Made by a program: the position numbers and the translations under genes
From: Caulobacter radicis
GTDB lineage: Bacteria > Pseudomonadota > Alphaproteobacteria > Caulobacterales > Caulobacteraceae
NCBI RefSeq assembly: GCF_003094615.1
Contig: NZ_QDKO01000017.1
Span: 1 to 64,000 of the forward strand
Length of the DNA stretch: 64,000 nucleotides
Direction of reading: 5' to 3'
Notes under the pieces: generated by a model
What the model saw: only the letters and a program-made list of their open reading frames with translations
Told to the model about the DNA's origin: nothing
The model's database searches: none
Shown here: piece after piece, positions 1 through 64,000 of the stretch
How positions within the stretch are numbered: the first letter of the stretch is position 1
How the letters are laid out: each line of letters begins with the position of its first letter

Positions 1-114
1 CGCCTCAAGACCCTGCTGGCCGCCCCGGTCATCGTCGACCTGCGCAACGTCTACAAGCCGCATGAGATGGTCCGCCACGGCTTCACCTACGCCTCGGTGG
101 GGCGCGGGGCGTGA
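1..114 (+). CDS. UDP-glucose 6-dehydrogenase, C-terminal end (partial)
   Basis: The first 37 codons, open from the window edge to TGA at 112-114, read as the C-terminal tail of a UDP-glucose/GDP-mannose dehydrogenase: a valine-rich strand, then VDLRNVYKP, then a GF-Y-S-VGRG ending. In this family the segment belongs to the UDP-binding C-terminal domain. The enzyme oxidises UDP-glucose to UDP-glucuronate, the substrate of the epimerase that overlaps it by 4 bp (GTGA). Only the tail is visible, so the call rests on this motif and on the neighbour. Confidence 0.7.
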   Translation, partial: RLKTLLAAPVIVDLRNVYKPHEMVRHGFTYASVGRGA

Positions 115-1088
115 GCGCCGGACCCGTCATCGTCACCGGCGCGGCCGGCTTCATCGGCATGCACGTGGTCGAGCGCCTGCTCGACCGCGGCGAGACGGTG
201 ATCGGCGTCGACGTCTTCAACGCCTATTACGACCCGGCCCTGAAAGACGCCCGCGCCGCGCGCCTGGAGGGCCGCCCGGGCTTTACGATGATCCGTATGG
301 ACATCGCCGAGCACGAGGCCCTGCTGGCGCTGGTCCAGTCGTCGGGCGCCCGGCGGATCGTCCACCTGGCCGCCCAGGCCGGGGTGCGCTACTCGATCGA
401 CAACCCCTTCGCCTACGAGCGCTCGAACCTGGCCGGCCACCTGTCGGTGCTGGAGGCCTGCCGCCACGGCGGCGTCGAGGCCCTGGTCTACGCCTCGTCG
501 AGCAGCGTCTATGGCGAGCGGCCGCTGGCCGGCGAAGGCTTCAAGGAGACCGATCCGGCCGAGGCCCCAGTGTCGCTGTACGCGGCCACCAAGCGCTCGT
601 GCGAGCTGCTGAGCCAGAGCTACGCCAGCCTCTACGGCTTTCCGCAGGCGGGCCTGCGGTTCTTCACGGTCTACGGTCCCTGGGGCCGGCCCGACATGGC
701 CTATTTCAGCTTCACCCAGAAGATCCTGCGCGGCGAGCCGATCGAGGTCTATGGCGAGGGCAGGATGGCCCGCGACTTCACCTATATCGACGACATCGTC
801 GACGGCATCGTCGGCGTGCTCGACAACCCGCCGCCGCGCGGCGGGCACGAGGTCTACAACATCGGCGACAGCAACCCGGTCGGCCTGATGGACATGATCG
901 CCGCCCTGGAGGCCGCCATCGGCCGCCAGGCGGAAAAGGTCTTCCTGCCGATGCAGCCGGGCGACGTGCCGGCCACCTATGCCGACGTCTCCAAGCTGCA
1001 CGCCCTGACCGGCTACAAGCCGAAAGTCGGCGTCGAGGAAGGCCTCCAGCGCTTCGCGGCCTGGTACGCCGACTTCTACGGCCGCTAG
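111..1088 (+). CDS. UDP-glucuronate 4-epimerase family, extended SDR
   Basis: This 325-residue extended SDR carries the NAD-binding GxxGxxG motif at residues 10-16 (GAAGFIG), and the catalytic pair is Y157/K161 in a YAATK motif. The HLAAQAGVRYS segment around residue 85 and the FFTVYGPWGRPDMA segment are hallmarks of UDP-glucuronate 4-epimerases, which make UDP-galacturonate for surface polysaccharide. The GTG start overlaps the stop of the upstream UDP-glucose dehydrogenase by 4 bp, so the two probably form a two-step path from UDP-glucose to UDP-galacturonate by translational coupling. The exact sugar substrate is inferred. Confidence 0.85.
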   Translation: MSAGPVIVTGAAGFIGMHVVERLLDRGETVIGVDVFNAYYDPALKDARAARLEGRPGFTMIRMDIAEHEALLALVQSSGARRIVHLAAQAGVRYSIDNPFAYERSNLAGHLSVLEACRHGGVEALVYASSSSVYGERPLAGEGFKETDPAEAPVSLYAATKRSCELLSQSYASLYGFPQAGLRFFTVYGPWGRPDMAYFSFTQKILRGEPIEVYGEGRMARDFTYIDDIVDGIVGVLDNPPPRGGHEVYNIGDSNPVGLMDMIAALEAAIGRQAEKVFLPMQPGDVPATYADVSKLHALTGYKPKVGVEEGLQRFAAWYADFYGR

Positions 1089-1093
1089 GTTCC

Positions 1094-1984
1094 CTACTCC
1101 GCCGCCTGCCCCGCGATCATCGCCGCGCGCATGGCCTCGGCCTGCTCGGGCGAGACGCCCATGGCCGCCAGGATCGGCGAGGGCGTGCGCGTGTCCCAGC
1201 TGCTGCGCGGGCCGATGGTGATGCCGCCGTCGACGACGATGTGGGTTCCGCTGACGAAGGCGCTGTCGTCGCTGGCCAGGTAGAGGGCCGCGGCGGCGAT
1301 GTCCTCGGGCAGGCCGGCCTTGGCGATGGGCTGGATCTTGGGCCCGACCTCGGCGACGCGGGCGGCCATCTGGTCGGCGACGTCCCGGGAAAGCCCGATC
1401 GAGGCGCCGAAGATCGAGGTGGCGATCAGGCCCGGGCAGATGGCGTTGACCCGCACGCCCAGCGGCGACAGTTCGGCGGCCGCGCAGCGGGTCATGTGGA
1501 TCACCGCCGCCTTGGCCGAGGAATAGGCCAGCGGCCCGAAGCCCGCCTGCAGGCCGGCGATCGAGGCGGTGTTGATGATCGAGCCGCCGCCCCTCGCCTG
1601 CATGGCCGGCAGGGCGTGCTTCATGCCCAGCACCGGACCGCGCAGCAGCACGGCGAAGGTGGCGTCCCAGGCCTCGCCGGTCATGTCGGCCACGCCGTTG
1701 TGGGCGCCGCCGTGGCCGGCGTTGTTGAACAGGATGTCGAGCCCGCCGAAGGCCTGCGTCGCCAGGCCGATGGCGGCGGCGATGTCGTCCTCGACGGTGA
1801 CGTCGCAGCGCGAGAAGCGCACGGCGTCAGGAAAGCGCTGCTCGAGGATCGCGCCCTTTTCGGCCTGCAGGTCGGCGGCGACCACGCGCGCGCCCTGGGC
1901 CACGAACAGTTCGACGGTTCCCAGGCCTATGCCCGAGCAGGCCCCGGTGACGACGGCGACCTTGCCGTCCAGACGTCCGGCCAT
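1094..1984 (-). CDS. SDR family oxidoreductase
   Basis: This 296-residue classical short-chain dehydrogenase has the cofactor motif TGACSGIG at residues 13-20, NNAG at 87-90, the catalytic serine near S141 and Y154-x3-K158. D38 after the second beta strand suggests NAD rather than NADP. The C-terminus extends about 40 residues past the VDGG motif (FVSGTHIVVDGG), longer than a minimal 250-residue SDR. It converges on the epimerase with only 5 bp between stops and stands alone. The substrate cannot be told from sequence. Confidence 0.85.
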   Translation of the reverse strand: MAGRLDGKVAVVTGACSGIGLGTVELFVAQGARVVAADLQAEKGAILEQRFPDAVRFSRCDVTVEDDIAAAIGLATQAFGGLDILFNNAGHGGAHNGVADMTGEAWDATFAVLLRGPVLGMKHALPAMQARGGGSIINTASIAGLQAGFGPLAYSSAKAAVIHMTRCAAAELSPLGVRVNAICPGLIATSIFGASIGLSRDVADQMAARVAEVGPKIQPIAKAGLPEDIAAAALYLASDDSAFVSGTHIVVDGGITIGPRSSWDTRTPSPILAAMGVSPEQAEAMRAAMIAGQAAE

Positions 1985-2073
1985 GCGGCGTCCTCCCTTT
2001 TGGCGCGCGGCCTCTGGAGGCGGGCCGCTTGGCGCGGGAGGATCATGGGACGGGCCGCCGCCAGCGGCCAGCC

Positions 2074-2292
2074 TTACGCGGCGTCAGCGGCCGAGGCGCG
2101 ATCGAACGGCGAACGGCCCTGGGCGGGGCGGCGGGCGACCAGGCTGAACAGCAGCCACAGGGCGCACGGAACCAGCATCACCGCCCAGGCCAGCACCAGG
2201 CCGGCCAGGCCGAAGACGGCGCAGACGCGCTGCCAGACGTTGGCCTGCTCGGCGGCGCGGCGACGCGGCTTCTTGTCGATCTTCAAACCCAT
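2074..2292 (-). CDS. Small single-pass membrane protein, hypothetical
   Basis: The 72-residue protein opens with a basic stretch (KIDKKPRRR), followed by one hydrophobic segment of about 25 residues (about 25-50) that should cross the inner membrane, and a short polar tail. It lies 21 bp upstream of the end of the CpsF-like gene on the same strand, so it may be the last gene of that transcript. I recognise no family. It could be an accessory membrane peptide, but no function can be assigned. Confidence 0.6.
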   Translation of the reverse strand: MGLKIDKKPRRRAAEQANVWQRVCAVFGLAGLVLAWAVMLVPCALWLLFSLVARRPAQGRSPFDRASAADAA

Positions 2293-2313
2293 GGGTCCCC
2301 CACGGACGTCAGG

Positions 2314-3222
2314 TTAAGGCTTGAGCGCGAGATCGGTGGCGCGCCGATAGGCGGCCTCCGGCGGAACGGCGTTCTTCTTTTTGCCCGGCTTCAGCTGCCG
2401 CGCAAGAGCCCTGCGCGCGTCGACCATGGCCGGACCGAACAGGTGCCAGGGCTCGACGCAGTAGCGGGTGAACAGCCGCTCGGGATCGGCCATCAGCCGG
2501 AACAGCCACTCCATGCCCACCTGGCCCATCCAGCGCGGCGCGGCCAGCTGCACGCCGGCCTCGTAGTCGAAGGCGCCGCCGACCGTGAAGCCGACGCAGG
2601 GGTCGAGCTTCTTGTGGTTCTCCAGCAGCCACTTCTCCTGGCGCGGCATGCCCATGCCGACGAACAGGATGTCGGGCTTATAGGCCTTGATCCTGGCGAC
2701 CACCGCCTCGTTCTCGGGCGAACCGTCGGTGACGTCGAAATAGCCCTGATGGCTCTCGACCCGGGCGTTCGGCCAATCGCGACGGATGTTCTCCAGCGCC
2801 TTGTCGGCCACGCCCGGGGCGCCGCCGACGAAGAACACCTTCCAGTTCTCCTTGGTGGCGCGCGCCCAGAAGTCGTTGCGCCAGTCCAGATAGGTGCAGC
2901 GGTGGAAGCGGCGGCTGGCCCGGCCGACGATGCGCGCCCAGAAGATCAGCGGGACAGAGTCCACCTCGATCAGCTCGGCGGCCTCGAAAAAGTCGACGAC
3001 CTGCGGGTCCTTCTGCAGCAGATACAGGCTGTGCAGGTTGTGGTTGGCGACGATCGCGCCCTTGCCGCCCGCGATCCGGCCGGCCACGAAGTGGAAGACC
3101 TCTTCCGGGCGCACGAGATCCATCTCGCCCCCGAGCACCTTCACGCGCTCCTCGGGACGCCGGTTCATACGGTACGGGCGGCGCGCCTCCACGGGAAACG
3201 CGTCGCGAGCAGGAAGGAACAT
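2314..3222 (-). CDS. WecG/TagA/CpsF family glycosyltransferase
   Basis: This 302-residue GT26-type enzyme transfers a sugar from a UDP-sugar to a lipid-linked acceptor at the cytoplasmic membrane in surface-polysaccharide assembly. Visible family motifs are ANHNLHSLYLL near residues 59-69, VDSVPLIFWAR at 88-97, the FVGGAPGVADKAL loop, GMPRQEKW at 191-198 and MEWLFRL--DPERLF at 237-251. The ATG at 3222 has a GGAGG about 10 nt upstream; a later Met at residue 19 is the alternative start. About 145 bp of comparatively AT-rich DNA upstream probably holds the promoter. The sugar transferred is unknown. Confidence 0.88.
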   Translation of the reverse strand: MFLPARDAFPVEARRPYRMNRRPEERVKVLGGEMDLVRPEEVFHFVAGRIAGGKGAIVANHNLHSLYLLQKDPQVVDFFEAAELIEVDSVPLIFWARIVGRASRRFHRCTYLDWRNDFWARATKENWKVFFVGGAPGVADKALENIRRDWPNARVESHQGYFDVTDGSPENEAVVARIKAYKPDILFVGMGMPRQEKWLLENHKKLDPCVGFTVGGAFDYEAGVQLAAPRWMGQVGMEWLFRLMADPERLFTRYCVEPWHLFGPAMVDARRALARQLKPGKKKNAVPPEAAYRRATDLALKP

Positions 3223-3367
3223 CTGAACGCCGCCTCCGACTATTCGAAGAGCAGCAATAGCCCAGTTGATCTCACCGCTTTGCTAAGGGACGTCCTTACC
3301 GACCGTTTAACCGTATGATTTTACTGTTGTTTCAGAACGGGACGGCAGAGGGGTGATTTGCGAAAGC

Positions 3368-3835
3368 TTAACCACGCCGCTCGTGCAAGGCCGCCTGAAG
3401 GCTTGTGAGCGCGGCTTCGGGAAAGGGCGCGCCCCACCGCGCCAGGTAGCCCCCGCTCCCGAACGTCGCCAGGAGGTCCTGCGCGCTCGAGACGACCGAT
3501 CCCGCCAGGGTTCGCAGCCGGGCGACCTCGTTAAAGATCACCTCGCCTGCTGGCCGCCCAGTGAGCGGCCAGTCCGCAAAACGGGAGACGCTCACCCGGA
3601 CCGCACCGGCGGCCTGCGTGGTCAGCGTGAGCGCCAGGCAACCAGGCTCGTCGACGAAGACGACCGTCGCATCCGTCGCGCCGTCCCTGAGGAGGGCTGC
3701 GAGCGCGCTCATCAGGTCGCCGAGCACGTCATCGGACAGACGGCTGGCGAACCACTCGACACGGGAACCGCCGATTTCGAGCGAACACGTCGCCCAACGA
3801 TCGTCGTGCACCTGGAACAGAAATCGAGCCCCCAT
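3368..3835 (-). CDS. Hypothetical protein, 155 aa
   Basis: This is an open frame of 155 codons with acidic, beta-rich sequence at the start (LFQVHDDRWATCSLEIGG) and helix-like sequence at the end, and no signal peptide or membrane segment. I recognise no domain. It sits alone between the CpsF-like gene and the quinone oxidoreductase, in the same direction as both, with 106 bp separating it from the latter. No convincing ribosome-binding site precedes the ATG. Its amino-acid composition looks like a real soluble protein, but the gene is less certain than its neighbours. Confidence 0.55.
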   Translation of the reverse strand: MGARFLFQVHDDRWATCSLEIGGSRVEWFASRLSDDVLGDLMSALAALLRDGATDATVVFVDEPGCLALTLTTQAAGAVRVSVSRFADWPLTGRPAGEVIFNEVARLRTLAGSVVSSAQDLLATFGSGGYLARWGAPFPEAALTSLQAALHERRG

Positions 3836-3941
3836 CGGCTCAGCATGTCGCAGTCGCCCGGAGGCGGCAAGTCGACGCGGGAGGCTGCCTGCAAGGGGCC
3901 GTGGAGCGAAGTCGCCGCCGAACGACAGGCCGGTAGGGACC

Positions 3942-4940
3942 CTACTCCACCGTCACCACGACCTTGCCCATGGCCTTGCGGCTGGCCAGGTGCGCGATGG
4001 CGTCGCCGGCCTTTTCCAGGGGGAAGCGTTCGGAGACGTAAGGCTTGATCTTGCCGGCGGCGTAGAGGTCCATCAGCTCGCGCACGTTGGCGGCGTGGCC
4101 GGCCGGGTCCCGGGCCACGGCCGCGCCCCAGAACACGCCGACGATGTCGCACGACTTCAGCAGGGTGAGGTTCAGCGGGATCTTCGGGATGCCCGACGGG
4201 AAGCCGATCACCAGCATGCGGCCGCCCCAGCCGGCGGCGCGGATCGTGGCTTCGGAATAGTCGCCGCCGACCGCGTCATAGGCCACGTCCCAGCCGTTGG
4301 GGCCGCAGGCGGCCTTCAGCTGGTCGGCCAGGGCCTTCTGGCCGTCCTTGTCGAAAGGCCCGCGGGCATAGACGACGCCGGCGTCGGCGCCGCGCGAGAT
4401 GGCCAGGTCGACCTTCTCCTGGCTGGAGGCGGCGGCGATGACCCGCGCGCCCATGGCCTTGCCCAGCTCCACCGCCGCCAGGCCCACGCCGCCGGCCGCG
4501 CCGAGCACCAGCAGGGTCTGGCCGGGCTTGAGGAAGCCGCGGTCCTTCAGGGCGTAGTACGAAGTGCCGTAGGTCAGGATGAAGGCCGAGGCCTCGTCGA
4601 AGGGCATGGCGTCGGGGATCGGCGTGCAGCGCGCGGCCTCGACGGCCAGCTTGTCGGCCATGCCGCCCCAGCCCGTGGAGGCCAGCACCCGCTGGCCGAC
4701 CGACAGGCCGGTGACGCCCTCGCCCAGGGCCGCGACCACGCCCGAGACCTCGCCGCCGGGGGCGAAGGGGCGCTGCGGCTTGAACTGGTACATGTCCTGA
4801 ATGATCAGCAGGTCGGGATAGTTGACCCCGCAGGCCTTGACGTCGATCAGCACCTGGCCGGGCGCGGGAACCGGATCGGGCAGGTCTTCCAGCACCAGGG
4901 TCTCGGGTCCGCCGACCGCCTTGCTGAGCACCGCCTTCAT
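3942..4940 (-). CDS. NADPH:quinone oxidoreductase family protein (zinc-less MDR)
   Basis: This 332-residue medium-chain dehydrogenase/reductase of the QOR type has GVNYPD at residues 38-43, PGGEVSG at 61-67 and the NADPH-binding loop GAAGGVGLAAVELG at 147-160. The catalytic-zinc cysteine/histidine ligands of alcohol dehydrogenases are absent, as expected for QOR enzymes. The ATG at 4940 is preceded by GGGAGAAG at good spacing; an upstream in-frame extension to 5015 would run into the divergent asparaginase gene and is rejected. The family reduces quinones or enoyl compounds; the substrate here is unknown. Confidence 0.88.
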   Translation of the reverse strand: MKAVLSKAVGGPETLVLEDLPDPVPAPGQVLIDVKACGVNYPDLLIIQDMYQFKPQRPFAPGGEVSGVVAALGEGVTGLSVGQRVLASTGWGGMADKLAVEAARCTPIPDAMPFDEASAFILTYGTSYYALKDRGFLKPGQTLLVLGAAGGVGLAAVELGKAMGARVIAAASSQEKVDLAISRGADAGVVYARGPFDKDGQKALADQLKAACGPNGWDVAYDAVGGDYSEATIRAAGWGGRMLVIGFPSGIPKIPLNLTLLKSCDIVGVFWGAAVARDPAGHAANVRELMDLYAAGKIKPYVSERFPLEKAGDAIAHLASRKAMGKVVVTVE

Positions 4941-5008
4941 CTCGCTTCTCCCTGCCTCTTTGTTTAGAAGGCCGACGCTAGCGCAGGCGCGACGACCGAG
5001 AAAGCCAA

Positions 5009-5887
5009 ATGTCAAACAAACGTTTTACCCTCGCCCTGCACGGCGGCGCCGGCGCCAAGCGCGGCCATGACTACAGCGTCGAGATCGCCCACATGCGCGG
5101 CCTGATCGAGACGGGCCGCGAGCGGCTGGCGGCGGGCGCCAGCGCCCTGGACGTGGTGGTCGAGACCGTGGCGGCGCTGGAAGCCTCGGGCCTCTATATC
5201 GCCGGCAAGGGCGCCTCGCCCAACGCCGACGGCGCGTACGAGCTGGACGCCAGCCTGATGGACGGCGCGACCAGCCGCGCCGGCTCGGTGGCCGCCCTGC
5301 AAGGCTTCGCCAGCCCGATCCGCGCCGCCCGGGCGGTGATGGACCAGACCCCGCACGTGATGCTGGCCGGCGAGGGCGCCATGGCCTTCGCCCGCGCCCA
5401 GGGCCTGGAGACGATCTCCGATCCCGAGACCTACTACACCCATGCCGGCGCCTTCGAGGACAACGCCCCTCCGGGAGGGCTTCCCACCGGCACCGTCGGC
5501 TGCGTGGCCCTGGACCAGGACGGCCGCCTGGCCGCCGCCACCTCGACCGCCGGCGTGTTCGGCAAGCTGCCCGGCCGGGTGGGCGACAGCCCGATCATCG
5601 GCGCCGGGGCCTGGGCCGACGGCTGGGCGGCGGTGTCGTGCACCGGCCAGGGCGAATATTTCATCCGCACGGCCGTGGGCGCGCAGATCGCCCACCGCAT
5701 CCGCTTCGGCGGCCAGGACCTGGACGAGGCGGCGGCCGGCGCCATCCAGGGCGTGGCCGACCTGGGCGGCCACGGCGGCCTGGTGTCGGTGGACCGCGAC
5801 GGCAACGTCGCCATGCCGTTCGCCTCCAGCGGCCTCAAGCGCGCGGCCCTGATGCCCGACGGGACGATCCTGGCCGAAGCCTTCTGA
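5009..5887 (+). CDS. Isoaspartyl peptidase / L-asparaginase, T2 family
   Basis: This 292-residue plant-type asparaginase is an Ntn hydrolase that self-cleaves to expose a threonine. The predicted nucleophile is T162 in GTVGCVALD. Other family motifs are LHGGAG at 10-15, the GSVAALQG region and [12 protein letters not shown] at 189-200, which binds sodium and substrate. Such enzymes hydrolyse beta-aspartyl dipeptides and asparagine in the cytoplasm. It is divergent from the quinone oxidoreductase with 68 bp between starts, and there is no signal peptide. Confidence 0.92.
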
Positions 5888-5977
5888 TCCAGCCTTCCCC
5901 CTTGACCCCGGCCGGTCCCGCGCCAAGAAGGGAGCCGGGGCAACCCACGGACTCGTAATGGAAATCGGAGCGCGACC

Positions 5978-6967
5978 TTGAGCCAAGCCATCCTCGTGGC
6001 CGGCGGCGCGGGCTATATCGGCTCGCATACCTGCCTGCGCCTGGCCGAGGCCGGCTTCACGCCCGTGGTCTACGACAATCTCAGCAACGGCTGGGAAGCG
6101 TTCGTCCAGTGGGGTCCGCTGGAGGTGGGCGACGTCAACGACCCGGTACGGCTGGCCGAAGTGTTCGCCAAGCACAGGCCCGTGGCCGTGATCCACTTCG
6201 CCGCCTTCGTCGAGGTGGCCTTCTCGATCGCCGAGCCGGGCGCCTTCTACGGCACCAATGTCGGCGGGGCGATCACCCTGATCGAGGCCGCCCGCAAGGC
6301 CGGGGTCAACAAGCTGGTGTTCTCGTCGACCTGCGCCACCTATGGCCCGCCGGTGACCCTGCCGATGGACGAGACCCACCCGCAGGCGCCGCTCAACCCC
6401 TATGGCCGCAGCAAGCTGATGGTCGAGCAGATCCTGCGCGACATGGACCGCTACAAGGGCTTCCGCTCGGTGGTGCTGCGCTATTTCAACGCCGCCGGGG
6501 CCGACCCCGAGGGGCGCATCGGCGAGAAGCACGAGCCGGAAACCCACGCCATCCCGCTGGCCATCGCCGCCGCCCGGGGCGAGCGCGACAAGTTCACCCT
6601 CTACGGCAGCGACTACGACACCCGCGACGGCACCTGCATCCGCGACTACGTCCACGTGCTGGACCTGGCCGACGCGCACGTCTCGGCGCTGAAGTGGCTG
6701 CTGGACGGCAAGCACAGCACGGCCTTCAACCTGGGCACCGGCGAGGGCACCTCGGTGCGCGAGCTGGTGGCGGCGATCGAGCGCCGCTCCAACCGTCATT
6801 TCCCGCTGGAGACCGTCACCCGCCGCGACGGCGACGCCCCGATCCTGGTGGCCGACAGCGACAAGGCCCGCGCCCTGCTGGGCTGGACCCCGCGCTACGG
6901 CCTCGACGACATCATCCAGCACGCCTGGGCCTGGCACGCCAACGGCGCGACCACGCTGAAGCGTTGA
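5978..6967 (+). CDS. galE: UDP-glucose 4-epimerase
   Basis: This 329-residue extended SDR has NAD motif GGAGYIGSH at residues 9-17, VIHFAAFVEV, the STCATYG active-site segment and catalytic Y142/K146 (YGRSK). RYFNAAGADPEGRIGE and DYDTRDGTCIRDYVHV are classic GalE signatures. It interconverts UDP-glucose and UDP-galactose for surface glycans. The start is TTG at 5978 with a GGAG about 9 nt upstream. A nearby ATG at 5958 opens only an 8-codon frame whose stop overlaps the TTG. Confidence 0.93.
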   Translation: MSQAILVAGGAGYIGSHTCLRLAEAGFTPVVYDNLSNGWEAFVQWGPLEVGDVNDPVRLAEVFAKHRPVAVIHFAAFVEVAFSIAEPGAFYGTNVGGAITLIEAARKAGVNKLVFSSTCATYGPPVTLPMDETHPQAPLNPYGRSKLMVEQILRDMDRYKGFRSVVLRYFNAAGADPEGRIGEKHEPETHAIPLAIAAARGERDKFTLYGSDYDTRDGTCIRDYVHVLDLADAHVSALKWLLDGKHSTAFNLGTGEGTSVRELVAAIERRSNRHFPLETVTRRDGDAPILVADSDKARALLGWTPRYGLDDIIQHAWAWHANGATTLKR

Positions 6968-7017
6968 GGCGCGAAAGCGGCTTTCCCGCGAGGGTGGAAA
7001 CCCTCTAGCCTGGGTCC

Positions 7018-7563
7018 ATGCATGGCCTGGCCCTCGCCCTGATCTGGCTGGCCGCGACGCCCCCGGCGGTCGTGGGGGACGGCGTGGCGGCCAGGGTCCG
7101 GGCCGGCGCCGACGGACGCGGCGAGGTTCGGGCCGCCATCGACATCCCCGCCCCGCCCGAGCGGGTGTGGCGCACCATCCTCGACTGCCGCCTGGCCGAG
7201 CGCATGACCCCCAGCGTCAAGCGCTGCACGGTGCTGGAACGCTCGCCCGACGGCCGGACCGAGACCCGCGAGCACTGGATCAAGCGCGGCCTGTTCTCGC
7301 CGATGCTGCGCTCGGTGTCGCGGCTGGAGCTGGAGCCCGGCCGGCGCATCGGCTTCCGCTGCATCGGCGGCGACATCGACGACTGCGAGGGCCAGTGGCT
7401 GCTGACCCCGCTGGACGACGGGGCCGCAACCCGGGTGGTCTATGAGAACAAGGTCAGCGCCCCCTTCGGCCTGCCGGCCGGCATGGCGGCGGCGGCCATG
7501 CGCCGCGACGTGCCGGCCGCCCTGCTGGCGCTGAAGCGCGAATGCCTGGAGCCCCGCCCATGA
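7018..7563 (+). CDS. SRPBCC (START-like) protein with N-terminal signal sequence
   Basis: This 181-residue protein has a hydrophobic N-terminus (about residues 3-18) resembling a signal peptide. A START/Bet v1-like fold follows, with the typical AAIDIPAPPERVWRTILD first strand-helix and a C-terminal amphipathic helix. SRPBCC domains bind hydrophobic ligands in a deep cavity; the ligand here is unknown. It begins 50 bp after galE and its stop overlaps the next gene by ATGA, making it the first of three tightly coupled genes. The export signal is predicted by eye only. Confidence 0.75.
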   Translation: MHGLALALIWLAATPPAVVGDGVAARVRAGADGRGEVRAAIDIPAPPERVWRTILDCRLAERMTPSVKRCTVLERSPDGRTETREHWIKRGLFSPMLRSVSRLELEPGRRIGFRCIGGDIDDCEGQWLLTPLDDGAATRVVYENKVSAPFGLPAGMAAAAMRRDVPAALLALKRECLEPRP

Positions 7564-7997
7564 ACGCCGCCCACGTGAACGCGCCAGAACCGCTGTGGCT
7601 GTTCGACGGGGTGTGCAACCTGTGCTCGGGCTCGGTGCGGGCGGTGCTGGCCATCGATCGCAAGGGGATCATGCGCTTTACGCCGATCCAGTCGGACTAC
7701 GGCCGGGCCCTGGCGATCGCCCACGGGATCGATCCGGACCATCCGGCCAGCTTCCTCTATCTCGACGGCGGCCGGGCGCTGGAGAGGAGCGCGGCGATCC
7801 TGGCCCTGCTGCGCCGGCTGGGCGCGCCGTGGTCGGGGCTGGCGGCCGTGGTCGGCCTGGCGCCCAAGGCCTGGCTGGACGCCGGCTACGACTGGCTGGC
7901 CGCCAACCGCTACCGGCTGATGGGCAAGCGCGCGACCTGCATGGTCCCCACGCCGGCCCAGCGGGCCCGCTTCGTGCTGGAGCCGCCGGCGGCATGA
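7560..7997 (+). CDS. DCC (DUF393) family thiol-disulfide oxidoreductase-like protein
   Basis: This 145-residue protein belongs to the DCC family, named for the conserved DxxCxxC seen here as D16-G-V-C19-N-L-C22, followed by the SVRAVLAIDR helix and the FTPIQSDYG strand. The fold is thioredoxin-like and members are presumed redox proteins, though none of this type is well characterised to my knowledge. The ATG at 7560 overlaps the SRPBCC stop by 4 bp and is preferred over an in-frame upstream ATG at 7542. Its own stop overlaps the DUF4166 start by 4 bp. Confidence 0.88.
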   Translation: MNAAHVNAPEPLWLFDGVCNLCSGSVRAVLAIDRKGIMRFTPIQSDYGRALAIAHGIDPDHPASFLYLDGGRALERSAAILALLRRLGAPWSGLAAVVGLAPKAWLDAGYDWLAANRYRLMGKRATCMVPTPAQRARFVLEPPAA

Positions 7998-8533
7998 GCC
8001 AAGGCCTCTTCCCGCGCGTCATGGGCCCGGCCTTCGCCGACCTGCCCGCCGCCGTGCGCGCCGTCCACCAGGGGCGGCGGGCGGTGAGCCTGCACGGCCA
8101 TGCCCGGGCGCGGGGCGACGGCGGCGCGGCGGCCCTGTTCCGGCGGCTGCAAGGCCTGCCGGGCCCCGGCGTCCACGACACGGCGGTGGCGATCACGCCC
8201 CTGGCCGGCGGCGAAGCCTGGACGCGCCGGTTCGGCGACCGGACCTTCGCCTCGCGCGTCGCCCCGGCGACCGGCGACCCGCGCGCCTTCGAGGAGACGG
8301 TCGGCCTCCTGACCTTCCGCTTCCACGCCACGCCCTGCCCGGCCGGCTTTTCCTGGATCTTCGAGGGTTGGCGCCTGGGGCCCCTGCCCCTGCCCGCCGC
8401 CTGGGCGCCGCTCAGCCGGGCGCGGATCTTCGAGCGCGACGGAACCTACCGCTTCCGCGTTCTGGTCGCCCATCCGTGGCTGGGCGTGATCTTCGGCTAT
8501 GCCGGACGGCTGGACCGGCCGATCGGGGACTAG
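7994..8533 (+). CDS. DUF4166 domain protein
   Basis: This 179-residue protein matches my memory of DUF4166, opening with LFPRVMGPAFADLPAAVRAVHQG and containing the FRFHATPCPAGFSWIFEGWRLGPLPLP and YRFRVLVAHPWLGVIFGYAGRL blocks. The function is unknown; the domain is often fused or adjacent to saccharopine-dehydrogenase-like and DCC proteins. Translation is probably coupled to the DCC gene through an ATGA overlap. Its stop overlaps by 4 bp the end of the convergent glycosyltransferase gene. Confidence 0.82.
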   Translation: MSQGLFPRVMGPAFADLPAAVRAVHQGRRAVSLHGHARARGDGGAAALFRRLQGLPGPGVHDTAVAITPLAGGEAWTRRFGDRTFASRVAPATGDPRAFEETVGLLTFRFHATPCPAGFSWIFEGWRLGPLPLPAAWAPLSRARIFERDGTYRFRVLVAHPWLGVIFGYAGRLDRPIGD

Positions 8534-9453
8534 CCCTTGCGCAGGCGCGCGTTGATGGCGGGCCGGCAGACCGACAGGCCCAGGATCAGCGGGGCCAGCA
8601 TCACCGCCAGCACGTAGCGCTGGATGTTGTCGGCCCGCTTGATGAAGTAGCGCGCCAGGCCCACGCCCTTGTGGAACTCGACCTTGACCGGGTGCTCCAG
8701 GCTGGTGTGGCCCAGGTGGATGACGCGCGCGTTCGGGTGGAACAGCACCTGGCCGCCGGCCTGGCGGGCGCGCCAGCACAGGTCGACGTCCTCGACGTGC
8801 AGGAAATACCCCTCGTCGAAGCCGGCCAGGAAGTCGAAGTCGGCGCGCCGCAGGGCGAAGCAGGCGCCGGAGATGGTCGGCATCTGGGTCGGCTCGGCCG
8901 GCAGCGGCTCGTGCTCGCGGTGGATCTCGAAGCGCTTGAAGCGCGCCACCTTCTGGCTCAGCTGCGAGAGGCTGAGCAGGGTGGTGACCGGCGTCACCTC
9001 GCCGCGACGACCGCCGCGCTGCTCGGTGCCGTCGATGTTCATGACCCGCGCGCCCATCACCGTCGGCACCGGCTGGCCGCGGAAGGCCGAGACCATGGAC
9101 GGCACGCAGTCGGGCTGCAGGTTGGCGTCGGGATTGAGGAAGATCAGGTATTCACCCTGGGCCACCGAGGCGCCGAGATTGGCGCCCTTGGCGAAGCCGA
9201 CATTGCCGTGGCCCTGCACCAGCTGGACCCGCGGCTCGGTCAGGCCCAGCGCCCGCAGCATGTCGACGTCTTCCGGCGGCGAGCCGTTATCGACGATGAC
9301 GAACTCGTCGACCATCGGCTCGGCCAGCACGTGGCGGATGCTTTCGACCAGCGCCTCTCCCGTCCAATAGACGACCATCACCACCGAGACCAAGGGCTTG
9401 GCGGGACGCGCGCCTGCGGCGAGCACCGTGAAGGACGGGAGAATGCTGTTCAT
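8530..9453 (-). CDS. Family 2 glycosyltransferase, membrane-associated
   Basis: This 307-residue GT-A enzyme resembles rhamnosyl-type transferases. It has VSVVMVVYW at residues 22-30, IVDNGSPP at 53-60, GNVGFAKGANLG, the DxD-like FLNPDAN at 105-111, a GACFALRR acceptor-site block and EDVDLCWRARQ at 221-231. A hydrophobic C-terminal segment (VLAVMLAPLILGLSV) should anchor it to the inner membrane. The ATG at 9453 lies 1 bp from the thrS stop, so it may be read through from thrS. A longer open frame to 9549 would run into thrS and is rejected. Confidence 0.88.
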   Translation of the reverse strand: MNSILPSFTVLAAGARPAKPLVSVVMVVYWTGEALVESIRHVLAEPMVDEFVIVDNGSPPEDVDMLRALGLTEPRVQLVQGHGNVGFAKGANLGASVAQGEYLIFLNPDANLQPDCVPSMVSAFRGQPVPTVMGARVMNIDGTEQRGGRRGEVTPVTTLLSLSQLSQKVARFKRFEIHREHEPLPAEPTQMPTISGACFALRRADFDFLAGFDEGYFLHVEDVDLCWRARQAGGQVLFHPNARVIHLGHTSLEHPVKVEFHKGVGLARYFIKRADNIQRYVLAVMLAPLILGLSVCRPAINARLRKG

Positions 9454-9454
9454 G

Positions 9455-11431
9455 TCAGACCTGGACAGGCTCCCGCGTGGATTGCGGCGCGCGGGCGCGA
9501 GCGAGGTCGGGGGGCGTGGCTTCCTGGACGAGCACGGACAGCGCTTCATCGAGCGAAAGGATCTGCTGACCCTCGCCGCCCAGGCGCCTCAGGGCGAGCT
9601 GCCCCGTCTCCGCTTCCTTACGTCCGACCACCGCGATCACTGGAACCTTGGCGAGGCTATGCTCGCGAATCTTGTAGTTGATCTTCTCGTTACGCAGGTC
9701 GACTTCCGCGCGCAATCCCATAGCCGTCAACCGCTCGACGACAGTGCGCGCGTAATCGTCAGCGTCCGACGTAATCGTCGCCACAACGATTTGCGTCGGC
9801 GCCAGCCAAAGCGGCAGGTGGCCCGCGTAGTTTTCCAACAGAATACCGATGAACCGCTCGAACGACCCCAGGATCGCGCGATGCAGCATCACCGGCCGCT
9901 TCTTGGATCCATCCTCGGCAACGTACTCGGCGTCCAAACGTTCCGGCAAAACGTAGTCGAGTTGCAGCGTGCCGCAGGTCCACTCGCGGCCGATGGCGTC
10001 CTGGACGATGAAGTCGAGCTTGGGCGCGTAGAAGGCGCCGTCGCCCTCGGCGATCACCGGCTCGACGCCGGCCAGACGCGCGGCCTCGGCCAGCATGCCC
10101 TCGGCCTTGTCCCAGAACTCGTCCGTGCCGGCGCGCAGCTCCGGACGCGTGGCCAGGGCAACGTACTTGGTCGTCATGCCGAGATCGGCGTGGATCATCC
10201 GCGTCAGACGGATGAAGCGCTCGGTCTCCTCGACGATCTGGTCCTCGCGGCAGAAGATGTGGGCGTCGTCCTGGGTGAAGGCGCGCACCCGCATCAGGCC
10301 GTGCAGGGCGCCCGACGGCTCGTAGCGGTGGCAGGCGCCGAACTCGGCCATGCGCATCGGCAGCTCGCGGTACGAGCGCTGGCCGACGTTCCAGATCTGC
10401 ACGTGGCCCGGGCAGTTCATCGGCTTGAGGGACAGGATCTCGCCTTCGACCGTCTCGCAGACGAACATGTTGGCGCGGTACTTGTCCCAGTGGCCCGAGT
10501 TTTCCCAGAAGGTCTTGTCCAGCACCTGGGGCGTCTTGACCTCGATATAGCCGGCCTTGTCGAGGCTGCGGCGCATGTAGGCTTCGAGGTTCTGCCAGAG
10601 CTTCCAGCCCTTCGGATGCCAGAAGACCATGCCCCGGCCCTCTTCCTGCATGTGGAAGAGGCCCAGCGCCTTGCCCAGCTTGCGGTGATCGCGCTTCTCG
10701 GCTTCCTCGATGCGCTTCAGATAGGCCTCGAGATCGGCTTCCGAGGCCCAGCTCGTGCCGTAGATGCGCTGCAGCTGGGCGTTGTTCTGGTCGCCGCGCC
10801 AGTAGGCGCCGGCCAGCTTGGTCAGCTTGAAGGCCTTGCCGACGTGCTTGGTCGACGGCAGGTGCGGGCCGCGGCAGAGGTCCTTCCAGTTCCCCTGGCG
10901 ATAGACCGTGATCGTGTCCGTGCCCGGCAGGTCGCGGATGATCTGGGCCTTATACTGCTCGCCGATCTCGTCGAAGTGCTTGATGGCCTCGTCGCGGTCC
11001 CAGACCTCGCGCGTGATCTTCTCGTCGCGGTCGACGATCTCCTTCATGCGCTTTTCGATCGTCGCCAGGTCGTCCAGGCTGAACGGCTCGTCGCGGGCGA
11101 AGTCGTAGTAGAAGCCGTCCTCGACGTTCGGGCCGATCGTCACCTGGGTGCCGGGGAACAGCTCCTGCACGGCCTCGGCCAGCACGTGGGCGGTGTCGTG
11201 GCGGATGGTGTCGAGCGCCTCGGGGGCCTCGCGCGTCAGGATCTCGAACTTGCGCTCGCCGGTCAGCAGGTCGGGCGTCAGGGCGCGGTCGAGGTCGAGC
11301 ACCTGGCCGTCCAGCTTGATCAGCAGGGCCTTCTTCTCGAGCGACTTGGAGATGGCCGCGGCGACGTCCCGCCCCGTCGAGCCGTCGGGGTACTGACGGG
11401 AGGAGCCGTCGGGGAAAACCAGATCGATCAT
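9455..11431 (-). CDS. thrS: Threonyl-tRNA synthetase
   Basis: This 658-residue class II synthetase charges tRNA-Thr. It shows an N-terminal TGS domain (about 1-62), an editing domain with the [11 protein letters not shown] motif near residue 80, and a catalytic core from about 250. The [10 protein letters not shown] motif carries the zinc ligand C340, [35 protein letters not shown] is class II motif 2, and a C-terminal anticodon-binding domain follows. Its length is typical. Its start overlaps the yidD stop by 4 bp. No T-box or other leader is apparent. Confidence 0.97.
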
Positions 11432-11682
11432 TCTTCACACATCCACTTGCGCGGCTCGCGCGGCGGAGGCGGCGGGTCGTACCCCCAGCCCCCGAACGGA
11501 TTGCATCGGCAGATCCGTCCCAGCGCGAGCCAGGACCCCTTGGCGGGTCCGTGATCCTTGAGCGCCTGGGCCGCATACTCCGAACAGGTCGGCAGATAGC
11601 GGCACTGGCGCCCGATGAGAGGCGAGAGCGTCAACTTGTAGGCGCGCAGGCCAAAGTCGACGACGCGGTGATAAAGGCTCAT
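11428..11682 (-). CDS. yidD: Membrane protein insertion efficiency factor YidD
   Basis: This 84-residue protein has the complete YidD signature: an amphipathic start ([18 protein letters not shown]), the [11 protein letters not shown] motif, and [17 protein letters not shown] near the end. YidD assists YidC/Sec membrane insertion at the inner face of the cytoplasmic membrane. It is usually found with rpmH, rnpA and yidC; here it precedes thrS with a 4-bp overlap. I chose the ATG at 11682; an in-frame ATG at 11712 would add ten residues not expected for the family. Confidence 0.93.
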
Positions 11683-11735
11683 GCCGGCGCTTTCGCGAAC
11701 GGAGTCGGGCACTTATCGCACCCGCGAGAAACCGA

Positions 11736-12197
11736 TCAAGCGGCGCCGGCGCGGCTAGTTCGCGTTTGGGTCGCCCCTGTGGCCTTCCGGACAGCCTCGA
11801 CCGCGGCCTCGAACGCCAGAAGCGTCGAGGCGTGACGGGCGGGATAGTCCTTGACCGGCTCCAGCACGGCGAGCTCCGCAAAGCGGCCCGCAGGGTGCGG
11901 ACCGTTCGTTTTCAGCATAGCGGCCAGGGCGTCACGGGCCAACTCAAGTTCGGCAAGATCCGCCCCGATCACGTGGGCGCCCAGCACCGCGGCGCTGGCC
12001 TGGCCCAGGGCGCAGGCGCTGACCTCCTGGGCGAAGTCGGCGACCTTGCCGTCCTCGACCACGACATCGACGATGATCCGGCTGCCGCACAGCTTGGCCG
12101 TGCGGTCGGCGCTGGCGTCGGGCGCGGCCAGGCGCCCGGCCCGCGGCATGTTGGCCACGAGGTTGAGGATCCTGGCGCTGTAGAGATCGTCGATCAT
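11736..12197 (-). CDS. IscU/NifU-N-like iron-sulfur scaffold, third cysteine replaced
   Basis: This 153-residue IscU-like protein carries two of the three canonical cluster cysteines: C37 (KLCGSR) and C62 (VSACALGQASA). At the place of the conserved HCS motif it has H122-A123-S124 (PARHAST), so the histidine is kept and the third cysteine is alanine. An alanine-rich C-terminal tail follows. Family members assemble or carry Fe-S clusters in the cytoplasm; the missing ligand suggests altered cluster handling. It overlaps the upstream SRPBCC gene by 4 bp and ends 53 bp before yidD on the same strand. Confidence 0.8.
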   Translation of the reverse strand: MIDDLYSARILNLVANMPRAGRLAAPDASADRTAKLCGSRIIVDVVVEDGKVADFAQEVSACALGQASAAVLGAHVIGADLAELELARDALAAMLKTNGPHPAGRFAELAVLEPVKDYPARHASTLLAFEAAVEAVRKATGATQTRTSRAGAA

Positions 12198-12664
12198 CCG
12201 ACTTCAGATGGGGCGGCCGCGCGCGCTTGCCAGAGGGCCTCGGCGCGGTCGCGCACCGCCTCGCCCATGGCCGTGAAGGCGCCCTTCAGGGCGCGCCGCT
12301 CGTCCTTGGAGATCCACTTGACCAGGAAGCCCATGAACAGCTCGCCGTTCGAGAACGTCGCGCTCTCGGGGCCCATGTTCTCGACCTCGAGATAGCGGAT
12401 GGCCGTGACGAAGCCGCCCAGGCGTTGCGAACGCCAGTGCAACTGCTCGAACGGCACCCAGTCCTGGACGACCGGCTGGATCACCTTGACCGGGCGATCG
12501 CCGATGGCCTCTTCCAGGGTCAGGGCGGTGCCGATCTTCAGCTGGCCGGCGGCCTTGACGTAGAGCGGGTTCCACTCGTGCCAGCGCTCGAACTCGGACA
12601 CGACTTCCCAGACGATCTCGGCGGGGGCCTGGACCCCGATACGGTGCTCGACGGCGCGTTTCAT
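12194..12664 (-). CDS. SRPBCC (polyketide cyclase/START-like) domain protein
   Basis: This 156-residue cytoplasmic protein has a typical START-like opening (HRIGVQAPAEIVWEVVSEFERWHEWNP), a central beta sheet and a long C-terminal helix. The fold binds lipid-like or aromatic ligands; no specific ligand can be predicted. Translation is probably coupled to the downstream IscU-like gene through the 4-bp ATGA overlap, a pairing that does not by itself reveal a role. Confidence 0.85.
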   Translation of the reverse strand: MKRAVEHRIGVQAPAEIVWEVVSEFERWHEWNPLYVKAAGQLKIGTALTLEEAIGDRPVKVIQPVVQDWVPFEQLHWRSQRLGGFVTAIRYLEVENMGPESATFSNGELFMGFLVKWISKDERRALKGAFTAMGEAVRDRAEALWQARAAAPSEVG

Positions 12665-12751
12665 GCTCGCGATCTAGCACATCCAGGGGGTGGAGCTACA
12701 GGCGTGAATTGAAGAGGCGAAGTCTCTTGGCGCCCTAATCCGCCCTCCCCT

Positions 12752-12891
12752 CTCCCGTCATTCCCGCCCTTGTGGCGGGAAGCCCTCCATCAGCCGCAAG
12801 GGCCGGAGTGGCGGACTGCCAGGCAGTCCGCTGGCGCTTCACATGCGAGCGGAACAAGGGGTTCCCGCCACAAGGGCGGGAATGACGGGAG
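12752..12891. repeat. 140-bp palindromic intergenic element, copy a
   Basis: First of five copies in the window. The left arm starts CTCCCGTCATTCCCGCC and the right arm is its inverted complement ending at 12891. Each arm contains its own hairpin (TTCCCGCC, loop CTTGT or ACAAG, GGCGGGAA). The centre has a separate stem, GCGGACTGCC, one-base loop, GGCAGTCCGC. It lies between two leftward genes (SRPBCC upstream, DinB further right) and fills most of the 247-bp gap. I see no clear target-site duplication. Confidence 0.92.
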
Positions 12892-12911
12892 TTATGGGGT
12901 ACGCGAAAGCC

Positions 12912-13412
12912 TCAGACACCCGCCTCGCGCTGGTAGACCGGCAGGTCGAGCGACGGGGTTTGCAGCCCCGCCTGGCCGATCAGGTCGTGGGCCTGGCCGC
13001 GGTGATGGGTCTGGTGGTTGAAGAGGTGGGCCAGGGTCTTCCACAGCGGCCCGACCACCTCGACGCCGTCGGCCTTGCGCGTCCAGCGGAACTGGCCGGC
13101 GCAGGCTTCATCGGTAAGACCGGCGACATAGGCGACCAGGGCCGCGTCCTCGGCCGTCCGGGCGGCGCGCAGCTGCGCGAGGTCGTCGAACAGCAGGGTG
13201 TCCAGGCCATAGGGCGGCAGGGCCGTTCCGGCCAGGCGCGCCGTCCAGATGCGGTCGGTGACCAGCAGGTGGTTCAGGGTACCGGCGATCGAGCCGAAGA
13301 ACCCGCCGCGATCGGCGGTGAAGGCCCCGGCCGGCAGGGCCTCGCAAGCGTCGAGCAGGCGGGCGTTGGCCCAGGCGTTGTAGCCGGCCATCAGGGTGAA
13401 GTAGTCGCGCAT
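12912..13412 (-). CDS. DinB family protein
   Basis: This 166-residue four-helix-bundle protein has the DinB start (FTLMAGYNAWANARLLDA) and the family metal triad H48 (LNHLL), H133 (FNHQ) and H137 (HHRGQ). DinB/YfiT-like proteins are metal-dependent and some act as thiol transferases in bacillithiol or mycothiol organisms; the role in alphaproteobacteria is not known. It stands alone between two repeat elements. Confidence 0.9.
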   Translation of the reverse strand: MRDYFTLMAGYNAWANARLLDACEALPAGAFTADRGGFFGSIAGTLNHLLVTDRIWTARLAGTALPPYGLDTLLFDDLAQLRAARTAEDAALVAYVAGLTDEACAGQFRWTRKADGVEVVGPLWKTLAHLFNHQTHHRGQAHDLIGQAGLQTPSLDLPVYQREAGV

Positions 13413-13440
13413 GGGTCGGCTCTTGGCCCCCGACGGGAAC

Positions 13441-13630
13441 CCTCTCTCTTTGAGAGAGGGAGGGGCCCGCCGCGAAGCGGTGGGAGGGTGAGGGGTAACG
13501 GCTTCCCAGGACGAGGCGCCGTCAAACGCCCGCGCTAGCTACAAGGCCCGAGACCTTCCTGCAAAGGGTGAAACCTCTCACCCTCCCACGCCTTTCGGCG
13601 TGGGCCCCTCCCTCTCTCCCAGAGAGAGGG
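13441..13630. repeat. Paired inverted repeats, ~56 bp arms
   Basis: Two complementary arms (about 13441-13496 and 13575-13630) enclose about 80 bp of ordinary sequence. Each arm folds on itself twice: an outer CCTCTCTC/GAGAGAGG hairpin and an inner GC hairpin around CCGCGAAGCGG on the left or CCCACGCCTTTCGGCGTGGG on the right. It occupies the gap between the DinB start and the scoB stop; the right arm ends at 13630, 1 bp before the scoB stop. It differs in sequence from the 140-bp family. Confidence 0.85.
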
Positions 13631-13631
13631 A

Positions 13632-14273
13632 CTAAATGCCCACCTCGAACGCCGCCTCGGTCTTGGCCTGGACCTCATCCACGCTCACGCCCGGCGCCAG
13701 CTCGATCAGCTTCACCGGGGTCTTGCCGCGGTTGATCTCGAAGACGCCCAGTTCGGTGATCAGCAGATCCACGACGCCGGCGCCGGTCAGCGGCAGCGAG
13801 CAGGCCTTGAGCAGCTTGGGCGCGCCCGACTTCTCGCAGTGGTCCATGACCACCACCACGCGCTTGACGCCGGCCACCAGGTCCATGGCCCCGCCCATGC
13901 CCTTGACCATCTTGCCGGGCACCATCCAGTTGGCCAGGTCGCCGGTCTCGGAGACCTGCATGCCGCCTAGGATCGACAGGGCGATGTGGCCGCCGCGGAT
14001 CATGGCGAAGCTGTCGGCCGAGCTGAAGTACGAGCTGGAGTCGAGCTCGGTGATCGTCTGCTTGCCGGCGTTGATCAGGTCGGCGTCCTCTTCGCCCTCA
14101 TAGGGGAAGGGGCCCATGCCCAGCATGCCGTTCTCGCTCTGCAGCGTCACGTGCATGCCCTCGGGGATGTAGTTGGCCACCAGGGTCGGAATGCCGATGC
14201 CGAGGTTGACGTAGAAGCCGTCGCGCAGCTCCTTGGCGGCGCGGGCCGCCATCTCGTCGCGGGTCCAGGCCAT
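13632..14273 (-). CDS. scoB: 3-oxoacid CoA-transferase subunit B
   Basis: This 213-residue beta subunit of a succinyl-CoA:3-ketoacid (or related) CoA transferase carries the catalytic glutamate E47 in the SENG motif ([12 protein letters not shown]). It also has [15 protein letters not shown] and [19 protein letters not shown]. The enzyme activates acetoacetate for ketone-body or PHB-derived carbon use. Its ATG shares one base with the scoA stop (TAATG), so the two subunits are translationally coupled. Confidence 0.93.
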
Positions 14274-14992
14274 TACGCGGTCTCCTTGGCTTCGCGAGGA
14301 CGCGTGGTGACGCGTTCGATGCGCTTCTCGAACCTGGCGCCCTTGATCAGGCGGTCGACGAAGATGCCGGGGGTGTGGATGTTGTCCTTGTCGAGCGCGC
14401 CGATCTCGACCAGCTCCTCGACCTCGACGACGGTGGCCTTGCCGGCCGTTGCCATCATCGGATTGAAGTTGCGGGCGGTCTTTCGGTAGACGAGGTTGCC
14501 CTCGGCGTCGGCCTTCCAGGCCTTGACGATCGAGAGGTCGGCGACAAGGCCGCGCTCCATCACGTACATCTCGCCGTCGAATTCGCGCGTTTCCTTGCCC
14601 TCGGCCACCAGGGTGCCGTAGCCGGTGCGCGTGAAGAAGGCCGGGATGCCCGCGCCGCCGGCGCGGATGCGTTCGGCCAGCGTGCCCTGCGGATTGAACT
14701 CCAGTTCGAGCTCCCCACTCAGGTATAGCTGTTCGAACAGCTTGTTCTCGCCCACATAGGACGAGACCATCTTCTTGATCTGACGGTTCTCCAGCAGGAT
14801 GCCCAAGCCGAATCCGTCGACCCCGCAGTTGTTGGAGATGACCGTGAGGTCCTTGACCCCCGTCTCGCGGATCGCCGCGATCAGGTTTTCGGGAATGCCG
14901 CAGAGACCAAAGCCCCCGGCCATGATGGTCATGCCGTCGAACAGCAGACCCGCCAACGCTTCCGCGGCGTCGGATTTCACCTTGTCGACCAT
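14273..14992 (-). CDS. scoA: 3-oxoacid CoA-transferase subunit A
   Basis: This 239-residue alpha subunit has the CoA-transferase signature [17 protein letters not shown] near residues 21-36, a central [31 protein letters not shown] block, and [17 protein letters not shown] near the C-terminus. It forms the CoA-binding half of the heterodimer with ScoB. It is first in a two-gene leftward operon and divergent from the KefF-like gene, with about 108 bp between starts that should hold both promoters. Confidence 0.93.
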
Positions 14993-15100
14993 GCTTCCTC
15001 CCGGAGCGACGTTCGCCGACTGCTCTCGCCCGCCGGCCGGAGAAATTCAAGCCTTGATGAATAAATTTTCCCGTCATGCGACCACGGTAGGCGGTTACGC

Positions 15101-15694
15101 GTGACCAGCGACCCTAACACCCCGATCGTGACGCCCGCCACCGCCGGCGCCCTGCTGACCCTGGCGCACCCGGCGCTTGAACGCTCGCGCGCCAATCGCG
15201 CCCTGGCCAAGGCGGCCAAGGCCCTTTCCGGCGTCACCTTCCACGATCTGTACGAGACCTATCCGGACTTCTCGATCGACATCGAGGCCGAGCAGCGGAA
15301 GCTGGTCGACCACGACATCATCGCCTTGCAGTTCCCGCTCTTCTGGTACTCGCCGCCGGCCCTGATGAAGGAGTGGCTGGATCTGGTCTGGCTGCACGGC
15401 TTCGCCTACGGCCTGGGCGGCGACGCCCTGGCCGGCAAGCGCCTGTTCGTGGCCTGCACCACCGGCGGCCCGGCCCAGGCCTATCACGCCAAGGGCTACA
15501 ACCGCTTCACCCTGGACGAATTCCTGCGCCCGCTGGAGCAGACGGCCTATCTGTGCGGCATGGTCTGGGAGACGCCGTTCGTGGTGCACGGGGCGGCGAT
15601 GAAGGACGACGAGCAGTTGAAGGCCGAGGCCCTGCGCTACCAGGCGCGGATGTCGGCCCTGCTGGCCGCGGATCACGCGGCGGAAGGAGCGTAG
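15101..15694 (+). CDS. KefF-like NAD(P)H-dependent flavin oxidoreductase
   Basis: This 197-residue flavodoxin-2 fold protein has [18 protein letters not shown] at the start, the [24 protein letters not shown] segment typical of KefF/MdaB/NQO1-like enzymes, and [12 protein letters not shown] for flavin or nucleotide binding. KefF is a quinone reductase that also activates the KefC potassium efflux channel. The KefC-type antiporter starts 3 bp after this stop, which strongly supports an ancillary-subunit role. The start is GTG with a weak ribosome-binding site. Confidence 0.87.
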
Positions 15695-15697
15695 GGC

Positions 15698-17659
15698 ATG
15701 GAACCGTTCCTCAAGCAGACCCTGGTCTATCTGGGCGCCGCGGTCATCTCGGTGCCGATCGCCAAGCGCCTGGGGCTGGGCTCGGTGCTGGGCTACCTGA
15801 TCGCCGGCGTGCTGATCGGCCCGGCCATGCTGTCGCTGGTGGGCGAGCAGCACGACGTCATGCGCTTCGCCGAGTTCGGCGTCGTCATCCTCCTGTTCCT
15901 GATCGGTCTGGAGGTGCGCCCTTCCACCCTGTGGGAGATGCGCAAGACCATCTTCGGCCTGGGGGGCGCCCAGGTGGTGGGCACGGCCCTGGCCGTGGCC
16001 GTCGTCGGCTACCTCCTGGGTCTGCCCTGGCAGACGGCGCTGGCCGTGGGCCTCGTCCTGGCCATGTCGTCGACCGCCATCGTGCTGCAGACCCTCGACG
16101 AGAAGGGCCTGCGCCAGGGCCCGGTCGGCCGCGCCGCCTTCGGCGTCCTGCTGCTGCAGGACCTGGCGGTGATCCCGATGTTCGCCCTGCTGCCGCTGCT
16201 GGCCACGGTGGCGCCCGACGCCCATGCCAGCGACGCCGGCGGCCATGGCGCCAGCCTGATCTCGCACCTGCCGGCCTGGGCGCAGGGCCTGGCCGTGCTG
16301 GGCGCGGTGGGCGTGGTCGTGGGCAGCGGCCGGTTCGTCGTGCGGCCGATCTTCCGCTTCATCGCCGAGGCCCGCCTGCGCGAGATCTTCACCGCCGCGG
16401 CCCTGCTGATCGTGGTCGGGGTCGCGGGCCTGATGCAGTCGGTGGGCCTGTCGCCGGCCCTGGGCGCGTTCCTGGCCGGCGTGGTGCTGGCCGAGAGCGA
16501 GTTCCGCCGCGAGCTGGAGACCGACATCGAGCCGTTCCGCGGCCTCTTGCTGGGCCTCTTCTTCATCACCGTCGGCGCGGGCATCGACCTGACCCTGATC
16601 GCCCGCCAGCCGCTGACCCTGATCGCCCTGGTGCTGGGCCTGATGGTCCTGAAGTTCGCGGTGATGTTCGGCATCGCCCGCATCGCCGGCGCGCAAGGGC
16701 GCAGCGCCGCCGCCGTGGCCACGGCCCTGGCCCAGGGCGGCGAGTTCGCCTTCGTGCTGCTGAGCTTCACGGTCGGGGCCGGCGTCATCGGCGCGGACCT
16801 GGCCGCCCTGCTGACCGCCACGGTCGCGGTCTCGATGGCCCTGACGCCGGTGGCCATGATCCTCTACGAGCGCATCGCCGAGCTGGTGAACGCGGCCATC
16901 CCCGATGTCGAGCCGGAAGCCCCGCAGTTCGACGAGGGCGAGCCCGACATCATCATCGCCGGCTTCGGCCGCTTCGGACAGATCACCGGCCGCCTGTTGC
17001 AGGCCAACGGCTTCAAGTCGACGGTTCTGGACAGCGACATCGAGCAGATCGAGCTGCTGCGCCGCTTCGGCCGGCGGGTGCATTATGGCGACGCCACGCG
17101 CCTTGACCTGCTGCGCGCCGCCGGCGCCGAGCACGCCCGCATGCTGATCGTCGCCCTGGACGACCGGGAGAAGACCGCCGAGCTGGTGGAGACGGCCCGC
17201 CGGGCCTTCCCCAACCTGATCATCCTGGCGCGCGCCTGGGACCGCCGCCACGCCTACGACCTGCTGGCCAACGGCGCCGACGCGGTGGAGCGCGAGACCT
17301 TCGAGGCCGCCCTGGCCCTGGGCTCGACCGCGCTTCAGAAGCTGGGTTTCCGGGCCCACAAGGCCTTCCGCGCCACCTCGTTCTTCCGCCGCCACGACCG
17401 CAAGACCTTCGAGGACCTGAAGCCGATGTGGGGCCAGGAAGAGGCCTACATCCTGGCCTCGCGCGACGCGGCCCAGACCATGGACCGGCTGCTGGCCGCC
17501 GACCTGGCGCGCATGCGTCCGGGCGAAGCCGGCGGGGCCTGGGACACGGCCGCCCGCGACGAGGAGCTGCGCAAGCTGGCCCAGCGCAAGGGCGACTTGG
17601 GCGGCGAGACCGAACCGGCCGACGCCGACGGCTGGACGGGAACGCCTCCGCAGGGCTAG
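15698..17659 (+). CDS. CPA2-family K+/H+ antiporter, KefB/KefC-like
   Basis: This 653-residue inner-membrane protein has about 12 hydrophobic segments in the first 390 residues, including the VILLFLIGLEVRPS and LGAFLAGVVLAESEFRRELE motifs of Kef systems. A cytoplasmic RCK/TrkA-N domain follows with the nucleotide loop G422-F-G-R-F-G427, then a tail of about 110 residues. Kef proteins release potassium in exchange for protons under electrophile stress and are held closed by glutathione. Pairing with the upstream KefF-like protein supports this. The glutathione site cannot be confirmed by eye. Confidence 0.93.
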   Translation: MEPFLKQTLVYLGAAVISVPIAKRLGLGSVLGYLIAGVLIGPAMLSLVGEQHDVMRFAEFGVVILLFLIGLEVRPSTLWEMRKTIFGLGGAQVVGTALAVAVVGYLLGLPWQTALAVGLVLAMSSTAIVLQTLDEKGLRQGPVGRAAFGVLLLQDLAVIPMFALLPLLATVAPDAHASDAGGHGASLISHLPAWAQGLAVLGAVGVVVGSGRFVVRPIFRFIAEARLREIFTAAALLIVVGVAGLMQSVGLSPALGAFLAGVVLAESEFRRELETDIEPFRGLLLGLFFITVGAGIDLTLIARQPLTLIALVLGLMVLKFAVMFGIARIAGAQGRSAAAVATALAQGGEFAFVLLSFTVGAGVIGADLAALLTATVAVSMALTPVAMILYERIAELVNAAIPDVEPEAPQFDEGEPDIIIAGFGRFGQITGRLLQANGFKSTVLDSDIEQIELLRRFGRRVHYGDATRLDLLRAAGAEHARMLIVALDDREKTAELVETARRAFPNLIILARAWDRRHAYDLLANGADAVERETFEAALALGSTALQKLGFRAHKAFRATSFFRRHDRKTFEDLKPMWGQEEAYILASRDAAQTMDRLLAADLARMRPGEAGGAWDTAARDEELRKLAQRKGDLGGETEPADADGWTGTPPQG

Positions 17660-17709
17660 AGCAGGGAAAAGGGCCGGGTTCGGCGCAATAAGCACGGGAA
17701 AGAAGCGGC

Positions 17710-18456
17710 ATGTATCTGGAGTGCTATCCCACCGAGAGCCGGCCGCCCGAGATCGTGCCGGGGCGCCCGCAGCGGGCCTGGATGGACAACTTCGCCGACC
17801 GCCACCCCTATCGCTGCCTGCCTCTGACCATGGCCAACACCACCGGCTGGGAGATCCTGTGCCCGGTCGGCTTCGAGGCCACCTGGAACGGCGGCATCCA
17901 CCAGAACGACATCACCTTCAAGAGCGACCACCCGCACCCGGGCTTCGACGACTTCGTCAAGTCGCACTTCTCGCGCGGGACGATCACCTTCCACACCGGC
18001 TATCTGTTCCGCACGCCGCCGGACTGGCTGATCTGGACCATGGGCCCGCCCAACCACATCAAGGACGGCATCCAGCCGCTGGCGGGCCTGGTCGAGACCG
18101 ACTGGCTGCCCTTCCCCTTCACGATGAACTGGGTGTTCACCCGTCCCGGCACGGTGAAGTTCGCCAAGGGCGAGCCGTTCTGCTTCATCACCATGATCCA
18201 GGACAAGCCGCTGGAGACGGTGCAGCCGGTGATCCGGCACTTCAACTCCAACCCCGACATGCGCAAGCAGTACGACGTCTGGGCCGAGAAGCGCGGCGAG
18301 TTCAACGCCCGCATCGCCGCCCGCGACCCGGCCGCCACCAAGGAGGCCTGGCAGCGCTTCTACTTCAAGGGCGAACTGCCCGAGGAGATCGAGGCGCCCG
18401 CGCCCAAGAGCCACGTCAACAAGCGCCGCCTGAAGGCCCCGAAGATCGGGTTCTGA
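17710..18456 (+). CDS. DUF6065 family protein
   Basis: This 248-residue soluble protein is rich in Trp, Phe and Pro and matches what I recall of DUF6065. Blocks include WMDNFADRHPYRCLPL, NTTGWEILCPVGFEATWNGG and HTGYLFRTPPDWLIWTMGPPN, with a basic C-terminus. The function is unknown and no catalytic motif is evident. It starts 50 bp after the kef gene in the same direction and may be co-transcribed. A palindromic repeat follows its stop. Confidence 0.8.
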   Translation: MYLECYPTESRPPEIVPGRPQRAWMDNFADRHPYRCLPLTMANTTGWEILCPVGFEATWNGGIHQNDITFKSDHPHPGFDDFVKSHFSRGTITFHTGYLFRTPPDWLIWTMGPPNHIKDGIQPLAGLVETDWLPFPFTMNWVFTRPGTVKFAKGEPFCFITMIQDKPLETVQPVIRHFNSNPDMRKQYDVWAEKRGEFNARIAARDPAATKEAWQRFYFKGELPEEIEAPAPKSHVNKRRLKAPKIGF

Positions 18457-18464
18457 TTTCTCCC

Positions 18465-18580
18465 TTCCCCCTCGATGGGGGAAGGGTCGGGGATGGGGGT
18501 GACTGCCGAGTTGGCGACGGCGCAGCGTCCGACGCCGCACCACCCCCACCCCTGCCCCTCCCCCATCAAGGGGGAGGGAA
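18465..18580. repeat. Inverted repeat between convergent genes (GGGGGA-rich arms)
   Basis: The arms at about 18465-18502 and 18540-18580 are imperfect complements built on CCCTTCCCCCTCGATGGGGG and CCCCCATCAAGGGGGAGGG, with about 40 bp between them. It fills the gap between the stops of the DUF6065 and acyltransferase genes. It may act as a bidirectional terminator, but no run of T follows the stems, so a dispersed REP-like element is more likely. Confidence 0.8.
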
Positions 18581-18586
18581 TTGGGA

Positions 18587-19729
18587 TCAGCGCCGCAGCA
18601 GCTTCCCCGCCAGCCAGCGACGCACGGGCTCGTCATAGAGCTTGAGGCAGGCCCAGGCGATCGCCACGGCCGCCACGAACACTCCCACGCCGACCAGCGC
18701 GCCCTGGGCGGCCGGGATCTTATGGTCCACCACCCAGGCGGTGTAGACGTAGATCAGCGGATAGTGGGTGATGTAGAGCGGGTACGAGAGGTCGCCGAAG
18801 AAGCGGGCGATGCGCAGGCTGGGGCCGTCGACGTCCTTCTCGCCGGCGCCGATGGCGACGATCAGCGGGAACAGCAGGATCACGCAGGCGGCCTCGTACA
18901 GGCCGTTGACCCACAGGCGCTCAGGGCCGCCGAAGCGCGGCAGCGACAGGGCCGCGATCAGCAGCACGCTGCACACCGCGAAACCGTGGCGGACCTTGAT
19001 CCGCTTGCCCAGGCGCATCAGCAGCACGCCGGCGAAGAACGGGAACATCACCCGGGTCAGGCCGATGTGGATTCCCTTGGCGTCCAGGGCCCAGCCGCCG
19101 ATGACGTCGCCGCGCGGGCCCAGCACCAGGAGACCGATCAGCGCCAGGGCCGAGACGCCGACCAGGACGCCGAGCCAGCGGTTCGAAAGCTTCCGCAGGC
19201 CGACGGCGTAGAGGATGTTGGCGACGTACTCGTAGAACAGCGACCATTGCGGGCCGTTCAGCGGATAGATCTCGCCCCAGCCGCGGATCTCGGCCGAGGG
19301 ACGCAGCGGGATCATCACGAAGCTCAGCAGCAGCACGCCGATCACCTGCCAGGCGGTGACGGTCTCCAGCTTGGGGAACATCGGCGAATGCTGGAAGGCC
19401 AGCAGGGCCGCCCCGATCAGGCCGCCGATGATGATCATCGGCTGCAGGCGCACCAGCCGACGCTTGTAGAAGGCCCACTGGCTCATGACGCTCCAGCGGT
19501 CGTCATAGGCGTAGGCGACCACGAAGCCCGACAGCAGGAAGAAGAAGTCCACCGCCAGGTAGCCGTGGTTGATGATCTGCTTGTGCGGGCTGCCGCCGGA
19601 ATAGGCCTCGAACAGGTGGAAGGCGACCACCATCAGGGCGGCCACGCCCCGCAGGCCGTCGAGGATCACGTAGTGGCTCTTGGCGGGCGCTGTGGCGTTG
19701 GTCGAGGTCGCGGCGGCGGAAGATGTCAT
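18587..19729 (-). CDS. Acyltransferase 3 family membrane protein
   Basis: This 380-residue integral membrane O-acyltransferase (OafA/NodX-like) has the family opening YVILDGLRGVAALMVVAFHLF with R27 and the essential H38, then about ten hydrophobic segments and a short basic cytoplasmic end. Such enzymes acetylate or succinylate extracytoplasmic sugars such as O-antigen, capsule or peptidoglycan. The ATG at 19729 is preferred over an in-frame TTG at 19735. It is divergent from a LacI regulator, and a palindromic site lies 43 bp upstream of its start. Confidence 0.9.
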   Translation of the reverse strand: MTSSAAATSTNATAPAKSHYVILDGLRGVAALMVVAFHLFEAYSGGSPHKQIINHGYLAVDFFFLLSGFVVAYAYDDRWSVMSQWAFYKRRLVRLQPMIIIGGLIGAALLAFQHSPMFPKLETVTAWQVIGVLLLSFVMIPLRPSAEIRGWGEIYPLNGPQWSLFYEYVANILYAVGLRKLSNRWLGVLVGVSALALIGLLVLGPRGDVIGGWALDAKGIHIGLTRVMFPFFAGVLLMRLGKRIKVRHGFAVCSVLLIAALSLPRFGGPERLWVNGLYEAACVILLFPLIVAIGAGEKDVDGPSLRIARFFGDLSYPLYITHYPLIYVYTAWVVDHKIPAAQGALVGVGVFVAAVAIAWACLKLYDEPVRRWLAGKLLRR

Positions 19730-19771
19730 GGGCAAGCTTCGCTGATGATGAGTCGCGACGAAGCGTTGTTG

Positions 19772-19787
19772 GGTTTATCGTTAAACC
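19772..19787. promoter_or_regulatory. Putative LacI-family operator
   Basis: GGTTTATCGTTAAACC is a 16-bp palindrome with a central CG and two symmetric mismatches, the architecture expected of LacI/GalR-family operators. It lies in the divergent gap between the acyltransferase (start 19729) and the LacI-type gene (ATG 19847), so one bound dimer could control both. The assignment to this regulator is inferred from position and symmetry only. Confidence 0.55.
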
Positions 19788-19846
19788 ACAACCCTCTTTA
19801 GGAACGCCGTTTCGTGGGCCTTCCAATCTTGCAGGACCTGACGACG

Positions 19847-20875
19847 ATGCAGCGCTCCAGGCGCCCCCGCGAACGGGCCAGGGTGACGATCAAGGACGTG
19901 GCGCAGAAGGCCGGGGTCTCGGCCATGACCGTGTCGAACGTCTTCAACGGCACGGGCAAGTTTTCGGCGCAGACCCGCGAGCGGGTGATGGCCGCGATCA
20001 CCGCCCTGGGCTACGTGCCGAGCTCGGCCGCGCGGCGGCTGGTCGGCGCGACGCCGGCCAGGGTGGGCCTGCTCTATGCCGGGGTCGACAGCATGTTCAT
20101 CCACGCCGTGCTGGCCGCCGCCGCCGTGGCCAGCGCCGAGCGCGGCCTGCAACTGATCACCCGCAAGGCCGGCTCGCCGGCCGAGGCGCTGGAGGTCGCG
20201 CGCGCCTTGCAGCGCTCGGGCGCCGACGCCCTGCTGTTGCTGCCGCCGTTCGACACGGCGCTGAGCGGCTCGCCCGCGTTCGCGGCCCTGGGGCTTGCCA
20301 CCGCCTCGATCGCCACCGCCGCGCCCCTGCCCGACATGATCACCGTGCGCATCGACAACCGCGCGGCCTCCTACGCGGTCACCGAGCGGCTGGCCGCCAA
20401 GGGGCGGCGGCGCATCGCCGTCATCGCCGGCCCGCGGGACCATTCCGACAGCGTCGAGCGCCTGGAGGGCTGCCGGGCGGCGCTGGCGGCCCACGGGCTG
20501 TCGCTGCCGGAAGAGCTGGTGGTCGAGGGGCGCTTCACCTTCGAGTCCGGCCTCGCCGCGACCGAGCGGCTGCTCACGCTGGCGGAGCCGCCGGACGCCA
20601 TCGTCGCGGCCAATGACGACATGGCCGCCGGCGCCCTGTGGGTGGCCCATCGCCGGGGCCTGGCCCTGCCGCGCGACCTGGCCGTGGCCGGCTTCGACGA
20701 CACCCTGCTGGCGACGCGCGTCTGGCCCCCACTGACCACGGTGCGCCAGCCGATCGACCGCATGACCGGCCGGGCCCTGGATCTTCTGCTGGACGCGCTG
20801 CGCCGCCCGCCCGGCGAGGGTCCGCCGGCCGACGTGCTGGAAGCCTATGACCTGGTGGAGCGCGCCTCTGCCTGA
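19847..20875 (+). CDS. LacI/GalR family transcriptional regulator
   Basis: This 342-residue regulator has an N-terminal helix-turn-helix (VTIKDVAQKAGVSAMTVSNVFNG), a hinge helix ending in SSAARRLVG and a periplasmic-binding-protein-like effector domain. The C-terminal AVAGFDDTLLATRVWPPLTTVRQP block is typical of the family. An in-frame GTG at 19814 would add 11 residues; the ATG at 19847 fits family N-termini better, though its ribosome-binding site is weak. It probably regulates itself and the divergent acyltransferase. The inducer is unknown, likely a sugar or nucleoside. Confidence 0.9.
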   Translation: MQRSRRPRERARVTIKDVAQKAGVSAMTVSNVFNGTGKFSAQTRERVMAAITALGYVPSSAARRLVGATPARVGLLYAGVDSMFIHAVLAAAAVASAERGLQLITRKAGSPAEALEVARALQRSGADALLLLPPFDTALSGSPAFAALGLATASIATAAPLPDMITVRIDNRAASYAVTERLAAKGRRRIAVIAGPRDHSDSVERLEGCRAALAAHGLSLPEELVVEGRFTFESGLAATERLLTLAEPPDAIVAANDDMAAGALWVAHRRGLALPRDLAVAGFDDTLLATRVWPPLTTVRQPIDRMTGRALDLLLDALRRPPGEGPPADVLEAYDLVERASA

Positions 20876-20906
20876 AGCGGGCGCGGAAGACCCCGCGGAA
20901 CTCGCC

Positions 20907-21059
20907 TCAGAGGTTCAGCAGCAGCCGACTGGCCCCATAGGCCGTCGCCAGCCAGAAAAGCGCGCTGAACGCGCCGCCGAACAGCATGGCCCGGCGGAAC
21001 TCGCGGCTATGCAAAAGGCCGGGCGCGGCCGAAGGCCGCGAACCATGCGTATGGAACAC
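20907..21059 (-). CDS. Small single-pass membrane protein, 50 aa
   Basis: A GTG start at 21059 is preceded by GGAGG with about 9 nt spacing, the strongest start signal in this stretch. The 50-residue product has a polar, basic N-terminal half (FHTHGSRPSAAPGLLHSREFRR) and one hydrophobic helix (AMLFGGAFSALFWLATAYGAS) ending in RLLLNL. It looks like a real small inner-membrane protein of unknown role. It converges on the LacI gene, with a 31-bp gap. Confidence 0.6.
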   Translation of the reverse strand: MFHTHGSRPSAAPGLLHSREFRRAMLFGGAFSALFWLATAYGASRLLLNL

Positions 21060-21220
21060 CTTGTGTTTCCTCCGTGGCTCGGCGCCGTGGGGGCTCGCGC
21101 CGTTAACCACGGGAAGACGATGTCACGAAACTGACGAAACACAACCTGAGCCGTCGCCTTTTAGGCGGGTTTCAGCCGCTTTTTCGCCCAAGTTCGTGCA
21201 TGCACACGGAATATTCGTGC

Positions 21221-22567
21221 TCAGACGGCCTTCACCGCCGCGGCGATGTCGCCGACCACCTTGCGCACCAGGGCCGGGTCGTCGCCCTCGGCCATGATGC
21301 GGATCAGCGGCTCGGTGCCCGAGGCCCGCACGACGATGCGCCCGGCCCCGTTCAGCTGGGCCTCGCCGTCGGCGATGGCCTCCTTCACGGCCTTGGCCTC
21401 CAGCGGCTTGCCGCCGGCGAAGCGGACGTTTTCCAGCAGTTGCGGCACCGGTTCGAACTGGCGGGCCAGGGCGCTCATCGGCTTGCCGCTCTCGACCATC
21501 ACCGCCAGCACCTGCAAGGCGGCGATCAGGCCATCGCCCGTGGTCGAGAAGTCCGACAGGATCAGGTGGCCCGACTGCTCGCCGCCGACATTGAAGCCGC
21601 CCTCGCGCATGCGCTGCATGACATAGCGGTCGCCCACCGAGGTGCGCTCCAGGGTCAGGCCCAGCCCGCCGAGCTGGCGCTCGAGGCCGAGGTTCGACAT
21701 CACCGTGGCCACGACGCCGCCGCCCTTCAGCGCGCCGGCCTTGGCGAAGGCGGCCGCGATGATGGCCATGATCTGGTCGCCGTCGACCACCAGGCCCTTC
21801 TCGTCGCAGATCACCAGGCGGTCGGCGTCGCCGTCCAGGGCGATGCCGATGTCGGCGCGATACTCGCGCACCAGCTTGGCCATCTGGTCCGGATGGGTAG
21901 AGCCGCATTCCTCGTTGATGTTGGTGCCGTCGGGCGTGACGCCCAGGCTGATGACCTCGGCGCCCAGTTCGTAGAGCGCGGTGGGAGCCACCTTGTAGGC
22001 CGCGCCGTTGGCGCAATCGATGACGATGCGCAGGCCAGACAGGGACAGGTGACGCGGGAAGGTCGCCTTGACGATCTCGACATAGCGGGCCTGGGCGTCG
22101 TCGATGCGCTTGACGCGGCCAAGATCGCGCGGGGCCGCCAGACCTTCCTGCAGGCCCTCGTCCATCAGGGCCTCGATCTTCAGCTCCTGCTCGTCCGACA
22201 GCTTGTAGCCGTCGGGGCCGAACAGCTTGATGCCGTTGTCGGCGAAGTTGTTGTGCGAGGCCGAGATCATGATGCCGAGATCGGCGCGCATCGAGCGGGT
22301 CATCATCGCCACGGCCGGGGTCGGCAGCGGACCGAACAGGCGCACGTCCATGCCCACGCTGGTCAGGCCCGCCACCAGGGCCGGCTCGATCATGTAGCCC
22401 GACAGGCGGGTGTCCTTGCCGATCACCACCAGGTGGCGGCGGTCGTCCTGCGAGCGGAACAGCTTGCCGGCCGCCAGGCCGACGCGCAGGGCGACTTCGG
22501 CGGTCATCGGGTGCTTGTTGGCCTGGCCGCGGATGCCGTCGGTGCCGAAATAGGCGCGCTTGCTCAT
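21221..22567 (-). CDS. glmM: Phosphoglucosamine mutase
   Basis: This 448-residue alpha-D-phosphohexomutase converts glucosamine-6-P to glucosamine-1-P for UDP-GlcNAc. It shows the start [11 protein letters not shown], the phosphoserine loop with S104 ([12 protein letters not shown]), the metal loop DGDADR near residue 247, the sugar loop GGEQSGH and the phosphate-binding [15 protein letters not shown] near the end. Its length is typical. It is divergent from glmS, which makes its substrate, with about 207 bp between the two starts. Confidence 0.97.
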
Positions 22568-22774
22568 GATGATGGTCTTCGTCGCTGTCGGGTCGCTGTG
22601 TGAATCGGAGCAACGCCCATATAGAGCGTCTTCGAAGTCTCGTACGGACCGCGAAACGATCCGAAATGCAGATTTACGTCGCCGGTCCCTGCACGAGTGC
22701 TAAAGGCCGCGCTCGAAATATCCCGTGCTGGTAGCAATAGTCCTCCAGGCGCGTTCTACAAAGGATCATGTCCC

Positions 22775-24595
<1,821 letters not shown>

Positions 24596-24663
24596 CCGCG
24601 CACGCTTGACGACGCGCGTCGCGCCAGCACTCTACCTTCGGGAAGTGTTCGGGGCGCGCGTCG

Positions 24664-25653
24664 ATGTTTTCAAGAGTCTGGCCAGCCTTGGCGCTGGCGG
24701 TCGGCGTCGCCTCGGCGAGCGCGCCCGCGCGAGCCGATGACTGGGCGTTCGAGAAGGACCGCTGGTTCGCCGCCTGCGACGGTCTTTCGACCTGCACCGC
24801 CTGGGCCATGGGCGGCGGCGGTTCCGGCCACGTCATCCTGGTCGAGAAGGCGAACGGCGAGCGCGCCCTGACCATCGGGGCCGCGCGCGGCGAGGTCGCC
24901 AACCGAAACCGGCCGCTGGCCTTCCGGATCGACGTGGCCGGCCGACAGGGCCGGCCGCTGTGGGCTCGCCTCGCCACCGGCTTCGACCCCGACCGGCAAT
25001 GGCTGAACTTCCGCACCGCCGATCCCGCGACGATCGACGCCGCCGTCCGCGCCATCGAGGCGGGGGATCGGCTTCGGGTCAGGGTCGAGGGACGCCCGGA
25101 CTTCACCGCCCAGATCCCCCTCGCGGGGGCGACGGCGGCGCTGGCCTGGGCCCGCGGCCACGACCGGCGCGATGCGGAGCGCGCCGCCGTCGGCCGCGCC
25201 CCGGCCGTGTCGCAGGCCGACCTGCCTCGAGCCCCGCCGCCTCTCGCCTTCGCAAATTACGACGAGGGCTGTGCAGCGGGCCAAGGCGGCGTGCAAGCCG
25301 CCAGGCTGGCCCCCGGCAAGGTGCTTTGGATCGGAACCTGCGGCTCGGGATACAATCGAGACGCCGTGCTGGCGCTGACCGACGAGGCCGGCGCCGCGCT
25401 GCCCCTGGCGCCGCCGACCGACCCCGACGGCGAAGCGCCCGTCCACAACCTGGCCTACGATCCGGCGACCCGGCTGCTCAGCGCGGTCTCCTATGCCGGC
25501 GCCGGCCGGGACTGCGGCGAGGCGCTGCGCTGGGCCTGGGACGGCGCGGCCTTCCGCCTCGTCGAGCGGGCGGAACTGAGCGGCGACTACTGCCAGGGCG
25601 TGACCGAGAAGGACTGGCCGGTGCTGTACCGCGCCCGGATCGTGGACCAATGA
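24664..25653 (+). CDS. DUF1176 domain protein, exported (paralogue 1)
   Basis: This 329-residue protein has a clear signal peptide (hydrophobic residues 5-20, cleavage near ARADD). A DUF1176-like body follows, with the cysteine motif WFAACDGLSTCTAWAMG and further cysteines in the second half (DEGCAAGQ, GTCGSGY, GRDCGE, DYCQG) that could form periplasmic disulfides. The domain function is unknown. It overlaps a second gene of the same type by 4 bp, so the two are co-translated. Confidence 0.8.
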   Translation: MFSRVWPALALAVGVASASAPARADDWAFEKDRWFAACDGLSTCTAWAMGGGGSGHVILVEKANGERALTIGAARGEVANRNRPLAFRIDVAGRQGRPLWARLATGFDPDRQWLNFRTADPATIDAAVRAIEAGDRLRVRVEGRPDFTAQIPLAGATAALAWARGHDRRDAERAAVGRAPAVSQADLPRAPPPLAFANYDEGCAAGQGGVQAARLAPGKVLWIGTCGSGYNRDAVLALTDEAGAALPLAPPTDPDGEAPVHNLAYDPATRLLSAVSYAGAGRDCGEALRWAWDGAAFRLVERAELSGDYCQGVTEKDWPVLYRARIVDQ

Positions 25654-26609
25654 TGAGCAAGACCCGACTGGCGGCGCTGCTGGCGCCCGTCCTCCTGTTC
25701 GGCGCGGGAAGCGCCCGCGCGGCCGAAACCTTCGACGCCGGCAACTGGCGCGGCCTGTGCGACGCCGTCGGCTGCTCGACCTGGGGCGCGGGAGAAACCC
25801 TGTCCAAGCCGGGCTATGTGCTGCTCACCGAAACCGCGGGCGGGCGGCGTCTGGTGTTCGGCGCCCACGTGCGCGCCCAGCGCCCGTCCGAAGGCCAGCT
25901 CAGGATCGAGATCGCCGACAAGGCGGGCGCGATCCTGTGGTCGTCGACCCTGCCCGGCCGCGCCGACCGTCCCTCCACGCGGGCCGTGATCTATGACGAC
26001 GCCGAGATCGGGCGCGTGCTCGACGCCCTCAAGGCCGGGACCAGCCTGAAGCTGGGCCTGACCTCCGATCCCTGGCCGGCGGCGACGATCCTGCTGAAGA
26101 ACGCCGCCCCAGCCCTGGACTGGTCACGCGCCAAGCCTGGCGTGACGGCCTCGCCGCCGGTCGTCCGTCGCCCGCCCGGCCTGTCTCCGGGCGGCGGGCC
26201 ACCGACGCCGCCCGAGGTGGCCAAGGCCTGCGAAGCGCTGTCGGAGTTCGCCACCGTCCGCCTGGCGCCCGACAAGATCCTGTGGGTGTCCAACTGCAGC
26301 GGCGCGGCGATCAACGAGGACGCCAAGCTGCACCTGACCGACGCGAGCGGCCGCCTGCTGCCGCTGCCGGCCTTCGGCGAGGGCCCCGGCGGCGTCGATC
26401 CCGAGCTGGCCAATGTCACCTACGACTACCAGACACGGGTGCTGAGCGCGCGGTTCCGCGACAACCGCTATGGCGGCTGCGGCCAGCGACGCGACTGGGT
26501 CTGGGACGGCGCGCGCTTCGCCCTGATCCGCGAGGCCTCGGCCGACTGCATCGGCATGGACGAGGCCGACTGGCCCACCACATTCCGCGCCGTGGTCGAG
26601 GAACGCTAG
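25650..26609 (+). CDS. DUF1176 domain protein, exported (paralogue 2)
   Basis: This 319-residue paralogue of the preceding gene shares a signal peptide (LAALLAPVLLFGAGSARAAE), an N-terminal cysteine motif (NWRGLCDAVGCSTWGAG), a KILWVSNCSG block matching KVLWIGTCGSG of paralogue 1, and a similar last 60 residues. Two Mets at 25650 and 25653 could start it; the first gives the ATGA overlap. Its stop lies inside a GCTAGC shared with the convergent metallophosphatase stop. The product is predicted to be periplasmic. Confidence 0.8.
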   Translation: MMSKTRLAALLAPVLLFGAGSARAAETFDAGNWRGLCDAVGCSTWGAGETLSKPGYVLLTETAGGRRLVFGAHVRAQRPSEGQLRIEIADKAGAILWSSTLPGRADRPSTRAVIYDDAEIGRVLDALKAGTSLKLGLTSDPWPAATILLKNAAPALDWSRAKPGVTASPPVVRRPPGLSPGGGPPTPPEVAKACEALSEFATVRLAPDKILWVSNCSGAAINEDAKLHLTDASGRLLPLPAFGEGPGGVDPELANVTYDYQTRVLSARFRDNRYGGCGQRRDWVWDGARFALIREASADCIGMDEADWPTTFRAVVEER

Positions 26610-27961
26610 CCCGCCGCCAGCCCCGCCAGGATCGACGGCTTCACCTTCAGGCCCGTCTCGCTGAACACCAGGTCCTCGCGGCCGAAATATTCGTGCTGGC
26701 GGCCGGCGCACCAGTCGGTGGTGACGACGGTGAGGTGGGTCTTGTCGGGGCGGGTCGGGCCGCTGGCGTAGGCGAAGTCTCCGGTCAGCCTGTCGAACGG
26801 GAAACCGCGATCCTGGTCGGTGCGGGTGAGGATGTCGGCCAGGGTCCTCGCGTCGACCTGCGCCTTCACGATCCTGCCGTCGAAGCGCACCACGGAGTCG
26901 TAGGCGTAGCGCGACAGGTCGCCGGCCGGCAGGCCCATGCCCAGGGTGGTGTGGCCCATGAAGCCGATGTCGGCGCCGGCCGCCCTGGCCATCAGGCCGG
27001 CCACCTTGCGGCCGGTGTCGCCCAGCGACAGGGCTTTCGGGACCTTGGCGACCACCGCCCGCTCCTCCGGCGTCAGGTTGGCGGCCAGCGCCGCCTTCAC
27101 CTGGCGGGCCAGGGCCGGGTCGGCCGGGCCGCGCGGATCGACGACGACGCGGGAGATGCGGATCGGGTCGGCCTTGCGGGCGCGGTCGATCGTGGCGACC
27201 GTCAGGGGCTGGCCCCAGGCGCCGGTGTGGACATAACGGCTGGTCCCTTGCGCGTGCTCGACGGTCACGTGGTTGTGGCCGCCCAGGAACAGGGTGCGCT
27301 CGGGCAGGCCCGCCAGCAGCGGCCGGTCGGCGGGCAGGCCCGCGTGGCTCATCACCACCAGCATGCCGTCTTCGGGCGGCGCGGCCGGCAGGTTGGCCTG
27401 GGCCCACGGCGTCGGGGCCGGAATGGCCAGGTCGGGGCGGATGGCCTTGGGATAGGTGTCGATCGAGTTCGTCGCCCAGCCGATCAGGTGGACCGGGAAG
27501 CCCAGGTCGAGCGTGGCGCGCGAGGAGGCCACCGGGCGGCCGGTGCGCTTGTCGACGATATTGCTGATCACGGTGATGCCCAGGGCCCGGGCGCGGTCGG
27601 CGGCGGCGGCGATGTCCTCCACGAGGTCGGCGTCGTGGTTGCCGATGTTGATCACCGTCGGCGCCAGCCTGGCCGCCGCCTCGAGGAACGCCCAGTCCAG
27701 CGCGCCGTCGGTGCGCTTGGCCACCACGTTGCCGGCCTCGAACAGGTCGCCGTTCAGCAGGATCAGGCTGGGGACGGCGTCGCGGCGGACGATGCGGCGC
27801 ATGGCCTCCAGCAGGGCAGGCGTGATCCCGTAGGCCGAGTGCAGGTCCGACAGCATCAGCACCTTGGCCCGGCCCGTGGCGGCGCCGGCGCTGGGGCCAA
27901 ACGACAGGGTCATGGCCGCGGCCGCGCCGCCCAGCACCGTGCGCCGATTGAAACCGTTCAT
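26606..27961 (-). CDS. Tat-exported metallophosphatase, 5'-nucleotidase (UshA)-like
   Basis: This 451-residue protein has a twin-arginine signal (FNRRTVLGGAAAA) and a calcineurin-type metallophosphoesterase domain: D39/H41 (LSDLH), LLNGDLFEAGN, INIGNHDAD and GGHNHVTVEH. A C-terminal half like the 5'-nucleotidase C domain follows (DIGFMGHTTLGMGLPAGDLSRYAYDSVV), so the architecture is that of UshA/SoxB-type periplasmic hydrolases. The likely substrates are nucleotides or UDP-sugars, but this is inferred. It is slightly shorter than E. coli UshA. Confidence 0.88.
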   Translation of the reverse strand: MNGFNRRTVLGGAAAAMTLSFGPSAGAATGRAKVLMLSDLHSAYGITPALLEAMRRIVRRDAVPSLILLNGDLFEAGNVVAKRTDGALDWAFLEAAARLAPTVINIGNHDADLVEDIAAAADRARALGITVISNIVDKRTGRPVASSRATLDLGFPVHLIGWATNSIDTYPKAIRPDLAIPAPTPWAQANLPAAPPEDGMLVVMSHAGLPADRPLLAGLPERTLFLGGHNHVTVEHAQGTSRYVHTGAWGQPLTVATIDRARKADPIRISRVVVDPRGPADPALARQVKAALAANLTPEERAVVAKVPKALSLGDTGRKVAGLMARAAGADIGFMGHTTLGMGLPAGDLSRYAYDSVVRFDGRIVKAQVDARTLADILTRTDQDRGFPFDRLTGDFAYASGPTRPDKTHLTVVTTDWCAGRQHEYFGREDLVFSETGLKVKPSILAGLAAG

Positions 27962-28051
27962 GCCGAGCCTCCGTGGGTATCGTGGCCCTGCCTAGAGGCT
28001 GTCGGCCTTCGAGGAAACCGTTGAGGCCGAGATTGCCGCCTTTCCCAGTCA

Positions 28052-28190
28052 TCCCGTCATTCCCGCCCTTGTGGCGGGAACCCCTCTGGCGGCCGCGAGG
28101 GCGGATGGGGCGGCGTGCTGAGCACGCCGCCGGCGCCTCCCGTATCAGCGGAACCAGGGTTTCTCGCCACAAGGGCGAGAATGACGGGAG
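28052..28190. repeat. 140-bp palindromic intergenic element, copy b
   Basis: This copy has the same outer arms as copy a but with a telling difference: in the right-hand arm hairpin, TTCCCGCC/GGCGGGAA has become TTCTCGCC/GGCGAGAA, so both sides changed and pairing is kept. The central stem is GGCGTGCT/AGCACGCC. It lies between the start of the metallophosphatase gene and the stop of the aldo/keto reductase gene, both leftward. Confidence 0.92.
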
Positions 28191-28212
28191 TGAAGAAGAA
28201 AGCCCCAGCCCC

Positions 28213-29211
28213 TCACTTCTCGCTGTCGAGATGGGCCATCATCGCCGGGGCGTAGCGTTCGCCGGCCGCCGCGCCCTTGGGCACGGCCGCCTCGATGGCG
28301 GCCAGATCCGCCGCCGTCAGGACGACGTCGAGGGCGCCCAGGGCCTCGGCCAGGCGATCGCGGCGGCGGGCGCCGACCAGGGGGACGATGTCGTCGCCGC
28401 GCGAGGCGACCCAGGCGATGGCGATCTGGGCGACGCTGACGCCCTTGCCGTCGGCCACCGCCCGCAGGGTCTCGACCAGGGCCAGGTTGCGGTCGAGGTT
28501 CTCGCCCTGGAAGCGCGGGGAATGGACCCGGAAGTCGCGGGCGCCGCGCTGGGCGTCCCTGCTCCAATGCCCGCTGATCAGGCCGCGCGACAGCACGCCG
28601 TAGGCCGTCAGGCCAATGCCGAGCTCGCGCAGGGTGGGCAGGATGGCGTCCTCGATCCCGCGCGAGAGCAGCGAATACTCGATCTGCAGATCGCAGATCG
28701 GGGCGACGGCGGCGGCGCGGCGGATGGTGTCGGCGCCAACTTCCGACAGGCCGATATGTCGGATGTAGCCGGCGTCACGCAACGCGGCCAGGGCGCCGAT
28801 CGTGTCCTCGATCGGTACGTCCGGATCCAGGCGCGAGGGGCGATAGACGTCGATGTGGTCGACCCCCAGCCGGCGCAGCGAATAGGTCACGAAGTTCCTG
28901 ATCGCCTTGGGCCGGCTGTCGAACCCGAGGAAGGCGCCGTCGGGGCCGCGCAGGGCGCCGAACTTGACGCTGATCACGGCCTTGGCGCGATCCTGGCCCC
29001 GCAGGGCCTCGCCGATCAGCATCTCGTTGTGGCCCATGCCGTAGAAGTCGCCGGTGTCGAGCAGGGTGATCCCGGCCTCCATGGCGGCGTGGATCGTGGC
29101 GACGGCCTCGGCGCGGTCGGCGGGGCCGTAAAGGTCGTCGGACATGCCCATGCAGCCGAGGCCGAGGGCCGAGACAGCGGGACCGGTGTTGCCGAGCTTG
29201 AGCGTGCGCAT
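28213..29211 (-). CDS. Aldo/keto reductase
   Basis: This 332-residue (beta/alpha)8 NADPH-dependent reductase begins MRTLKLGNTGPAVSALGLGCMGMS. Its catalytic residues are D52 and Y57 (LLDTGDFYGMGHNEMLIGEAL) and K83 (SVKFG); HIGLSEV follows later, as in YajO/Tas-type members. The substrate is unknown. The ATG at 29211 is chosen because the open frame further upstream runs into the divergent LysR gene. Regulation by that LysR protein is likely from position. Confidence 0.9.
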   Translation of the reverse strand: MRTLKLGNTGPAVSALGLGCMGMSDDLYGPADRAEAVATIHAAMEAGITLLDTGDFYGMGHNEMLIGEALRGQDRAKAVISVKFGALRGPDGAFLGFDSRPKAIRNFVTYSLRRLGVDHIDVYRPSRLDPDVPIEDTIGALAALRDAGYIRHIGLSEVGADTIRRAAAVAPICDLQIEYSLLSRGIEDAILPTLRELGIGLTAYGVLSRGLISGHWSRDAQRGARDFRVHSPRFQGENLDRNLALVETLRAVADGKGVSVAQIAIAWVASRGDDIVPLVGARRRDRLAEALGALDVVLTAADLAAIEAAVPKGAAAGERYAPAMMAHLDSEK

Positions 29212-29288
29212 GGGCGATCTCCTTGGATGCGCGGCGTGGGGGGAGCGGCCGCGGGTGTTGGACGGGCCGACTATGACCTTGCGCGACC

Positions 29289-29337
29289 TGTGCGATAATC
29301 CGGCCAGCGGCGCACGAGCCGTTCGGAATTTCGCACA
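29289..29337. promoter_or_regulatory. Possible LysR-type binding region (TGTGCGA ... TCGCACA)
   Basis: A perfect 7-bp inverted repeat, TGTGCGA at 29289-29295 and TCGCACA at 29331-29337, with an extra CGCAC at 29311 spaced 21 bp (two turns) from the last one, fills the divergent gap between the aldo/keto reductase and the LysR gene. The right arm touches the LysR start codon. LysR proteins often bind several such half-sites. Weak but suggestive. Confidence 0.35.
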
Positions 29338-30237
29338 ATGGCCACCCCCGACCTCGCCGATCTCGACGCCTTCGCCGCCGTGGCCCGGGCCCGCAGCTTT
29401 CGCGGCGCGGCGGTGGGACGCGGGGTGTCGCCCTCGTCGCTGAGCGAGGCGGTGCGACGGCTGGAGACGGCGCTGGGCGTGCGGCTGCTCAACCGCACCA
29501 CCCGCAGCGTCACCCCCACCGAGGCCGGCGAACGCCTGCTCGAGCGGCTGGCGCCGGCCCTGGCCGACGTGGCCGGAGCGCTGGACGCGGTGAACCAGTT
29601 TCGCGACAGCCCGACCGGAACCCTGAAGCTGAACGTGCCCATCGTCGTGGCGCGCCTGGTCCTGCCCGACATCGTCGGCCCGTTCCTGAAGGCCAATCCG
29701 GGCATCACCCTGGAGATCACCGCCGAGGACAACTTCGTCGACGTGCTGGCGGCCGGGGCCGACGCCGGCGTGCGCTATGGCGAGCGGCTGGAGAAGGACA
29801 TGATCGCCGTGCCGCTGTCGGGTCCGCAGCGCTACCAGGCGGCCGCTTCGCCGGACTTCCTGGCGCGATACGGAACGCCCCGCCATCCGCGCGACCTGTT
29901 GTCGCTGCCCTGCATCCGCCACCGGTTCTCCAGCGGCGCGATCATCGTCATGGAGTTCGAGAAGGACGGCGAGATCGTGCGCATCGCGCCCGACGGGCCG
30001 CTGATCTCCTCGTCGATGGAGCTGGAACTGCGGGCCGCCGAGGAGGGCCTGGGCGTGATCGCCAGCTTCGAGGGCTTCCTTGCGGCGTCGGTGGCCGCGG
30101 GCCGTCTCGTGCCGATCCTCGAGGACTGGAACCCGCCCTTCGAGGGGCCCTTCCTCTACTATCCCAGCCGCCGCCACATGCCCGCGCCGCTGCGGGCCTT
30201 CATCGACTTCATCCGCGCCCGGCGGCTGGAAACCTGA
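29338..30237 (+). CDS. LysR family transcriptional regulator
   Basis: This 299-residue regulator has the winged helix-turn-helix at residues 6-65 (LDAFAAVARARSFRGAAVGRGVSPSSLSEAVRRLETALGVRLLNRTTRSVTPTEAG, given as the whole domain in two halves around residue 35) and a C-terminal effector-binding domain. It resembles the subgroup often found divergent from oxidoreductases. The ATG at 29338 is at the left edge of the HTH with no room for more. Its likely targets are itself and the divergent aldo/keto reductase. Confidence 0.92.
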   Translation: MATPDLADLDAFAAVARARSFRGAAVGRGVSPSSLSEAVRRLETALGVRLLNRTTRSVTPTEAGERLLERLAPALADVAGALDAVNQFRDSPTGTLKLNVPIVVARLVLPDIVGPFLKANPGITLEITAEDNFVDVLAAGADAGVRYGERLEKDMIAVPLSGPQRYQAAASPDFLARYGTPRHPRDLLSLPCIRHRFSSGAIIVMEFEKDGEIVRIAPDGPLISSSMELELRAAEEGLGVIASFEGFLAASVAAGRLVPILEDWNPPFEGPFLYYPSRRHMPAPLRAFIDFIRARRLET

Positions 30238-30310
30238 ATTTCTGGCGCGTTTGCCGCCTGTTCACCGTCGCCTGCCATGCTCGGCGCGAAAGAACGAGGG
30301 GCCACCGCCG

Positions 30311-32179
30311 ATGATCGTCAGCAGCCGCACCGCCGCCCGCCTGGGCGGGGCGCTCGTCCGCGCCGCTGCTCGCCTGCGCGGGTTCCGGTCCGACCGGCGC
30401 GGCGCCCTCGCCGTCTGGGTGGCCATGGGCCTGATCCCGCTCTGCCTGCTGGTGTTCGGCGTCTTCGACCTCAGCCGCATGAGCGTCGAGCGCCGGCGCC
30501 TGCAGGACTCCCTGGACGCGGCCACCCTGATCGCGGCCCGCTCGACCGCCACCGACACCGCCACCCTCACCACCCTGGGCAAGGCCGCCCTGACCGCCGA
30601 ACTGGGCCAGGCCGCGACCACCGCTAGCTTCGTCGGCTCGACCAACGGCAAGCAGGTGACCGGCGCCGCCAGCTACACCTTCGACCCGATCATCCTGGGC
30701 CTGATCGGCAAGGACAAGCTGACGGTCGGCGCCCAGTCGGTGGTGGTGCGCGCCGCCAACAACCTCGAGATCGCCCTGGTGCTCGACATCACCGGCTCGA
30801 TGTCCGGCACGCGCATCAGCGACCTGAAGACGGCCGCCAACGACCTGGTGGACATAGTCGTGCAGGACATCCAGGAGCCCTACTATTCCAAGGTCGCCAT
30901 CGTGCCCTACTCGATGGGCGTCAATGTCGACACCTATGCCGACGCGGTGCGCGGCGCGATCCCGAGCTCGCCCCTGGCCACCGCGGCCTGGAACACCGGC
31001 GTGACCAAGACGGTGTCGAGCTTCACCGGCAACACGACCTCGCCCGTGGTCACCACCTCGAGCGCCCACGGCCTGGCGGTCAACGACTACGCCATGGTGT
31101 TCGGCTCCAACCAGAGCAGCATGAACGGCAAGGTGCTGAGGGTGACCTCGGTCGCCTCGACCACCAAGTTCACCGGCGCCAACCAGTCGGGGACCTCGGT
31201 CACCGCCGGCTCCAGCGGCTCGGTCTACAAGTGCCTGAACTCCAGCTGCACCTTCGTCTTCACCAGCAAGGCCAGCCATGTCTTCCAGACCGGCGACCAG
31301 CTGAAGCTGACCGGGATCACCGGCGTGACGACGCTGAACAGCGCCGTTCCGACCATCACCGCCGTCTCGGGCCTGGCGATGACCACCAACCTGTCGCCCA
31401 CGGCCAGCACGAACTACGTCACCACCACCGCCGGCGCCAACGGCACGGCGACCTGCCAGAGCACCTCGCGCAGCGACATCAGCTGCGCCAACCTGAACTT
31501 CACCAACGCCAGCGGCAACGCCAAGACCCAGGCGATCAGCACCTGCGTCACCGAACGCACCGGGACCTACGCCTATACCGACGACGCCCCGACCACCGCC
31601 CTGGTCGGCCGCAACTACCCGGTCTCGAGCAACCCTTGCCCGGCGCCGAAGATCACCCCGCTGACCTCCGACCGCACGGTGCTCAAGAACCAGATCTCGG
31701 CGCTGGACGACGGCGGCTCGACCGCGGGCCAGATCGGCCTGGCCTGGGGCTGGTACATGGTGTCGCCGAACTTCGCCTACCTGTGGCCCAGCGCCAGCCA
31801 GAAGCCGGTCGCCTACGGCACGGCCGAGACCATGAAGATCGTCGTGATGATGACCGACGGCGCCTTCAACACCCCCTATTGCAAGGGCGTGATCGCCGCC
31901 AACGCCGGCTCGGGCTCGGGCTCGGCCGCCGATCACATCAACTGCAACGCCACCAACGGCGACGCCACGAGCCAGGCCAAGGAGCTGTGCACCAGGATCA
32001 AGGCCAAGAACGTGATCGTCTTCACGGTCGGCTTCGACGTCGACTCCACCGCCAAGTCGATGCTGACGACCTGCGCCACCAAGACCAGCCAGGCCTATTT
32101 CCCGGCCACCGGCGGCGAGCTGAAGACCGCCTTCAAGTCGATCGCCCAGGAGATCTCGGCCCTGCGCATCGCCAAGTAG
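30311..32179 (+). CDS. TadG-like Flp-pilus/TadE-family protein with vWA domain and inserted beta modules
   Basis: This 622-residue protein has a TadE/TadG-type membrane anchor at about residues 29-57 (RRGALAVWVAMGLIPLCLLVFGVFD, then LSRMSVERRRLQDSLDAA). An extracytoplasmic von Willebrand A domain follows, with a MIDAS-like D159-I-T-G-S163-M-S165 and a later MMTDGAFN. Between the two vWA parts, about residues 240-380, lie two tandem modules resembling the HGL-x-GD-x-lNg repeats of phage-tail FCCH-like domains, each followed by a cysteine pair. No other tad gene is nearby. A GAGG lies about 10 nt before the ATG, and a strong terminator follows. Confidence 0.83.
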   Translation: MIVSSRTAARLGGALVRAAARLRGFRSDRRGALAVWVAMGLIPLCLLVFGVFDLSRMSVERRRLQDSLDAATLIAARSTATDTATLTTLGKAALTAELGQAATTASFVGSTNGKQVTGAASYTFDPIILGLIGKDKLTVGAQSVVVRAANNLEIALVLDITGSMSGTRISDLKTAANDLVDIVVQDIQEPYYSKVAIVPYSMGVNVDTYADAVRGAIPSSPLATAAWNTGVTKTVSSFTGNTTSPVVTTSSAHGLAVNDYAMVFGSNQSSMNGKVLRVTSVASTTKFTGANQSGTSVTAGSSGSVYKCLNSSCTFVFTSKASHVFQTGDQLKLTGITGVTTLNSAVPTITAVSGLAMTTNLSPTASTNYVTTTAGANGTATCQSTSRSDISCANLNFTNASGNAKTQAISTCVTERTGTYAYTDDAPTTALVGRNYPVSSNPCPAPKITPLTSDRTVLKNQISALDDGGSTAGQIGLAWGWYMVSPNFAYLWPSASQKPVAYGTAETMKIVVMMTDGAFNTPYCKGVIAANAGSGSGSAADHINCNATNGDATSQAKELCTRIKAKNVIVFTVGFDVDSTAKSMLTTCATKTSQAYFPATGGELKTAFKSIAQEISALRIAK

Positions 32180-32203
32180 CGACGCTGCGGAACCGACATG
32201 AAA

Positions 32204-32231
32204 AAGGCCCCGTCCGCGAGGACGGGGCCTT
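32204..32231. terminator. Intrinsic terminator, bidirectional
   Basis: A perfect 12-bp stem (AAGGCCCCGTCC, loop GCGA, GGACGGGGCCTT) with flanking A-run on the left lies 24 bp after the TadG-like stop and 28 bp before the stop of the convergent oxygenase gene. It can serve both. Confidence 0.88.
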
Positions 32232-32259
32232 CGTCGTTTCTGAGCCTAGCGCGCGCCGG

Positions 32260-33195
32260 TCAGGCCAGCTTGATCTCGCGCAGACGCTGCTGGAGGAACT
32301 CGTCGGCGGTGATCGACTCCGGATAGCGGTCCGGGTTTTCGTCGGTCACGCAGTTGTCCAGGGTCTTGATCTCGTAGTCCGACGCGAAGTGCAGGAAGAA
32401 CGGCGTCGAGTAGCGCGGCAGGTGGCGGCGCTCGGGCGGCGGGTTCTGCACGCGGTGGATGGTCGAGGGCAGGACGTGGTTGGTCAGGCGCTCGAGCATG
32501 TCGCCGATATTGATGACGATGCAGCCCGGGGGCGGGTTGATCGGCAGCCACTCGCCGTTGCGGTCGAGCAGCTCGAGACCACCCTCCTCGGCGCCGAGCA
32601 GAAGCGTGATGGTGTTGATGTCGCCGTGGGCGCCGGCGCGCACGCCGGTGGCGTCCTGCGGGATCGGCGGATAGTGCAGCAGGCGCAGCACGCTGTTGCC
32701 GTTCTCGACGGTCGGCTTGAAGAACTCGCGGTCGAGCTTCAGGTAGGTGGCGATCGCCTCCAGCACCTTGCCGCCCATGCTGTCGAGCGCGTTGTAAAGC
32801 CAGCTGACGTCATGCTTGAAGGCCGGGATCTCGGCCGGCCAGACGTTGTCGGCCATGGTGGCGCGGAAGCGGTGGCCGGGCGGCAGGTCGCGGCCCATGT
32901 GCCAGAATTCCTTCAGGTCGTAGTGCGTGGCGCCCTTGGCGGTCTCGACGCCGAACGGGATGTAGCCGCGCGCGCCGCCCTTGACGCCGGCGTACTGCTT
33001 CTTGGTCTCGACCGGCAGGGCGAAGAAGGCCTTGGTGTCGGAGATGGCCGCATCGATACGGTCCTGCGGCAGGTCGTACTCCGACAGCACAGCAAAGCCA
33101 TAGCGCTCGAACGAGGCGCCCAGCTCCTGGGCGAAGCGCGCGAAGTCCTTGCTGTAGAGGGTGAACGAGATGGGCTCGATGGCGGATGCGGACAC
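32260..33195 (-). CDS. Isopenicillin N synthase-like 2OG-Fe(II) oxygenase
   Basis: This 311-residue non-haem iron oxygenase has iron ligands H190, D192 (GAHGDINTITLLL) and H247 (STIHRVQNPP), and the cosubstrate-binding R261-x-S263 (RYSTPFF). The N-terminal DIOX_N-like region contains FGFAVLSEYDLP-type sequence. Family members hydroxylate or desaturate small molecules; the substrate is unknown. A short palindrome lies 36 bp upstream of the ATG. It is divergent from the OmpA lipoprotein gene. Confidence 0.9.
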   Translation of the reverse strand: MSASAIEPISFTLYSKDFARFAQELGASFERYGFAVLSEYDLPQDRIDAAISDTKAFFALPVETKKQYAGVKGGARGYIPFGVETAKGATHYDLKEFWHMGRDLPPGHRFRATMADNVWPAEIPAFKHDVSWLYNALDSMGGKVLEAIATYLKLDREFFKPTVENGNSVLRLLHYPPIPQDATGVRAGAHGDINTITLLLGAEEGGLELLDRNGEWLPINPPPGCIVINIGDMLERLTNHVLPSTIHRVQNPPPERRHLPRYSTPFFLHFASDYEIKTLDNCVTDENPDRYPESITADEFLQQRLREIKLA

Positions 33196-33230
33196 GGTTG
33201 GCCTTCGAAGGTGAGAAAAATGGGCGGGAT

Positions 33231-33250
33231 TAGTAAGACGGGCCTTACTA
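33231..33250. promoter_or_regulatory. Possible operator, TAGTAAG-N6-CTTACTA
   Basis: A perfect 7-bp inverted repeat separated by 6 bp lies 36 bp upstream of the oxygenase start, where a promoter or repressor site would be expected. The divergent OmpA gene begins 118 bp on the other side. The cognate regulator is unknown. Confidence 0.4.
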
Positions 33251-33367
33251 CACCCAACAGGCGGCGGAACGAAGGCCGTTCATCCCCCGCTCATCCGGAT
33301 TGTCGGAACTTGACCATAACGGGTGCGTTTCACCCGCTGATCCGACACTTCACGGGATAGACGGCAG

Positions 33368-34057
33368 ATGACCAACAAGACCGCCTTCCGCGCCGCCGCG
33401 CTCGGGGCCCTCCTGATCGGCGCCGGCGCCATGACCGCCTGCACCACCACCGATCCCTATACCGGCATGCCGGTGCGCAACAACACCGGCACCGGCGTCC
33501 TGGCCGGCGCGGCCGGGGGCGCCCTGCTGGGCTACCTGACCAACACCAACAAGGGCGAGCAGGGCCGCAAGAACGCCCTGATCGGCGCGGGCATCGGCGC
33601 CTTGGCCGGCGGCGCCGTCGGCAACTACATGGACCGCCAGCAGGCCGACTTCCGCCGCAGCCTGGAAGGCTCGGGCGTGATGATCCGCCGCAACGGCGAC
33701 CAGATCGTCCTGGTCATGCCCAGCGACGTGACCTTCGCCGTCGACAAGTCGGACGTGCAGCCGCAGTTCACCCGCGTGCTCGACGACGTGGCCCGCACCC
33801 TGAACGCCTATCCGCAGACCACCATCGACGTGGTCGGCCACGCCGACAGCAGCGGTCCGGACGACTACAATCAGGCCCTGTCGGAGCGCCGCGCCGGCTC
33901 GGTCGCGGGCTATCTGACCGGCCCCGGCCGCGTGCTGCCCGACCGCGTGTTCGTGGCCGGCCAGGGCGAGCGCCAGCCGATCGCCTCCAACGACACCGCC
34001 GAGGGCCGCGCCCAGAACCGCCGGGTCGAGATCATCCTGCGCCCGCTGACCCAGTAG
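33368..34057 (+). CDS. OmpA-family lipoprotein (YiaD-like)
   Basis: This 229-residue protein has a lipoprotein signal ending GAMTAC, with C25 as the likely lipidation site. A glycine-zipper segment (about 42-86: [36 protein letters not shown]) follows, then a C-terminal OmpA-like peptidoglycan-binding domain. That domain shows [32 protein letters not shown] and ends in [10 protein letters not shown]. It is predicted in the outer membrane, gripping the cell wall. A terminator follows 25 bp after the stop. Confidence 0.92.
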
Positions 34058-34082
34058 GCGGCGCGAGATATCGCCTTCAAAG

Positions 34083-34115
34083 GGGCGGGGCGGCTTGACC
34101 AGCCGCCCCGCCCTT
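34083..34115 (+). terminator. Intrinsic terminator after OmpA-family gene
   Basis: A perfect 13-bp stem (GGGCGGGGCGGCT, loop TGACC, AGCCGCCCCGCCC) followed by TTCGCTTT, 25 bp past the OmpA stop. It ends only about 15 bp before the start of the next gene, so that gene's promoter must lie within or beyond it, or expression depends on readthrough. Confidence 0.85.
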
Positions 34116-34130
34116 CGCTTTACAGGGCCC

Positions 34131-34637
34131 ATGAAGACCCGCGCCGACCTCATCGCCTTCTTCGACGCCCACGATGTCGACCACGCCACCCTCGACCACC
34201 CGCCGGTGTTCCGCGTCGAGGAAGGGCTGGAGATCAAGAAGGCCCTGCCCGGCGGCCACACCAAGAACCTGTTCCTCAAGGACGCCAAGGGCCAGCTGTG
34301 GCTGATCTCGGCGCTGGGCGAAACGGCCATCGACCTGACGAAGCTGCATCACGTGATCGGCTCGGGCCGACTGTCGTTCGGCCCCGAGGCGATGATGGTC
34401 GAGACGCTGGGCGTCACCCCTGGCTCGGTCACCGCCTTCGGCCTGATCAACGACGGCGAGCGCAGGGTCCGCTTCGTGCTCGACAAGGCCCTGAGTGAGG
34501 CCGATCCGGTGAACTTCCACCCTCTAAAGAACGACGCCACCACCGCCGTCAGCCAGGCGGGCTTCCGCCGGTTCCTGGCCGCCCTGGGCGTCGAGCCGAT
34601 GATCGTCGACTTCGAGGCGATGGCCGTCGTCGGCTAA
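34131..34637 (+). CDS. Prolyl-tRNA editing protein ProX / YbaK family deacylase
   Basis: This 168-residue free-standing editing domain hydrolyses mischarged aminoacyl-tRNA, probably Ala-tRNA-Pro. Family features are [39 protein letters not shown] in the first half (residues about 17-55), the conserved lysine in the HTKNLFLKD segment, and [15 protein letters not shown] later. The ATG at 34131 is preferred over an upstream in-frame ATG at 34095 that lies inside the terminator stem. Confidence 0.9.
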
Positions 34638-34650
34638 CGCTCTCTCTTTT

Positions 34651-35103
34651 CTAGCGCTGCGGCCCGACCCGGAACCGCAGGCACGCCCCGCGAGCCCGGA
34701 CAGTCGGCTCGCCCGTGCAGTCGACGTCGACGGTCGCCGGACGCAGCGCCGTCAGCTTGCGGCCCGCCGGCGCCGCCAGGCAGTCGGTCAGGGTCTTGGC
34801 CATCTTCTCCAGCTCCACCGTGTGCGTCGCCTGGGCGTAGCCCTCCCACAGGAGCGTGCGCGCCTCGTCGGGCGTCGAGGGCGAGCCGGCCAGGACCGCG
34901 TACATGTAGGCCTGGCCATCGACCTCGTCGGCGGGCCAGAAGAACACCGCCTCGTGGCTGTCGGCCGCGGGGGTGGAGCTGATGAAGGCGTAGAGGGGCT
35001 CGCACGCCACCGGCTTCTCCGCCGCCGACGCCTGCCCGGCCAGGCAGAACGCCGCCGCCCCGAGCAGGCTCAAGGACAGACGGAGTGGAAGACGACGGGC
35101 CAT
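34651..35103 (-). CDS. Exported hypothetical protein, 150 aa
   Basis: This 150-residue protein has a good signal peptide (MARRLPLRLSLSLLGAAAFCLAGQASAAEK, described here as residues 1-29, cleavage near ASA-A). The mature part of about 120 residues contains three cysteines that could form disulfides in the periplasm. I recognise no domain. It converges on the YbaK gene and is divergent from the CnoX gene. The ATG at 35103 is set by the signal peptide. Confidence 0.65.
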   Translation of the reverse strand: MARRLPLRLSLSLLGAAAFCLAGQASAAEKPVACEPLYAFISSTPAADSHEAVFFWPADEVDGQAYMYAVLAGSPSTPDEARTLLWEGYAQATHTVELEKMAKTLTDCLAAPAGRKLTALRPATVDVDCTGEPTVRARGACLRFRVGPQR

Positions 35104-35253
35104 GTGGATCCTGGTGGAACGCCCCGAACGGGCGGCGCGCACCATCGCCGCCAAACGCCTTCTGGGCAAGAAGCCGCAGCCGCCGATTGCGAACCGGCTC
35201 GCCAAGGACCATCTTGCGGCGCTGAGCGTCCGCGCACGAGAGAAGAAGCAGTC

Positions 35254-36174
35254 ATGTCCCTGATCGGTGAAAAGCCCGCCCCCATCCCGGCCGGCGGCCA
35301 GAATGGCGGCAAGAGCGAACACATCAAGGACGGGACCGACGCCAGCTTCATGGCCGACGTCATCGAGGCCTCGAAGACCCAGCCGGTCATCGTCGACTTC
35401 TGGGCCACCTGGTGCGGCCCCTGCCGCCAGCTGACCCCGGCGCTGGAGAAGGTGGTCGCCGCCGCCAAGGGCGCGGTCAAGCTGGTCAAGATCGACGTCG
35501 ACAAGAACCCGGGCTTCGCCGGCCAGCTGCGCGTGCAGTCGATCCCCACCGTCTACGCCTTCGTCGACGGCCAGCCGGTGGACGGCTTCCAGGGCGCCCT
35601 GCCCGAAAGCCAGATCCAGCAGTTCGTCGACCGCATCTCGGGTCCGCCCGAGGCCGGGGCCGTGGACGAGCTGCTGGCCATGGCCAAGGAGAGCCTGGAC
35701 GTCGAGGACCTGGGCGGCGCGGCCCAGGCCTTCGCCCAGGTGCTGCAGATGGAGCCCGACAACATCAAGGCGCTGGGCGGCCTCGCCCGCGTCTACCTGG
35801 CCGGCGGCGACCTGGAGCGCGCGGCCGAGATCGCCGACATGGCGCCGGCCAACGCCAAGGACCCGGACCTGGAAAGCGTGCGCGCCGCCTTGAAGCTGGC
35901 CGAAGCGGCTCCGTCCGAGACCGCCGCCTTCGAACAACGCCTGGCCGCCGACGCCGACGACCACGAAGCCCGGCTGGAACTGGCCAAGGCCTTGGCCGGC
36001 GCCGGCCAGCTGGACGCGGCCTGCGACCATCTGCTGACCATCATCCAGCGCGACCGGACCTGGAACGACGACGCCGCCCGCAAGCAGCTGCTGACCGTGT
36101 TCGAGGCCGCCGGCCCGACCTCGGAAGTGGCCAAGCAGGGCCGCAAGCGCCTGTCGTCGATCCTGTTCAGCTAG
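35254..36174 (+). CDS. cnoX: Thioredoxin-TPR chaperedoxin, CnoX type
   Basis: This 306-residue protein has a thioredoxin domain with an intact C54-G-P-C57 active site (WATWCGPCRQL), cis-Pro loop VQSIPTVYAF, then a linker and a TPR-like helical C-terminal half (VEDLGGAAQAFAQVLQMEPDNIKALGGLARVYLAGGD and onward). This matches YbbN/CnoX, which hands substrates to GroEL after oxidative stress; E. coli CnoX lacks the CxxC while the Caulobacter form, as I recall, is redox active. The Lon-domain gene follows in the same direction 60 bp later. Confidence 0.9.
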   Translation: MSLIGEKPAPIPAGGQNGGKSEHIKDGTDASFMADVIEASKTQPVIVDFWATWCGPCRQLTPALEKVVAAAKGAVKLVKIDVDKNPGFAGQLRVQSIPTVYAFVDGQPVDGFQGALPESQIQQFVDRISGPPEAGAVDELLAMAKESLDVEDLGGAAQAFAQVLQMEPDNIKALGGLARVYLAGGDLERAAEIADMAPANAKDPDLESVRAALKLAEAAPSETAAFEQRLAADADDHEARLELAKALAGAGQLDAACDHLLTIIQRDRTWNDDAARKQLLTVFEAAGPTSEVAKQGRKRLSSILFS

Positions 36175-36234
36175 GACTTCAAGGACCCGTTCCGCCGGGA
36201 CAAGCGTTCAGAACACCCAGTCAAGGAGGCCGCC

Positions 36235-36891
36235 ATGCCGGGCGTATACCGGAAGACCCTCGACCTGCCGCTGGTGATCCCCGTGTTCCCACTGGACGGG
36301 GCCCTGTTGCTTCCCGGCGGCCAGCTGCCGCTGAACATCTTCGAGCCGCGCTATCTCAACATGCTCGACGACGCCATGTCGGGCGAGCGGATGATCGGCA
36401 TGGTCCAGACCCGGCCGGGCGGCGACATCACCCGGCCGGCCCTGGCCCCGATCGGCTGCGCGGGCCGGGTGACCAGCTTCGCCGAGACCAGCGACGGCCG
36501 CTACCTGATCACCCTGACCGGCGTGGCGCGGTTCCGGCTGGGCGAGGAGCTGCCGGCGCGCACGCCCTATCGCCAGGTGCGGGCCGACTTCACGCCCTTC
36601 GACCTCGACCTGCGCGAGGACCAGCAGGAGGCGGTCGGCGACGCAGCCCCGCTGCTCAACGCCCTGCGCCGCTATCTCGACCACCGCGGCCTGGCCATCG
36701 ACTGGAGCGAGGCCCAGGCCGCGCCGTCCGACGCCCTGATCAACAGCCTGGCCATGGCCCTGCCGTTCGACCCGCTGGAGAAGCAGGCCCTGCTGGAGGC
36801 CCGCACCATCGCCGACCGCCGCAGCACCCTGGTGGCGCTGCTGGAGATCGACGCCGCCCAGGACGACGACGAGCCGCCCTCGGTGCAGTAG
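36235..36891 (+). CDS. Lon N-terminal (substrate-binding) domain protein
   Basis: This 218-residue stand-alone LON substrate-binding domain has PVFPLDGALLLPGGQLPLNIFEPRYLNMLDDAM near residues 18-50, followed by a helical second half; there is no AAA+ or protease domain. Such proteins are common in alphaproteobacteria beside thioredoxin-like proteins and may bind misfolded proteins. Co-direction with CnoX suggests a shared role in protein quality control, which is an inference. Confidence 0.9.
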   Translation: MPGVYRKTLDLPLVIPVFPLDGALLLPGGQLPLNIFEPRYLNMLDDAMSGERMIGMVQTRPGGDITRPALAPIGCAGRVTSFAETSDGRYLITLTGVARFRLGEELPARTPYRQVRADFTPFDLDLREDQQEAVGDAAPLLNALRRYLDHRGLAIDWSEAQAAPSDALINSLAMALPFDPLEKQALLEARTIADRRSTLVALLEIDAAQDDDEPPSVQ

Positions 36892-36895
36892 GGCG

Positions 36896-37294
36896 TCAGG
36901 CCGCGGCGGCCGCGCCGTCGGCCTTGGGCTGCGGCGGCCCGAAGCGGTTGTCGCCGGCCGTACCGTCCTGCAGGACGAAGACGATCAGCACGGCGGTCCC
37001 GCCCGGCACGAGATTGAGCAGCAGCCACCAGCCGCTGCGGTCGATGTCGTGCAGGCGGCGGATGGTCACCGACAACGCCGGGATCGCCAGGAACAGGCCG
37101 ACATAGGACAGCAGCGAGGCCGGCTTGTGGGGCGGCAGGCCCCGCAGGCCGTCGGCCAGCCCCCAGGCCATGCTCCAGACATAGCTGGGCAGCAGCGCCA
37201 GGGTCAGGGACAGCAGCAGGAACTGCAGGAACTCCGACCGGTCCGACCGGCCCTTGAAGTCAGCGAACCGGATCAGCGCCTTGAACATCGACAT
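36896..37294 (-). CDS. DUF805 membrane protein
   Basis: This 132-residue protein is of the DUF805 family: ADFKGRSDRSEFLQFLLLSLTLALLPSYVW is the N-terminal helix region, with three or four membrane segments and the signature IRRLHDIDRSGWWLLLNLVPG. Function is unknown. The ATG at 37294 has GGAGAG six bases upstream. It converges on the Lon-domain gene with 4 bp between stops. Confidence 0.88.
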   Translation of the reverse strand: MSMFKALIRFADFKGRSDRSEFLQFLLLSLTLALLPSYVWSMAWGLADGLRGLPPHKPASLLSYVGLFLAIPALSVTIRRLHDIDRSGWWLLLNLVPGGTAVLIVFVLQDGTAGDNRFGPPQPKADGAAAAA

Positions 37295-37372
37295 CGCGAG
37301 CTCTCCGTTGAACACCACCCATGGTAGCGAAACGGAGCGCGGTGAAAAGCCCCCGGGGGCGAACGCCGTCGC

Positions 37373-37777
37373 TTAGGGCTTCACTGCATCCCAGGCGGCC
37401 ACCTGGTAGCCGTTTTCGGACAGGCACTGCCCCATGGCGGCCTTGTGCCGCTCGTCCAGCGCGGCCCGCACACCCTTGGAGCCCTTGGCCTTGTCGTACG
37501 GGACCTTGAGCACCAGGCCGGTGGGGCCCGGTTGCAGGTCGCGGGCCGTGGCGCTGGCCGGATGCACCTTGAAGCCGCTGGTCTTGCCCGCCCGCACCTC
37601 GTCGCGGCACGAGACGAAGGTGCTGGCGAAGGCCTTCTCGTCGCTGGCCTGGGTCGACAGGCGCGGGCTGTAGGCGTTTTCGCCACCCATTCCGCCTCCC
37701 ATGGAGCCGCAGGCGGCCAGGGTCAGGGTGCTGGTGGCCACGGCGGCGGCCAGGAAGGTCCGTTCGATGACGGTCAT
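37373..37777 (-). CDS. Hypothetical lipoprotein, 134 aa
   Basis: This 134-residue protein has a typical lipoprotein signal (AAAVATSTLTLAAC), with lipidation predicted at the cysteine near residue 20, followed by a Gly-rich linker (GSMGGGMGGE). The mature domain has about 105 residues and two further cysteines (VSCRDEV, GQCLSENGY). I recognise no family. It is divergent from the Trm112 gene, with 108 bp between starts. Confidence 0.72.
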   Translation of the reverse strand: MTVIERTFLAAAVATSTLTLAACGSMGGGMGGENAYSPRLSTQASDEKAFASTFVSCRDEVRAGKTSGFKVHPASATARDLQPGPTGLVLKVPYDKAKGSKGVRAALDERHKAAMGQCLSENGYQVAAWDAVKP

Positions 37778-37885
37778 GTCGCTATCCGGGATCGTTGTTA
37801 TCGCTTCTGCGACAACCGCGAGGCGGCGCGAGAGGTTCCGGCGGCGGGGCTTTCCCAATCGGCCGGCCGGCTCTAGAACAGCGCC

Positions 37886-38092
37886 ATGACCGCTGCTCCT
37901 CCGCCCCCGCCCGTCGACGTCGATCCGCGCCTGCTGGAGGTGCTGGTCTGTCCGGTGACCCGCGCGCCGCTGTTCTACGACCGCGCCCGCGGCGAGCTGG
38001 TCAGCCACACGGCCAAGCTGGCCTACCCGATCCGCGACGGCGTGCCGATCATGCTGCCGGAAGAAGCCCGCAGCCTGGCTGACGGGGAGTAG
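37886..38092 (+). CDS. Trm112 family (UPF0434) protein
   Basis: This 68-residue protein has the Trm112/YcaR fold signature: [47 protein letters not shown] spans residues 16-62. Only one cysteine (C22) of the zinc-binding type remains, as is usual in bacterial members. In other systems Trm112 proteins activate methyltransferases; the partner here is unknown. A REP-like repeat follows. Confidence 0.9.
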
Positions 38093-38122
38093 CCCGCCTC
38101 TCACGGCGTGGCGAAAACCTTA

Positions 38123-38200
38123 TCCTTCGACAGGCTCAGGATGAGGTTTTCGGTCAGGCGCCGCGCCTGAACTGGTCCTCATCCTGAGCTTGTCGAAGGA
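38123..38200. repeat. REP-type inverted repeat (CCTTCGA / CTCAGGATGAG family)
   Basis: Arms TCCTTCGACAGGCTCAGGAT(GAGG) and the complementary (CCTC)ATCCTGAGCTTGTCGAAGGA flank a small inner palindrome TCAGGCG/CGCCTGA. It lies between the Trm112 stop and the UbiH-type gene stop, which converge. This motif type is widespread in alphaproteobacterial intergenic regions. The copy at 42391 shares its core. Confidence 0.88.
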
Positions 38201-38218
38201 CGAGGACCACGTACGGCC

Positions 38219-39469
38219 TTACAGAGACGCCCCGCGTAACAATTTCGGCAGATCCCCCACCCCGCCGCCGGCCTCGTGCATGAAGAACCGGCGCGCCGGG
38301 GCGATGCGGTTCACCGCCGCCATGCCGACGCCGCGCGCCACGCGCAGCAGCGGGTTGTCGTTCGAGAACAGCCGCACGAAGCCGTCGAAGGCCAGGGCGT
38401 TGGTGACATTGTCGAACCGCCGCCAGCGGGCGTAGCGCTCCAGCGTCGCCTCCGCGCCGATGTCCTCGCCGTTGCGGATCGCCTCGACCACCACCTCGGC
38501 CAGGGCCGCGGCGTCCTTGAGGCCCAGGTTCAGGCCCTGCCCCGCGATCGGGTGCACGCCGTGGGCGGCGTCGCCGATCAAGGCCAGGCGCGGGGCGACC
38601 AGCCGTTCGGCCAGCGACAGCGACAGCGGATAGACGAACACCGGCCCGGCCATCTCGACTTCACCGAGGAAATCGCCGAACCGGCGCATCAGGTGGGCGT
38701 GGAACGCTTCCGGGCTGGCGTGGCGCAGGGCCTCGCCGCGCGCGGTGCTTTCGGTCCAGACCAGGCTGGCGCGGTTGTCGGTCAGCGGCAGGATGGCGAA
38801 TGGGCCGCTGGGCAGGAAATATTCGTGCGCCACGCCCTCGTGCGGGTGCTGCATCTGCACCGTGGCGACGACGCCGCTCTGGCCATAGCCCCAGCCGATG
38901 TCGCCGATGCCCGCGGCCTTGCGCAGGGCCGAATTACGCCCTTCGGCGCTGACGGCCAGCGGCGCGCTCAGCACCCGGCCGTCGGTCAGGATCACCCGGG
39001 CGCCCGAGGCGTCGACCTCAAGCCCCGCCGCGCCGGCCGGGGCGATGACCTCCAGACCCTTGTCCAGCGCCGTCTTCGACAGGGCCGCGCGGATCTGGCG
39101 GTTCTCGATCAGGTAGCCCAGGGGCTCGCCTTCCGAACGGTCGGCGATCTCGCCGCTGTCGAAGCGCAGGAAGAAGGGCGACGGCTTGCCCGAGGCCGCG
39201 CCCGGGGCCTTGCCGTCGGTGACCAGGATCTGCTCGATGCGCTGGGCGTGAGGCGCCAGGGCCTCGCCGGCGCCGATCGCCCGCCACTGGCGGAACGACG
39301 AGTACGCAATGGCTGAAGAGCGCCCGTCGAAGGTCGGCGCCAGCTGGGCGTCGAAGGGCTGCGGGTCGACCAGCAGCGGCCTGACGCCGCCGGAAGCGAG
39401 GGCGAGCGCCAGGGTGGTTCCGGCCATGCCGGCCCCGGCGATGATGACGTCGGCGTCGTGCTTGCGCAT
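38219..39469 (-). CDS. UbiH/UbiF/Coq6-type FAD-dependent hydroxylase
   Basis: This 416-residue group A flavoprotein monooxygenase has ADP-binding GAGMAG at residues 12-17, a mid-chain NSALRKAAGI block, and the second FAD motif LIGDAAHGVHPIAGQGLNLGLKDAAAL, diagnostic of ubiquinone-ring hydroxylases. It probably adds one of the three ring hydroxyls in ubiquinone synthesis at the inner membrane. Which position cannot be read; alphaproteobacteria use a varied set (UbiL, UbiM, UbiH). The ATG at 39469 is favoured over one at 39532. Confidence 0.9.
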   Translation of the reverse strand: MRKHDADVIIAGAGMAGTTLALALASGGVRPLLVDPQPFDAQLAPTFDGRSSAIAYSSFRQWRAIGAGEALAPHAQRIEQILVTDGKAPGAASGKPSPFFLRFDSGEIADRSEGEPLGYLIENRQIRAALSKTALDKGLEVIAPAGAAGLEVDASGARVILTDGRVLSAPLAVSAEGRNSALRKAAGIGDIGWGYGQSGVVATVQMQHPHEGVAHEYFLPSGPFAILPLTDNRASLVWTESTARGEALRHASPEAFHAHLMRRFGDFLGEVEMAGPVFVYPLSLSLAERLVAPRLALIGDAAHGVHPIAGQGLNLGLKDAAALAEVVVEAIRNGEDIGAEATLERYARWRRFDNVTNALAFDGFVRLFSNDNPLLRVARGVGMAAVNRIAPARRFFMHEAGGGVGDLPKLLRGASL

Positions 39470-39840
39470 GGCGTGGGTATGCGCCCGCGCCGGGCTCGCT
39501 GTCCAGTTGGACGAAGCGTCCGGGGTCCCCATCTTCTCCCGTCATTCCCGCCCTTGTGGCGGGAACCTCTCTGTCGGCCGCAAGAGCGGGTGGGGCGGAT
39601 CGCCGGCGATCCGCTGGCGCCTCACGCGTCAGCTGAACCAGGGGTTCCCGCCACAAGGGCGGGAATGACGGGAGTTAAAATGGACGCCGCGCCGTCCAGC
39701 CGCCACCTTTGCAAGATTTTCCCACGAAACGCGGCCATTCGCCGCCGACTTTGAAAAACCATGCCCTTGCCTACCCGCGTTACCAGGCGTAACGGGACGG
39801 CGCATTTCCCCTTGTCGGGGCTGAAAGATTGGAGACTGCG
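39470..39840. other. 371-bp intergenic region: repeat copy c plus asd leader
   Basis: The left third is the UbiH-type gene's upstream region, the middle holds repeat copy c (39536-39674), and the right about 165 bp is the asd upstream region. The last part contains a small inverted repeat CGTTAC-CAGGC-GTAACG at 39778-39794, about 47 bp before the asd start, which could be an operator. I see no gene, RNA or clear -35/-10 pair. Confidence 0.6.
39536..39674. repeat. 140-bp palindromic intergenic element, copy c
   Basis: The outer arms match the other copies. The central stem is a perfect 20-bp palindrome, GCGGATCGCCGGCGATCCGC, whose inner bases differ from those in copies a, b, d and e. It lies between divergent genes (the UbiH-type gene leftward, asd rightward), so here the element separates two promoter regions. 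Confidence 0.92.
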
Positions 39841-40869
39841 ATGGGTTACCGGGTCGCCGTGGTCGGCGCCACGGGCAACGTGGGCCGCGAGATGTTCAAC
39901 ATCCTCGAGGAAGTGAAATTCCCCGTGGAGAAGATGCACGCCATCGCCTCGCGCAAATCCATCGGCACCGAGGTCTCGTTCGGCAGCCAGATCATCAAGT
40001 GCGAGGATCTCGAGCAGTTCGACTTCTCGAAGGTCGACATCGTGCTGATGAGCGCCGGCGGTTCGATCTCGGCCGCCTGGGGCGAGAAGATCGGCGCGGC
40101 CGGTCCGATCGTCATCGACAATTCCAGCCACTTCCGGATGGACCCGGATGTGCCGCTGGTGGTGCCGGAAGTGAACCCGGACGCCGTCAACAGCATCCCC
40201 AAGAACATCATCGCCAACCCCAACTGCTCGACCGCCCAGCTGGTGGTGGCGCTGAAGCCGCTGCACGACGAGGTGCCGATCAAGCGCGTGGTGGTGTCGA
40301 CCTACCAGTCGGTTTCCGGCGCGGGCAAGGAAGGCATGGACGAGCTGTGGGACCAGACCAAGGGCGTCTTCGTCCTGGGCGCGCCCGAGCCCAAGAAGTT
40401 CACCAAGCAGATCGCCTTCAACGTCATCCCCCACATCGACGTCTTCATGGACGACGGCTTCACCAAGGAAGAGTGGAAGATGACCGTCGAGACCCAGAAG
40501 ATCCTGGATCCGGCCATCCAGCTGGTCGCCACCTGCGTGCGCGTGCCGGTGATGGTGGGCCACTCGGAGTCGGTCAACATCGAGTTCACCGGCCCGCTGG
40601 ACGAGGACGACGCCCGCGAGATCCTGCGCGACGCCGAAGGGATCGTCGTGGTCGATAAGCGCGAGAACGGCGGCTACATCACGCCGAAGGAAGCCCAGGG
40701 CGAATTCCCGGTCTACGTGTCGCGCATCCGCAAGGACCCGACCGTCGAGCACGGCATCGCCCTCTGGTGCGTCGCCGACAACCTGCGCAAAGGCGCGGCC
40801 CTGAACGCCGTGCAGATCGCCCAGCTGCTGCACGACAAGGGCCTGATCAAGCAGAAGACGCCGGCCTAA
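39841..40869 (+). CDS. asd: Aspartate-semialdehyde dehydrogenase
   Basis: This 342-residue enzyme reduces aspartyl-4-phosphate to aspartate semialdehyde, the branch point to lysine/diaminopimelate, threonine and methionine. It has N-terminal NADP-binding GATGNVG (residues 9-15), SAGGSISAAWGEKI, the catalytic C129 in NPNCSTAQL, and YQSVSGAGKEGMDEL. The ATG at 39841 fits the family start MGYRVAVVG; an in-frame TTG four codons earlier is less likely. A hairpin terminator follows. Confidence 0.97.
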   Translation: MGYRVAVVGATGNVGREMFNILEEVKFPVEKMHAIASRKSIGTEVSFGSQIIKCEDLEQFDFSKVDIVLMSAGGSISAAWGEKIGAAGPIVIDNSSHFRMDPDVPLVVPEVNPDAVNSIPKNIIANPNCSTAQLVVALKPLHDEVPIKRVVVSTYQSVSGAGKEGMDELWDQTKGVFVLGAPEPKKFTKQIAFNVIPHIDVFMDDGFTKEEWKMTVETQKILDPAIQLVATCVRVPVMVGHSESVNIEFTGPLDEDDAREILRDAEGIVVVDKRENGGYITPKEAQGEFPVYVSRIRKDPTVEHGIALWCVADNLRKGAALNAVQIAQLLHDKGLIKQKTPA

Positions 40870-40880
40870 AGAACGACCCC

Positions 40881-40914
40881 CCCGTCGTCCTTCCGCCAGC
40901 GGAGGGACGACGGG
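40881..40914. terminator. Hairpin after asd (likely terminator)
   Basis: A 16-bp stem with one G-T pair (CCCGTCGTCCTTCCGC, 2-base loop, GCGGAGGGACGACGGG) begins 12 bp after the asd stop. It lacks a strong T run, so it could be an inefficient or factor-aided terminator. Confidence 0.65.
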
Positions 40915-41023
40915 AACCGCCTCTTTCGGCGATACTTCGCACCCTTCAGCGACGCGGGCCCGCAAGATGTGGGCGGACGCCGGGATCCCTATCTGTCAGA
41001 TCCCTCCGCGAAAGGTGCGGTCC

Positions 41024-41941
41024 ATGCCTCCCAGTACCATCGGCAGTGCGAACAACGACGCGCGTTCGGCCTATCTCGCCGGCGTCGGCTGCTATCTGCT
41101 CTGGGGCTTCCTGCCCCTCTATTTCCATACCCTGTCGGTCATGGGCGTCAGCTCGTTCGAGATGATCGCGCACCGGACGCTGTGGTCGGTGATCTGGGCC
41201 GGGGGCCTCGTGCTGCTGGCCCGCCAGGGCGGCCAGGTGGCGCAGGTGCTGCGCCAGCCCAAGACGCTGGGGATCCTGCTGCTCTCGACGCTGGCCATCT
41301 TCGGCAACTGGACGATCTACGTGCTGGCGGTGAACGCCGGGCGGGTGATCGAGGCCAGCCTCGGCTACTACATCAACCCGCTGATGAACATGGCGGCCGG
41401 CGCCCTGCTGTTCCGCGAGCGGATGAGCACCGAGGGCAAGGTCGCCATCGGCCTGGCCGCCGTCGGCGTGGCCATCCAGACCATCGCCCTTGGCCACCTG
41501 CCGCTGGTGTCGCTGGGCCTGGCGCTCAGCTTCTGCATCTATGCGATCCTCAAGAAGCAGGTGAAGGCCGACGCCCAGACGGGCCTGTTCATCGAGTGCG
41601 CCTACCTGGCGATCCCGGGATTGCTCTATGTCTGGCACCTCCAGGCCTCGGGCGCGGGCCACTTCACCCAGGACGCCCGCACGGCGATCCTGCTGCTGGC
41701 CGCCGGTCCGGCCACGGTCGTGCCGCTGGCCCTGTTCGCCTGGTCGGCCCGCCGCCTGCCGCTGAGCGCCATGGGCTTCCTGCAGTTCATCGCCCCGACT
41801 TTGCAGTTCCTGCTCGGCGTGTTCCTGGGCGAGGCCTTCACGCCGCTGCGGGCGCTGTCGTTCGTGTTCATCTGGCTGGGCGTGGCCGCCTTCGCCTACG
41901 GCGCCTGGAAGCGCACCCGCACGGCGCCGGCCGCGGCCTGA
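41024..41941 (+). CDS. rarD: RarD-type EamA family transporter
   Basis: This 305-residue inner-membrane protein has ten hydrophobic segments and RarD signatures: GVGCYLLWGFLPLYFHTL at the first helix, HRTLWSVIW, NWTIYVLAVNAGRVIEASLGYYINPLMNM and QFIAPTLQFLLGVFLGE. RarD proteins belong to the drug/metabolite transporter superfamily; transport of chloramphenicol or amino acids has been suggested but the substrate is uncertain. The ATG at 41024 is preferred, as the upstream in-frame residues are not RarD-like. Confidence 0.92.
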   Translation: MPPSTIGSANNDARSAYLAGVGCYLLWGFLPLYFHTLSVMGVSSFEMIAHRTLWSVIWAGGLVLLARQGGQVAQVLRQPKTLGILLLSTLAIFGNWTIYVLAVNAGRVIEASLGYYINPLMNMAAGALLFRERMSTEGKVAIGLAAVGVAIQTIALGHLPLVSLGLALSFCIYAILKKQVKADAQTGLFIECAYLAIPGLLYVWHLQASGAGHFTQDARTAILLLAAGPATVVPLALFAWSARRLPLSAMGFLQFIAPTLQFLLGVFLGEAFTPLRALSFVFIWLGVAAFAYGAWKRTRTAPAAA

Positions 41942-42052
41942 ACCGTCACGGCCGACAGACGTTGGTCAATTTGTCGCACCGCCGCCGGCCCTTAAGCCGG
42001 CGGCAAGACGCGCCGCGTCAGGTATGCCGACAGACTTAATGCTGGGGGAACC

Positions 42053-42382
42053 ATGTCCACGGAAACCATCACCACGCCCGATCTGGCCGCCGTGCTCGAG
42101 GCCCTGTCGGTCGAGATGTCGCTGGCCGCCGAGGCCTGCGGCCACCTCGACAGCGCCCTGGGCAAGATCCTCGAGAACACCCCGCCGGAATCGCGCATGG
42201 CCGTGATGCAGGAGCTGCACACGGTCGACCACCTGGCCCAGCACATCACCGCCATCACCGACTTCACCGCCAAGCTGGTGCAGGCCGCTCCGGGCGGCGT
42301 GCCGCTGCCGGTGCAGGAGGCCCTGTCGACCATCACCCTGGGGGCGGTGGCCGAGCGGCTGCGGGGGCGGCTGGGGGTCTGA
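42053..42382 (+). CDS. Hypothetical protein, 109 aa, helical
   Basis: This 109-residue soluble, mostly alpha-helical protein carries a good ribosome-binding site (GGGGGA, 7 nt before ATG). Sequence blocks such as LAAVLEALSVEMSLAAEAC and MAVMQELHTVDHLAQHITAITDFTAKL suggest a four-helix arrangement, as in small proteins that partner histidine kinases or chemotaxis proteins, but I do not recognise a family. It is flanked by rarD and a REP-like repeat. Confidence 0.75.
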   Translation: MSTETITTPDLAAVLEALSVEMSLAAEACGHLDSALGKILENTPPESRMAVMQELHTVDHLAQHITAITDFTAKLVQAAPGGVPLPVQEALSTITLGAVAERLRGRLGV

Positions 42383-42390
42383 TCAGCCCT

Positions 42391-42493
42391 GCGTCCTTCG
42401 AGGCTCGCCTGCCGGCTCGCACCTCAGGATGAGGAATTCAGTGCAATGAGATCCTCATCCTGAGGCGCCCGCGCAGCGGGCCTCGAAGGACGC
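42391..42493. repeat. REP-type inverted repeat, long form
   Basis: The arms at 42391-42434 and 42452-42493 share GCGTCCTTCGAGGC(C/T)CGC and CTCAGGATGAGGA with their complements, leaving a 17-bp centre. The core (CCTTCGA ... CTCAGGATGAG) is the same as in the repeat at 38123, with an extra GC-rich insert in each arm. It sits between convergent stops of the 109-aa gene and the serine hydrolase. Confidence 0.88.
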
Positions 42494-42499
42494 ACGGCC

Positions 42500-43639
42500 T
42501 CACAAACTCGCGTAGGCCGCCTTGATCAGGCTGACCGCGCGCGGGTCGCCGATCAGTTCGTTGCCCTGGCGGTTCATCACGTACGAGCCCGAGACCCCGG
42601 TCTTCGGATCGGCGAAGGCGCACGATCCGCCCCAGCCGGAATGACCGAAGGCGTCGGCCGTGGGGCCGTAGAAGAAATTGGGCGTGTTGCGCATGAAGCC
42701 CGCGCCCCAGCTGATCTGGTAGGGCAGCACGAGGTCCTGGCCGGCGATGCGCTCGGCCCGGGCCTTCTCCATCGTCTGCGGCGACAGGATCTGCACGCCG
42801 TCCAGCGTGCCGCCGCTGGCCAGGGCGCCCATCAGGCGGGCCAGGGAATGGGCGGTGGCGTGGCCGTTGGCCGAGGGGATCTCGGCGCGGCGCCATTCGC
42901 CCGTGCCACGGCCGCCGGGCGCGGCCCACTTGGTCATGAAGGCGGCCTTCACCGCGTCGTTGATCTCGCCGAACTTCGGAAACGCGGTCGGCCGCATCAG
43001 GTCGGCGCAGCGGTGATGCTCGCTGTCGGGCAGGCCGATCCAGATATCGAGGCCCAGCGGCTGGGCCAGGTCCTCGCGCAGGGCCGTCCCCATGGTGCGG
43101 CCGTCGACGCGGCGGAAGATCTCGCCGGCCGTGAAGCCGAAGGTCACCGGGTGGTAGCCGCTGGCCGAGCCGATCGGCCACAGCGGGGCCATGGCGGCGA
43201 GCTTGGCGGTCGTCGCCTGCCAGTCGAACCAGATGGCCGGATCGACCTCGTCGAGGAAGCCCGACAGGCCGTCCTGGTGCGACATCACCTGGCCGACGGT
43301 GACGGCGTCCTTGCCGGCCTGCGCGAACTCCGGCCACACGGACGCGACGGTCTGGTCGTAGGACAGCTTGCCCTGGTCGACGAGGCGCGCGACCAGCAGG
43401 GCGGCGATCGCCTTGGTGGTCGAGAACAGCGGCGTCAGGGTGTCGGGTCCGAAGGCGACCTGATGCTTGCGGTCCGCATAGCCGGCCATCAGGTCGACCA
43501 CCACCTCGCCGTCGACGGCCAGGGTAAAGCGCGCGCCCAGTTCGCCGCCGCCCGGCGAGGCCGGATCGAAATTGGCCTCGAAGGCGTCATAGACCTGGGC
43601 GAACGGGGCGGGGCAGACGCCGGTGATGTCGAGGCTCAT
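42500..43639 (-). CDS. Serine hydrolase, class C beta-lactamase/EstB-like
   Basis: This 379-residue cytoplasmic esterase-type protein of the beta-lactamase fold (family VIII) has the nucleophile motif S73-T-T-K76 (LFSTTKAIAALL), a GYHPVTFG segment at the Tyr position, and HSGWGGS near the end in place of KTG. It lacks a signal peptide, which favours an esterase rather than a secreted beta-lactamase. It is divergent from the hydroxyacid dehydrogenase gene with 73 bp between starts. Confidence 0.9.
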   Translation of the reverse strand: MSLDITGVCPAPFAQVYDAFEANFDPASPGGGELGARFTLAVDGEVVVDLMAGYADRKHQVAFGPDTLTPLFSTTKAIAALLVARLVDQGKLSYDQTVASVWPEFAQAGKDAVTVGQVMSHQDGLSGFLDEVDPAIWFDWQATTAKLAAMAPLWPIGSASGYHPVTFGFTAGEIFRRVDGRTMGTALREDLAQPLGLDIWIGLPDSEHHRCADLMRPTAFPKFGEINDAVKAAFMTKWAAPGGRGTGEWRRAEIPSANGHATAHSLARLMGALASGGTLDGVQILSPQTMEKARAERIAGQDLVLPYQISWGAGFMRNTPNFFYGPTADAFGHSGWGGSCAFADPKTGVSGSYVMNRQGNELIGDPRAVSLIKAAYASL

Positions 43640-43712
43640 GAAGTTTCGTCTAGCCCGCCGGGCCGGGGTTTGTCATCCGAAGGACAGTACGATGCGTAAC
43701 CGGAGCCCGCCG

Positions 43713-44624
43713 ATGAAGCCCGACGTCCTGCAGCTCAAGGCCCTGTCCCCGCAGCTCGAAGCCGGGCTGGAGGCGGCCTACACGGTCCACCGGCCCTATC
43801 GCGCCGCCGATCCGGACGCCCTGATCGGCGAGGTGGCGGGCAAGGTGCGCGCCGTGGTCACCGGCGGCGACCTGGGCGTGCCCGCCGAGCTGTGGGATCG
43901 CCTCCCAGCCCTGGAGATCGTCGCCGTGCACGGCGTCGGCCTCGACAAGGTCGATCTCGACCTCGCCGCCGCGCGGGGGATCACCGTGACCACCACGCCC
44001 GGCGTGCTGACGCAGGACGTCGCCGAGCTGGCGATCGGCCTGTGGCTGTCGCTGTCGCGCCGGATGGTGAGCGCCGACCGCTATGTGCGCGAAGGCCGCT
44101 GGCCGAAGGCAGAGCGCTTGGCCCTGGCGCGGCGGGCGACGGGGCGCACGGTGGGGATCCTGGGCCTGGGCCAGATCGGCCGGGCCATCGCCGACATGGC
44201 CGCGCCGTTCGCGGGGCGGATCGCCTATCACAGCCGCCGGCCGGTCCAGGGCGTTCCCTACGCCTACCACGCCAGCCCGCTGGAGCTGGCCAGGGCGGTC
44301 GACGTGCTGTTCCTGGTCACCCCGGGCGACGCCGGCCCGCTGGTCGATGCGGACGTGCTGGCGGCGCTGGGACCGGATGGCCTGCTGATCAATGTGGCGC
44401 GCGGCTCGGTGGTCGACGAGGCCGCCCTCGTGGCGGCGCTGACGAACGGTACGATCGCCGGCGCGGGCCTGGACGTGTTCGAGGACGAGCCGAACGTTCC
44501 ACAGGCGCTGCTGGCGATGGACAACGTGGTGCTGCAACCCCACCGCGGCAGCGCCACGGAAGAGGCGCGCGCGGCGATGGCGGCGCTGGTGCTGGAGAAT
44601 TTGGGTCGGCATTTCGGGAGGTGA
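43713..44624 (+). CDS. D-2-hydroxyacid dehydrogenase
   Basis: This 303-residue NAD(P)-dependent enzyme has the nucleotide loop GLGQIG, the catalytic Arg in NVARGSVVDE, Glu in DVFEDEP and His in QPHRGSATEE, and the ALEIVAVHGVGLDKVD block. It is of the glyoxylate/hydroxypyruvate reductase type. Among several in-frame starts (43623, 43692, 43713), the ATG at 43713 has GGAG at suitable spacing and yields the usual family length. Confidence 0.9.
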   Translation: MKPDVLQLKALSPQLEAGLEAAYTVHRPYRAADPDALIGEVAGKVRAVVTGGDLGVPAELWDRLPALEIVAVHGVGLDKVDLDLAAARGITVTTTPGVLTQDVAELAIGLWLSLSRRMVSADRYVREGRWPKAERLALARRATGRTVGILGLGQIGRAIADMAAPFAGRIAYHSRRPVQGVPYAYHASPLELARAVDVLFLVTPGDAGPLVDADVLAALGPDGLLINVARGSVVDEAALVAALTNGTIAGAGLDVFEDEPNVPQALLAMDNVVLQPHRGSATEEARAAMAALVLENLGRHFGR

Positions 44625-44643
44625 ACGCCCGCCCCCCCATTCA

Positions 44644-44783
44644 CTCCCGTCATTCCCGCCCTTGTGGCGGGAACCCCTCTGTCGGCCGCAAGGGCAGGAG
44701 GGGCGGCGTGCTCGGCACGCCGCTTGCGTCTCGCGTGTCAGCGGAACCAGAGGTTCCCGCCACAAGGGCGGGAATGACGGGAG
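44644..44783. repeat. 140-bp palindromic intergenic element, copy d
   Basis: The outer arms are nearly identical to copy c. The central stem is GCGGCGTGC, TCG loop, GCACGCCGC. It lies between the convergent stops of the hydroxyacid dehydrogenase and pdxY. Its asymmetric middle sequence shows that copy e lies in the opposite orientation. Confidence 0.92.
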
Positions 44784-44792
44784 GTTGGGGGC

Positions 44793-45641
44793 TTACGCCA
44801 ACCGCTCGATCCGCACGGTCGGCGAGGTCTGCTTGATGCGGGCGGCCATGGCCACGATCGGCAGTTCGGGGGCGTTCCAGATGTTGGCGGCGGTGACGGT
44901 CTCGGCCACGCCGCCGACGGCGCGGGCCAGGCCGTAGGACAGGGTCTGGCCTTCGAGGATCGAGGCGGCGAACAGGGCGGTCAGCAGGTCGCCGGTGCCG
45001 CTGGGCGAGCGCTCGGCCTTGGCGTGGGCGGCGAGCCACGCTTCCTTGCGGTCGGCGTAGACGACGCCGATCTCGTTTCCGCGCTGCACCGACGAGACGA
45101 TCACCGGCTTGTTCAGCAGGCGGGCGGCGCGCACGGCCCCGACCGGATCGCGGACCTCGGCGCCGGTCAGGCGTTGCAGCTCCCAGGCGTTGGGGGCGAC
45201 GATGTCGGCGCGCGGGATCAGGTCGGCGGCGATGGCGTCGGCGACCTCGGTCGGCACGTAGAGGCCCTTGCCGGCGTCGCCCATGGTCGGATCGACGATG
45301 ATGGTCGGCTTGCGGCCCGAGGACCCGTCGCGCGGCGCGGCCCGTACGGCGTCGATGGCCCGGGCCGCGGCGCGCACCTGGGCGGCGCTGGCGAAATAGC
45401 CGGTGATGACGATGTCCGTCAGGCCGAACAGGCCATTAGCCTCCAGCCCGTCGAGCATGCCCTCGACCACCTCGATCGGCACCGGCGCGCCGCCGGGAAC
45501 GCCCCAGCCGGGATGGCGGCCGAACAGCACGGTCGGCACGACCATGGTGTCGATGCGGAACTGGGTCAGGGCCGCGGCCTGGGCGGTGGCGCCCACCTGG
45601 CTGCCGGCGACATGGCTGGAAATGAGGAGCGCGAGCGGCAT
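44793..45641 (-). CDS. pdxY: Pyridoxal kinase PdxY
   Basis: This 282-residue ribokinase-like kinase phosphorylates pyridoxal in the vitamin B6 salvage pathway. Features are SSHVAGSQVGATAQAAALTQFRIDTMVVPTVLFGRHPG at the start, IIVDPTMGDAGKGLYVPTEVA, ADIVAPNAWELQRLTG and the phosphate-binding SGTGDLLTALFAASILEG with the catalytic Asp. The ATG at 45641 is preferred over an in-frame TTG two codons upstream. It sits downstream of the ahcY terminator, so it has its own promoter. Confidence 0.93.
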   Translation of the reverse strand: MPLALLISSHVAGSQVGATAQAAALTQFRIDTMVVPTVLFGRHPGWGVPGGAPVPIEVVEGMLDGLEANGLFGLTDIVITGYFASAAQVRAAARAIDAVRAAPRDGSSGRKPTIIVDPTMGDAGKGLYVPTEVADAIAADLIPRADIVAPNAWELQRLTGAEVRDPVGAVRAARLLNKPVIVSSVQRGNEIGVVYADRKEAWLAAHAKAERSPSGTGDLLTALFAASILEGQTLSYGLARAVGGVAETVTAANIWNAPELPIVAMAARIKQTSPTVRIERLA

Positions 45642-45734
45642 GGCCAAAGCGATTAGCCGAGCACGCGGAACTTGAACAGGGCGTCACGACGGCAAATCCG
45701 AGGCCGCTCGTCCCCTGGTCGAAACCGGCACGAA

Positions 45735-45760
45735 AAAGCCCGCTCCGAAGAGCGGGCTTT
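45735..45760. terminator. Intrinsic terminator between ahcY and pdxY
   Basis: An 11-bp perfect stem, AAAGCCCGCTC/GAGCGGGCTTT. On the minus strand its loop reads C-TTCG-G, an exceptionally stable tetraloop, with T-rich flank on both strands. It ends the ahcY transcript 28 bp past its stop. Confidence 0.88.
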
Positions 45761-45787
45761 CCTTGGATCTGCCTGTCGGCCGATCGC

Positions 45788-47179
<1,392 letters not shown>

Positions 47180-47214
47180 GGGCGGCTCCTGGATCGGGGG
47201 AATGTCTTGACCGC

Positions 47215-47243
47215 TGTATAGCGCGGGCGGCGGACAGTGGCAA
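47215..47243 (-). promoter_or_regulatory. ahcY promoter (-35 TTGCCA, 17 bp, -10 TATACA)
   Basis: On the minus strand TTGCCA (47238-47243) and TATACA (47215-47220) are separated by exactly 17 bp, a good match for the housekeeping sigma factor. Transcription would start near 47208, leaving a leader of about 30 nt to the GTG. Confidence 0.65.
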
Positions 47244-47247
47244 ATTG

Positions 47248-47267
47248 ACATAAAGATTTCCTTATGT
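47248..47267. promoter_or_regulatory. Putative SahR-type operator upstream of ahcY
   Basis: ACATAAAGATTTCCTTATGT is a 20-bp near-perfect palindrome lying immediately upstream of the ahcY -35 box. Its form, with RGAnnTCY in the centre, resembles the operators I recall for ArsR-family SAH-responsive regulators (SahR) of methionine-cycle genes. Position next to -35 is compatible with activation or with a repressor that blocks polymerase. No regulator gene is in the window. Confidence 0.5.
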
Positions 47268-47378
47268 CCGCGAGCTCGCGAAATGGGCAGACGCAATACG
47301 CGTGACGGGAGAACTGGCGTGACCCTTGCGGACCGGGGCGGCTCTAGTGCCAATGTGGGATGTGGGGGACTATCAATC

Positions 47379-47483
47379 ATGCGCTCGCCGAGCCGGCCTT
47401 TCTTCAAGGCCTATGAAGTCGTGGCCATCGTGGCCTTCGTGATCGTGGCCGCCGTCGTCGGCAGCCTGAAACTGGTCTACTGA
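47379..47483 (+). CDS. Small membrane protein, 34 aa
   Basis: ATG at 47379 lies about 9 nt after GGGGGAC. The 34-residue product has a short basic start ([13 protein letters not shown]) and one hydrophobic helix ([21 protein letters not shown]). Codon use is consistent with a gene, and 58 bp separate it from the AsmA gene in the same direction. Probably a small single-pass membrane protein of unknown role. Confidence 0.5.
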
Positions 47484-47541
47484 AACCAGCCGGACGGACC
47501 GTCCAGGGAACGGAACGCCGTTCGCCGCGCGTTGTAGACGG

Positions 47542-49632
47542 ATGCCGGAAGGTTCCGTTTCGACACCGCCGCCGCCGACCAGCCCCGGGCGCAAGCCCGG
47601 CGCCCGCTGGCGCGCCCTGCCGCGATCGGCCCGCTGGGGCATCGGCGGCGCCCTGCTGATCCTGGCGGCGGTCGTCGCCTTCTTCGTCTGGTTCGACTGG
47701 AACATGCTGCGCGGGCCGGTCGGCCGCTTCGCCTCGGCCCAGTTGAAGCGCGAGGTGCGGATCGACGGCGACCTGCGCGTCCACCCCTGGTCGTTCTCGC
47801 CCAAGGCCGAGGCCTATGGCCTGTTCCTGGGCCAGCCGGACTGGGCGCCCAAGACCGGTCCCCAGGCCGGCCACATGGCCCGCGTCGACCGGGTGGCGGT
47901 GCAGATCAAGCTGCTGCCGCTGCTGAAGGGCGACGTCATCCTGCCGCTGGTGGCGGTCGACCGCCCCGACGTGCGGCTGCTGCGCGAGGCCTCGGGCCGC
48001 GCCAACTGGACCTTCGGCGATCCGAACAAGAAGCGCGCCAAGCCGCTGAAGCTGCCGGCCATCCAGCACTTCGTGATCAACGAGGGCGCCCTGCGGGTCG
48101 AGGATCGCCAGCGCGACGTGCTGTTCACCGGCACGGTCAGCTCCAACGAACACGCCAGCGGCGACGGCAAGGGCCGCTTCGTGCTGGAGGGCAAGGGCAC
48201 ATACAATCGCTCGCCGTTCCTGGCGCGGGTGACGGGCGGGCCGCTGCTGAACATCTCGCCCAACCGGCCCTACCCGTTCGACGCCGAGGTCAGCGCCGGC
48301 GCGACGCGGGTGTCGGCCGAGGGCTCGATCACCAAGCCGTTCGATCTGGGCCGGTTCGAAAGCAACCTGACCGTGGCGGGCAGCGACCTCAACCGCCTCT
48401 ATGGCCTCACGGGCCTGACCCTGCCCAATACCCCGCCCTACAAGATCAGCGGCCACCTGACCCGCAAGGGCGGCCGGTTCGACTTCCAGAAGTTCTCCGG
48501 CCGCATCGGCGACAGCGACGTCAACGGCGACCTCTTCGTGCTGGTCGACCGCGAGCGGCCCTACTTGGAGGCCGACCTCCGCTCCAAGCGCCTGGACTTC
48601 GACGACCTGGGCAGCCTGGTCGGCGCCGCCCCGGCCACCGGTCGCGGCGAGACCGCCTCGGCCGGCCAGAAGGTCGAGGCCGGCCAGCGCGAGGCCACCG
48701 GCCGCATCCTGCCCGACGCCACCTTGCAGACCGACCGCGTGCGGGCCATGGACGCCAAGGTCACCTACCGCGCCCTGGCGGTGAACGCCCCCAACCTGCC
48801 GCTGCAGAAGGTCCGGCTGGACCTGACGCTGGACAAGGGCGTGCTGAACATGGACCCCATCGCCTTCACCTTCTCGCGCGGCGACCTGGCCGGCAAGGTG
48901 CGGCTGGACGCGCGGCCCAACACGCCCGTCACCGACCTTGATCTGCGCCTGACCAACGCCAAGCTGGAGGACTTCATTCCACTGAAGACCGCCGGAAAGC
49001 CGGCCATCGAGGGCGGCATCGTGGCGCGGGCCAAGCTGCGCGGGGTCGGCAATTCGGTGCACCGGGCGGCGGCCTCGTCGAACGGAACGGTGACCCTGGT
49101 CGCGCCCAAGGGCCAGGTGCGCCAGGCCTTCGCCGAGCTGCTGGGCGTCAACGCGTCCAAGGGCCTGCTGATGCTGCTGTCAAAGGACACCAAGGAGACC
49201 AGCCTGCGCTGCGCCGTGGCCAGCTTCGACGTCAGGGACGGCGTCATGCGGGCCGACAAGATCATCGCCGACACCGGCGTCGTGGTGGCCAAGGGCGAGG
49301 GCACGATCAACCTGAAGACCGAGCGCCTGGACCTGCGCATCGAGGGCGACAGCAAGAAGCCGCGCCTGGTGCGCCTGTTCATCCCGATCGAGATCAAGGG
49401 TCCGCTGGGCAAGCCCGATATCGATCTTCAGCCCGGCGGCGCCATCGCCCAGGGCGGCGTGGCCGCGGCGCTGGGCTCGCTGCTCAGCCCCCTGGCGGCC
49501 ATCCTGCCGTTCGTCACCCCCGGCCTGGAAAAGGACGCCGACTGCGCGTCCCTGGTGGCCGAGGCCCGCGGCGACGGCGTGGCGGTGCGCACCACCCAGA
49601 CGACACAGGCCAAGCCGAAGAAGGGCGAGTAG
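47542..49632 (+). CDS. AsmA family protein
   Basis: This 696-residue protein has one N-terminal membrane helix (residues about 34-54, IGGALLILAAVVAFFVWFDWN). A long periplasmic beta-rich region of the AsmA/TamB kind follows, with REVRIDGDLRVHPWSFSPKAEAYGL at the start and an AsmA-2-like second half (GVLNMDPIAFTFSRGDLAGKVRLDARP, LDLRIEGDSKKPRLVRL). AsmA-like proteins are thought to move phospholipids between membranes. It converges on the CYTH-CHAD gene with 9 bp between stops. Confidence 0.92.
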   Translation: MPEGSVSTPPPPTSPGRKPGARWRALPRSARWGIGGALLILAAVVAFFVWFDWNMLRGPVGRFASAQLKREVRIDGDLRVHPWSFSPKAEAYGLFLGQPDWAPKTGPQAGHMARVDRVAVQIKLLPLLKGDVILPLVAVDRPDVRLLREASGRANWTFGDPNKKRAKPLKLPAIQHFVINEGALRVEDRQRDVLFTGTVSSNEHASGDGKGRFVLEGKGTYNRSPFLARVTGGPLLNISPNRPYPFDAEVSAGATRVSAEGSITKPFDLGRFESNLTVAGSDLNRLYGLTGLTLPNTPPYKISGHLTRKGGRFDFQKFSGRIGDSDVNGDLFVLVDRERPYLEADLRSKRLDFDDLGSLVGAAPATGRGETASAGQKVEAGQREATGRILPDATLQTDRVRAMDAKVTYRALAVNAPNLPLQKVRLDLTLDKGVLNMDPIAFTFSRGDLAGKVRLDARPNTPVTDLDLRLTNAKLEDFIPLKTAGKPAIEGGIVARAKLRGVGNSVHRAAASSNGTVTLVAPKGQVRQAFAELLGVNASKGLLMLLSKDTKETSLRCAVASFDVRDGVMRADKIIADTGVVVAKGEGTINLKTERLDLRIEGDSKKPRLVRLFIPIEIKGPLGKPDIDLQPGGAIAQGGVAAALGSLLSPLAAILPFVTPGLEKDADCASLVAEARGDGVAVRTTQTTQAKPKKGE

Positions 49633-49641
49633 CCCGGCGCC

Positions 49642-51135
49642 TCACCAGAACGGCTTGAGGTCCTTCATCTCCGACAGCGCGGCCTTGGCCTCGCGCATCA
49701 GCTTGTGGGTCGCTTCGGGCGCCGTCGACAGGGCCCCGGCGGCGTAGGCGGCCTGGGGGTCGCCGTCGGCCAGGGCCGCGTCGCGGGCCAGGCTCGCGCC
49801 CAGCGTCTGGTCGTTGAGCCCGCCCAGCGTATCCTGCAGGTCGCGGGCGGCGGCCGACCACCGCTCCAGCCGCTTGGGATGGTCGGGGAACAGCGGGGCC
49901 AGGGCGTCGATGGCGTAGCGCAGACCCTTGCCGCGGATGCGCAGGCGATGGCGGTCCTCGGCGTCGAGCGTCTCCAGGTGTTCGCCGCGCTTGAGCACGT
50001 CCTTCGACAGCGCCCTGAGCCGGTCGGCCGCGAAGGCCTTGGCGGGGGTTCCCCGCGTCTCGGCCCGCTCGGGATCGGCCAGCCAGTCGCCGGCCTCCAG
50101 CCAGGCGGCGATATCCAGCGCCAGCGGGCCGAAGCGGCCAGGCGCGGCGGCGTCCAGGGCGCGGGCGTAGGCCGCCTGCTGGGCCTCGACCAGGGCCTTG
50201 CCCAGCGCGGCCAGACCCTCGACGGGCTGCGGGTCGGCCTCGACGGCCGGACGCCAGGTCCCGGCGATGTAGACGTCGAGGTCGCGGGCCGGCCCAAGCG
50301 CGTCGGCCATGACCTTCAGCGCGTCCGATGCCGGCGTCGCCGCCAGCCTGCCGGTGACGGGACGGAACAGCTTGAAGAGCGCCCGCAGACGGCGGGCGGC
50401 GACGCGCAGTTCGTGCAGCGCCTCGGGACCGGGCAGGTCGACCAGGGCCTCGGCGGCGACGCACAGGCGGCCCAGCGCGGTGTTGCCCAGGGCCTGGAAG
50501 GCCTCGGCGGCGGTCATGCCGCGGGTCAGGACGGCGGCTTCGCGGCGGGCGCCGGGCGCTTCGCCCAGGGCCAGGGCGTAGCCGCGCTCGGCCTTGCTGA
50601 CCAGGGACAGGCGCAGCGGCGCGTGGGCCATCAGGTCGCGGGCCAGGTCGAACAGGGCGGCGGGCTCGCCGGTCTTGAGTTCCAGTTCGAGTTCGTTGAC
50701 GGCGGCGCGGTCGGTCCCGGCCTGCAGCTCGCCGCGATCCAGCGCCGCCTCGATCACCGCGCCGGCGTGCTCCACCAGGCGCAGGGTGCGCTCGACCTTG
50801 GCGGCGAAGACTGGGGCCAGGACGTCGCCGTTGACGATGCGGCCGGCCGGGGTCTGGTCCAGCAGGTCGCGGTCGGGACCGGGACCCGAAACGGGCGCCT
50901 CCCACTCGCCGCGAGCGAAGACGCCGCCGGCCGAGGCCGATTTCAGGGTCTGCTTGCGGCCGCCGTCGCCGTCGCGCACCCGCAGGCCGAAGCCCGCCCG
51001 GCGCAGGGCGTGGTCGGCGGTGTCGTAATAGGTGGCGTCGAGCCGGCGCACCGCGCCGTCAGCGCCCAGCCGGGCCAGGATCGCGTCGGAAGCCTCCGGG
51101 GCGATCAGGAACTTCAGTTCGATTTCGCGGTCCAT
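49642..51135 (-). CDS. CYTH and CHAD domain protein (inorganic triphosphatase-like)
   Basis: This 497-residue protein starts with a CYTH domain marked by E4-I-E-L-K8 (MDREIELKFLI) and runs to about residue 200. A helical CHAD domain follows, with conserved histidines and arginines (ALHELRVAARRLRALFKLFRP, RHRLRIRGKGLRYAIDALAPL). CYTH hydrolyses tripolyphosphate; CHAD binds polyphosphate granules. The ATG at 51135 makes the ExExK motif N-terminal. It is divergent from bioB. Confidence 0.93.
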   Translation of the reverse strand: MDREIELKFLIAPEASDAILARLGADGAVRRLDATYYDTADHALRRAGFGLRVRDGDGGRKQTLKSASAGGVFARGEWEAPVSGPGPDRDLLDQTPAGRIVNGDVLAPVFAAKVERTLRLVEHAGAVIEAALDRGELQAGTDRAAVNELELELKTGEPAALFDLARDLMAHAPLRLSLVSKAERGYALALGEAPGARREAAVLTRGMTAAEAFQALGNTALGRLCVAAEALVDLPGPEALHELRVAARRLRALFKLFRPVTGRLAATPASDALKVMADALGPARDLDVYIAGTWRPAVEADPQPVEGLAALGKALVEAQQAAYARALDAAAPGRFGPLALDIAAWLEAGDWLADPERAETRGTPAKAFAADRLRALSKDVLKRGEHLETLDAEDRHRLRIRGKGLRYAIDALAPLFPDHPKRLERWSAAARDLQDTLGGLNDQTLGASLARDAALADGDPQAAYAAGALSTAPEATHKLMREAKAALSEMKDLKPFW

Positions 51136-51242
51136 GATCCGACTATAACCACCCTGCAGGCGTTTGGCTTCCGCAACGCAACATCGTGCGGATGCGCGGG
51201 CCGTCTTGCCATTCTGATCGCCCAAGTTCAAACCTGCGCGCC

Positions 51243-52271
51243 ATGACGCCGATCAACATCTCCGCACAGCCCCGCCACGACTGGACCCTCGAGCAGGTCG
51301 AGGCGCTGTTCGCCCTGCCGTTCATGGAGCTGGTGTTCGAGGCCGCGCGCGTGCACCGCGCCTGGTTCGACCCCTCCGAGATGCAGCTGTCGCAGCTGCT
51401 GTCGGTCAAGACCGGCGGCTGCGCCGAGAACTGCGGCTATTGCAGCCAGAGCGCCCACTTCAAGACCGGCCTGAAGGCCGAGAAGCTGATGGAGCCGGCC
51501 GTGGTCATCGCCAAGGCCAAGGCCGCCCGCGACGGCGGCGCCCAACGCTTCTGCATGGGCGCGGCCTGGCGCGAGCTGAAGGACCGCGACCTGCCCAAGC
51601 TGGCCGAAATGATCGGCGGGGTGAAGGCCCTGGGCCTGGAGACCTGCGCGACCCTGGGGATGCTGACCGCGCAGCAGGCCAAGCAGCTGAAGGACGCCGG
51701 CCTCGACTACTACAACCACAACCTCGACACCGGCCCCGACTACTACAAGGACGTGGTGACGACCCGCACCTACCAGGAGCGCCTCGACACCCTGGCCTAT
51801 GTGCGCGACGCGGGCATGAGCACCTGCTGCGGCGGCATCGTCGGCATGGGCGAGACCCGTCGCGACCGCGCCGGCCTGCTGCACCAGCTGGCCACCCTGC
51901 CGGCCCACCCCGACAGCCTGCCGATCAACGGCCTGGTGCCGATCAGCGGCACCCCGCTGGGCGACCAGATCCTGGCCGAGGGCGAAAAAGCGATCGACTC
52001 CATCGAGTTCGTCCGCACCATCGCGGTCGCCCGCATCGTCTGCCCCAAGGCCATGGTCCGCCTGTCGGCCGGCCGCGAGGGCATGAACCGCGAGCTGCAG
52101 GCCCTGTGCTTCCTGGCCGGCGCCAACTCGATCTTCGTCGGCGGCAAGCTGCTGACCACGCCGCTGCCCGACATGGACGACGACAGCCGCCTGTTCCACG
52201 ACCTCGACCTCAAGCCGATGGTCATGGTGAAGGCCGAGGTGGCGGCTCCCGAAGCGGTGCCGGCGGAATAG
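51243..52271 (+). CDS. bioB: Biotin synthase
   Basis: This 342-residue radical SAM enzyme inserts sulfur into dethiobiotin, the last step of biotin synthesis. The SAM-binding [4Fe-4S] cysteines are C60, C64 and C67 ([13 protein letters not shown]). Other BioB blocks are [42 protein letters not shown] and [14 protein letters not shown]. The ATG at 51243 follows the family start. The rest of the bio pathway is not in this window. A repeat and a hairpin follow the gene. Confidence 0.96.
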
Positions 52272-52295
52272 GCCTGCGGCTCTCTTCTTCCGTAA

Positions 52296-52383
52296 AATCC
52301 CCGCGAAATCGGGGACCCAGGTGTTTTGTCGTCGAGCGCCGTGGGTTGCAGAAAAAGCCTGGGTCCCCGCTTTCGCGGGGATT
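52296..52383. repeat. Palindromic element, AATCCCCGCGAAA type
   Basis: Arms of about 26 bp (AATCCCCGCGAAATCGGGGA plus CCCAGG, and the complement CCTGGG plus TCCCCGCTTTCGCGGGGATT) enclose 36 bp. Each arm is itself a hairpin of CCCCGCGA/TCGGGG type. It lies 24 bp after the bioB stop and is a fourth repeat class in the window. Confidence 0.87.
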
Positions 52384-52459
52384 GGGCGGGATGTGCGATC
52401 AAGCCCTCATCTTTCTGGACGAAATTTAATGAAGGCGGGCCCGGCGCTCGCTTGTCCCG

Positions 52460-52498
52460 GATGCCCCGCAACCTATGGTGCGGGGCATCTTCGCTTTT
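52460..52498 (+). terminator. Terminator-like hairpin in the M16 peptidase leader
   Basis: An 11-bp perfect stem (GATGCCCCGCA, 8-base loop, TGCGGGGCATC) is followed by TTCGCTTTT, and ends only about 30 bp before the peptidase start codon. It could end bioB transcription or act as an attenuator for the peptidase gene. Confidence 0.72.
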
Positions 52499-52524
52499 AC
52501 GCGAAAACCTATTCGGGGCTCTTC

Positions 52525-55278
52525 ATGAAGCTGTTCGCCTCCGCCGCCGTCGCGGCGTTGCTCCTCGCCAACCCGGTGCTCGCGCAAGCCGCACCCAAGC
52601 CTGCCGCGAAAGTCACCGGCCAGCTGGCCCAGCTGCCCAGCGTCGACATTCCCTATACGAAGTTCACCCTGGCCAACGGCCTGACCGTGATCGTCCACGA
52701 GGACCACAAGGCCCCGATCGTGGCGGTCAACATCTGGTACCATGTCGGTTCGAAGAACGAGCCCAAGGGCCGCACGGGCTTTGCCCACCTGTTCGAACAC
52801 CTGATGTTCAACGGCTCGGAGAACTTCAACGACGACTGGTTCAAGGCGCTGGAGAAGCTGGGCGCCACCGACATGAACGGCACCACCAGCGAAGACCGCA
52901 CCAACTACTTCCAGAACGTGCCGACCGCGGCGCTGGACCAGGTGCTGTGGCTCGAGAGCGACCGCATGGGCCACCTCGTCGGCGCCATCGACAAGGCCAA
53001 GCTCGACGAGCAGCGCGGCGTCGTCCAGAACGAGAAGCGCCAGGGCGAGAACCAGCCCTACGGCAAGGTCTGGGACGTGATCACCGCCAGCACCTACGAC
53101 GCCGACCACCCCTACGGCCACACGGTGATCGGCGAGATGGCCGATCTGGACGCGGCCTCGCTGGACGACGTCAAGACCTGGTTCAAGACCTATTACGGCC
53201 CGGCCAACGCCACCCTGGTCCTGGCCGGCGACATCACCCCCGCCGAAGCCAAGGCCAAGGTCGAGAAGTACTTCGGCGACATCCCCTCGGGTCCGCCGAT
53301 CGCCCGCCAGAAGGCCTGGACGGCCAAGCGCACCGGCAGCCAGCGCGCCGAGATGCAGGACCGCGTGCCGCAGACCCGGATCTACAAGATCTGGAACGTG
53401 CCGGGCTACGGCACGGCCGAGTCCGACTACCTGGCCCTGCTGGGCGACGTGCTGGTCTCGGACAAGACCTCGCGGCTCTACCAGCGCCTGGTCTATACCG
53501 ACCAGACCGCGGTCAATGTCGGGGCCGGCGTCAACGAGAGCGAGATCGGCAGCCAGTTCATGGTCACCATCACCGTCAAGCCGGGCGGCGACCCGGCGGC
53601 GGTGGAAAAGGCCTTCGACGAAGAATTCCAGCGCCTGCTGCGCGACGGGCCCACGCCCGAGGAAGTGGCCAAGGTCCGCACGCTGAGCCTGTCGAACTTC
53701 GTGCGCGGGGTCGAGCGCATCGGCGGCTTCGGCGGCAAGTCCGACATCCTGGCCGAGAGCCAAGTCTATCTGGGCTCGCCCGACGCCTACAAGACGAGCC
53801 TGGAGCGCATCCGCGGGGCCACCGCGGCCCAGTTGCAGGCGGCCGGCAAGGCCTGGCTGACCGACGGCGACTTCACCCTGACCGTGACGCCGTTCCCGAC
53901 CTACACGACCACCGCCGGCGTCGACCGCAAGACCATGCCCGAGGTCGGCCCGACCAAGGCCCCGGCCTTCGTCAAGCTCGAGCGCGCCACCCTGTCGAAC
54001 GGGATCAAGGTGATCCTGGCCGAGCGCCACGAGACGCCGCAGATCCAGCTCAGCATGCTGTTCGACGCCGGCGTGGCCGCCAGCGCCGGCGACAAGGCCG
54101 GCCTGACGGGCGTGACCACCAGCATGCTGACCGAGGGCACGACGCACCGCGACGGCCTGACCATCAGCCGCGAACTGGCCCAACTGGGCGCGGGCATCGG
54201 CTCGGGCAGCGGCCTGGACTTCACCTCGGTGTCGCTCAACACCCTGACCACCACCCTCGATCCGGCCCTGGCGATCTATGCCGACGTGCTGCAGAACCCG
54301 GCCTTCAAGCCCGAGGATCTGGACCGCTTCAAGAAGCAGAACATCGCCGGCATCCAGCAGGCCAAGCAGAACCCGCAGGCGATGTCGAACCGCGTCTTGC
54401 CGGTGTTGGCCTACGGCGCCGGCTCGCCTTACGGCCAGCTGACCACCGAGGCCTCGATCGCCTCGATCACCCGCGACGACGTCGTGCGCTTCCAGAAGAC
54501 CTGGCTGCAGCCGCAGGGCGCGACCCTGGTGGTGGTCGGCGACACCACCCTGGAACAGCTGCTGCCCAAGCTTGAAGCCCAGCTTGGCGGCTGGAAGGGC
54601 GCGCAGGGCAAGACCAAGCCTCCGGTGCAGTCGACCCCGGGCAAGGGCGCGGTCTATCTGATCGACAAGCCCGGGGCCCAGCAGTCGGTGATCGCTGCCG
54701 GCAATCTGGTCCCGCCGCGCGACCCGAACGACCAGGCCGCGCTGGACGCCTTCAACAGCGTGTTCGGCGGCGACTTCGTCTCGCGCCTGAACATGAACCT
54801 GCGCGAGGACAAGCACTGGTCGTACGGCGCCGTCTCGGGCATCCGCGACGCCCGCGGCTCGCGCCTGTTCCTGCTCCGCGCGCCGGTGCAGACCGACAAG
54901 ACCGCCGAGTCGTTCACCGAGGCCCGCAAGGAGCTGACCGACATCATCGGTCCGCGCCCGGTGACCCCGGCCGAACTGGCCAAGGCCCAGAACAGCCTGA
55001 CCCTGTCGATGCCCGGCAACTGGGAGACCGGCGGGGCCGTGGCCGACTCCATCGGCGAACTGGTCAACTACGGCCTGCCCGACAGCTATTTCGACGAATA
55101 TCCGGCCGACGTGCGGGCGGTGAGCGTCGAAAGCGCCACGGCCGCCGCCAGGAAGGTGATCAAGCCGGACGAACTGGTCTGGGTGATCGTCGGCGATCGC
55201 GCCGTGATCGAACCCAAGCTCAAGGCCCTGAAGCTCGACATCAAGGTGATCGACGCCGACGGCAAGCCGGCCCAGTAG
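52525..55278 (+). CDS. M16 family metallopeptidase, two-domain, exported
   Basis: This 917-residue protein has a signal peptide (MKLFASAAVAALLLANPVLAQA, cleavage near residue 20) and two pitrilysin-type halves. The first has the zinc motif H88-L-F-E91-H92 (FAHLFEHLMF) and a downstream NEKRQ glutamate; the second (from about residue 475) starts LSNGIKVILAERHETPQIQLSMLFDAGV but lacks HxxEH, as usual for the inactive half. It is probably periplasmic and degrades peptides. The start is placed at the signal peptide; upstream in-frame codons overlap the hairpin. Confidence 0.93.
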   Translation: MKLFASAAVAALLLANPVLAQAAPKPAAKVTGQLAQLPSVDIPYTKFTLANGLTVIVHEDHKAPIVAVNIWYHVGSKNEPKGRTGFAHLFEHLMFNGSENFNDDWFKALEKLGATDMNGTTSEDRTNYFQNVPTAALDQVLWLESDRMGHLVGAIDKAKLDEQRGVVQNEKRQGENQPYGKVWDVITASTYDADHPYGHTVIGEMADLDAASLDDVKTWFKTYYGPANATLVLAGDITPAEAKAKVEKYFGDIPSGPPIARQKAWTAKRTGSQRAEMQDRVPQTRIYKIWNVPGYGTAESDYLALLGDVLVSDKTSRLYQRLVYTDQTAVNVGAGVNESEIGSQFMVTITVKPGGDPAAVEKAFDEEFQRLLRDGPTPEEVAKVRTLSLSNFVRGVERIGGFGGKSDILAESQVYLGSPDAYKTSLERIRGATAAQLQAAGKAWLTDGDFTLTVTPFPTYTTTAGVDRKTMPEVGPTKAPAFVKLERATLSNGIKVILAERHETPQIQLSMLFDAGVAASAGDKAGLTGVTTSMLTEGTTHRDGLTISRELAQLGAGIGSGSGLDFTSVSLNTLTTTLDPALAIYADVLQNPAFKPEDLDRFKKQNIAGIQQAKQNPQAMSNRVLPVLAYGAGSPYGQLTTEASIASITRDDVVRFQKTWLQPQGATLVVVGDTTLEQLLPKLEAQLGGWKGAQGKTKPPVQSTPGKGAVYLIDKPGAQQSVIAAGNLVPPRDPNDQAALDAFNSVFGGDFVSRLNMNLREDKHWSYGAVSGIRDARGSRLFLLRAPVQTDKTAESFTEARKELTDIIGPRPVTPAELAKAQNSLTLSMPGNWETGGAVADSIGELVNYGLPDSYFDEYPADVRAVSVESATAAARKVIKPDELVWVIVGDRAVIEPKLKALKLDIKVIDADGKPAQ

Positions 55279-55301
55279 GGCTGATCGAAACGACAGATGC
55301 G

Positions 55302-55329
55302 AAGGGCGGTCCTCACGGGCCGCCCTTTT
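55302..55329 (+). terminator. Intrinsic terminator after M16 peptidase gene
   Basis: An 11-bp stem with one G-T pair (AAGGGCGGTCC, loop TCAC, GGGCCGCCCTT) followed by TTCGTTT, starting 24 bp past the stop. Confidence 0.87.
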
Positions 55330-55391
55330 CGTTTGGCTAGAGGCGCGGGCGCCGCGATAAGCCGCCAGACAGTCCGACCAGGAGACGCGCC

Positions 55392-56177
55392 ATGCAGCAG
55401 CCGACCGAGATCATCGTCCTCAGCGACGGCCCGGCCAACGTCATCGAAGGCGCCTGGCCCGACCGCACGATCGATGTGGTCACGCGCGCCGAACTACACG
55501 CCTTCCGCGTCGAGGCTCCCAAGGGCCGGGTTCTGGTCTGCGCCGGCGGCGGCTATCTGCGGCTGATGCACGACCGCGAGGGCGTCGAGGCGGCGCTGTG
55601 GCTGAACGGACTGGGCTACGACGCCTATGTGCTGGCCCATCGCCTGCCGGGCGCGGCGAGCCCGGACGGGGTCTGGCCCTTCGACATCGCCCTGACCGAC
55701 GGCCTCTCGGCGCTTGAGGCGATCCCCACCGACCTGCCGAGCTTCGTGCTGGGCCTGTCGTCGGGCGGCCACCTGGCCGGGACCCTGGCCTGCCAGAAGG
55801 CTGCGGACCTTGCCGGCGTGCTGATCACCTATGCCCCGATCAACGCCAACCACCGCGACTACAAGGCCCCGGCCGGCAAGCCCGACTATCCGCCCGTGGA
55901 AAAGCAGGCCTTCTACGACGCCTGGCCGATCGGCATCGCGGCGCAGCCGCACGGCGTGCCGGCCTGCCCGGTGTTCCTGGCCTACGCCCTGCTCGACGAG
56001 GTGGTGCCGGTCGAGCATGCGCTGAACTTCATCACGACCGCCCGCGACCTGAAGCTGGATCTCGACGCCCACGTCTTCGGCCAGGCCCCGCACGGCTTCG
56101 CCCTGCGCGAGTTGGCGGGCACGCATGGAGCGTGGCCGGAGCTGGCGGCGCGGTGGATGACGGCGAAGGCGGGGTAG
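55392..56177 (+). CDS. Alpha/beta hydrolase (esterase-like)
   Basis: This 261-residue alpha/beta hydrolase has the nucleophile elbow G121-L-S123-S-G125 (VLGLSSGGHLAGTLA), an acid residue in YALLDEVVP near 205 and the catalytic histidine in APHGFALRE near 231. The oxyanion region AGGGYLRL replaces the common HGGG. It resembles the acetyl-xylan-esterase or lipase-like group (BD-FAE type). No signal peptide is present. The substrate is unknown. Confidence 0.87.
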   Translation: MQQPTEIIVLSDGPANVIEGAWPDRTIDVVTRAELHAFRVEAPKGRVLVCAGGGYLRLMHDREGVEAALWLNGLGYDAYVLAHRLPGAASPDGVWPFDIALTDGLSALEAIPTDLPSFVLGLSSGGHLAGTLACQKAADLAGVLITYAPINANHRDYKAPAGKPDYPPVEKQAFYDAWPIGIAAQPHGVPACPVFLAYALLDEVVPVEHALNFITTARDLKLDLDAHVFGQAPHGFALRELAGTHGAWPELAARWMTAKAG

Positions 56178-56192
56178 AGGCTCGCCCCCCAA

Positions 56193-56331
56193 CTCCCGTC
56201 ATTCCCGCCCTTGTGCCGGGAAACCCTGGCTCCACACGCATCGTGAAGCGCAAGCGGCGTGCCGGCACGCCGCCTCTCCCGCCCTTGCGGCTGACAGAGG
56301 GGTTCCCGCCACAAGGGCGGGAATGACGGGA
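56193..56331. repeat. 140-bp palindromic intergenic element, copy e (inverted)
   Basis: The arms match the other copies, but the asymmetric internal blocks (CGCAAG, CTGACAGAGGGG) read as the reverse complement of copy d, so this copy is inverted. The central stem is a perfect GCGGCGTGCCGGCACGCCGC. The left arm hairpin has one substitution (GCCGGGAA for GGCGGGAA) that is not compensated. It lies between convergent stops. Confidence 0.92.
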
Positions 56332-56373
56332 TAACTAGGACAGGTTCAGAGGCGCCCCCTGACCTGAGCCGCC

Positions 56374-56652
56374 CTACCGCTCTTCGTCGAAGCGGTTGCC
56401 GACCAGTTCGACCAGGGCGTCGACGGCGGCTTCGGCCTCGGGGCCCTCGGCGGCGATGTCGATGGTCGAGCCGATGCCGGCGGCCAGCATCATAAGGCCC
56501 ATGATCGAGCGGGCGTCGACGCTGGAACCTTCGCGGGCGACGGTGACCTCGGCGTCGAAACCCGAGGCCAGCTTGACGAACTTGGCCGAGGCCCGGGCAT
56601 GCAGCCCGCGCTCGTTGATGATCTCGACCGTGGCCGCCGCCGTTCGACTCAT
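56374..56652 (-). CDS. ptsH: HPr-family phosphocarrier protein
   Basis: This 92-residue HPr has the phosphorylatable histidine H18 (ERGLHARASAKFVKLA) and the regulatory serine region S49-I-M-G-L-M (the HPrK target in Gram-positives). It is of the nitrogen-PTS type found in alphaproteobacteria. In Caulobacter the PTS-Ntr affects ppGpp levels. The ATG overlaps the EIIA stop by 4 bp, closing a five-gene leftward operon that starts at chvI. Confidence 0.93.
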   Translation of the reverse strand: MSRTAAATVEIINERGLHARASAKFVKLASGFDAEVTVAREGSSVDARSIMGLMMLAAGIGSTIDIAAEGPEAEAAVDALVELVGNRFDEER

Positions 56653-57053
56653 TTCTCTCCCGCCAGCACGTAGGAGGCCACGGAGATGTATTTGCGTCCA
56701 GCCTCCTGGGCGTGGGCGACGCAGGCGTCCAGGTCGTCGCGGGTGCGCACGCTGGCCAGCTTGATCAGCATCGGCAGGTTCAGGCCGGCGATGACCTCGG
56801 CCTTGGTCTGCTCCATGACCGAGATGGCCAGGTTGCTGGGCGTGCCGCCGAACATGTCGGTCAGCAGGATGACCCCGGCGCCGTCGTCGACGGCGGCGCA
56901 GGCCTTCAGAATGTCCGACCGGCGACGCTCCATGTCGTCTTCCGGCCCGATGCAGATGGCCTTCACCGCGGTCTGCGGCCCCACCACATGCTCCATGGCG
57001 GAAACGAATTCCTCCGCCAAACGCCCGTGCGTGACGATCACGAGCCCGATCAT
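56649..57053 (-). CDS. PTS EIIA component, mannose-type
   Basis: This 134-residue protein has the phosphorylation site H9 (IVTHGRLAEEF) and the GVILLTDMFGGTPSNLAISVM block of EIIA-Man. There is no EIIB, EIIC or EIID next to it, as in other alphaproteobacteria, so it acts as a signalling acceptor rather than a sugar transporter subunit. Its start is 75 bp after hprK and its stop overlaps HPr. Confidence 0.93.
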   Translation of the reverse strand: MIGLVIVTHGRLAEEFVSAMEHVVGPQTAVKAICIGPEDDMERRRSDILKACAAVDDGAGVILLTDMFGGTPSNLAISVMEQTKAEVIAGLNLPMLIKLASVRTRDDLDACVAHAQEAGRKYISVASYVLAGEK

Positions 57054-57128
57054 GCCTGGTCTCTCAAACGGGATCCCCTTCGCCCGATACGGCAGGGAGG
57101 CGCCGCGCGGGTCGCCTTGATACGCTTG

Positions 57129-57563
57129 TTAGGGGGCGACTCCAAGATGCTCCAGCATCCTGGCGATCTTCGCGGGCGCGGCGGGCTCGAGCGGCCACAG
57201 CTCGAAAGCCGGCAAATCCAACCCCAGAAGGCGTTCCGTGCGGGTCGGGGGCAGGCGCTCGATCCGCGCCGGATCGTCGACACAGCGCGCCAGGAGGGTG
57301 ATTTCGGCGAACGGCAGGGCCGGTTCGGGGACGATCCCGAAGCCGCGAACCTCCATCAGGCCCCTCAGCGGATCGGGCGCGCGGCCATAGAGCCGCCCCT
57401 CCGACACGAAGGTCACCACTCGGTCGTCGGCCACCAGCCTAAAGCCCGCCTCCAGCGCCCGCAGGGCCAGGTCGCTCTTGCCGGCGCCCGAAGCGCCTTC
57501 GATCAGCACGCCGCGCCAGAGCCCGCCGACGCGCCTGGCCACCAGGCCCGCGTGGCGGATCAC
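57129..57563 (-). CDS. hprK: HPr kinase/phosphorylase, truncated alphaproteobacterial type
   Basis: This 144-residue protein keeps only the C-terminal kinase domain, with Walker A G23-x4-G-K-S30 (GASGAGKSDLAL), ADDRVV and the EVRGFGIV signature. The N-terminal half of firmicute HPrK is missing, as in all alphaproteobacterial homologues. It would phosphorylate the HPr serine. The GTG start overlaps the chvG stop by 4 bp, coupling the sensor kinase to the PTS genes. Confidence 0.93.
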   Translation of the reverse strand: MIRHAGLVARRVGGLWRGVLIEGASGAGKSDLALRALEAGFRLVADDRVVTFVSEGRLYGRAPDPLRGLMEVRGFGIVPEPALPFAEITLLARCVDDPARIERLPPTRTERLLGLDLPAFELWPLEPAAPAKIARMLEHLGVAP

Positions 57564-59239
57564 TCGCGGCCTCCGTGATGGTGGTGGCCGTCACGGCCGT
57601 GATGGCCGTGGGCGTGGCCGTCGCGATGCTCGGGCAGTTCGACCACGAACCGCGCGCCGATCACCTTGCCGGCCTCGTCCTGGCGGTTCTCGGCGTGGAT
57701 CCGGCCGCCATGCGCCTCGACGATCTGGCGGGCGATCGACAGGCCCAGGCCCGAATTGCCGCCGAACGCCCGCCCCTTGGGCCGCGAGGTGTAGAAGCGC
57801 TCGAAGATGGTCTCGAGGTTGTCGGGCGGGATGCCGGGACCGTCGTCGTCGATCGTGACGACCAGCCGACCGTTCTGGCGCACCAGGCCGATCCGCACCT
57901 CGCCGTCGCCGGCGCTGAACGAGCGGGCGTTGTCGATCAGGTTGCGGAACACCTGGCCGACCGGGATCTCGCGGGCCATCACCCGTACGGCCCCCGTCGG
58001 CGCGCCGGTCAGGCGCACGCGGACGCTGAACGGCGGCTCCTCGCCACGCACCTGGGCCTCGTAGATGCTCACCGCCTCGGTCAGCAGGCGGGCCAGGTCC
58101 ATGACCTTGGGCAGTTCGCGCGACAGCTCGGCGTCGAGCCGCGAGGCGTTCGAAATGTCGGTGACCAACCGGTCCAGGCGCCCGACGTCCTGTTGCAGTA
58201 TGCCCAGCAGGCGCTGGCGGGCCTTGGCCTCGGTGACCAGGTCCAGGGTCTCGATCGCCGAGCGGATCGAGGTCAGCGGATTCTTGATCTCGTGGGCCAC
58301 GTCGGCGGCGAAGCGCTCGATGGCCCCCATCCGCTCGGACAGGGCCTCGGTCATCTCCTCCAGCGACCTGGAAAGGTCGCCGATCTCGTCGTTGCGGCGC
58401 GAGATGTCGGGCAGGCTGATGGCCCGCGCGCCTTCCAGGCGCACGTGGTCGGCGGCCCGCGCCATGCGCAGCACCGGCTGGGCCACCAGGCGGTGCAGCA
58501 GCACGGATGAGACCAGCACCGCGCCCACGGCCACCAGCACGAACGGCAGCAAGGCCTTGCGCTCGGCGCCGATGATCTCGTCGACGTCGCCGGCCTCGAC
58601 GGTCAGCACGCCCAGCACGGCGCGGACGTGCTGGATCGGGATCGACACCGACACCACCCGCTCGCCGTTCTCGGCCAGGCGCACCTGCTTGACGGTCTCG
58701 CCCATGCGGGCGCGCTCGATTTCCTGCTCGAACTCGGCCTTGGCCCGTTCCAGGGCGCGCGGCTTGGCGTCCTTGTCCTGCAACGAAAGCTTGAAGCCGT
58801 TGTCGCCCGACTTGCGGGCCGGCGGCAGCACCTTCCACTCGACCCGGTCCTCGACCAGGTAGGAATCGGCCAGCAGCCGGCCTTCGCCGTCATAGAGGCG
58901 GGCGCGCTGGGAATGGCCGCTGAAGAACGACTGCAGGATGTCGTTGGCCGCCGCCACGTCGAGCGCCGGCTCGGGCTCGCCCACGGTGGCGGCCCGTTCG
59001 ATGATGTTGGCGATCAGCTCGCCCTGGGTGCTGAGGCTGTCGATGCGGGCGTTGATCAGGCCGCTGCGCAGCTCGTTGAGCACCAGGGCCCCGACCACCA
59101 GTATAGCCAGGGCCAGCAGGTTCAGGCCGATGATCAGCCGCCCCAGCCGCGAGGCGCGCGGCCAGGTCAGCCGGCGCCGGTCGCGCGGCTCGGCCTCGGG
59201 CCCGACCTCAGGCTTCGCGGTAGCGGTAGCCGACGCCAT
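57560..59239 (-). CDS. chvG: ChvG sensor histidine kinase
   Basis: This 559-residue kinase has a first membrane helix at about residues 38-60, a periplasmic sensing domain, a second helix near 230-253, HAMP, and a HisKA domain with phosphoacceptor H316 ([14 protein letters not shown]). HATPase blocks include the N box ([10 protein letters not shown]) and DDDGPGIPP. ChvG senses envelope or acid stress in alphaproteobacteria. The last about 22 residues carry nine histidines ([20 protein letters not shown]). The start overlaps the chvI end by about 32 bp. Confidence 0.94.
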
Positions 59240-59921
59240 ACAGGGTTTCGATGGAATCGAACTCGGGGTCCACCTGGCGGAACTTCTTGCGCATCCGCTT
59301 GATGTGGCTGTCGATCGTGCGGTCGTCGACATAGACCTGATCGTCGTAGGCGGCGTCCATCAGGTTGTCGCGGCTCTTCACGAAGCCGGGACGCTGGGCC
59401 AGCGATTGCAGCAGCAGGAACTCGGTGACCGTCAGGCGCACCGGCTTGCCGTCCCACAGGCTGTCGTGGCGGGCCGGATCGAGCGTCAGCTTGCCGCGCT
59501 TCATGACCTTGGAGCCCGCGGCGCCGGCCGGACCGGGCGCGGCCGGGTCTTCCTCGTCGGGACGGGCCCGGCGCAGGACGGCCTTCACCCGTTCCAGCAG
59601 CAGGCGCTGGCTGAACGGCTTGTGCATGTAGTCGTCGGCCCCGAGGTTGAAGCCGAGGATCTCGTCGATCTCGTCGTCCTTCGAGGTCAGCATGATGACC
59701 GGCGTCTCGGACGACTGGCGCAGGCGACGCAGCACTTCCATGCCGTCCATGCGCGGCATCTTGACGTCGAGGATCACGAGGTCCGGCGGATTGCTCTCCA
59801 CCGCCTCGAGACCCGAGACGCCGTCGTAATAGGCCTTCACCGTGTGGCCGTGGCTCTCCAGGGCCAGGGAGACCGAAGCGACGATGTTCTCGTCGTCGTC
59901 GATGAGCGTGATCTCGGCCAA
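59208..59921 (-). CDS. chvI: ChvI response regulator, OmpR family
   Basis: This 237-residue regulator has a receiver domain ([17 protein letters not shown], phosphoacceptor D52 in [15 protein letters not shown] and KPF motifs) and an OmpR-type winged helix ([52 protein letters not shown]). I prefer the TTG start at 59921, which matches the family N-terminus and has GGAGG about 10 nt upstream; an ATG at 59966 would add 15 residues. It is the first gene of the ChvI-ChvG-HPrK-EIIA-HPr operon. Confidence 0.94.
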
Positions 59922-59968
59922 GCCGTCTAGTCCTCCGAATACCTTCCAGGTGATCCTATCGACCACCG

Positions 59969-59992
59969 CGCTCCGCTACAACGCGCGGAGCG
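59969..59992. promoter_or_regulatory. 8-bp inverted repeat upstream of chvI
   Basis: CGCTCCGC and GCGGAGCG, 8 bp apart, form a perfect inverted repeat 48 bp upstream of the chvI TTG. It may be a binding site or a leader hairpin in a 230-bp divergent gap. The rest of this gap shows no other clear site. Confidence 0.35.
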
Positions 59993-60151
59993 GCCAAGCT
60001 TTCCATCGTGTCTTTTCAAACCCTATTGCGGCCGGGGCGTGGCGGGCTTGGACACAGTTGCGGCAGCGGCGCCGAACGATGGTCTTCGCCTTTCAACCTC
60101 GCCTTAAGGTCTCGCAAGTCATAGTCACGATCCAGGAGCCCCATAAAGCCC

Positions 60152-61858
60152 ATGAGCGACCAGGTCCATTACGAGCTATTCGTGCGCCGCAAGGTCGGCG
60201 CGCAATGGACTCTGGACATGGCCACCGAGATCCGCAGCCACGCCCTGGCCCAGGCCGAGGAAGTGCTGAACTCGGGGCGCGCGGTCGCCGTGCGGGTCTC
60301 GAAAGAGACCCTGGACCCCGAAACCCGCGAATATCGCTCCATCTCGATCTTCACCAAGGGCATGGTCGACGGCGGCAAGCCGAAGAAGCCGGTGGAAGAG
60401 ATGGAGCCGCTGTGCGTGCAGCCGGCCGACCTGTACACCGCCCACGCCCGCGACCGTATCGGCCGCCTGCTGGAAAGCTGGCTGCAGCGCCACAAGGCCA
60501 CGCCCTTCGAGCTGCTGCACCGTCCCGACCTGGTCGAGAAGCTTGAAGCCTCCGGCACGGACCTGCAGCACGCCCTGCAGAAGATCGCCATTCCCGAGGC
60601 CGAGGCCCGGGGCATGTCGGTCCATGAGCTGATCCGCAACTTCCAGGGCCTGGTGGAGCGCTCGGTCGCCAACCTGATGAAGGCCTTCAAGAAGGGCCAG
60701 CTGCCGGACCTCGACAAGGAAGGCTTCGCGAAAGCCGCCGAGCGCCTGGCCGCCGACCCCGACCGCGCCTTCCTGCTGGGGGCCGGCGTCGCCGCCTCGA
60801 TCGCCCCGGCCAAGGACTGGAGCGAGAAGATCGCCCGCCTGCTCGACCTGGCCGACGCCGCGCCGACCGAGCCCAAGGCCCGCGCCGCCGCCCTGGCCGC
60901 CATCGAGACCCCGCTGGCCGAGATCATCGGCTCCAAGGCCGGCATGGCCGACCTGCTCAACACCGCCGACGACCTGGGCGCGACCCTGGCGGCCATGACC
61001 CGCCTGGCCGGCGGTTCGCAGGTCGAGATGCTGATCAAGGTCGAGGCCAGCGTCCGCAACTGCATGCCCGAGCTGTCGGGCACGGCCAAGCGCCTGGGCC
61101 AATGGCTGTGCGGCGACAACTTCCCCACCGTCCGCGCCTCGATCGCCCGCCGGGTGCTCAAGGAGCTGAACGGCGTGCGCCGCCTCAAGCCGACCGACGC
61201 CGAGAGCGAGATCGAGCACCTGCGCGCCCTGGCGATGAGCCTGACGGCCGCCGCCGGCCGCATCCTGCCGGCCGAGGACATCACCGCGGCCTTCACCACC
61301 CGCTCCAAGACCCTGCTCAACGGCGACTTCATCGAGGCCTTGCTGGGCCGCGACCGCTCGGCCCGCGAAGAGGTCGTCATGCTGATCCGCCTGGCCGAGA
61401 ACGTCATGGGCGCGGTCAACAAGCGCCACGCCGCCCGATGGCTGTCGGCCAACATCCAGGCCATGCGCTTCGAGAAAGAGATGCGCCAGGGTCCCGACAC
61501 CCCGTCGGTGAAGCTGGCCGCCCTCGCGGCGCTGCAGAAGTCGCTGACCCGTTCGGGCCTGGTGGTCGAGGACTATGGTCCGCTGTGCGCCAAGCTCGGC
61601 GACGTCGGCGGCATGGTCGAGGCCGACGCCCGCCTTCTGTCTCTGCTGGTCCGCGCCCCCGCCCCCCTGCCCCAGCGCCTGGCGCTGCTGGCGAAGCTGG
61701 CGACGGGCGAGGCCGGCCCTACCGGCCCGGTCGCCGACCGCGCGCGGCTGGAGGCCCTGAAGCTGGCCCGCGCGCCCGAGGCCCGCGAACAGCTGGCCGC
61801 CAGCCCCGAGACCCTCGACCTGCTCAAGGGCCTGGTGCAGCAGCAACAGGCGGCCTGA
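60152..61858 (+). CDS. Unknown conserved-looking protein, 568 aa
   Basis: This 568-residue protein has no signal peptide or membrane segment and reads as soluble and almost entirely helical after about residue 100. The first 80 residues (MSDQVHYELFVRRKVGAQWTL, SGRAVAVRVSKETLDPETREYRS) look beta-rich. A long helical-repeat region follows, ending in a Q-rich tail. I do not recognise a family; it could be a scaffold or a HEAT-like repeat protein. It is divergent from chvI with 230 bp between starts. Confidence 0.8.
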   Translation: MSDQVHYELFVRRKVGAQWTLDMATEIRSHALAQAEEVLNSGRAVAVRVSKETLDPETREYRSISIFTKGMVDGGKPKKPVEEMEPLCVQPADLYTAHARDRIGRLLESWLQRHKATPFELLHRPDLVEKLEASGTDLQHALQKIAIPEAEARGMSVHELIRNFQGLVERSVANLMKAFKKGQLPDLDKEGFAKAAERLAADPDRAFLLGAGVAASIAPAKDWSEKIARLLDLADAAPTEPKARAAALAAIETPLAEIIGSKAGMADLLNTADDLGATLAAMTRLAGGSQVEMLIKVEASVRNCMPELSGTAKRLGQWLCGDNFPTVRASIARRVLKELNGVRRLKPTDAESEIEHLRALAMSLTAAAGRILPAEDITAAFTTRSKTLLNGDFIEALLGRDRSAREEVVMLIRLAENVMGAVNKRHAARWLSANIQAMRFEKEMRQGPDTPSVKLAALAALQKSLTRSGLVVEDYGPLCAKLGDVGGMVEADARLLSLLVRAPAPLPQRLALLAKLATGEAGPTGPVADRARLEALKLARAPEAREQLAASPETLDLLKGLVQQQQAA

Positions 61859-61927
61859 GGCCCCTTCCAAACTTGTCCGCGACCTGACGCGTCCCCAAAT
61901 CCGTGCTCCCAGAGTACGGAGCCCCCA

Positions 61928-62239
61928 ATGGCCGTCTTCAGCGTCTTCTATCCCGCCCACGAGGGCGCGAAGTTCGATCACGACTACTACAAGGCGGTCC
62001 ACATCCCGCTGGCGCAGAAGGCTTTCGGCCCGACCGGACTCGTCGACACCCGGATCCTGCGCGGCGCGCCCGGTCCCGACGGCTCGCCGCCGCCGTTCGT
62101 AGCCATGGTGCACCTGACCTTCCGCGACGCCGCCGCGCTGCAAGCCTCGCTGGGCGGCCCCGAGGCCCCCGCCGTCCAGGCCGACGTCGCCAACTTCACC
62201 GACATCACGCCGGTGATCCAGATCAGCGTCGAGCCGTAG
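61928..62239 (+). CDS. EthD family protein, copy 1
   Basis: This 103-residue dimeric alpha/beta-barrel type protein has the EthD signature FDHDYYKAVHIPLAQKAFGPTGL, followed by PPPFVAMVHLTFRDAAALQASL and the DVANFTDITPVI end. EthD-like proteins resemble dehydratases or monooxygenases of the ferredoxin-like fold; the reaction here is unknown. It begins 69 bp after the 568-aa gene. Confidence 0.88.
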   Translation: MAVFSVFYPAHEGAKFDHDYYKAVHIPLAQKAFGPTGLVDTRILRGAPGPDGSPPPFVAMVHLTFRDAAALQASLGGPEAPAVQADVANFTDITPVIQISVEP

Positions 62240-62313
62240 GCCGCCTGCAAGCTTGACCGGCGGGCGCGGGCGGCCGATCTGTCGCTCTCGCCCACAGCCG
62301 TCCGGAACCCATC

Positions 62314-62625
62314 ATGGCCTTCATCAGCATCGTCTATCCGGCCCGCGACGGCGCCCGCTTCGACCACGACTACTACGCGCGGACCCACATCCGCATGGTG
62401 CGCGAGGCCTTGGCGCAGACCGGCCTGCTGGATGCACGGGTCTATCGCGGGGTGTCGGCCCTGGACGGCGGCCCGCCGCCTTTCGTGGCGATGGCGCACC
62501 TGACCTTCCGCGACGAGGCGGCCATGCGCGCCTGCCTGGAAAGCCCCGTCGCGCCCGGCCTGCACGCCGACGTGGCCAATTTCACCGACATCGCGCCGGT
62601 GATCGAGATCTACGCGGCGGGGTAG
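62314..62625 (+). CDS. EthD family protein, copy 2
   Basis: This 103-residue protein is the same length as the preceding gene and about 57% identical by hand count (59 of 103 positions), so the pair is a tandem duplication. The HDYY, H-I, PPPFVAM-HLTFRD and ADVANFTDI-PVI blocks are shared. The last four residues and the central segment diverge most. A hairpin follows 14 bp after the stop. Confidence 0.88.
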   Translation: MAFISIVYPARDGARFDHDYYARTHIRMVREALAQTGLLDARVYRGVSALDGGPPPFVAMAHLTFRDEAAMRACLESPVAPGLHADVANFTDIAPVIEIYAAG

Positions 62626-62638
62626 GACCAACCTGCGG

Positions 62639-62663
62639 AAACCTCTCCCTATGGGAGAGGTTT
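62639..62663. terminator. Hairpin between convergent EthD and pseC genes
   Basis: An 11-bp perfect stem, AAACCTCTCCC / GGGAGAGGTTT with a 3-base loop TAT. It ends at the first base of the pseC stop codon, so it can end transcription from either side only imperfectly. Confidence 0.6.
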
Positions 62664-63823
62664 CAGAGGGCGAGCGCCCGCGCCAGCGCCTCGACCACCC
62701 GGTCGGGATCCTCGTCGGACATCCCCGGATAGAGCGGCAGCGTCAGGCAGCGGTCATACCAGGCGTCGGCGCCGGGCAGGTCGGCCAGGCCATACCGGTT
62801 CACGTAGTACGGCTGGCGGTGCACCGGGATGTAGTGGACCTGGGTGCCGACCCCTTGCGCCTTCAGGCTTTCGACCACCGCCGCGCGGCTGGTCATGGCG
62901 GCCTCGAAGTCGATCAGCACGGTCAGCAGGTGCAGGGCCGGGTCGGACCAGCTCGGGCTGGCCGCCAGCCGAACCAGCGGCGACAGCGGTTCCAGCAGCG
63001 CCTGGTAGCGCGCCGCCAGCGTCCGCCGGCGCTCGACGAAGCGGTCGAGCTTGGCCAGCTGCGAGATCCCCAGGGCGCACAACACGTCGGGGATGCGGTA
63101 GTTGAAGCCCAGCTCCGGCATCTCGTAGACCCAGGGCTCGGCGCCGGCCGGACGCACCATGCCGTGGCCGCGCAGGGATCGGGCCTTGGCCGCCAGCGCC
63201 GCGTCATTGGTGGTCAGCATGCCGCCCTCGCCGGTGGCCAGCGTCTTGACCGGATGGAACGAGAAGCTGGCGAAACTCGAATAGGCGCAGTCGCCGACCG
63301 GATGGGCCTCGTTTCCGAAGGTGGCCACCGAGCCCAGGGCGTGCGGCGCGTCCTCGACCAGCACCGCGCCGGCGGCGCTGGCCATGGCCCTCAACGCCGG
63401 CAGGTCGCAGACGTCGCCGCGCAGGTGCACCGGCAGCACGGCCCGCACGCGACGGTCGCCTACGCGGGACAGGGCGTCGGCCAGGGTGTCGGGGGTCATC
63501 AGGCCGCTGTCGGGATCGACGTCGGCGAACACCACCTCGGCCCCGGCGTAGCGGGCGCAGTTGGCCGTGGCCAGGAAGGTCACCGACGGGGCGATGCAGA
63601 CGTCGCCCTCGCCGACTCCCAGAGCCATCATCGCCAGGTGCAGGGTCGCCGTGCCGTTGGAGACGGCGATGGCGTGCTGCGCCCCGACCTTGGCCTTGAA
63701 GGCCGCCTCGAAGGCCTCGACCGTCGGGCCCGTGGTCAGGAAATCAGCGCGCAAGGCCTCCGCCACCGCGGCGATGTCGTCGTCCTCGATCGTCTGCCTG
63801 CCGTAGGGGAGGAAGCCGCTCAT
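62663..63823 (-). CDS. pseC: PseC-type aminotransferase (UDP-4-amino-4,6-dideoxy-N-acetyl-beta-L-altrosamine transaminase)
   Basis: This 386-residue DegT/DnrJ/EryC1-family aminotransferase has the PLP lysine K193 (SFSFHPVKTLATGEGGML), SNGTATLHLAMMALG at the start and VEDAPHALGS at the cofactor site. PseC performs the second step of pseudaminic acid synthesis for flagellin glycosylation; the Caulobacter homologue is FlmB. It overlaps the upstream pseB by 4 bp. Confidence 0.92.
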   Translation of the reverse strand: MSGFLPYGRQTIEDDDIAAVAEALRADFLTTGPTVEAFEAAFKAKVGAQHAIAVSNGTATLHLAMMALGVGEGDVCIAPSVTFLATANCARYAGAEVVFADVDPDSGLMTPDTLADALSRVGDRRVRAVLPVHLRGDVCDLPALRAMASAAGAVLVEDAPHALGSVATFGNEAHPVGDCAYSSFASFSFHPVKTLATGEGGMLTTNDAALAAKARSLRGHGMVRPAGAEPWVYEMPELGFNYRIPDVLCALGISQLAKLDRFVERRRTLAARYQALLEPLSPLVRLAASPSWSDPALHLLTVLIDFEAAMTSRAAVVESLKAQGVGTQVHYIPVHRQPYYVNRYGLADLPGADAWYDRCLTLPLYPGMSDEDPDRVVEALARALAL

Positions 63824-64000
63824 CGCGCGGCCTTCTCCTCCAGCATGGCCAGCAGGCCTTCGGGCGAGAGCCAGTCGTGGTTGTTGTCGCTGCTGTAGGA
63901 GAAATCCTCGGCCACGCGCTTGGCGCCGTCGGCCTCGGAATAGGGCTCGCGGCCGAACTCGGCGAAGTTGGGCTCGATGGCGAAGCGGTCGTCGAACTCC
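63820..64000 (-). CDS. pseB: PseB-type UDP-GlcNAc 4,6-dehydratase, C-terminal end (partial)
   Basis: Sixty codons, open at the window edge, end in TGA overlapping the pseC start (ATGA). The segment contains FSYSSDNNHDWLSPEGLLAML, which matches the C-terminus of inverting 4,6-dehydratases (PseB/FlaA1; FlmA in Caulobacter). The enzyme makes the keto-sugar that PseC aminates. Most of the protein lies beyond the window. Confidence 0.82.
   Translation of the reverse strand, partial: EFDDRFAIEPNFAEFGREPYSEADGAKRVAEDFSYSSDNNHDWLSPEGLLAMLEEKAAR

Follow-up and report, generated by a model that had tools for sequence, protein, structure and literature searches.

Head-to-head CGTC-tagged REP dimers behind gene ends in Caulobacter and the turnover of their sites

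Inverted pairs of REP sequences lying in gene gaps are familiar from the BIMEs of Escherichia coli, some of which are mosaic between repeat types. Two groups of repeats lie closest to the family considered here: the REPINs, described as copied by RAYT transposases in the parts of the reports consulted (Bertels and Rainey, 2011, PMC3116915; PMC8049555), and the CGTC-tagged REPs surveyed by Di Nocera et al. (2013; PMC3733652). In the portion of the 2013 survey consulted, REPs in general take up positions near gene 3' ends much like those found here, tyrosine transposase genes have no CGTC REPs at their flanks, REPtrons may be lost via deletion, and C. crescentus is named as CGTC-positive. The same portion leaves open how CGTC REPs spread, a question that is sharpened here and not solved. 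Among the papers listed by a literature search on the Caulobacter repeat itself, none dealt with it beyond PMC3733652, PMC3116915, PMC8049555, PMC2229807 and PMC10969869.

The window, by which is meant the whole stretch of 64,000 nucleotides of Caulobacter radicis DNA that was analysed, lies within contig C17 of a genome (G000) of 5.57 Mb in 47 contigs that is 100% complete. All five copies of the palindromic family that the initial annotation had placed in this window were verified; they measure 139-140 bp each and align end to end. Their positions and parts are as follows.

12752..12891, plus strand: copy c1, between same-strand genes, 20 bp past the stop of the right-hand minus-strand gene
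12761..12781, plus strand: left arm hairpin of c1, TTCCCGCC-CTTGT-GGCGGGAA, 0 mismatches
12810..12832, plus strand: central stem of c1, GGCGGACTGC / GCAGTCCGCT, with covariation across 30 copies
12862..12882, minus strand: right arm hairpin of c1, 0 mismatches
28052..28190, plus strand: copy c2, between same-strand genes, 22 bp past a stop codon
39536..39674, plus strand: copy c3, between divergent genes
44644..44783, plus strand: copy c4, between convergent genes, 19 and 9 bp past their stops; from their translations the neighbours are putatively 2-hydroxyacid dehydrogenase-like and pyridoxal kinase-like
56193..56331, minus strand: copy c5, between convergent genes, in orientation opposite to the other four

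An independent gene caller returned the gene-gap contexts first reported, same-strand for c1 and c2, divergent for c3 and convergent for c4 and c5. A gene adjoining c4 has its relatives in Caulobacter, among them C. zeae and C. endophyticus, and further-removed ones in Phenylobacterium and unnamed Alphaproteobacteria.

Every one of the five window copies folds into a long stable hairpin (z -8.3 to -12.4), and none of 200 shuffles was equally stable. Two inverted arms, each of sequence CGTCATTCCCGCC-CTTGT-GGCGGGAA, flank a spacer of ~80 bp and face each other with their hairpin starts ~100 bp apart, and each arm holds a CGTC-tagged hairpin of its own, TTCCCGCC-CTTGT-GGCGGGAA; the near-identity of the arms, their mutual inversion and the separate hairpins had all been correctly described for the five window copies. 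The arm stem is of 8 bp and the loop of 5 nt, the range given for CGTC REPs being a stem of 8-9 bp and a loop of 4-5 nt. In nearly all of 30 copies an unpaired CGTC stands outermost in each REP, ahead of the stem, and in most copies the stem is followed by a tail of CCC or CCT. The earlier description of the copies as near-identical holds for the arms, which diverge at 1.09% of positions (32/2928, a figure in which intact arms are favoured by the picking of copies on arm similarity), and fails for the rest: whole copies, scored by identity to the consensus, reach 89-96%, and spacers are 75-78% alike, averaging 78% between copies of this genome. Within the spacer lies a covarying central stem of the form GGCGGCGTGC/GCACGCCGCT, with variants. 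Among 30 own copies 98.3% of cells are paired, and two-sided changes occupy 22 cells, shuffles giving 5.3 (sd 1.7) and a slid stem 0-1. The arms vary too little for their own hairpins to be proven by covariation: in the local arm pairs of 61 doublets (36 own and 25 from the relative G005) double changes number 3, at one single pair, and one-sided changes preserve the pairing in 2 cases and disrupt it in 8. The copies are bordered at either end by a weak symmetric motif of a few AT-rich bases followed by GGG, which is also seen by eye in another genome of the genus, G461, and is possibly a target preference. Its interpretation as the terminator tract of the upstream gene was rejected on finding it identical whether the side faced the 3' or the 5' end of a gene. 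Insertion at hairpin targets through flank complementarity was also rejected, the left and right flanks of a copy pairing no better than flanks of different copies.

The high copy number that five copies in 64 kb had suggested is borne out by the genome, in which 125 arms (65+60) occur at <=3 mismatches, against 5 (2+3) for the reversed pattern. At least 40 full-length copies are present (40 of 182 candidates scored), with perfect arms in 35 doublets. Within the genus, arms at <=2 mismatches were found in 34 of 61 genomes and perfect-arm doublets in 30 of 75, the number per genome ranging from 0 to a maximum of 41 in G462. A class-wide sample of 385 genomes, in which C. radicis was the sole member of its genus, gave the exact arm in that one genome. 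A family-wide sample searched at <=1 mismatch gave 16 of 149, made up of 14 of the 23 Caulobacter genomes and 2 of 126 others, both from one second genus of which 6 genomes were sampled. Two genomes of this second genus (G431 and G528) carry a related arm in 25 and 56 places, in nearly every case with CTTGA, or a variant, as the loop, and same-orientation pairs ~110 bp apart occur among these arms. A subtype is recognisable in G461, where the central stem GGCGAAGTGC/GCACTTCGC recurs in 7 of 9 copies with a near variant in an eighth (loci L226-L234); these copies were selected for perfect arms, their spacers average 85% identity, and the tail beyond CGG is less conserved than in G000. At the sites viewed head-to-head dimers predominate and solo REPs are a minority. 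As separate observations on G005, the family arms of the 1.28 Mb that was fetched, at 29+31, are about matched in number by a second CGTC-type repeat, CGTCATCCCGG (26+26), and the exact-arm sites of the chromosome, merged by hand, concentrate in its dnaA-centred half (30/37, p 0.0002).

The doublets lie behind genes. By gap type, as assigned with a simple GC-frame gene caller, 34 of the 61 doublets are tandem, 25 convergent and 2 divergent; the comparison gaps in the 1.28 Mb of G005 number 682, 207 and 206, respectively (n=1095), so that divergent gaps are avoided (p 0.0009). A gene 3' end adjoins 59/61 doublets, at a distance of 5-40 bp on 68 of 84 sides (median 20.5). For 30 of 34 tandem copies the stop is closer than the next start, and where at least 100 bp of the gap is free the copy stands within 40 bp of the stop in 22/25, the uniform expectation being 6.4. 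Class C group II introns are expected to hold a fixed orientation to the gene; an orientation of this sort toward the adjoining gene was considered for the doublets and rejected, since orientation was found to be mixed.

Comparison of orthologous gaps, which had been proposed as a check at the outset, demonstrated that sites differ between relatives and may be present, empty, collapsed, flipped or replaced. G019 and G004 lack the element at the c1 site, where G005 and G021 hold ~1 kb of other DNA that looks gene-like; the c2 element is likewise missing in G019 and G004, with a different palindromic family at the site in G005. The c3 element is common to G019, in equal orientation and with a spacer 92% identical, is missing in G004 and G021, and has in the corresponding region of G005 a solo REP ~15 bp further along. 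At the c4 site G005 has a same-orientation doublet with a different central stem, G021 a remnant, and G019 and G004 other palindromic families. At the c5 site G005 has a doublet of opposite orientation, G019 another family, and G021 split arms (L097, 16144-16943), which lie ~750 bp apart around unrelated DNA with small ORFs. Two other places in the window may be noted alongside these: a palindromic element of CCCTTCCCCCTCGATGGGGGAAGGG type at 18460-18585, where G005 has a doublet of the present family, and at 42395 a single unit of the repeat motif CGTCCTTCGAGGCTCG, the type found at the c2 site of G005.

Extension of this comparison to 38 own sites (36 doublets and 2 solos) against the 1.28 Mb of G005 left 13 without a paired ortholog in the fetched sequence. 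The remaining 25, classed by hand from their sequences, are occupied in G005 by 7 doublets, 6 other palindromic families, 5 solos and 4 stretches of other DNA, and 3 are clean empty sites. Of the tandem and convergent gaps of G005, 889 in all, only 32 hold family arms, so the presence of such arms at 12 of 25 orthologous sites is far above chance; co-occupancy of sites is owed in part to inheritance. The content of the sites turns over, as spacer identity at shared sites barely exceeds that of random pairs (0.77-0.85 for the 7 shared doublets, mean 0.805, vs 0.769, sd 0.054, for all own-G005 pairs), the true partner ranking 4 to 15 of 25, and as 5/7 shared doublets are reversed. Another reversed pair, own L056 and L220 of G019, is 82.5% alike once turned. 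In-place inversion was rejected as the sole cause of the flips, given the near-random spacers at shared sites, and exchange in place may have occurred at some sites, where the flanks are similar. Comparison of flanks in 11 pairs yielded a mean z of 1.3; the highest values came at L046 and L028, and coding sequence close to the element confounds the comparison. Some sites, by the similarity of their flanks, look inherited with altered content, and the flank sequences are ambiguous in that they would fit both new insertion and exchange. A hybrid in G004 at the 18460-18585 site, combining the core of another family with an outer arm of the present one, points to exchange. Solo REPs are symmetric, the product expected from deletion between the 8-bp repeats of both arms, and the empty sites together with the G461 subtype support movement in the not too distant past. 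The outcomes named in the initial annotation as refuting its proposal did not occur: the genome has more than 10 copies, and the sites are not uniform among relatives.

The doublets could be ordinary RAYT-driven REPINs whose spreading Y1 transposase has since been lost, is restricted to certain strains or falls in an assembly gap. Their build is REPIN-like, RAYTs are described as copying REPINs in what was consulted of PMC3116915 and PMC8049555, and the loss of REPtrons by deletion is noted in the consulted part of Di Nocera et al. (PMC3733652). The Y1 profile PF01797, positive in E. coli and C. vibrioides controls, is matched in 16/61 genus genomes, among them the carriers G015 (24 arms) and G044 (18 arms). 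Against this, a search for the RAYT-type gene that the initial annotation had suggested looking for gave 0 matches to PF01797 in the complete G000 and 0 in the single-contig G005, and none at E up to 10 in eight further carriers with 6-41 perfect doublets; G003, like G005, is a Y1-lacking carrier in a single contig. Y1 was present in 2/22 genomes with at least 10 arms vs 14/39 others (p 0.03) and in 3/28 with at least 5 arms vs 13/33 others (p 0.02), a negative association that is gone at 20 or more arms (1/9 vs 15/52, p 0.42), all of these p values ignoring relatedness among the genomes. A test for linked transposases found none at the G000 doublets and none with arms at the 12 Y1 loci that were fetched of 24 listed, the best approach to the arm there having 8-9 mismatches of 24, and in the consulted part of the 2013 survey CGTC REPs never flank tyrosine transposase genes (PMC3733652). 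A RAYT origin of this ordinary kind is accordingly judged unlikely.

Mobilisation in trans as a MITE was the other suggestion made for these elements; read as a deleted IS with ~30-bp terminal inverted repeats moved by a DDE-type transposase, it is a very improbable one. The long inverted arms agree with it, and the outer AT-rich/GGG motif could reflect a target preference of such an enzyme; no positive support emerged, there being neither target duplications nor a matching IS among the solo and split arms viewed. The earlier remark that no clear target duplication is visible proved correct, for no 5-bp direct repeats accompany 36 own copies (matching offsets within 1 bp, offsets 0-13), and no flanking direct repeats of 5-10 bp accompany 9 G461 copies. 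An autonomous element was sought among the solo arms and the G021 split arms and none was seen: each solo arm examined is a doublet in collapsed, symmetric form rather than the end of a longer element, and in the interior of the G021 arms, the sole wide pair found, 2 of 14 small ORFs were run against Pfam and neither exceeded a cut-off. The c4 element matched nothing in phage and plasmid collections. More can be said for host-kept RNA elements, in which a hairpin past the stop would protect or end the mRNA and copies, of whatever palindromic family, would be kept in place by selection, since the doublets are placed 5-40 bp past stops, the same sites in relatives are filled by other palindromic families, and the central stem covaries between nearly invariant arms. 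With 7/25 sites empty or holding other DNA in the close relative G005, 0-41 doublets per genome within one genus, 0 Rfam matches within the window and no intrinsic terminator found at c4, retention of this kind as the whole explanation is still rather unlikely. An equation with the CIR elements, the CcrM-associated intergenic repeats of Caulobacter (Chen and Shapiro, 2003), has practically nothing to recommend it beyond the genus, a similar length and an intergenic location (consulted parts of PMC10969869 and PMC2229807); CIRs are defined by a conserved GANTC (CcrM) site, and the identity was rejected on this character, which is found in 0/61 doublet cores where ~4 would be expected at window density, and CIRs are drawn in the consulted part of PMC2229807 as two arms with no end-to-end pairing, whereas the doublets pair end to end.

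The explanation that probably best accommodates these data as a whole combines an enzyme acting in trans with selective persistence. The arms would be recognised as hairpins by a trans-acting enzyme other than a Y1 tyrosine transposase; copies landing in genes or promoters would be lost and those behind genes would persist, perhaps aided by an effect on mRNA 3' ends. The content of occupied sites may be swapped, either by new insertion or by exchange of copies through the identical inverted arms, and decay to solo REPs may proceed by a deletion that joins the 8-bp repeat of one arm to that of the other. A bolder suggestion, and a somewhat doubtful one, is that the doublets are still spreading with no HUH/Y1 transposase. 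Either an undescribed enzyme would be at work, or host recombination would use the identical inverted arms to copy cassettes from one gene-end site to another and to flip them, and different palindromic families would compete for the positions behind stops. With sites both empty and filled, forms that have collapsed or flipped, the subtype and the Y1-less carriers, a search for the machinery, and for any effect on mRNA 3' ends, becomes practical, and Caulobacter is an easily handled genus in which to conduct it.

Set beside the known systems, the family consists of CGTC-tagged REP head-to-head dimers with a REPIN-like build. The initial reading as a REP doublet or BIME is upheld by the anatomy (CGTC tag, stem of 8 bp, loop of 5 nt), the inverted pairing of units in gene gaps, the high copy number, and presence or absence from species to species. 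From the BIMEs of E. coli the doublets differ in REP sequence. With the CIR elements they share genus, length and intergenic site, and differ in having end-to-end pairing and no GANTC. With the REPINs, as presented in the consulted part of Bertels and Rainey (2011; PMC3116915), they have in common the inverted REP pair, the diverse spacer, the hairpin and singlets as remnants; REPINs accompany RAYT transposases, whereas most rich Caulobacter carriers are without them, and the doublets are thus close to REPINs in build, with the RAYT lacking in G000 and the richest carriers tested. The agreement with the CGTC REPs, as far as the consulted part of Di Nocera et al. (2013; PMC3733652) describes them, extends to the tag, a TT-starting 8-bp stem with a 5-nt loop, dimers with CGTC outward and structured spacers of up to ~100 bp, location near gene 3' ends and the lack of a linked transposase, and the tail differs, being usually CCA in that group and CC(C/T) in the Caulobacter doublets. 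CGTC REP dimers have been described before as a kind, and the Caulobacter doublet family is a further member of it.
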